Below the pieces are notes generated by a model. The model was not told where the DNA came from and searched no databases. It was given only the letters and a program-made list of their open reading frames with translations. The translations under genes and the position numbers were made by a program. A stretch of 20,970 nucleotides of DNA from positions 1-20,970 of IMG/VR virus record IMGVR_UViG_3300009537_000215, one strand, 5' to 3'. Shown here one piece after another: positions 1 to 20,970 of this stretch. Source of the DNA: a virus. Position 1 is the stretch's first letter, and the number at the start of each line of letters is the position of its first letter.

Positions 1-1988
1 TTTGTCCACGATAGATCAGGGTCGCCGGCGTAGGAATATTCAAAAGATTTATTTAATAGTATATCAGCTTCTTGTAAACCCTCTATAGTTCTCTCAGCCC
101 CATACTCATCTAATGTGTAAACTTTTCTATCTGTTTTCGCGTATAACTTACTATACCCAGCAGCAGGAGAGCCAGCAGGGGTAGCAGAATGAACTACTCT
201 TAAAGGTGCTTCGGTGAAAATTTCCCCTGTTCCATTGGGGTCTAATATGATAGCGCCGTTAGCGTTTAGAGAAGATATTGTGTTAGTGTTTAAACTTAAG
301 TTTCCTACTTCCGCAGTACCGCCAGTAATTTTAAAAGTTAGAGTGCCTGTTAACCACTCAAGAACATTGCCAGCTTCTTCAGTTAATAAACCACCAGCAC
401 CTATGAAAGGTATCGAAGCAGGGGTTAAAGAAGTTGTAACATTCCCAGTGGCCGTGAGATTCACGCCTGTTAAATCATTTACACCTGTAACATCTCCAGT
501 ATCTCCAATAAGAACTACTGAATCTTGAACCGTTCCGCCACCTGTACCATCCCATCTAACTACTGCATTATCAGTAGCCGAGCCAATAGTATCAATATCA
601 TTTGATAACTCTGTCCAGTTACCAGGAACGAAAGAGCCACCAGAAGTGAACCCAGCATTAGCTCTATAAATTTTCTCATTTATGTGGACAGTATCGTTAG
701 TTAGGTAAGGAGTAGAAGGTGCCCAAGGGTCTAACCCACCACCAGCACTTACCCACGAAGCACCATTATAAACATTTATTTTTCCTGTATCAGAATTAAA
801 AACACAACTACCTGTGACCGCTGTTAATAAATCCCTTTGAACAATAGTCATGGAAGGGCAAGGCCTAGAAGCCTTAGTAGTTGTAATTAAATCCAAAACT
901 AAATCAGCATCAATAGCTGCTGTATTACCTAGTTCTTTATTGGTTAATGATTGTGTATTAGTTGTTGTGGCCACTTCAACTTGAGAGCCAATTTCCCCAA
1001 CCTTAAACCTACTAGTAAGGGTACTATCATAAGATACTGCTGCATCAGTAGCATCCGACATCTCAACTAAAACTCCAGCACCATTGGCATCAGCCGTAGC
1101 TTGATCGCCAGTTTCGTTTACTGTAATAACTGGGTTAGTAACATCTAAAGAAGTTTGAGCAAGTCTTGTCACACTTCCAGCAACATCTAAATCCTTATTG
1201 GCCACTACATTACCAGTACCATTAGGGTCTAATATTACGTTACCATTCACATCAGTAGAGGAAATAGTATTCCCATCAATTCTAATATTATCTACATCTA
1301 AGGTATTGTTAGCTATCACACCGCCAGTACCATTTGGAGCTAGGGTTATATTCCCATTCACATCAGTAGAAGAAACTGTATTCCCATCTATTTGTATATT
1401 ATCAACATCTAATCTAGTAAGACCTGATAACTCTCCAGCATCATTTAATATCGCTAAAGAATCTTGAACTAGGTCGCCTGTTGTTCCATCCCATCTTACA
1501 ATAGCGTCATCTGTAGGAGTGCCTAAAGGGAGTCTATCTAATCCATCAGATAGTTCATCCCAATAGCCCAGAGCAATGTCTGTGGCAAGTAGGGCGGCAT
1601 CCGAAACGTGGACAGTATTATTCCTATAAACTTTAAAGGTAAGCGAATCGACTATAATAACACCAATTCCATAAGCTGTTGAAGTAGTCCATAGAGGATG
1701 GTCGGAACCCCCTCCACCTACCGCAGCCCAAACACCACCACTAAAAATTTCTAGTGTAGGTATATCAGTGTTATAAATTATTAAACCAGGGGCAGGAACC
1801 GGAATAGCCGTTCTCTCAGCAGAGGTCATTCTAGGAGGCAGGAATCCCTTAGTTGTTGATTGAATCTGCAATTGCGCAGAGGCATCAGGGGCTACCCTAG
1901 TTCCTACCACTAAATCAGTAGATATGTTTTGGTAAGCATATACACTAGTGATGAATAAAAGGATAAAAACTAAAATTAAATTTTTCAT
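1..1988 (-). CDS. Fibre-like repetitive virion/surface protein with signal peptide (C-terminus off window)
   Basis: An open frame of 662 codons runs from ATG at 1988 to the left edge without a stop, so the 3' end is missing. A good Shine-Dalgarno (GAGGAA) lies just upstream, and the preceding fibre gene ends one base before the ATG. Residues 1-18 (MKNLILVFILLFITSVYA) form a textbook Sec signal peptide with a VYA cleavage site, which is unusual for a tail protein. Residues 44-88 resemble the fibre motif 'STTKGFLPPRM...LIIYN...W'. Two 37-residue repeats (193-229, 230-266) carry IDGNTxSSTDVNGN and PNGTG; a third diverged copy is near 568-588. A segment ending in RWDGT-VQDS occurs twice (about 160-177 and 473-490), indicating internal duplication. 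The low-complexity beta-type repeats suggest a fibrous receptor-binding protein. An exported phage-encoded surface protein is the alternative. Confidence 0.75.
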   Translation of the reverse strand, partial: MKNLILVFILLFITSVYAYQNISTDLVVGTRVAPDASAQLQIQSTTKGFLPPRMTSAERTAIPVPAPGLIIYNTDIPTLEIFSGGVWAAVGGGGSDHPLWTTSTAYGIGVIIVDSLTFKVYRNNTVHVSDAALLATDIALGYWDELSDGLDRLPLGTPTDDAIVRWDGTTGDLVQDSLAILNDAGELSGLTRLDVDNIQIDGNTVSSTDVNGNITLAPNGTGGVIANNTLDVDNIRIDGNTISSTDVNGNVILDPNGTGNVVANKDLDVAGSVTRLAQTSLDVTNPVITVNETGDQATADANGAGVLVEMSDATDAAVSYDSTLTSRFKVGEIGSQVEVATTTNTQSLTNKELGNTAAIDADLVLDLITTTKASRPCPSMTIVQRDLLTAVTGSCVFNSDTGKINVYNGASWVSAGGGLDPWAPSTPYLTNDTVHINEKIYRANAGFTSGGSFVPGNWTELSNDIDTIGSATDNAVVRWDGTGGGTVQDSVVLIGDTGDVTGVNDLTGVNLTATGNVTTSLTPASIPFIGAGGLLTEEAGNVLEWLTGTLTFKITGGTAEVGNLSLNTNTISSLNANGAIILDPNGTGEIFTEAPLRVVHSATPAGSPAAGYSKLYAKTDRKVYTLDEYGAERTIEGLQEADILLNKSFEYSYAGDPDLSWT
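1191..1412 (-). repeat. Two tandem 111-bp coding repeats
   Basis: Two adjacent 111-bp units (1302-1412 and 1191-1301) inside the fibre-like gene encode near-identical 37-residue blocks beginning LDVDNI and containing IDGNT, SSTDVNGN and PNGTG. DNA similarity is strong enough to see by eye, so duplication or recombination is recent or maintained. A third, more diverged copy of the SS-NGN-PNGTG motif is encoded near 225-287. Confidence 0.8.
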
Positions 1989-1989
1989 A

Positions 1990-2889
1990 TTAAAAGTTCC
2001 TCGAAATTTCTTCAATAAAATATCTCACATAAGATTCATCTCTATAGTTACCGCCAGCCATATTGTCAGAAGTATATTGGATTTGCCCCTCATTCCCTGC
2101 TAGGTTGTTGATGAGAAATTCTACTCCATCATCTCCACCTACAAGTACTGTGGTATTCTCTCTAGCTATATACCAAGCACCGTTAACAAATTGTGCTCTT
2201 AGTAATACAGTAGTAAATCGAATCTCCGCATCATCTTCTCTATATATTTCTACTTCAATCCTAGCCGAAGTGGCCCCGTCCCCATCTAATTTGAAATCGT
2301 TGCCTTTACCATTCTCTCCAAGTAATAATTTACCTTGGATGTCTTGTGCAACTAATTGATTATTATTAATTCTTTGTTCACCCCTAGCTCTAGTTAAAGG
2401 TGAAAGGCCCTCTAAAACATTTATTCTACTAGTATTTGAGGATATATTAGTGGCGTTTGTTACAATGTCTGCTTGAGCAGTTGTCACCACCGCTAGTAAT
2501 GGTACTTGAGTATCAATAGCGTTTTTAGTTCTAAGTGGAGTCATCCCCTTAGTATTGTCTGCACCGGCTTGGGCTTCTGCCTGGCTCGCTATTTGAGAGA
2601 AAATCCCGTCATTACCAGGAGCACCATTAGCTCCGTTAGCACCTGGAACCCCTTGAGGCCCAGCAGCACCTACGCCGCCAGCATCTCCTTGATCGCCCTT
2701 AGTTCCCTTTAAAGGTTTCTCTTCCCATAAATTATTACCCCAATCTGTCACCCATGCTAATGAAGTATGAGGTACAATACATCTATACATTTTATTAATA
2801 AATCCGACACCTTGTCCTTCAACAAAGACCATTTGATCTAAAGTATAGTCAATACCTGGTGCCCAATCTTCTATTACCGCTGTCGTCAT
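1990..2889 (-). CDS. Collagen-like tail fibre protein
   Basis: This 299-aa protein starts at ATG 2889 behind a strong AGAGGTGA ribosome site and ends one base before the next gene. Residues 8-57 (APGIDYTLDQMVF...W..LWEE) look like the small aromatic modules with WxxxxxY spacing found in phage fibres and chitin-binding proteins. Residues 62-95 are eleven Gly-X-Y triplets, a collagen-like trimeric stalk. Residues 100-126 (QAEAQAG...KGMTPLRTKNAID) match a segment very common just before phage fibre tips, followed by an N/S/T-rich, probably coiled-coil stretch (130-160) and a beta-rich C-terminal domain ending in aromatic residues. It follows the ejection-protein genes, where T7-like phages keep fibre genes. 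It is probably a trimeric host-recognition fibre; the receptor is unknown. Confidence 0.8.
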   Translation of the reverse strand: MTTAVIEDWAPGIDYTLDQMVFVEGQGVGFINKMYRCIVPHTSLAWVTDWGNNLWEEKPLKGTKGDQGDAGGVGAAGPQGVPGANGANGAPGNDGIFSQIASQAEAQAGADNTKGMTPLRTKNAIDTQVPLLAVVTTAQADIVTNATNISSNTSRINVLEGLSPLTRARGEQRINNNQLVAQDIQGKLLLGENGKGNDFKLDGDGATSARIEVEIYREDDAEIRFTTVLLRAQFVNGAWYIARENTTVLVGGDDGVEFLINNLAGNEGQIQYTSDNMAGGNYRDESYVRYFIEEISRNF

Positions 2890-2919
2890 TTATCACCTCT
2901 ATCCTAGTATATATTAACT

Positions 2920-5199
2920 CTATTCATCTAAAAAGTTCAAACTCTCATGTACCACCCCAAACTCGACTAAATTCCTTCTAAACTCATTATCTATAAAAAA
3001 GAGATTTTGTCCTGGGGTAGACCTTTTTAGTAATCTCTGGAACTTCTTTTCACTTGGGTCTATTCCTGCTTTAACTGCTTGAGTTAAATGTTCTAAGATA
3101 GGATTTGGCATCCTGGCTCCACTAGGCCCATCTCTGAAAGGAGATACTACTTGAGACATAAAATCCACACCGATTCCCATAGCTCCAGAAGTTAATAAAG
3201 CCTCTCCCATCCTTTTAATATTTTTCTCACTATCGTCTAAATCTAGCTCACCAGTTCTTAAAAATTCCTTAACAGAATCAGTTACAAACTTAAGAGTACC
3301 GAGCAATAATGTGGTAGAAGCAAGCAATTTAACAGCAGAGAAATTAACTAACTCTCCATCAGGATTTGAAGCCCGAAGTAATTCCGCCTGACCATTAGTC
3401 ACTTTCAATACAGTTGATTGTAAAAAACTAACTAGCTCCGAGGCTATCCTGCCAGGGCTATTGGTAGGAAGATGTCTGAATAATTGTCTTCTTTCCTTAG
3501 CTCCCATTTTTGGTGAACCGTAATTAACCATGTGTAAATAGTACGATGCTAGTTTATTTTCTAGGGTTAAAAGATATCTATCAGATTCCTTTAATAAATG
3601 GCCCTTCGATCTAATTAAATCAGGAGCCGCTAAATCCCCCTTACCCACAAGCTTTTGTATATTACTAATATCTTTAGCATCTAATCCTATGGCACTTAAG
3701 GTTTGAGTTTCCCAAGGATTTAATTTACCTTTCTTTAATATTGTATCTGTTAGATCGTGAGCGTGTATTTTAGCAGTGGTCTTACGCATAGAAGTAGTAA
3801 CAGCGTCAAGCCCTGATAGTATCATATAAGGGTGAGTGGCTTTAAATATTCCACCGGCTTTGGGGTTATACCCTTGAAATTCTAATATCTCTCTAGGTAA
3901 TTCACTAAGGCCAACATTCAATAATTTACTATACTTAGCCTTTTGTCCTGGAGGTAATGTGGTTAAAAAATTTACAACGGTATTGGTTAATGCTACGGGT
4001 AAAGATTTACCGCTTCCTAATTTCTGGCTAGTGATAATAGTGGCTATATCGTTTACAGAGGAAATCCCTGCTTTACCTAGTATGGCCAAACTTTCGTAAG
4101 CTTTAATTGTTTGTACGGCTTTGAAAGCTGATTGATTAATCCCGTACCCAGGCATATTACCTTTACCCTTCAATAGGGCCACAGCATCTTTAACTTTTCT
4201 GACATTAACCTCTGATAAACTAGCGGAATTACGATCAATTTTTTTTAAAGTATTTATTAAAGCATCTATACTATCTTCAGGATTATGCCCGAATATAGAG
4301 TGCATTGCCGCTTTTTTAGAGGATACATCAATAGATTTCATAACCCCCTCGACAAAAGTGGAGTACCCGTAAATCTCATTATATTTACTAAAGTTTCCTT
4401 TTTTAAATACTAAAGTTCTTTTACCGCCAAGTAATGAACCTTCTCCCCATCCTACATCTTCTAAAGTTTCAGAATACTCTCTCAACGCTTTTTCAATTTG
4501 TTCAGGAGTCCACGAACCTTTACCAAAAGATTCTTGAGGGTCTAGCATTGGTGCGGTGGTTTTCACCCATTTATCGACATCGGCTAGAATTAAATCTTTA
4601 TTATGCGTAGCAGATATAATATAATTTTTGTTACCTAATATAGTACTTCCAGATACTTGCATATCCTTAAGAAGATTTTCATTAAGTATCTTAGTGTGAT
4701 GCACTATCCTTTCTAAAGGGTCGGCAGAATTTTTAAATGATGGTTTGTAATTCTCATATAGGTCTATAATTTTAGCCGAGTTCCCTTTCTTAGAAGCAAA
4801 CTTTAATAGCCCTTCTTCTCTTAAACTGTGAAGGTAAAAATTACTATTCCTATTTTTATTTGAGTGGTAGATATTATCTACGTTATACCATTTATTAGGT
4901 ACATTCCTAGTAGTACCTTCTAGTAATGAAAGTATGCCTTCAGTGTAATCTCCCTTAAAATTAGGGTGCAAAGCATGTTCTATATTGGCCACTGACCTAA
5001 CTAAACTATTTATCTCAGCCTTACGTATAACTTTCTCAGATAATTCAAACTCGTCAACAGCACCTTTCAATGCTTCTTTTAATCCTTCTACCCTTCCAGC
5101 ATAATCCTTTTTAATATCACTAATAGTTTTATCTAATCTCTCTAAGGATTTCTTATTTAAGTGTGGGTATTTTGCGGCAATTTTAGATAAACAACTCAT
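2920..5199 (-). CDS. Large internal virion / ejection protein (gp16 position, second part)
   Basis: This 759-aa protein starts at ATG 5199, sharing one base with the stop of the upstream gene (TGATG), so translation is coupled. The N-terminal 70 residues are highly charged and helical (SLERLDKTISDIKKDYAGRV). The middle is alpha-rich without a motif I can name. The C-terminal third has Leu/Ala/Gly-rich stretches (about 620-650, SAVKLLASTTLLLGTLKFV, and about 680-700) that could insert in a membrane. No transglycosylase motif is seen. Position after the gp14- and gp15-like genes and before the fibres, together with large size, fits the T7 gp16 class: capsid core proteins ejected at infection to form the channel for DNA entry. 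T7 gp16 is about 1300 residues; here two adjacent large proteins may share that job. Assignment rests mainly on gene order. Confidence 0.55.
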   Translation of the reverse strand: MSCLSKIAAKYPHLNKKSLERLDKTISDIKKDYAGRVEGLKEALKGAVDEFELSEKVIRKAEINSLVRSVANIEHALHPNFKGDYTEGILSLLEGTTRNVPNKWYNVDNIYHSNKNRNSNFYLHSLREEGLLKFASKKGNSAKIIDLYENYKPSFKNSADPLERIVHHTKILNENLLKDMQVSGSTILGNKNYIISATHNKDLILADVDKWVKTTAPMLDPQESFGKGSWTPEQIEKALREYSETLEDVGWGEGSLLGGKRTLVFKKGNFSKYNEIYGYSTFVEGVMKSIDVSSKKAAMHSIFGHNPEDSIDALINTLKKIDRNSASLSEVNVRKVKDAVALLKGKGNMPGYGINQSAFKAVQTIKAYESLAILGKAGISSVNDIATIITSQKLGSGKSLPVALTNTVVNFLTTLPPGQKAKYSKLLNVGLSELPREILEFQGYNPKAGGIFKATHPYMILSGLDAVTTSMRKTTAKIHAHDLTDTILKKGKLNPWETQTLSAIGLDAKDISNIQKLVGKGDLAAPDLIRSKGHLLKESDRYLLTLENKLASYYLHMVNYGSPKMGAKERRQLFRHLPTNSPGRIASELVSFLQSTVLKVTNGQAELLRASNPDGELVNFSAVKLLASTTLLLGTLKFVTDSVKEFLRTGELDLDDSEKNIKRMGEALLTSGAMGIGVDFMSQVVSPFRDGPSGARMPNPILEHLTQAVKAGIDPSEKKFQRLLKRSTPGQNLFFIDNEFRRNLVEFGVVHESLNFLDE

Positions 5200-7313
5200 C
5201 AGTCCTCACAAATTGTTAATGCTTTAGCAGCTTCTCTGGCTCTATCATACTCTCGTACAATGCCCATATCTTCCAATACTTTTCTTTTCGCCACTTTAAT
5301 CACCTCTTCGGGATTTAAATCCTCTGGTTTAACACCAAATAATTTTGTGGCCTCGTCTATTTGAGTAGTTAACTCCTCCAAGAATTTCACCTCTACTGGG
5401 TTTTTTGATCTTTCTGGAGTTAGTATTTTCTCTTTAATAGAATTGATTAATTTTCTTTGATCGACAAGCCCCTTAGGCACTCCAAATAAATCGCTTAAAG
5501 TGTCTACTTCTTTTTGGAGGGCTTGTTGAACTTCCCTAACTAGTTCGTCTTTACCTCTATAACCTTTCATAACTTTAGCCGAAGCTATATGGACAATCTC
5601 ATCCATACTTAGATCATTGCCGATGCCTGTAATAGCGTCCAATTCCTTTAATTCTTCACCTAATATTTTTACTTCTTTATCCAACCTAGAGTTAATAAAA
5701 CTAGGCTCAAAAGTATTTTCTAAAGGAAGGTCTGCCATAATATCATAATCGGGGTCGTAATCTATATTTGTTCTGAAGTCTAATAGTTTAGTCTTGACTT
5801 CATCTATAGCGTTCATACCTTTTACCCCAGTATCCATTCTCGGAACTCTGGCGGTTTCGATAACTTTTGCTTTAACTTTATCAGGGGTAAACATGAATAA
5901 CCCGTTAAAATTATCTCCGCCTTTACTGCCTGTGAAGGTGTACCCGTCAAACCCCAAGTCTTTAAAAACTTGGTTAACAGAATCAATGGCTCCAGTATTC
6001 CCATCTACTTCAGAAGTGATTCTAGCGTAATCTAAAATATCTTTGGCATTGCTTTTTGATAGACTTAATATTTCATCTCTATCTACAAATTTTTCTAAGG
6101 CATCAAATAATCTACCTTTAACTTCTATATCTGGAACAAGGTCAGTATCATAGAGTCTGGCCAGTGGGTCTATGTCTGAATGAATAACCGTACCGCTTTT
6201 ACTAGAGTTATGGGCTAAGTCTATATTATCAGTTAGGTAAACACCTTCGCCAAAAAATTCCCCAAATCTTAACTGAGAGCCGCCCGATAATTCTGTATGT
6301 TGAATAGTATGACCAGCGAAAAATCCCTGAGTGTGGACATCTTCTGGAGCTATTTTATTAAATTTATAATTACCTAAATCTACTTCTTGTAACTTAGGCA
6401 TATTTAATCTGCTCTCTAAAAGAGCGAATGGTACTACTTCTGGAGTTTTATTTCTAAATACTGCTGCCTCATAGACATTTTTTATCTCTGGTGACATATC
6501 CGGCTTGTATTCTAATTGAGGATGAGTCTCTACTTCTCCTGGGACTTTACCGCCCTCAATATCCTTGGCACCTTTGATAAGCCTTCCAGCACCATGAAGC
6601 AACCCACCTACAGTAGCATTTAAAGCTACGTCAGCTAAGGCCTCGTTGAGTCCATACTTCTCGTTAACCAAATTATGACTGTAAGCTCGTAAAGGAGTCT
6701 CGGCTAAGGTGGTAGTGGCTTCAATGGCAGCACCTCTAGCTATTGCTGAACCCACGGCATCTTTACCTAAATACCCAAATGCTTTTCCTAATGTTGAAAA
6801 TCTAGCTAGTTTTGATGAGGCGGCTATAGCTTTAGTAGCATTTAATAAAGCCGCTGAAGCTCCTGTCCCTCCCATTAATAAGGATAAGGCTAAGGTTTCT
6901 GGTAAAGCCCCAGCTACCGAACCGCCAAATTGTATGGCAGTAGACACTACTCCTTCTGTAACTAATTGTAATTCTTTATCTAATTGTTCCTGTTTATCCT
7001 TGCGCCCCTTCATATATTCCACTACTGAAAGTCCTGCGTCCGAATCAATCTTAACCCCGTAACCATCTAGGGCTTCTTTAGGAGAGAGAGACTTTCTACC
7101 TAGTAAAGAATCTCTGACCTCTAACCCGTGCACAGCCATAACATTCAATCCATGAGATATCAAAGAATCGTAATAGAACGATCTTTCTAAAGCAGGGACG
7201 AACCCAGCAGTGCCGGATAACTCTAGCTTCTCAGGTATTCCGCCTCTGAGATGATCTTGATATTTCTCAGCAAACGGGTTTGTATTATTTGGGTCTAGGT
7301 TAAATCCTGCCAC
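5199..7313 (-). CDS. Large internal virion protein with ADP-ribosyltransferase-like segment
   Basis: This 704-aa protein starts at GTG 7313 with AAAGG upstream and ends overlapping the next start. Residues 125-250 are Gly/Ala-rich with hydrophobic helices (SVAGALPETLALSLLMGG), typical of podoviral ejection proteins. Residues about 330-485 look different: GHTIQHT (H335), GEFFGEGVYLTDN (Y359), GFDGYTF (454-460), then FMFTPDKVK (473-481). This order resembles the ADP-ribosyltransferase fold of phage polyvalent proteins (H in strand 1, G-x-G-x-Y, G-Y/F-D-G, and a final V-F-x-P-x-x-I/V). The expected catalytic Glu just before the last strand is not clear (Asn/Gly there), so activity is doubtful. 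The C-terminal 200 residues are charged and helical. In T7-like order it sits between the gp15-like gene and a second large protein, so it is probably ejected into the cell. Confidence 0.6.
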   Translation of the reverse strand: MAGFNLDPNNTNPFAEKYQDHLRGGIPEKLELSGTAGFVPALERSFYYDSLISHGLNVMAVHGLEVRDSLLGRKSLSPKEALDGYGVKIDSDAGLSVVEYMKGRKDKQEQLDKELQLVTEGVVSTAIQFGGSVAGALPETLALSLLMGGTGASAALLNATKAIAASSKLARFSTLGKAFGYLGKDAVGSAIARGAAIEATTTLAETPLRAYSHNLVNEKYGLNEALADVALNATVGGLLHGAGRLIKGAKDIEGGKVPGEVETHPQLEYKPDMSPEIKNVYEAAVFRNKTPEVVPFALLESRLNMPKLQEVDLGNYKFNKIAPEDVHTQGFFAGHTIQHTELSGGSQLRFGEFFGEGVYLTDNIDLAHNSSKSGTVIHSDIDPLARLYDTDLVPDIEVKGRLFDALEKFVDRDEILSLSKSNAKDILDYARITSEVDGNTGAIDSVNQVFKDLGFDGYTFTGSKGGDNFNGLFMFTPDKVKAKVIETARVPRMDTGVKGMNAIDEVKTKLLDFRTNIDYDPDYDIMADLPLENTFEPSFINSRLDKEVKILGEELKELDAITGIGNDLSMDEIVHIASAKVMKGYRGKDELVREVQQALQKEVDTLSDLFGVPKGLVDQRKLINSIKEKILTPERSKNPVEVKFLEELTTQIDEATKLFGVKPEDLNPEEVIKVAKRKVLEDMGIVREYDRAREAAKALTICED

Positions 7314-7315
7314 AA

Positions 7316-9880
7316 TTATTTACCTTTAAAAATACTGCTCTCATGATGTAGGAAAAACTCAGAGAACGGATTTAAAGTTTGTTTAAGAATTTCTTTATTA
7401 TTTTTTATTCCTTTTAATGGAGAGCTAAATATTTCCCCATCCATTCCGTAAAGGCCCAATCTAGTGCCGGTCGACTTCATAATATACCCAGGGTAAAGTC
7501 TATCGTTAGGTACTTCCAAGGTGAATTCCCCCGAAAGATTGTCAAGCCCACCTGTAAGTAACTCATAGGCTTTCTTATTTCTCTCTAATTTACTAGCCCC
7601 CTTAGGAGTTTTAACATCCAATATAGGAGTTAGTTGAGGTATAGTTCTTTCTAAATCTAAGTTATTAACAATGAATTCTTTTGAGGTGTAATACTTATCT
7701 GCGGCTTTTATTAAGTCCTCATTAAGCCCATACATTTGTTGTTCCATAAAAGACATAGTGATAATAGAACTGCCCCTATGGACAGTAGTGTAATTCCTTT
7801 TAACCATATTTTCGGAGGCTACTTCAGCGGCATTTGAAGCACTTTTACCCCCGTCAATCATAATCCTATAAGCATCATCTGTAGCTACTTTAACAAAAGC
7901 ATTTATAAATTTACTCTTTAGGTTATCTGGGTATTTGTTGGCTATACCGGCTAGCTCTGGGGCTATCTCGTTAAACACTTTACCTCTGATTTCATTTTGC
8001 TTCTCTGTTGGGATTAGTGTCGCCCTGTCTTTAGAGGAAACCATATTCTCAATAGCTCTCTGTGCAGTAGCATTTCCTGATGTATTGTTAGGAAACATAG
8101 CTATATAAAGCATCTCACCAGGAACATCGTATGCTCCTAACTCTTCTACGTATTTAGCGTACTTGTCGCCCATAACTGCCTTACGAGAAATAACCCATTG
8201 TAAAGCTGATCTATACCCATCACTCGCCCCTGCTTGAATGCTTCTGTTTAAGTCCGAAGCATCTGAAGCCATAGAATCGGGAGAAAAGAATTTCTGATTA
8301 TGTGGAGGAACCCCCATAGAGTTTAATCTTTTCTCTACATGGGCAACGTAACTATCAAAAGATTTAGCGTTAGCAAATTTAACTGCATCCTTTCTAATAA
8401 ATTCAGTGTCTACGCCTGATAAATATTCCGGCATGTTTTTATTTATTTTTGTTCTTATATCCGATAAGTGGGAAGATGCCGCAGAGATTATTTGCTCTGT
8501 CGCCCTAGTGTTAAATGCTGGGTCATTAGCGTACTTACTGCCTTTCCCTAGTGCGCCCATAGCGGACTTAACCATATTTGGGATATTGTTTAAAACCCTA
8601 GCAGAAGTAACAGGGTTTTGTAATAAACTACTATCCTTAAACTCTCCTAATACTTTACTAGAAATTAATTGAGTCACTAGATTATCTTTATCTAATTGGG
8701 GTAGAATTTTTATATCGGTATTTTCAATTCTATTTATTAACCCTGCATAATGTTTGTCCACTCCAGGTGTATTTAATCTCAATCTATTAGATGTCTGAGA
8801 TATTAAAGCGGTGGAAAGATTGTCTACTTGTTGGGTAATTTCCCTTTTAGTATCGTCCCCAGACTCCTTAAGCTTCCTGGCAATTTGGCCCATATACTTA
8901 TTTATGTCATCAGACTTAAGGTATTTATATATTTGATTAGGTCTTTCTTCCCCTACTGGAATACCTATTACATCCGGCTCTATCTTAGGAATCTCGTTTA
9001 CTATTTCTCCAGTAGCTAAATTTTTAAATTTACCTTCTGGCAATACCGCAAAAACTCCACCCTCTTCAGTTACCGTAGCTTCTTGCCCTGGGGCTAAAAC
9101 TCCTTCTGAGGTTAATGCTTTATTTAAGGCAGCTATGTTTTGTTCCCTATCAGGAGAAAGTCTAGTTAATCCTGTGGACTTAACAGCGTCCCTGATATTA
9201 CCCTGACTTAGCATAGAGTCTACACCATTCGTAGCTCTATGATTGTTATACATATTGTTACTTTTACTTAAGGTAGTATCGTCATAGAATATTCCTCTCT
9301 TGGAAGCTATTCTTAATTCAGCGGCTTCTATTTGGTCGTTAACCGTTTCGTAAACTGACGCACCTGTAGTTTCATCTAAAGTTAAAGCTATCTTAGCATC
9401 CTCATCAGACGCTATTCTATCCTCTTCAATATTAGCGTTTAACATAGTTTTATGTTGTAAGGAGTCTACATCAGCCAATCGCCCTGTAACTGCTGGTACT
9501 TCAATATTTTTAAATGTCTGTAAAGCTAGATCGGTGGGAGCTTCCGCCTCTAATTCTTGCGATCTATTTATTTCCCATTCTTCCATTTCCTCAAAGAATG
9601 ACCTACCACTAGAAAGCCTTCCAGTAAGAGGATTCATATCATTAAATAATTCTGTTCTCTTTCTCTCACTCTCAATTTTCTTTGATCTATATGATTGATT
9701 AGCGTAGGCACTGGCCTCGGCTTGTTTTCTTTTTTGTAATAATTCCAACCCTATATTGGCTACTTCTCCACCGACCGCACCTAATGCAGTAGTAACAGGA
9801 CTAGCCCCGACTCGTAAGGAAGTTTCTTGAACTCTTTCGTCAATTCTATTAGGTAAATTTATACTAGGTATGATAGGCAT
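7316..9880 (-). CDS. Internal virion protein, T7 gp15-like
   Basis: This 854-aa protein starts at ATG 9880 after a GAGG site located at the end of the preceding gene. The N-terminus (PSINLPN...GASPVTTALGAVGGEVANIGLELLQKRKQAEA) is a pattern common at the start of podoviral gp15-type proteins: a short Gly/Ala helix followed by a long charged helical rod. Most of the remainder is predicted helical and rich in Lys, Glu, Asn and Ser, with no catalytic motif visible. It sits between the gp14-like gene and the gp16-position genes, as in T7, where gp15 forms the periplasmic part of the DNA-ejection channel. T7 gp15 is about 750 residues, so length fits. Assignment is from order, size and composition rather than a diagnostic motif. 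Confidence 0.65.
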   Translation of the reverse strand: MPIIPSINLPNRIDERVQETSLRVGASPVTTALGAVGGEVANIGLELLQKRKQAEASAYANQSYRSKKIESERKRTELFNDMNPLTGRLSSGRSFFEEMEEWEINRSQELEAEAPTDLALQTFKNIEVPAVTGRLADVDSLQHKTMLNANIEEDRIASDEDAKIALTLDETTGASVYETVNDQIEAAELRIASKRGIFYDDTTLSKSNNMYNNHRATNGVDSMLSQGNIRDAVKSTGLTRLSPDREQNIAALNKALTSEGVLAPGQEATVTEEGGVFAVLPEGKFKNLATGEIVNEIPKIEPDVIGIPVGEERPNQIYKYLKSDDINKYMGQIARKLKESGDDTKREITQQVDNLSTALISQTSNRLRLNTPGVDKHYAGLINRIENTDIKILPQLDKDNLVTQLISSKVLGEFKDSSLLQNPVTSARVLNNIPNMVKSAMGALGKGSKYANDPAFNTRATEQIISAASSHLSDIRTKINKNMPEYLSGVDTEFIRKDAVKFANAKSFDSYVAHVEKRLNSMGVPPHNQKFFSPDSMASDASDLNRSIQAGASDGYRSALQWVISRKAVMGDKYAKYVEELGAYDVPGEMLYIAMFPNNTSGNATAQRAIENMVSSKDRATLIPTEKQNEIRGKVFNEIAPELAGIANKYPDNLKSKFINAFVKVATDDAYRIMIDGGKSASNAAEVASENMVKRNYTTVHRGSSIITMSFMEQQMYGLNEDLIKAADKYYTSKEFIVNNLDLERTIPQLTPILDVKTPKGASKLERNKKAYELLTGGLDNLSGEFTLEVPNDRLYPGYIMKSTGTRLGLYGMDGEIFSSPLKGIKNNKEILKQTLNPFSEFFLHHESSIFKGK

Positions 9881-9887
9881 TTTATCC

Positions 9888-10442
9888 TCACTCCGTTGCT
9901 AATAATGAAGGGGCACCAGATATTCTATTGGATATCGGCGAAGCACCTCCGGCACTAGATGTTGTCGATATCTTACCAGGATTTTTTTCTGCTCCTGGGG
10001 CAGCCATTGCAATCTTAGCAAACCCTGTAAATAGTCCGGCTATAGTTTGTATTTGGGAACCTTTTAATACTTGGCCAGAAGTTCTCTGTAACCCACCGGC
10101 CTCAGTAAATAAAGCCCTTGCTTCCCATTCTGCTGCTCTAGTATTCAACTTAATTTGCCTTGCAGCTAGGGTAGCTGTCTCTTCAAATATGGCCATGTTT
10201 GTAGCACCACCAGCACCAGAAGCCGCAGCCCTTGACACTTGCTCTCCGATAACTGTCTTAGCATCTAAAAATAATAATTGATTATTTATTTTATTACGAG
10301 CAATAACTTCATTAGCCGCTAATCTCTTTTCGTTGGCCAACTCTAATAATGATTGCGCCTCTTCCCTACCGGCTTTCCAAGTACTGTAAGCGTTTAATGC
10401 GACTCCGGCTCCAGCCAAAGCCATTAGTAAAGGTGCAGCCAT
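9888..10442 (-). CDS. Internal virion protein, T7 gp14-like
   Basis: This 184-aa protein starts at ATG 10442 behind GGAGGAG, one base after the nozzle gene's stop. It opens with a short hydrophobic Ala/Gly segment (LLMALAGAGVALNAYSTW) and continues as an Ala-rich amphipathic helix, with the family-like stretch IGEQVSRAAASGAGG...ARQIKLNTRAAEWEARALF. This build and size match T7 gp14 (about 196 residues), the smallest ejected protein, which forms the outer-membrane part of the DNA conduit. The neighbours agree: tail nozzle upstream, gp15-like downstream. The Gly/Ser-rich tail (from about 150) looks flexible. Confidence 0.8.
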   Translation of the reverse strand: MAAPLLMALAGAGVALNAYSTWKAGREEAQSLLELANEKRLAANEVIARNKINNQLLFLDAKTVIGEQVSRAAASGAGGATNMAIFEETATLAARQIKLNTRAAEWEARALFTEAGGLQRTSGQVLKGSQIQTIAGLFTGFAKIAMAAPGAEKNPGKISTTSSAGGASPISNRISGAPSLLATE

Positions 10443-10443
10443 A

Positions 10444-12678
10444 TTACTCCTCCGTATTTCCTCTCATGACTATCATAAGGACTGTCATGGGGTACGGGTC
10501 ACTTTGTTCTATTATAACCTTAGTTTCCTCAGAAGGGGTAGCATCCCATTTTACTTTCCTAATTCCAGTGAATAAATTAATACTATCCGCTGATGAGAAT
10601 AATTTATAAACTTTTTTACCACTTGAGAAACTTCCGCCCATTGTTCTTAATAATCTGAATGAAACTGTATCTATTCTTTTTAATCCTGTGTGGGAATTTC
10701 CTATTTGACTTCCTGCCTCAATTGGGGTCGTGACCACCCTAGAAGTATATGGCAGCCCTACTATGGTTGTTTGTCCTGCTATAAATCCTTCTAACGCCAC
10801 AGGAATAACTAATGGGCCAGATAGTGGTACAACATAAACCCCTACTTTCAACCCTTTATGAACTACTACGACTGTCTCACCTCTTAAATGATCTGCGGTT
10901 AGTGACGTACTATTAGCTGAAACTATGGCGGAAATTTGAATATACGCAGAATCAGAGTACACAGGAACATCCCTTTGATTTAAAGTAAACTCCCCATAAA
11001 GAGAATCTTGCTCAAAATCTTCCCCAATTCTTTCAATATAAATTTTCTTAACCCCGTTAATTACCCTTCTGACAACCATATATAAGCCGTCTTGTGCCCC
11101 TCCTGAAGGGGCCGGCAATGCTATAACACTGTCTACTTTTACAATAGTTCCACCTAGTTGGCACTTAAACCAAGCTAAAACTCCGCCACTTCTATCGTTA
11201 ACGACACCTACTAAAGCCCCGTTATTAGTAACAAACCAAGTACATTTTCTAGTTTTTTGGTAGAAAGCTCTATCATACTCGCTGGCCGAGGAGCTTTGAG
11301 TATCCTCATCTCTCCCATGATATACTAAATGATCTGCCAGTACCGATAATTCCCTCTCAGCACTTTGAGCATTTTCCTCTGAGAAAGTATTTTCCTGAAT
11401 ATTCTTACCACTAATTGTGCAAAAAATTGTAGCATTTGACATCTTAACAGGAGGTATAGGTTTTGAACCAAAGAAAGTTTGATTAGATATTGATTTCTTT
11501 GTAGGCCCTAAAACTCCATCGACCGGAAGTAGTACATGCTCCCCATTAGTAGTGCCAATTTGAACATACCTATCACTTGAAAGGTATGTAATAATCCCTG
11601 ATTGATCGGACAATACCTCAATATCAAAAGCATCTGCATCCGTTATAGGGCCAAAATAATCTAGTCCAGAAGTATCCGTAGAACTATCTTGAACAAGTTT
11701 GTAATTAAACATTAAGAATAAATTTCCTGTGACAGATAGCCAACCACTATTAGGTTGATGCCTAGTGCCCCCAAATATTATTTTCCCTTGATATAAGGTT
11801 ACTGCTCCAGGATACCCAAAATGTCTAGACCAAGAACCAAAGGCCCAACGATAATTACTAATATCTGCAACCCCTGTTAAGGGCGACAATACTGTCACAG
11901 ATACCACAGTTGGTGACACGTAAGCAGTTATTTTCATAACTAACTCAGCAGATGTTCCGTTACTTAATCTTACATAAGTGCCAACCATAGTAGACACAAA
12001 AGGCGTAAACCCTGCACCGGAAGCAGTTAAAGTCCTGTTAGGCACTGCTCCGCCTGAGGTGGTCATTATGTTCGCGGCTATAGTGTTTCTACCCTGGAAA
12101 GGTATTTGCCTAATACTTTCACCAGGTTGATTAGCATACACCGCTGCTCTATCGTAATTAGTTACCTCAAATACTGTCGAGGAAGTTCTTATAAATACTA
12201 TAGGAATTATCGCTCGAGATGAATGAGTAAAAAATATAAAGTCTGATGCTTGAGCAGTATGAAATTCATTTATCTTATCAACGTAATTAGTGAATAATTC
12301 TAAAAGTGGAGGCCCTAAAGCCCCATCTATATTTGCTGTTACCGCAGTTAATCCTACTGGGTAATTATCATCTTGTTTGTAAATTTTAATACCGCAAGTT
12401 GTGCCGCTGATATCCACGCCAATAGCTATAGAATAAGATTCGGCTCTAGTTGGGGTAAATTCAAATACATGTACTTCATAATCAGGATGGAAATCCGCAG
12501 TAATATCTTTTACAAATATTGAACCAGGTCTGCGAGATGTGCCACCTGATTTCAATGGGATACTATTAAGCATCTCGCTAGCACCATTGATATATTCTTG
12601 AATATCGTTTCTGCCCTGGAGCTTGGGACTTAGTTCTCCTGAGCTAAAATTATTTTGAGCATAAGCAAATTTAGACAT
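10444..12678 (-). CDS. Tail tubular protein B / tail nozzle (T7 gp12-like)
   Basis: This 744-aa protein starts at ATG 12678, overlapping the adaptor gene stop by one base (TAATG). The N-terminus is highly characteristic: FAYAQNNFSSGELSPKLQGR, then EYINGASEMLNSIPLKSGGTSRRPGS, the signature of podoviral nozzle or stabilisation proteins, in which 'F..GelsP.l.gR.D...Y..g......p...GG..rRpGt' recurs. The rest is beta-rich, as expected for the beta-propeller nozzle. T7 gp12 is 794 residues, so the length is full. It forms the hexameric tip of the short tail below the adaptor and binds fibres and receptor. Its place directly after the adaptor gene is the standard order. Confidence 0.92.
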   Translation of the reverse strand: MSKFAYAQNNFSSGELSPKLQGRNDIQEYINGASEMLNSIPLKSGGTSRRPGSIFVKDITADFHPDYEVHVFEFTPTRAESYSIAIGVDISGTTCGIKIYKQDDNYPVGLTAVTANIDGALGPPLLELFTNYVDKINEFHTAQASDFIFFTHSSRAIIPIVFIRTSSTVFEVTNYDRAAVYANQPGESIRQIPFQGRNTIAANIMTTSGGAVPNRTLTASGAGFTPFVSTMVGTYVRLSNGTSAELVMKITAYVSPTVVSVTVLSPLTGVADISNYRWAFGSWSRHFGYPGAVTLYQGKIIFGGTRHQPNSGWLSVTGNLFLMFNYKLVQDSSTDTSGLDYFGPITDADAFDIEVLSDQSGIITYLSSDRYVQIGTTNGEHVLLPVDGVLGPTKKSISNQTFFGSKPIPPVKMSNATIFCTISGKNIQENTFSEENAQSAERELSVLADHLVYHGRDEDTQSSSASEYDRAFYQKTRKCTWFVTNNGALVGVVNDRSGGVLAWFKCQLGGTIVKVDSVIALPAPSGGAQDGLYMVVRRVINGVKKIYIERIGEDFEQDSLYGEFTLNQRDVPVYSDSAYIQISAIVSANSTSLTADHLRGETVVVVHKGLKVGVYVVPLSGPLVIPVALEGFIAGQTTIVGLPYTSRVVTTPIEAGSQIGNSHTGLKRIDTVSFRLLRTMGGSFSSGKKVYKLFSSADSINLFTGIRKVKWDATPSEETKVIIEQSDPYPMTVLMIVMRGNTEE

Positions 12679-13232
12679 TATAGCCTCACGTTTATGAAAC
12701 TATTATACTTTAAATTTTCCGGTTTGGTAGCCTGTGAGTTAGAAAACATGGCTTCGTCTAGGGATAATTGGAATTCGGTTTGTATTTGAGTTTTTAACTC
12801 TTTGTCTTGGGTAAGAGTATAACAAGCTTCAAGTGCTAGTAATAAGGATAAAACTCTTACAAATTGTGGGGTATATGTAATTGGGTCGGTATTATTATAA
12901 ATGTATTCAAAATCTAATGTGGGCGCATCGGCTAGGAAAAGATTATTTTCCTCGATAAAAGGCTCGTCATTGTATTCTTTCCAAACTCTGATTAACTCTT
13001 CTGGCTTCTCGAATTGATACTTATAACCAAAAGCAGGAGTTACCCCATCATTTGTTAACCTTGCTCGGGTTAAAGCAAAAGTCCATCGATGCATCTCAAG
13101 GGCTTGTTTTAAAGCCTCATTGTAAATGTCCTTAAGGACTATTGCCTGTTTAACATCATCTTGAATGGAGTCAATACGCTCGCATCCTAACCTATGTAAA
13201 GCTAAATTGCATATACTAGTTTTAGTAGCCAT
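12678..13232 (-). CDS. Tail tubular protein A / adaptor (T7 gp11-like)
   Basis: This 184-aa protein starts at ATG 13232 with AAGGGG upstream. Residues 1-60 are diagnostic: the pattern ICNLALHRLG, then a helix leading to YNEALKQALEMHRWTFALTRARL, is shared by gp11/gp4-type head-tail adaptor proteins ('NlAL.rLG...I.......e.a.......y......lL...pW.FA..ra.L'). The middle strand region contains a typical 'Y.yqfekPeElirVw' segment. T7 gp11 is 196 residues. It forms a dodecameric ring bridging portal and nozzle. The nozzle gene follows with a one-base overlap. Confidence 0.92.
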   Translation of the reverse strand: MATKTSICNLALHRLGCERIDSIQDDVKQAIVLKDIYNEALKQALEMHRWTFALTRARLTNDGVTPAFGYKYQFEKPEELIRVWKEYNDEPFIEENNLFLADAPTLDFEYIYNNTDPITYTPQFVRVLSLLLALEACYTLTQDKELKTQIQTEFQLSLDEAMFSNSQATKPENLKYNSFINVRL

Positions 13233-13262
13233 CGTATTAACCCCTTAGGAGCAGGAGGATAT

Positions 13263-13284
13263 AATTAGGAGTGAGGGCCTAATT
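13263..13284 (-). promoter_or_regulatory. Stem-loop at end of the small head-protein gene
   Basis: AATTAGG (13263-13269) pairs with CCTAATT (13278-13284), giving a perfect 7-bp stem with an 8-base loop. It overlaps the stop codon of the upstream gene and precedes the adaptor gene's ribosome site. No T tract follows, so it is more likely an mRNA stabiliser or attenuator than a full terminator. Confidence 0.45.
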
Positions 13285-13738
13285 AATCGTTCACATACTC
13301 TAATTCAACAGTTAATACTCCATCTAAAACAGCCCCGTCCATATCCTCAGTACAAGTAATTACTAACTGAGTTTCTTTCGTGAACCGCTTTAAAGCACCA
13401 ACTTCTAACGCCAATCTAGCAAGGACAGCCTGTCCACCAGCATCAGCAGCGGCTATGAAAGCATCTGCATCAGCGGCATCAACACCGTTTGCTAAGTGAC
13501 CTAGTTGGAAAATCCCTGTGGCTCCTAAAGATTTATCAATCTTTATTTTAGCATCAGTGACAATCGAACCAGCCGGAAGTTTTGGGCCTAAAATAGTATC
13601 GCCGTTTAACACAGCAAAAGTCAGGTCAAATTTCTCTAGAAGCAATCTCTTACGACCAGCGACTTCACCTGAGTCTATTTTCTCAGAAGGCTTAGACACA
13701 TATTGTTTCGCGTAATTAATCCCATTATAAATAGCCAT
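13283..13738 (-). CDS. Small head protein, candidate capsid cement/decoration protein
   Basis: This 151-aa protein starts at ATG 13738 (GGAG upstream) directly after the major capsid gene. It has no signal or membrane segment. Alternating hydrophobic strands (LEKFDLTFAVLNGDTIL, SIVTDAKIKID, GVLTVELEYVND) separated by Ala/Gly/Asp-rich loops suggest a beta-sandwich. In BPP-1-type phages the gene after the capsid protein encodes a cement protein of about 140 residues with a jelly-roll fold that trimerises on the capsid surface. Size, position and beta content match that, but I see no diagnostic motif. It is framed by two hairpins, suggesting that its dose is tuned separately from capsid protein. 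Other possible roles are a different minor capsid or head-completion protein. Confidence 0.6.
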   Translation of the reverse strand: MAIYNGINYAKQYVSKPSEKIDSGEVAGRKRLLLEKFDLTFAVLNGDTILGPKLPAGSIVTDAKIKIDKSLGATGIFQLGHLANGVDAADADAFIAAADAGGQAVLARLALEVGALKRFTKETQLVITCTEDMDGAVLDGVLTVELEYVND

Positions 13739-13757
13739 ATATTTCTCCTAATTAGAT

Positions 13758-13775
13758 GGGGTAGCTTCCTACCCC
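13758..13775 (-). terminator. GC-rich hairpin after the capsid gene (partial terminator or attenuator)
   Basis: GGGGTAG (13758-13764) pairs with CTACCCC (13769-13775), a perfect 7-bp stem with a 4-base loop, in the short gap between the capsid stop and the next gene. In the transcript it is followed by ATCTAATTAGG rather than a run of U, so strong intrinsic termination is doubtful; leaky attenuation or 3'-end protection after the most abundant mRNA is plausible. Confidence 0.5.
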
Positions 13776-13782
13776 TTCTGTA

Positions 13783-14730
13783 TTATACTTCGTAACAGAA
13801 CACTTCAACTAATTGCTCTTCTTCCATTCTAGTTCCACCCATACTCATAGCTGAGTACACTTGGTTAGCATAATGCTTCCCTGGCATCTCAGTAATTCTA
13901 GAAGTAAGTAGTCTAGCTCTAGAGAAAAGTAATGCTCTTTTCTCTGTGAAAGCGATACATCTTCGAGCAGTTCCGATAGCGATTGTACCGCCACCAGCAC
14001 CTACTAACCCTGTAGCCACAGTATAAGTGATAGCTACATCGTTAAAAGGAAGAAGTTCAGTTTCAACAAATTTAAAGCCCATGAAAGTATCAGTCTCACC
14101 GTCAACAAGAGCTTTTACATTGGCGTAATCGGCAGAAGTAACTTCTGTCTGGCCAAGTAAATCATCTGATTGTTGAGCAGCGATAGCGAAAATTAACTTT
14201 TCACCTTTTCGGATAGCTTCATTTTGCTTAAATTTCTTTCTAAGTGCTCTAAGAGTCACAACATTTAAGCCAATCCCGATAGCTGAAACACCATCGAAAG
14301 CAGCTAACTTTTGAGAGTCAGGAAGAGCGATAGGAGTTTGTCCTTTCTTTCCACCATAAGCATTCCCTAAAGCACCATCGATGATAATCTCATCCATCTT
14401 TCTACCCATAGATTGAGCCATTGCTATTGCATCTTCTGACTCTGGGGTATGAATAACTCTTAATTTATCTTCTTCATCTACTAAGAAAGCGTCATACCAA
14501 TCTTCTAATACGACCATTCTACGTGAGTAGTCTGGAGTACTATAGATCACATCTGAGTGACGACCTTCTTTTCTTTTCATTTCAGTGGTGCCTCGTCTGT
14601 CATAAAACTTAGCTTCACCGTTGTGCATCTCTTCACGAATGAATGGATACAATCTAGATTCTGATTGCTGGGATAAGTGCATCACGTTTGCTGAGAACAT
14701 ATCCACAAAACTATTGTCAATATCTGCCAT
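13783..14730 (-). CDS. Major capsid protein (HK97-fold, BPP-1-like)
   Basis: This 315-aa protein starts at ATG 14730 behind TTTGGAGG. It opens with FVDMFSANVMHLSQQSESRLYPFI, followed by FYDRRGTTEMKRKEGRHSDVIYSTPDYSRRMVVLEDWYDAFLVDEEDKLR, a run resembling capsid proteins of BPP-1-like and many environmental podoviruses. Downstream features fit the HK97 fold: a long spine-like helix (AIAMAQSMGRKMDEIIIDGAL), a middle LRALRKKFKQNEA helix, and strand-rich A-domain ending in ALLFSRARLLTSRIT. Length is close to the family's. It follows the scaffold gene after a dedicated terminator, promoter and leader, consistent with the need for hundreds of copies per virion. I see no protease gene nearby, so scaffold removal may not need one. 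Confidence 0.88.
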   Translation of the reverse strand: MADIDNSFVDMFSANVMHLSQQSESRLYPFIREEMHNGEAKFYDRRGTTEMKRKEGRHSDVIYSTPDYSRRMVVLEDWYDAFLVDEEDKLRVIHTPESEDAIAMAQSMGRKMDEIIIDGALGNAYGGKKGQTPIALPDSQKLAAFDGVSAIGIGLNVVTLRALRKKFKQNEAIRKGEKLIFAIAAQQSDDLLGQTEVTSADYANVKALVDGETDTFMGFKFVETELLPFNDVAITYTVATGLVGAGGGTIAIGTARRCIAFTEKRALLFSRARLLTSRITEMPGKHYANQVYSAMSMGGTRMEEEQLVEVFCYEV

Positions 14731-14752
14731 AAGGCCTCCAAATTAAAAATAC

Positions 14753-14816
14753 AGTTAAATTTTTTATTTTCTCGGAAGGTACTCCTTTCGGGCCTACCTT
14801 AAGTTAAATTTTTATT
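14753..14816 (-). promoter_or_regulatory. Structured leader of the capsid mRNA
   Basis: The capsid 5' leader holds a hairpin (AAGGTA 14776-14781 with TACCTT 14795-14800, 13-base loop) flanked by two direct copies of AGTTAAATTTTT (14753 and 14802). A purine-rich GAAAGGAG in the hairpin loop looks like a Shine-Dalgarno but has no start codon at a suitable distance; the real site is TTTGGAGG next to ATG 14730. It could stabilise the mRNA or aid ribosome loading. Confidence 0.4.
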
Positions 14817-14862
14817 CAGGGTTACACGAATGCATAATAGTCCTGATTTAACCTATGCTATT

Positions 14863-14892
14863 AGAATAAGGGGATATATATTTCCGTGTCAA
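14863..14892 (-). promoter_or_regulatory. Sigma-70-like promoter for the capsid transcript
   Basis: On the minus strand a perfect TTGACA (14892-14887) lies immediately after the terminator's U tract. The best -10 is TATTCT (14868-14863) with an 18-bp spacer, four of six matches. The spacer is AT-rich next to the -35 side. Start would be near 14856, giving a leader of roughly 125 bases before the capsid ATG. Confidence 0.5.
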
Positions 14893-14893
14893 C

Positions 14894-14928
14894 AAAAAAA
14901 AAGAGCCTAGGTTTTAATTAGGCTCTTT
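14894..14928 (-). terminator. Rho-independent terminator after the scaffold gene
   Basis: A perfect 10-bp stem (14919-14928 with 14900-14909; AAAGAGCCTA/TAGGCTCTTT) with a 9-base loop is followed on the minus strand by an unbroken T run (14902-14894). It sits 38 bases after the scaffold stop and should end, or reduce, transcription from the packaging-portal-scaffold genes before the capsid promoter. Confidence 0.85.
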
Positions 14929-14965
14929 CCGCAAGGTGGGACAACTAACACACATCTTGTTAATA

Positions 14966-15901
14966 TTATTTCCCTGCTGATTTCCATTTGAATAATTGTT
15001 CCATTTCTTTTACGACATCCACATGTCTAGCATCTCTACTATTAAAATAAGGGCCATTCTTATCTGCCATAATTGAATTAATTTTGGCTTGAGCCTCAGA
15101 AGGAGTTAAAGCCCCACTACTCATTTGAGTGCCACCAAACCCATCTTCCTTATAAACCTTAGAAGCCATACTTACTAAAGCCCGTATAATCGCTGGGTTA
15201 GAACCAATAGAAGGGTCACTAAAAACTTTTCGATCTGCTTCTGAAACTGTTTCTTTAATAAATCTATGAGCAAGTCCAATCTTATACTCATACGCATTTC
15301 CGTATTCTTTTTTAATTTCTGCAATACCTTCATTGATTTTATTGGCCGACATTGAGGCCTCTTGAGTACCGGTAGCTTCTACCTGGCTCTCTAAAAACCC
15401 GACCATCTTCTGTGCAACACTAACAGGTATTTTATTCTCATGGGCAAATTTCTTTAAATCCCCTAAGAAAGTATCATCTAGTTTACTATTTTCAGATTTC
15501 TTAACTTCATACTTTTCAGCTTCTTTCGCCCAACCAAGTTTCTCCCAAAACGCCGCCACTTCTTCTGGAGTAGATTTATCTGTAGGTAATACTACCTTAT
15601 CCACACCCATCTGCTTCTTAGTATTAACGTATGATTTCATTAAGTTAGCGTAGTTAAGCTTTCCTTCTTTATCCACAAAAGGTTTTACAGAAGGCTCTAA
15701 TTTAATTGCGTCCTCTAATCCTTCTGGGAATTGAGGAGTTATTTCCCCGTACATCCCTTTCAATCCTTCGGCCAATTGAGTGGCTGCGGCTGCGGCTGCA
15801 CCCTCTGCTGGAGGAGCATCTGCTGGAGGAGGATTGGCCCCACCACTAGCCCCATCTAAAATAGCCTCATTCATCAACATGTAATAATTTCCTAATTTCA
15901 T
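14966..15901 (-). CDS. Scaffolding protein
   Basis: This 311-aa protein starts at ATG 15901, overlapping the previous stop by four bases (ATGA) with GAGGAG upstream; Met8 is an alternative start. Residues 18-45 are a Gly, Pro and Ala-rich linker (ANPPPADAPPAEGAAAAAA). The rest is Lys/Glu-rich and mostly helical, with SKLDDTFLGDLKKFAHENKIPVSVAQKMVGF resembling helical segments of podoviral scaffold proteins, and a basic C-terminal end (MEQLFKWKSAGK) of the kind that binds coat protein in P22. The gene lies directly before the capsid gene. It would fill the procapsid during assembly and then leave or be degraded. No serine-protease motif is seen in it. Confidence 0.8.
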   Translation of the reverse strand: MKLGNYYMLMNEAILDGASGGANPPPADAPPAEGAAAAAATQLAEGLKGMYGEITPQFPEGLEDAIKLEPSVKPFVDKEGKLNYANLMKSYVNTKKQMGVDKVVLPTDKSTPEEVAAFWEKLGWAKEAEKYEVKKSENSKLDDTFLGDLKKFAHENKIPVSVAQKMVGFLESQVEATGTQEASMSANKINEGIAEIKKEYGNAYEYKIGLAHRFIKETVSEADRKVFSDPSIGSNPAIIRALVSMASKVYKEDGFGGTQMSSGALTPSEAQAKINSIMADKNGPYFNSRDARHVDVVKEMEQLFKWKSAGK

Positions 15902-16203
15902 TTAAAAATCTCCTCCTGCTCGTCCCTGATTTGCTCAAGTAGTTTTATATAAGTCCCTGGGTCTAATTGAATTGCTTGTATTATTTTTAGGACTACCGAT
16001 CGGCATCCTTCCTTAAACGCTAAACCTTGAGGAGTTATGTCTGAGCCAGCTTCCATTAATCCGCAGGATGCTATTAAATCTTTTAATACCTCTTGCCCAT
16101 CATGGTCGCCAAACACCTTTTTATAAAGGACGTTAACCTCTAAAGCTTTCTTCGTAATTTTCTCGTTCTTAGACGGGTCTACTTTGGTTTGCATCTGCCT
16201 CAC
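15898..16203 (-). CDS. Small Bbp19-like phage protein
   Basis: This small, mostly helical protein of up to 101 aa overlaps the portal gene's 3' end by 35 bases and the scaffold start by four. The longest start is GTG 16203; ATG 16194 (MQTKVDPSK) would give 98 aa, and neither has an ideally spaced ribosome site. Its second half (GLAFKEGCRSVVLKIIQAIQLDPGTYIKLL) follows the pattern 'f.eGkR.v.l.il..i..d' seen in small proteins placed between portal and scaffold in BPP-1-like phages (Bbp19 type). Function is unknown; location suggests a role in head assembly. Confidence 0.65.
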   Translation of the reverse strand: MRQMQTKVDPSKNEKITKKALEVNVLYKKVFGDHDGQEVLKDLIASCGLMEAGSDITPQGLAFKEGCRSVVLKIIQAIQLDPGTYIKLLEQIRDEQEEIFK

Positions 16204-17797
16204 TCATTTTCTTTATAGTTTCTGCTTCAGATACACCCTGCTCTCTTTCGGCTGCCTGTTGCATTGCTTCTTGTCTAGCTTTTCTTATTTTGTTCACATC
16301 CGCCTCAGACCTTTGAATCTCAGGAGGAACATTAAACACTTCAAGATTTTTCCTTAATAATTTGTCCCCGTCAACTATATCTAGTACTTCTGGTTGAGCA
16401 CCTAGTATTGGGGCAGTAGCATTTAATGCTCTGTTAATATTTTCAGATAGTACCGCCTTTTGGGCCTGTGCTATTGGGGATAAGTATTCTATTTTTAGTT
16501 TACCGCCATTTTTCTTCATGGCCTCTAATAATTTCGCTGGTAATGGTTTAAATTTCTTTTTACGAAAACAGATATCGAATGTTCTATCTATCACAGGCTT
16601 TAATAACTCTCTATCAAACCTAGATAATGTGGGGCTTAAAAATCTAAAAGCCTCATCTCTTTTCTGGATAACCTCTGTTGCCGTAGCTCTATCCCCAACT
16701 AAAGTTTTTAACTTATCTGTGAAGAAAGCTTCTTTAATAGATTGTTTAATTAATTCAATAAACTCCACACCAATTTGAACATTTGCCCCAACGAATAAAG
16801 GCTCGGCTTTATCCTGAGTCCTCTTATAATTTACACCAAAGGGTGAAACATCTAGTGGTGCTAGGAACCCGTTATGAGGAGCTTGAAGTGGTGGGGCCAT
16901 AGCAATCTGTGCAGATTGTATAGATACCTTCTTCATTTGGTTAATCATTTTAATATCAGCTAAAACTTTCATAGCTGGAGAGCGACCATAAGTCTCTTCA
17001 TTTATTTTTGAAAATCTAGGAGTAGCGTATGGCCATGATTCAAACCCAGATTCCTTTAAAGTAATCGCATGACTTTCAAGTACATGAATCGAATAGAAAG
17101 GCATTGCCTCTGCCCCGATAGCATCCCCTCGAATCTCCGAAGCTAGTCTTTCTCCAACCTCATGAATTATTTTAAATTTCTTACCAGAACGGGCGTTAGC
17201 CATCATAGATTTTAAGTCAGGGTGTTTCTCTATGGCCTCACCGAAAACGGTCATCATATCTTCTTCATCATACTCGTACATTCTACTAACGTGGCGCACA
17301 TCACCTTTAACATTTTCTCTTAAATTTACTTGGTAAATTGGATGGGAGAAAAATCTAACGGTATCGTCATCATCCTCTTCTTCTCTTAATACGGTAGTTC
17401 CTATTGAACCTAAGTCCTGATAAGTCTCTGTAATCTCTACCTGAAAGTTGGAATCATTTAATATATCTATCATCACTAAAGTGGCATCATATAACCACTC
17501 TAAAGTTTCTTTATCAGAAGCTAAATCTCTAATACCAGATTTCAACCCAAACCATATTAAGGATGGGGAAGTTAATAAGGTATGGAAAGCCGCCGCCATA
17601 TCATCATTTGCTCTTATCGCTTCAGTATCGAATAATCTGTTGGCCCGTTTCTCGCCTGGAACCGCCTGACCATACACATTATCTTTTCTTGGAATTACAT
17701 ATTTAGCGACTTCATCCCAGTGCTCATTCCACACAGCTTTGTCACGACTATCTCGCTCCCAGCGTTTCTTTACTTTTAGGGCTTTAATATCTTCCAT
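16169..17797 (-). CDS. Portal protein (head-tail connector)
   Basis: This 542-aa protein starts at ATG 17797 after AAGGTAG, which lies in the last codons of the preceding gene. The N-terminal pattern (KKRWERDSRDKAVWNEHWDEVAKYVIPRKDN... RLFDTEAIRANDDMAAAFHTLLTSPSLIWFGL) is the hallmark of T7-type head-tail connector proteins: 'w.e...y..P.......D.ta......la..l...lt.p...WF.l'. Length equals that of T7 gp8 (536). The C-terminal 60 residues are charged, helical and Gln/Glu-rich, as in portal crown regions. It forms the dodecameric ring through which terminase pumps DNA and to which the adaptor binds. Confidence 0.93.
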   Translation of the reverse strand: MEDIKALKVKKRWERDSRDKAVWNEHWDEVAKYVIPRKDNVYGQAVPGEKRANRLFDTEAIRANDDMAAAFHTLLTSPSLIWFGLKSGIRDLASDKETLEWLYDATLVMIDILNDSNFQVEITETYQDLGSIGTTVLREEEDDDDTVRFFSHPIYQVNLRENVKGDVRHVSRMYEYDEEDMMTVFGEAIEKHPDLKSMMANARSGKKFKIIHEVGERLASEIRGDAIGAEAMPFYSIHVLESHAITLKESGFESWPYATPRFSKINEETYGRSPAMKVLADIKMINQMKKVSIQSAQIAMAPPLQAPHNGFLAPLDVSPFGVNYKRTQDKAEPLFVGANVQIGVEFIELIKQSIKEAFFTDKLKTLVGDRATATEVIQKRDEAFRFLSPTLSRFDRELLKPVIDRTFDICFRKKKFKPLPAKLLEAMKKNGGKLKIEYLSPIAQAQKAVLSENINRALNATAPILGAQPEVLDIVDGDKLLRKNLEVFNVPPEIQRSEADVNKIRKARQEAMQQAAEREQGVSEAETIKKMSEADANQSRPV

Positions 17798-17799
17798 TA

Positions 17800-18135
17800 C
17801 TACCTTGGAGTTAATACTGTTTGTGATCTCACACCAGGAGTATTTTTAAATAAGGACTCCTGTAATTTCTTTCTATTTTGTTCCTCGACTTGTTCAGCCG
17901 TAGGACTATTAACGTCTAATACTGCTCCGGCCTCTTCAGGTTTAGATAAAGCTTTAGCTGCCTCAGAACCAAATACCCCAGCAGTTTCAACAACCGCCTC
18001 CCCAGCACCGGCCAACCCACCAGTTAGGATATTAGCAAGGAGTCTATCAGTATCCCGTACATCAAAATTTTGTTCAAATGTATTGAAAACTTTTTGGAAC
18101 GATTTCTCAAAGGCCCTACCGATTTTAAATGCCAT
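17800..18135 (-). CDS. Small virion-region protein of unknown function
   Basis: This 111-aa protein starts at ATG 18135 two bases after the terminase stop, with GGGAGA as ribosome site inside terminase's last codons, and ends two bases before the portal ATG. Composition: a basic helical N-terminus (FKIGRAFEKSFQKVFNTF), a Gly/Ala-rich central segment (NILTGGLAGAGEAVVETAGVFG, about 36-57) that could be a hydrophobic helix, and a charged C-terminus (EEQNRKKLQESLFKN). I do not recognise a family. The tight fit between terminase and portal suggests a packaging or head role; a small membrane-active protein is a weaker possibility. Confidence 0.7.
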   Translation of the reverse strand: MAFKIGRAFEKSFQKVFNTFEQNFDVRDTDRLLANILTGGLAGAGEAVVETAGVFGSEAAKALSKPEEAGAVLDVNSPTAEQVEEQNRKKLQESLFKNTPGVRSQTVLTPR

Positions 18136-18137
18136 AA

Positions 18138-19523
18138 CTATCTCCCTAATATATCATAATCGCATTTGGCCTTAACTTGCAATACCCTATCCTCAATAAA
18201 TTGACTACCACCACCACGCATTGACATAGTGCGACTCATGCCAGGACTGTAATTCTCAGCAAATAATCTAAAACCATCAGCACCATGAGATGCCCAATCA
18301 TGTACTGGAGTATCCATATACGTCTGTCTTTTAGTATCATACTTCCTCTGATACCCCGATAAAGCCTTACGACCGAAAAATGTTTTCTCTTTATCAAAAA
18401 AACATTTAGGTAATACTTGCCTAACCGCATGAATCCCCTCAGCAGGATTTTGATTCCGAGGACAAGTCACAACATCCTTATACCCATGATCGATAAAATA
18501 ATCCATTCTAGTCTTCCCACCAAAAGTCAACTCCCTAACGGAAGCATCATGTGGTAGGAATATTGTACCATATTTATAATCTAGTTCCTCTTCCTTCTTA
18601 TCCATAACCTCGAAGTAATGGTCTAATCCTTTCCCATGTTCCTCATAATAATCAATAACCGCGATAGAAAGTCCTTGCTCTTGGATAAACCAGATAGTCA
18701 TAGAATCAGACATACCTAAATCCCAGAAGGTCATAACTGGAACTGATGGGTCAACTGGCACTCTAGAAATATGCCCCCTGGCCATAAGCTCATCCATCTG
18801 AGATTGATAGTACTTACCAGAAGGAGCCGCGTTCCAATCACATTCATATTCCTGTGCATAGGCTTCGGCACTCATTGTTTTTTTAAGCATGGCAAGTTCT
18901 TTCTCTGGTATAATCCCAGACTCTGAAGCTTTAACCAATAGGTGCATCCAATCAGCATCCTCAACTGCCATATCATAAAGAGACTTAAAGGCGTTCTCTC
19001 CTCTAGGAGTCCCAATAATAATTTCCCATCCTTCCCTATCGGATAGCATTGGAAGGAATACCTTATCCCTAACATCGGGGTGCATATCTGCGTATTCATC
19101 TAAAATGTACCCATCTAAGTACATACCTCGGAAGGCATCGAAGTTTTCAGCCCCGAATAGATATATAGTTGCAACACCGAATTCTTCACTTAATGGAATA
19201 GTGGCCCTAAGTTTTGTCTCGTTAAACTTAACACCTGGTACGTTCCTTAAATAATCTTTAAGGTATTGCCAAGCGATCTTTTCCACCTGACCAGATGTAG
19301 TAGCAACATAAGCGAACTGAGGATTACGTAAAGGTTTACCATCCTTATATTTATTAAAAGAAACTGCCTTATGAATTAAGGTATTAATACCGAAGACAGA
19401 TTTACCGCCCCTACGGTGGAACACCAATATGTTATGTCGTTTAAGTTTAAGGAAAGCGGCCTTCTGCCAATTTCTTGGAATAAAGCCGGTACTAACCCTA
19501 GTCGATTGCTTTTGTTGTTTCAG
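18138..19523 (-). CDS. terL: Terminase large subunit (CTG or other non-ATG start)
   Basis: DNA-packaging motor. ATPase: Walker A HRRGGKS (about 36-42 from a CTG start) and Walker B YILDE (about 139-143). RNase-H-like nuclease: FWDLGMSDS (D about 268), LPHD (D about 326) and HDWASHGADGF (D about 409/416). No ATG exists upstream of Walker A. The frame is open to a TAA at 19547-19545 and encodes a conserved-looking TGFIPRNWQ...KLKRHNILVFHRR. A start at TTG 19427 would leave only three residues before Walker A and lose this segment, so CTG 19523 is preferred; its CTGA overlaps the 74-aa gene's stop exactly as ATGA overlaps do. That gives 461 aa, normal length. A -1 frameshift from the 74-aa gene is the alternative. 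Portal and head genes follow. Confidence 0.88.
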   Translation of the reverse strand: MKQQKQSTRVSTGFIPRNWQKAAFLKLKRHNILVFHRRGGKSVFGINTLIHKAVSFNKYKDGKPLRNPQFAYVATTSGQVEKIAWQYLKDYLRNVPGVKFNETKLRATIPLSEEFGVATIYLFGAENFDAFRGMYLDGYILDEYADMHPDVRDKVFLPMLSDREGWEIIIGTPRGENAFKSLYDMAVEDADWMHLLVKASESGIIPEKELAMLKKTMSAEAYAQEYECDWNAAPSGKYYQSQMDELMARGHISRVPVDPSVPVMTFWDLGMSDSMTIWFIQEQGLSIAVIDYYEEHGKGLDHYFEVMDKKEEELDYKYGTIFLPHDASVRELTFGGKTRMDYFIDHGYKDVVTCPRNQNPAEGIHAVRQVLPKCFFDKEKTFFGRKALSGYQRKYDTKRQTYMDTPVHDWASHGADGFRLFAENYSPGMSRTMSMRGGGSQFIEDRVLQVKAKCDYDILGR

Positions 19524-19744
19524 AGAATTTCTTCTTTGCTCTTTTTAGTTGCTTTCTTTCTATTTCGGCCAACTGGCTTAACTGGGTCAGAACCTTTCTC
19601 TTCTGGTTTCTTTCCGAGTTCTGCTGCTTGTGCTTTGATTGATTCTTCGAGTTCTTCTTTTGTTGGTTTTTTGATTTCAACAACTTCTCCCTCTATTAAT
19701 AAACTTCTAACCCCATTAACTAAAATGTACTTCTTCTTTGACAT
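19520..19744 (-). CDS. Small protein upstream of terminase, unknown
   Basis: A 74-aa protein starts at ATG 19744 behind a near-perfect Shine-Dalgarno (AAAGGAGG, 19757-19750) and is the first gene of the minus-strand block. The N-terminus (KKKYILVNGVRSLLIEGEVVEIKKPTKEELEESI) looks like a small beta fold followed by a helix; the C-terminus is very basic (GRNRKKATKKSKEE). Its stop TGA overlaps the proposed CTG start of terminase. I do not recognise it. By position it could be a small terminase-type DNA-binding protein, since the acceptable length and basic tail fit, but T7-type small terminase motifs are not visible. A rival frame across 19498-19683 (61 aa, very Lys/Gln-rich) has no ribosome site and is judged a shadow. 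Confidence 0.72.
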   Translation of the reverse strand: MSKKKYILVNGVRSLLIEGEVVEIKKPTKEELEESIKAQAAELGKKPEEKGSDPVKPVGRNRKKATKKSKEEIL

Positions 19745-19850
19745 TATATCCTCCTTTAATAAAACTCCTAATAATATTTATATTATAATTTATTATTAAA
19801 CACAACTCCTTGGAACTAAAGCAATAATCAAAATAGTTTTTGGAAGGTTA

Positions 19851-19878
19851 TTGACAGAAAGAAAAATTATAGGATAAT
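19851..19878 (+). promoter_or_regulatory. Sigma-70-like promoter, rightward
   Basis: A perfect TTGACA (19851-19856) is followed after 16 bp by GATAAT (19873-19878, five of six matches). The start would be near 19885, inside the inverted-repeat element, giving an RNA through the GC-rich island toward the helix-turn-helix gene or a short RNA ending at the T7 tract (19939-19945). Confidence 0.5.
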
Positions 19879-19894
19879 CAACCTAAGGCAAGAA
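19866..19894 (-). promoter_or_regulatory. Possible leftward promoter for the structural operon
   Basis: On the minus strand TATAAT (19871-19866) overlaps the rightward promoter. The -35 at 17 bp (TTCTTG, 19894-19889) is poor, but an A/T tract lies upstream. Start would be near 19860, leaving a leader of about 115 bases before ATG 19744. A second TATAAT is at 19787-19782, with an even weaker -35. The true promoter of the operon is uncertain. Confidence 0.3.
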
Positions 19895-19968
19895 AAAAGA
19901 AAAAAAAGCAGCGGTGGCAAGCCTGCGCAGACCCGACCTTTTTTTAAATTGTGGAGCTAAGGTTGATT
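19876..19968. repeat. Inverted repeat enclosing a GC-rich island
   Basis: AATCAACCT (19876-19884) and AGGTTGATT (19960-19968) form a perfect 9-bp inverted repeat. Inside, A8 (19900-19907) and T7 (19939-19945) face each other around a 31-bp GC-rich core (19908-19938) containing the palindrome CTGCGCAG (19923-19930). The core contrasts sharply with AT-rich surroundings. Together the arms could form a cruciform or an RNA hairpin with poly-U on either strand. Possible roles are a bidirectional terminator, a protein-binding site, or a packaging/replication site next to terminase. Confidence 0.5.
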
Positions 19969-19981
19969 CACTGCACAATAA

Positions 19982-20013
19982 AATAAACTATTGCGTTAAC
20001 AATTATATTTATT
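19982..20013. promoter_or_regulatory. Dyad centred on GTTAAC upstream of the HTH gene
   Basis: AATAAA (19982-19987) and ATTG (19990-19993) are mirrored by CAAT (20000-20003) and TTTATT (20008-20013), with GTTAAC (19995-20000) at the centre region. It ends five bases before the -35 box of the regulator gene. The same hexamer makes up the downstream array, so it may be an operator for self-regulation. Confidence 0.35.
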
Positions 20014-20018
20014 TAATA

Positions 20019-20046
20019 TTGACATTTTATTAGAATTTATTAAAAT
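20019..20046 (+). promoter_or_regulatory. Sigma-70-like promoter of the HTH gene
   Basis: A perfect TTGACA (20019-20024) and TAAAAT (20041-20046, five of six) are separated by 16 bp. The start near 20053 gives a leader of about 36 bases carrying a small CCTTT/AAAGG hairpin (20054-20066) and an AGGGG ribosome site (20081-20085) before ATG 20089. Confidence 0.6.
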
Positions 20047-20088
20047 TGAAACACCTTTAACAAAGGCTTTTTCAAAAGTGAGGGGAAA

Positions 20089-20565
20089 ATGGCTAAATTC
20101 AACGAGTTTATGTGGAAAACAATTGAGCGTAAAAAACAATTTAAAGAATTTACAGATTACTACAGTAGGGTAAAACCAGACGAATCAGGGATAGATTTAG
20201 AGTATAGGATTGGTAAAAGAGTATTAGATTATATAAAATCCAACTCACTATCTGTAACTACATTTGCTTCTAAACTAGAAGTTAATCCTAGAACTGTATT
20301 CAATTGGATTACAGGTAAATCTATACCTTGCTCTAAAACTTATATAACCTTATTTGAGTTAGACAATAAGCAGTTTCCTTTATTCTTAAAGTATCATTTC
20401 AAACCTGTGAAGGTTTATATATGTAAAAACTGTTGTGGCCCTATCGCCTCTAAACTGAATACAGAAGCATGGAAGATAATAGATAATTACTGTGCTCCTT
20501 ATACAATACGAAATACCAAGGGCATAACTATAGAATGTTGGAACTGTAAAATTCCTAACCAATAA
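20089..20565 (+). CDS. Helix-turn-helix regulator with C-terminal zinc-ribbon-like domain
   Basis: This 158-aa protein, the only plus-strand gene here, starts at ATG 20089 after GTGAGGGG. Residues about 42-92 form an XRE/Cro-type helix-turn-helix: helices VLDYIKSN, TTFASKLE, the recognition helix region NPRTVFNWITGKSIP, and a closing helix TYITLFEL. The N-terminal 40 residues are charged and helical. The C-terminus has CKNC (112/115), C116, C135 and CWNC (150/153), arranged like a zinc ribbon; zinc binding or pairing is inferred. It is transcribed away from the virion operon and is bracketed by GTTAAC sites and an eight-copy GTTAAC array. Likely a transcriptional regulator (repressor or late switch) or an origin-binding protein. 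A repressor of lysogeny is possible, but no integrase is in view. Confidence 0.75.
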   Translation: MAKFNEFMWKTIERKKQFKEFTDYYSRVKPDESGIDLEYRIGKRVLDYIKSNSLSVTTFASKLEVNPRTVFNWITGKSIPCSKTYITLFELDNKQFPLFLKYHFKPVKVYICKNCCGPIASKLNTEAWKIIDNYCAPYTIRNTKGITIECWNCKIPNQ

Positions 20566-20574
20566 GAGTTAACA

Positions 20575-20635
20575 AAACCCTTCCGAACCAATAGAGTAAA
20601 ATAGTCAACTATTATTCCAAACCCTTCCGAACCAA
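20575..20635. repeat. 17-bp direct repeat pair
   Basis: AAACCCTTCCGAACCAA occurs perfectly at 20575-20591 and 20619-20635, 44 bp apart, just after the regulator gene's stop. It is separate from the hairpins and array that follow. It could be a binding site or relic of recombination. Confidence 0.8.
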
Positions 20636-20641
20636 GCAGGG

Positions 20642-20659
20642 GAGGGCTCCACAGCCCTC
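20642..20659 (+). terminator. GC-rich hairpin 1 after the HTH gene
   Basis: GAGGGCT (20642-20648) pairs with AGCCCTC (20653-20659), a perfect 7-bp stem and 4-base loop. No T tract follows on either strand, so it is a candidate weak terminator or RNA 3' end only. Confidence 0.45.
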
Positions 20660-20668
20660 ACAACTAAT

Positions 20669-20685
20669 TGGGGGTCCTACCCCCA
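20669..20685 (+). terminator. GC-rich hairpin 2 after the HTH gene
   Basis: TGGGGGT (20669-20675) pairs with ACCCCCA (20679-20685), loop of three. In the transcript it is followed by TCTAATATAAT. Its 3' arm plus tail (CTACCCCCATCTAAT) is nearly identical to that of the hairpin after the capsid gene. No T run follows. Confidence 0.45.
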
Positions 20686-20688
20686 TCT

Positions 20689-20757
20689 AATATAATACTT
20701 TCAACACCTTACCTACAATTTAACCCTTAACACATTACAATATAATACGTAGCGTAT
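20689..20757 (+). promoter_or_regulatory. Candidate promoter region with repeated TATAAT decamer
   Basis: AATATAATAC occurs at 20689-20698 and 20739-20748, each containing a perfect TATAAT -10. No good -35 is found at 16-18 bp for either. Next to the second copy, ATACG (20745-20749) and CGTAT (20753-20757) form an inverted repeat with a 3-base gap. This may drive genes right of the window under control of the array just downstream. Confidence 0.35.
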
Positions 20758-20785
20758 CGGAATCTCCGCAGTATAAAATCAATTT

Positions 20786-20875
20786 GTTAACACCTGAGCT
20801 AACAAGTCTGTTAACAGGTTAGTTAACAAGGCTGTTAACAGATTAGTTAACAAGGCTGTTAACAGGTGAGTTAAC
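20786..20875. repeat. Iteron-like array: eight GTTAAC sites every 12 bp
   Basis: GTTAAC begins at 20786, 20810, 20822, 20834, 20846, 20858 and 20870, with GCTAAC at 20798: eight sites exactly 12 bp apart. Two unit types alternate: one with the palindrome TGTTAACA (starting 20785, 20809, 20833, 20857; 24-bp period) and one with AGTTAACAAGGCT-like sequence. The two central 24-bp blocks (20810-20833, 20834-20857) differ at a single base. Regular spacing and a palindromic core indicate multiple binding sites for a dimeric DNA-binding protein, as in origin iterons or cooperative operators. Confidence 0.9.
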
Positions 20876-20940
20876 GCTCTATCAATATGTTAGCTGTGAT
20901 TTCCTATGGAATAAATGCACGTTAGGGTGAAAAGTGGGCT

Positions 20941-20970
20941 AATCTCTCATCAATCTCTCATCAATCTCTC
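20941..20970. repeat. 11-bp tandem repeat running off the window
   Basis: AATCTCTCATC occurs at 20941-20951 and 20952-20962, with eight more bases of a third copy to the window end. The true length of the array cannot be seen. It lies 65 bp after the GTTAAC array. The remaining stretch between (20876-20940) shows nothing I can name. Confidence 0.75.

Follow-up and report, generated by a model that had tools for sequence, protein, structure and literature searches.

The window carries a T7-like late operon with a putative ejection protein gene

The stretch of DNA analysed here (the window) is an entire IMG/VR virus record of 20,970 bases. Its minus strand carries a T7-like podovirus late operon, which also includes the genes for tail tubular proteins A and B. 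The portal protein is nearest to those of Pelagibacter phages of the HTVC010P group, the best four of which show 37-39% identity. The genes that matter for the following analysis are:

18138-19427, minus strand: terminase, late operon
16169-17797, minus strand: portal (PF12236, 4.8e-105)
14966-15901, minus strand: scaffold, late operon
13783-14730, minus strand: capsid, late operon
9888..10442, minus strand: gp14-like internal virion protein (phrog_418, 2e-6)
7316..9880, minus strand: gene in the gp15 position, 854 aa, without a profile match of its own
5199..7313, minus strand: P0001, 704 aa, GTG start, putative split-gp16-type ejection protein with an ADP-ribosyltransferase (ART)-like domain (phrog_3003, 3.2e-6); syntenic with proteins of L173, L175, L111, L005 and L033
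2920..5199, minus strand: gp16 C-half-like virion protein, 759 aa (phrog_684, 3.3e-26)

Specifically, P0001 is encoded after the gp14/gp15-like genes and before the gp16-C-like gene. Its GTG start lies two bases past the stop codon of the preceding gene, and its stop codon shares one nucleotide with the ATG of the next. The open reading frame at 5199-7313 that an earlier note on this DNA had marked does exist, and it lies on the minus strand, which that note had left unstated.

The N-terminal module relates P0001 to T7 gp16

Three parts can be distinguished in the P0001 protein:

6564..7028, minus strand: N-terminal module, residues ~96-250, of phrog_3003 type; relatives place it at T7 gp16 membrane region I
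5850..6329, minus strand: ART-like domain, residues ~329-488, with profile, hhalign and predicted-structure evidence
5202..5246, minus strand: C-terminal tail, residues 690-704, with C702, common to the syntenic proteins

The N-terminal module contains hydrophobic stretches at residues ~117-160 and 225-243, and residues 115-249 give the direct PHROGs match to phrog_3003. The same family is matched by the syntenic proteins of Pseudomonas phage Ab31 (6.7e-241), Stenotrophomonas phage BUCT708 (6e-290) and Vibrio phage 1.182.O (7.1e-45). Additionally, the syntenic proteins of 1.182.O, BUCT708, L033 and L022 match positions ~217-487 of the phrog_342 profile, a family that T7 gp16 matches along its whole length. 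In T7 gp16, residues 243-410 constitute membrane region I, and the part that follows lies in the host cytoplasm (review of T7 ejection proteins, PMC8954989). Because a search with the N-module profile directly against T7 gp16 gave no support, the mapping onto gp16 is transitive, through phrog_342; the same profile gave no support against gp27 of cyanophage A4 either. Since the phrog_3003-type relatives match phrog_342, as T7 gp16 does, and place the module at membrane region I, gp16 may be read as split in this phage and in these relatives, with P0001 as its N-terminal half.

T7 gp16 resembles P0001 in operon position and, via the relatives, in its membrane-region-I module, but it is one unsplit 1318-aa protein with an N-terminal transglycosylase, whereas a Pfam transglycosylase domain was not seen in P0001 or in its two neighbours. 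A single 1254-aa protein carrying the polyvalent-protein domain LPD38 (1.9e-33) occupies the corresponding position in Pelagibacter phage Lederberg. The short end tail of the syntenic N-half proteins contains one invariant Cys (C702 in P0001) in 7/7 aligned sequences. In line with its position between the gp15-like and gp16-like genes, its phrog_3003-type module and the match of its family to the T7 gp16 family phrog_342, P0001 can be regarded as the virion ejection protein that the earlier note had supposed, which would be packaged and injected.

P0001 contains a diverged ART-like domain

Several lines of sequence comparison and a predicted structure support residues ~329-488 of P0001 as a diverged ART domain. 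The ordered elements by which the domain had originally been recognised, G334-H335-T336, G355-E-G-V-Y359-L-T-D, G454-F-D456-G-Y-T-F and F473-M-F-T-P-D-K-V, are found at the residues given for them. A custom ART-PolyVal profile was built from six seeds, namely the locus of Vibrio phage 1.182.O (L173), the IMG/VR contig L175 and the polyvalent-protein ARTs of phages F116, Tunturi_5, Y3 and DC33, and collected 174 domain hits after four rounds; P0001 and its syntenic relative in L111 were left out of it. Against this profile P0001 scores 18.6 bits and the L111 protein 20.4 bits, whereas reversed P0001 scores -0.6. Among 1,380 controls, comprising 690 other viral ORFs of at least 300 aa and their 690 reversals, scores reach at most 7.7 bits, one ORF of L047 excepted, and among 3,000 block shuffles of P0001 (2,335 scored) the best reaches 18.5 bits and the second 12.1. 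The motifs thus go beyond what control ORFs, the reversed protein and the shuffles generally yield. Additionally, when the single 704-aa sequence was compared with a 6-sequence ART-PolyVal alignment by hhalign, residues 354-484 matched with a P value of 1.8e-4 and a probability of 49%, so that the similarity to ART-PolyVal which the earlier note expected from profile searches is detectable by both routes.

The excepted control ORF, L047:12598-17562 (+), encodes a 1655-aa protein in the gp16 position of a Pelagibacter-phage-like contig and scores 24.7 bits over residues 751-870, which suggests a further ART fused within an unsplit gp16-type protein.

Pfam PF18760 gave no match to P0001 at E 10, and Pfam as a whole returned only noise. 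Because it falls below the curated Pfam cut-off, we call the domain ART-PolyVal-like and not a formal member of the family. A PDB sequence search with P0001, tblastn of phage records and a search of viral contigs with P0001 peptide patterns found nothing, and the profile of alignment A5 had no significant match among PDB sequences (best PARP12, E 0.1). Occurrences of the GFDGYTF pattern in viral contigs belong mostly to two unrelated protein families, L111 being the sole relevant match; the syntenic protein there (L111:6840-8780, +, 646 aa) carries the same GFDGYTFTG segment.

Predicted fold and candidate active-site residues

Two AlphaFold2 (AF2) models of the domain were built. The first, from alignment A5, had strand 1 at low confidence and was superseded by the second. 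Because the alignments contained ART-PolyVal sequences, the fold prediction depends partly on the ART hypothesis. The better model, of residues 311-498, has a pTM of 0.72 and a mean pLDDT of 73 and comprises strand 1 (329-335), strand 2 (358-361), a helical insert and strands at 457-464, 467-474 and 481-488. In VIA it matches best to residues 1418-1610 of chain B in 9k3a, the structure of the cyanophage A4 pre-ejectosome (Z 11.2 over 156 residues, rmsd 3.5). The remaining 49 matches listed, at Z 7.0-7.9, include tankyrases, PARPs, ZC3HAV1, diphtheria toxin, MbcT, ParT, NatT and 6kyf, and we take all of the listed matches to be ART-type proteins. Among the best BFVD matches, several are named ART-PolyVal. 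The structure prediction that the earlier note had proposed as a check thus points, among the matches listed, to an ART fold.

The triad of the ART-PolyVal clade consists of a His on strand 1, a Tyr on strand 2 and an Asp on strand 5 (H-Y-D; Iyer 2017, PMC5512222). The corresponding positions in P0001 are:

6309..6311, minus strand: H335, at the end of predicted strand 1; candidate for the strand-1 His
6237..6239, minus strand: Y359, triad tyrosine of strand 2, aligned with the family column
5946..5948, minus strand: D456 in GFDG, directly before strand 5, triad aspartate of strand 5, aligned with the family column
5901..5903, minus strand: G471, position of Glu or Gln in some ART-PolyVal members

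In the better model, H335 ends strand 1, Y359 lies within strand 2 and D456 immediately precedes strand 5. Y359 and D456 are therefore kept, whereas the strand-1 His is placed differently by each source: alignment A6 puts A333 in the His column, A5 puts H339 there, and in the model H335 closes strand 1. The Tyr column is itself variable, being Tyr in 69, Phe in 42 and Trp in 18 of 144 sampled phage ART domains, with Phe in L173 and L175 and Val in L111. As Val occupies this position, the L111 domain may be inactive.

The earlier note had regarded the lack of an obvious catalytic Glu as a sign that the domain could be inactive. This concern does not apply, because the ART-PolyVal clade uses H-Y-D, and the 'Glu' column is Glu in only 32/144 of the sampled domains; the argument was abandoned, since the triad of Iyer 2017 contains no Glu. 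Transferase activity of the P0001 domain is plausible from its residues. However, because the strand-1 His is uncertain (A333, H335 or H339), this activity may be weak or absent.

The ART and ejection-module fusion recurs in related phages

The syntenic protein of Vibrio phage 1.182.O, NVP1182O_16 (AUR93058.1), annotated in its record only as 'coil containing protein', carries ART-PolyVal (PF18760) at 3e-17 over residues 310-462, and its neighbour matches the gp16-like protein adjacent to P0001 (1e-11). The contig L175 encodes an ortholog whose ART-PolyVal likewise exceeds the Pfam cut-off. Both proteins resemble P0001 in gene slot, in the phrog_3003-type N-module, in the Cys-containing C-terminal tail and in the placement of the ART between module and tail. 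They differ from P0001 in that their ARTs pass the Pfam cut-off, keep HGT and have Phe at the Tyr position. Because ART-PolyVal lies above the cut-off in the same slot of 1.182.O and L175, the fusion of an ART with this ejection protein recurs. The profile, profile-profile and fold evidence for an ART-like segment in P0001 agree, and these syntenic proteins bear them out with Pfam-grade domains. A third locus, L189, contains the beginning of ART-PolyVal in the same gene slot, interrupted by an in-frame stop; this TAA (L189:4524), inside the ART domain of the N-module and ART gene, reflects either a sequencing error or a decaying gene.

Among 99 N-module proteins, only those of L173, L175 and L189 carry an ART by profile. 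Pfam analysis of 26 of these 99 identified one ddrB-ParB domain and one RadC domain besides the ART of L173, as though various polyvalent-protein domains could be accommodated in this gene slot. Some N-module proteins exceed 1000 aa, L201:3453-7637 (+), L225:3282-7559 (+) and similar ones among them. In L005, whose capsid (59% identical) is the closest among relatives with this region sequenced, the protein is 438 aa long and no ART was detected in it. No ART came to light either when the syntenic proteins of close capsid relatives were searched for the motifs, and two scans of genome contigs for ART or N-module relatives yielded only eight N-module loci, 0/8 of them with an ART by profile. 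Since few N-module proteins carry an ART and none was found in the L005 version, the ART domain is by these comparisons an accessory, exchangeable part.

Comparison with known ART systems

P0001 shares with the ART-PolyVal / Tox-ART-HYD2 family (PF18760; PMC5512222) the predicted fold, the motif order GxGxY, GxDG and a final F-x-P-x-x-[IV]-K strand, the Y and D of the H-Y-D triad, and the encoding of the protein among virion genes. It differs in lying below Pfam detection, in having AGHT in place of the strand-1 HGT, and in carrying its ART on a T7 gp16-type ejection module, whereas ART-PolyVal occurs on N4-type virion RNA polymerases or giant polyvalent proteins.

The nearest structural match, the 9k3a chain, is gp27 of Anabaena phage A-4L (cyanophage A4), and the pre-ejectosome structure was reportedly described by Hou et al. 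in PNAS in 2025 (10.1073/pnas.2423403122, cited in PMC12810830). Its gene is:

L395:20116-25269, minus strand: A-4L gp27, named only 'tail protein' in GenBank; residues 1418-1610, built in 9k3a, are ART-like

Like P0001, A4 gp27 is an ejection-core protein of a T7-like podovirus with an ART-like region, which reads LYHGT...GSGTYFS...GVDAL. Unlike in P0001, this region lies at the far C-terminus of 1717 aa, no N-module was detected, and YHGT and GxGxY are kept. An ART-like domain in a T7-like particle, which the earlier note had envisaged for P0001, is not unprecedented, since A4 gp27 has one in a solved structure.

The comparison with T4 Alt that the earlier note had drawn concerns the proposed role, that of a head-packaged ART injected to modify host proteins at once. 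T4 Alt is a head protein of a myovirus and lies outside any podovirus ejection core. It also has an R-S-E active site and belongs to another ART clade (PMC5512222). Membership of the P0001 domain in the Alt family was rejected, as the domain aligns with the H-Y-D clade and the Alt family is absent from the Pfam and PHROGs matches.

Proposed role of P0001 and alternative explanations

We propose, with a probability of roughly 0.72, that P0001 represents the N-terminal half of a T7-gp16-type ejection protein that is split in this phage, and that it carries a diverged domain of the ART-PolyVal kind, is packed into the virion, ejected, and modifies one or more host proteins at DNA entry. What the computation shows is the fold, the relationship to the family, the place of the gene in the operon and the recurrence in related phages. 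From these we infer that the protein is packaged and injected, how it is oriented at the membrane, that it is enzymatically active and that it has a host target, as follows. P0001 would most likely form part of the internal core within the capsid and leave the particle when infection begins, whereupon its N-terminal module would enter the inner membrane as T7 gp16 region I does. Since the ART domain comes after the module equated with membrane region I, ejection would place it at the cytoplasmic face of the inner membrane, with access to NAD+. There it would use NAD+ to ADP-ribosylate one or more host proteins during DNA entry, like T4 Alt, and RNA polymerase or a defence protein would be the obvious candidate targets. 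Iyer et al. (2017, PMC5512222) put forward the same role for polyvalent-protein ARTs, modelled on T4 Alt.

Several other explanations have to be weighed against this one. That the resemblance arose by chance, in a structural ejection protein with accidental motifs, might be argued from the missing Pfam match and from the one shuffle that nearly equals the observed score (18.5 vs 18.6 bits), yet the independent profile-profile match, the clean background among real ORFs and the recurrence of this domain type in the corresponding gene of 1.182.O, L175 and L189 make this very improbable. A more serious alternative, although we consider it rather unlikely, is that the domain is a relic: a degenerate ART fold that has no transferase activity and is retained for a structural or binding function in the ejection apparatus. 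This reading would account for A333 at the usual His position in A6 with the His displaced to H335, for the Val at the Tyr position of L111, for a sequence too diverged for Pfam and for the residence of the domain in a structural protein. Against it, Y359 and D456 are kept, H335 lies on strand 1 in the AF2 model, and Pfam-grade members vary at the Tyr position too. Moreover, most N-module proteins of comparable phages are without an ART domain, so the domain is not needed for ejection as such.

An active domain could, on the other hand, be an anti-defence effector that acts on, for example, a CRISPR or restriction component instead of host RNA polymerase, a variant of the proposed role that departs from it in the target alone. 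Same-family proteins carry ddrB-ParB and RadC, known from polyvalent proteins, and PDB 6kyf, titled 'anti-CRISPR protein', is among the fold matches (Z 7.1-7.4). However, many ARTs share these Z values and a target is not readable from sequence, and we regard this specific assignment as unlikely.

Going beyond P0001, we tentatively suggest, at somewhat less than even odds, that T7-like podoviruses use the slot between gp15 and the gp16 C-half as an exchangeable cargo bay of the ejectosome. Domains located there (an ART in P0001 and in Vibrio phage 1.182.O, ddrB-ParB or RadC in others) would follow the gp16 membrane-I module across the membrane and exert their effect in the cytoplasm ahead of any phage gene expression.

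T4 is known to inject an ART (Alt), and injected ARTs have been predicted among N4-like and large polyvalent proteins. Neither the type of domain nor the notion of an injected ART is new. A 2022 survey reported ARTs in only ~3% of podoviruses (PMC9503650), and our search of open-access papers found none describing an ART within an internal virion protein of a T7-like phage. The occurrence of an ART on a gp16-type ejection protein in several lineages, together with 9k3a, offers a direct test of whether the ejectosome delivers host-acting enzymes besides forming a DNA channel, for which Vibrio phage 1.182.O, a named phage record with the same gene arrangement, is suited. If the cargo-bay reading is true, T7-like phages would possess a first strike like that of T4 Alt.

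What the first reader, a model, noticed from the sequence alone, without database searches (positions are those of the whole stretch)
20786..20875. Strictly phased array of eight GTTAAC sites, alternating two unit types
Eight hexamer sites (seven exact, one GCTAAC) sit at exactly 12-bp intervals, with a 24-bp super-period of alternating palindromic (TGTTAACA) and asymmetric units. This is too regular for chance: elsewhere in the window GTTAAC occurs only as isolated copies. The 12-bp phase is slightly more than one helical turn, so adjacent sites rotate gradually; a 24-bp spacing suits dimers on alternate sites. It follows candidate promoters, so it may be a cooperative operator or a replication origin.
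Basis: partly seen in the sequence, partly recalled or inferred. Interest (0 to 1): 0.8.

Follow-up and report, generated by a model that had tools for sequence, protein, structure and literature searches.

The report
Phased GTTAAC binding-site array in podovirus
A lytic phage carries, between its late and early gene blocks, eight copies of one six-letter DNA word spaced exactly 12 letters apart, almost certainly a docking strip for a protein that starts replication or controls early genes; strips of this general kind are known, but this one is specific to this phage.

Summary
In detail: seven GTTAAC plus one GCTAAC start every 12 bp from 20786 to 20870, alternating TGTTAACA and AGTTAACA half-units (24-bp period). 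The array is non-coding and far beyond chance. Between the two half-unit types the hexamers stay the same while the 6-bp spacers have diverged, so the hexamer at 12-bp phase is what is maintained. The window is half of a probably lytic podovirus. The array lies in the divergent region between the terminase/structural arm and the missing early arm, 95 bp from the contig end, which falls inside a second, 11-bp tandem repeat. No relative shares the GTTAAC array, but many carry a different tandem array in the same region. In unrelated phages, non-coding GTTAAC clusters recur directly 3' of replicative helicase genes (mostly with AT-only stretches) or at small-terminase genes. Best reading: an iteron-like array for cooperative protein loading, slightly favouring a replication initiator (0.37) over an early operator (0.32) or packaging site (0.16). 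The AT-only stretch expected of an origin is absent from the visible flanks and the early genes are cut off, so the function is not settled. New member of a known kind.

The parts
20786..20875 (.). The array: eight hexamers (seven GTTAAC, one GCTAAC at 20798) at 12-bp phase, 24-bp super-period
20785..20864 (.). A-type sites TGTTAACA at 20785, 20809, 20833, 20857; three are 10-bp palindromes CTGTTAACAG
20797..20875 (.). B-type sites at 20797 (AGCTAACA), 20821 and 20845 (AGTTAACA), 20869 (AGTTAACG)
20941..20970 (.). Second tandem repeat AATCTCTCATC (11 bp, 2.7 copies, 100%), cut by the contig end
20666..20686 (.). G/C-rich dyad box AATTGGGGGTCCTACCCCCAT, found again in the same region of relatives
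20739..20748 (+). AATATAATAC, -10-like box (second copy at 20689-20698); no clear -35
20568..20573 (.). Single GTTAAC (AGTTAACAA), best match to the array motif outside the array, 2 bp after the stop of the 158-aa gene
19995..20000 (.). Single GTTAAC, 19 bp before a TTGACA-16-TAAAAT promoter-like site (20019-20046) ahead of the 158-aa gene
20089..20565 (+). 158-aa protein, weak XRE-like HTH, CxxC...CxxC tail; candidate array-binding regulator
   Evidence: no relatives found
18138..19427 (-). Terminase large subunit, first large gene of the leftward structural arm
   Evidence: phrog_2

Best explanation
The array is a protein-loading (iteron-like) site in the divergent control region of a probably lytic podovirus. 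Each GTTAAC is one recognition site; protomers or dimers of one phage protein bind every 12 bp, cooperatively, and gather the 90 bp into a nucleoprotein filament. Most likely that protein is the replication initiator or helicase loader, and the array is the iteron part of the phage origin. Shown: the array, its non-randomness, the selective keeping of the hexamer at 12-bp phase, its non-coding position between the structural arm and the (inferred) early arm, and recurrence of GTTAAC clusters next to replicative helicase genes in other phages. Inferred: that a protein binds, that binding is cooperative, and that it serves replication in this phage.
For: Hexamer kept while spacers diverged. Location in the divergent inter-arm region, where many relatives also carry tandem arrays. 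In unrelated phages, five of about 19 distinct non-coding GTTAAC cluster groups lie directly 3' of a replicative helicase-type ATPase gene (L372, L377, L055, L046, L382), four of them with a 40-bp stretch of at least 92.5% A+T within 150 bp. The only other long runs (four or more sites at 10-14 bp) are L372, L377 and L055, all of this origin-like class. In the complete relative G003 the cumulative GC skew minimum falls at this end of the structural arm, although gene direction changes there too.
Against: No AT-only stretch within 150 bp of the array (best 40-mer 75% A+T, ordinary for this window), although only 95 bp are visible on one side. No DnaA-box enrichment. No replication gene in the window, because the early arm is missing. 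No relative has this array. Seven cluster groups are of the small-terminase class instead, so the hexamer alone does not imply an origin.
Confidence: 0.37

Rival explanations
1. Cooperative operator of the early (rightward) transcription region, bound by the 158-aa HTH protein or another phage regulator, working like the phage 186 Apl array: weak single sites, strong neighbour cooperativity, repression or switching of early transcription.
For: Array lies just downstream of -10-like boxes and of a gene for an HTH protein. The best extra-array match to the motif (20567) directly follows that gene, and another site (19995) precedes its promoter-like site. Precedent: 186 Apl has seven direct repeats at 10-11 bp between early promoters and needs three or more adjacent sites to bind (PMC7498355). 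Relatives have spaced palindromes in the same region (L081, L082; also L085 by eye).
Against: Relatives with arrays lack an ORF158 homologue at that place, and L086, which has a Cro/YdaS-like gene there, has no evident array. The complete relatives show no recognisable integrase. Two extra GTTAAC sites in about 1 kb are only weakly unusual.
Confidence: 0.32
2. Packaging-initiation site (cos/pac-like): the array binds the small terminase near the genome terminus.
For: The array is 5' of the terminase operon. Seven non-coding GTTAAC cluster groups in other phages lie at or just upstream of small-terminase genes. Contig ends of relatives cluster 1-3 kb upstream of TerL (21 of 47). In the distant HTVC010P-type phage Skadi the terminal repeat is placed at TerL (PMC10504331). 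A G/C-rich dyad box next to the array is shared by relatives.
Against: 1.0 kb and an opposite-strand gene separate the array from the terminase operon. Known sites of this type have few, irregularly spaced repeats at the small-terminase gene (SPP1: three sets of direct repeats, PMC4737164). Contig ends also fall at tandem repeats for assembly reasons.
Confidence: 0.16
3. Neutral tandem repeat that grew by replication slippage in a repeat-prone intergenic region.
For: Relatives show many unrelated tandem repeats here and a second 11-bp repeat lies 65 bp downstream.
Against: The two 12-bp half-units share the hexamer but not the spacer (1/24 versus 13/18 differences, p = 4e-6), and copies of the 24-bp unit vary in the A spacers (12/36) far more than in the hexamers (7/168). 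Neutral decay would not do that.
Confidence: 0.1

Closest known systems
Iteron arrays of phage and plasmid replication origins (lambda ori, iteron plasmids; from general knowledge)
   Same: Regularly spaced direct repeats of one recognition word, non-coding here, in a control region between gene blocks
   Different: Known iterons are usually 17-22 bp with about two-turn spacing and an adjacent AT-rich unwinding element; here the spacing is 12 bp, the sites are self-palindromic, and no AT-only element is visible
Phage 186 Apl operator array at pR-pL (and the RDF group: lambda Xis, P2 Cox), PMC7498355
   Same: Seven or eight contiguous sites about one helical turn apart, close to early promoters
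   Different: Apl spacing is 10-11 bp (one face) in a temperate phage with integrase; here 12 bp, so sites rotate about 50 degrees each, and no integrase is known in the group
tubC centromere of TubZRC partition systems (PMC5016525, PMC7762940)
   Same: Multiple short repeats bound as a helical filament by a small HTH protein
   Different: No tubR/tubZ in the window and relatives look lytic; the sequence similarity of the repeats was recalled from memory and not confirmed
Phage pac/cosB sites (SPP1/SF6 pac, PMC4737164)
   Same: Direct repeats at the terminase end of the genome; GTTAAC clusters were found at several small-terminase genes here
   Different: Known sites lie at or near the small-terminase gene and are not one strict 12-bp run

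Membership tests
Iteron-type replication origin | Several direct repeats of one recognition sequence in regular phase | tested here: met
Iteron-type replication origin | AT-rich unwinding element next to the repeats | tested here: not met
   Best 40-mer within 150 bp is 75% A+T, ordinary for the window; only 95 bp are visible on the right side
Iteron-type replication origin | Initiator or replicative helicase gene nearby | tested here: inconclusive
   Early arm lies outside the record; complete relatives have a helicase-like gene in the early arm, not next to the array region
Iteron-type replication origin | DnaA boxes near the repeats (typical, not obligatory) | tested here: not met
   No enrichment, none in 20430-20970
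Iteron-type replication origin | Supports autonomous replication / initiator binds the repeats | not testable with these tools
   needs experiment
Cooperative phage operator array (186 Apl-like) | Three or more adjacent direct repeats about one turn apart | tested here: met
   Eight at 12 bp; Apl sites are at 10-11 bp
Cooperative phage operator array (186 Apl-like) | Array overlaps or lies between the promoters it controls | tested here: inconclusive
   Two -10-like boxes upstream, no -35
Cooperative phage operator array (186 Apl-like) | Encoded Xis/Apl-type protein and integrase | tested here: inconclusive
   None evident in the window or by inspection in two complete relatives; the missing half cannot be checked
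Packaging site (cos/pac) | Located at the genome end / terminase cleavage site | tested here: inconclusive
   Contig ends cluster in this region in relatives, but repeats also break assemblies
Packaging site (cos/pac) | Repeats at or just upstream of the small-terminase gene | tested here: not met
   1.0 kb and an opposite-strand gene lie between; the small terminase itself is not identified
TubZRC centromere (tubC) | Adjacent tubR/tubZ operon | tested here: inconclusive
   None found in the window; the record ends 95 bp after the array

The most novel reading that the evidence does not exclude
GTTAAC is a recurrent recognition word of phage initiation proteins: unrelated phages with different helicase families (AAA_25, Prim-Pol/DUF3987, DUF3987, VapE) and different small terminases converge on arrays of it at origins and packaging sites, and this podovirus has the most regular example, a strict 12-bp filament-nucleating array.
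Probability: 0.12. Interest if true: 0.7.

Novelty: new member of a known kind. Interest (0 to 1): 0.42.

Why it matters
It points to a cis-acting control or initiation site of an uncultured group of podoviruses whose replication and early regulation are unstudied. The side result, that GTTAAC clusters recur next to replicative helicases and small terminases in unrelated phages, gives a simple DNA signature for predicting phage origins and packaging sites that can be tested directly.

Tried and rejected
Protein-coding repeat: rejected, since all frames are stopped, whereas most other 12-bp GTTAAC runs in public data are coding repeats (VN..VN.. peptides) or perfect simple repeats. Hairpin selected as such: the z-score of -6.3 comes from the palindromic hexamers; with hexamers fixed and spacers shuffled, 34 of 500 controls fold as well. 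Rfam element: none. tRNA: none. CtrA-type (TTAA-N7-TTAA) and ArcA-type (11-bp) motifs, both from memory: the spacing does not fit. DnaA boxes: 50 against 48.7 expected, none at the array. A shared site in relatives: no GTTAAC array in any of them, and none of the array-bearing contigs of the pattern scans is a close relative. Similar DNA in phage or plasmid collections: none. A looser 24-bp TTAAC pattern hit too many chance sites to be useful. Structure of the 158-aa protein: model too poor to use.

Full report
Observation. The window ends with a non-coding array of eight hexamers, seven GTTAAC and one GCTAAC, at exact 12-bp steps from 20786 to 20870, last base 20875. TRF reads it as a 24-bp unit, 3.8 copies at 88%. 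GTTAAC is 3.3-fold over expectation in the window (18 against 5.5), and the 11 copies outside the array are isolated. In 2000 simulations of the local sequence no hexamer at any period gave a phased run above 3, against 6 exact here.

What is kept. The array alternates TGTTAACA (A) and AGTTAACA (B) half-units. Between adjacent A and B half-units, hexamers differ at 1 of 24 positions and spacers at 13 of 18 (p = 4e-6). Over all A-B comparisons hexamers differ at 4 of 96 and spacers at 50 of 72 positions, close to the random 75%. So the 12-bp phase of the hexamer is maintained while the spacer is free, which is the pattern of a row of protein sites rather than of a recent duplication. Dyad symmetry is centred on the hexamers. 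The strong predicted hairpin (z -6.3) is a consequence of the palindromic hexamers.

Where it is. The window is a 20,970-bp linear virus record holding the structural half of a podovirus: terminase, head-tail adaptor, major head protein and tail proteins, all leftward from 19744. One rightward gene follows (158 aa, 20089-20565) with a weak HTH_3 match and a CxxC...CxxC tail, then a conserved G/C-rich box, two -10-like boxes, the array, and the contig end, which lies inside a second, 11-bp tandem repeat. The early arm is missing.

Relatives. The nearest relatives by terminase are 50-61% identical. Two contigs with overlapping ends look complete (42.9 and 41.6 kb); each has one structural and one early arm, a helicase-like protein and no recognisable integrase by inspection, so they look lytic. 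None of the relatives has the GTTAAC array. Instead the same divergent region often carries other tandem arrays: L081 22-24 bp, L082 47 bp, L080 18 bp, L107 14 bp, L253 13 bp, L256, L258, L260, L262, L271, L277 11 bp x 5.8, L280 57 bp, L284 66 bp, L395 43 bp. The rate of tandem arrays upstream of TerL is about 3.8 times that of the structural arm (26 in 146 kb against 22 in 469 kb; a few of the 26 are in open frames). It is therefore a repeat-bearing region whose sequence turns over quickly. Contig ends also cluster 1-3 kb upstream of TerL (21 of 47), partly because repeats break assemblies.

The same hexamer elsewhere. A scan of 2.9 million viral contigs for three phased GTTAAC gave 74 stretches, and a looser four-site pattern gave 93. 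Most are coding repeats. The non-coding clusters fall into about 19 groups by hand count. Seven lie at or just upstream of a small-terminase gene: L010, the L033 family, L344, the L345 family, L352, L364 and the L041 family; the protein family was confirmed for L381 (of the L345 family), L010, L344, L352 and L033 and judged by gene content and order in the others. Five lie directly 3' of a replicative helicase-type ATPase gene: L372 AAA_25, L377 Prim-Pol/DUF3987, L055 DUF3987, L046 VapE, L382 KaiC-like, the last a weak match. The first four have a 40-bp stretch of at least 92.5% A+T within 150 bp, rare elsewhere in their loci; the window does not (best 75%). A scan of 85,000 cellular genomes for four phased sites gave 20 stretches, which look like coding or perfect simple repeats.

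Reading. Four mechanisms remain. (i) Iterons for a replication initiator: best supported by the look-alike arrays beside helicases, weakened by the missing AT-only stretch. (ii) A cooperative operator, with phage 186 Apl as precedent (seven direct repeats at 10-11 bp between early promoters; binding needs three or more neighbours; PMC7498355), supported by the adjacent HTH gene and the single GTTAAC sites at 19995 and 20568. (iii) A packaging site, supported by the terminase-type clusters and the location. (iv) Neutral repeats, contradicted by the hexamer/spacer contrast. I put (i) at 0.37, (ii) at 0.32, (iii) at 0.16 and (iv) at 0.10. The common core, a cooperative nucleoprotein array with one protomer or dimer every 12 bp, I hold at about 0.85. 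Successive sites rotate by about 50 degrees (12 bp against 10.5 bp per turn), so the complex would be a gently wrapped filament rather than a one-face array.

Limits. The early arm is missing, no close strain is available to test conservation of phase, and the 158-aa protein has no relatives and no usable model. The neighbour statistics (nominal p 1e-5 and 1.5e-8) were computed after seeing the pattern, on a hand grouping, with an assumed base rate of 1 in 60, so they are only a guide.

Noticed in passing
window 20640-20686; L081 8829-8844, L080 4519, L082 9040, L083 3914, L085 4036, L086 1538: A G/C-rich box (AATTGGGGGTCCTACCCCC in the window) is shared by relatives with 50-61% identical terminases, in the same divergent non-coding region; it could be a packaging or origin element.
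   Followed up: partly
L372 7716-7886, L377 4928-5194, L055 11148-11331, L046 7301-7548: GTTAAC clusters beside an AT-only stretch directly 3' of four different replicative helicase/primase genes; they look like phage replication origins with a common hexamer.
   Followed up: partly
L359 846-1154, L381 1350-1646, L354 5612-5907, L346 2282-2578, L350, L345: A family of phages has two GTTAAC clusters with a nearly fixed spacing pattern (8, 13, 43, 12, 9 and 12, 21, 21) upstream of a small-terminase gene (phrog_57) and a large terminase; a candidate terminase-binding site.
   Followed up: partly
L086 3930-4166: A Cro/YdaS-like HTH gene occupies the place that the 158-aa gene has in the window, divergent from the terminase operon.
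   Followed up: no
L277 20-83; L280 1-216; L395 -829 and -1265 from TerL: Striking perfect or near-perfect tandem arrays (11 bp x 5.8, 57 bp x 3.8, 43 bp x 2.6, 18 bp x 3.7) in the region upstream of TerL in relatives; the 18-bp array of L395 appears to be coding.
   Followed up: no
window 20575-20635: A 17-bp exact direct repeat AAACCCTTCCGAACCAA at 20575 and 20619, just after the 158-aa gene.
   Followed up: no
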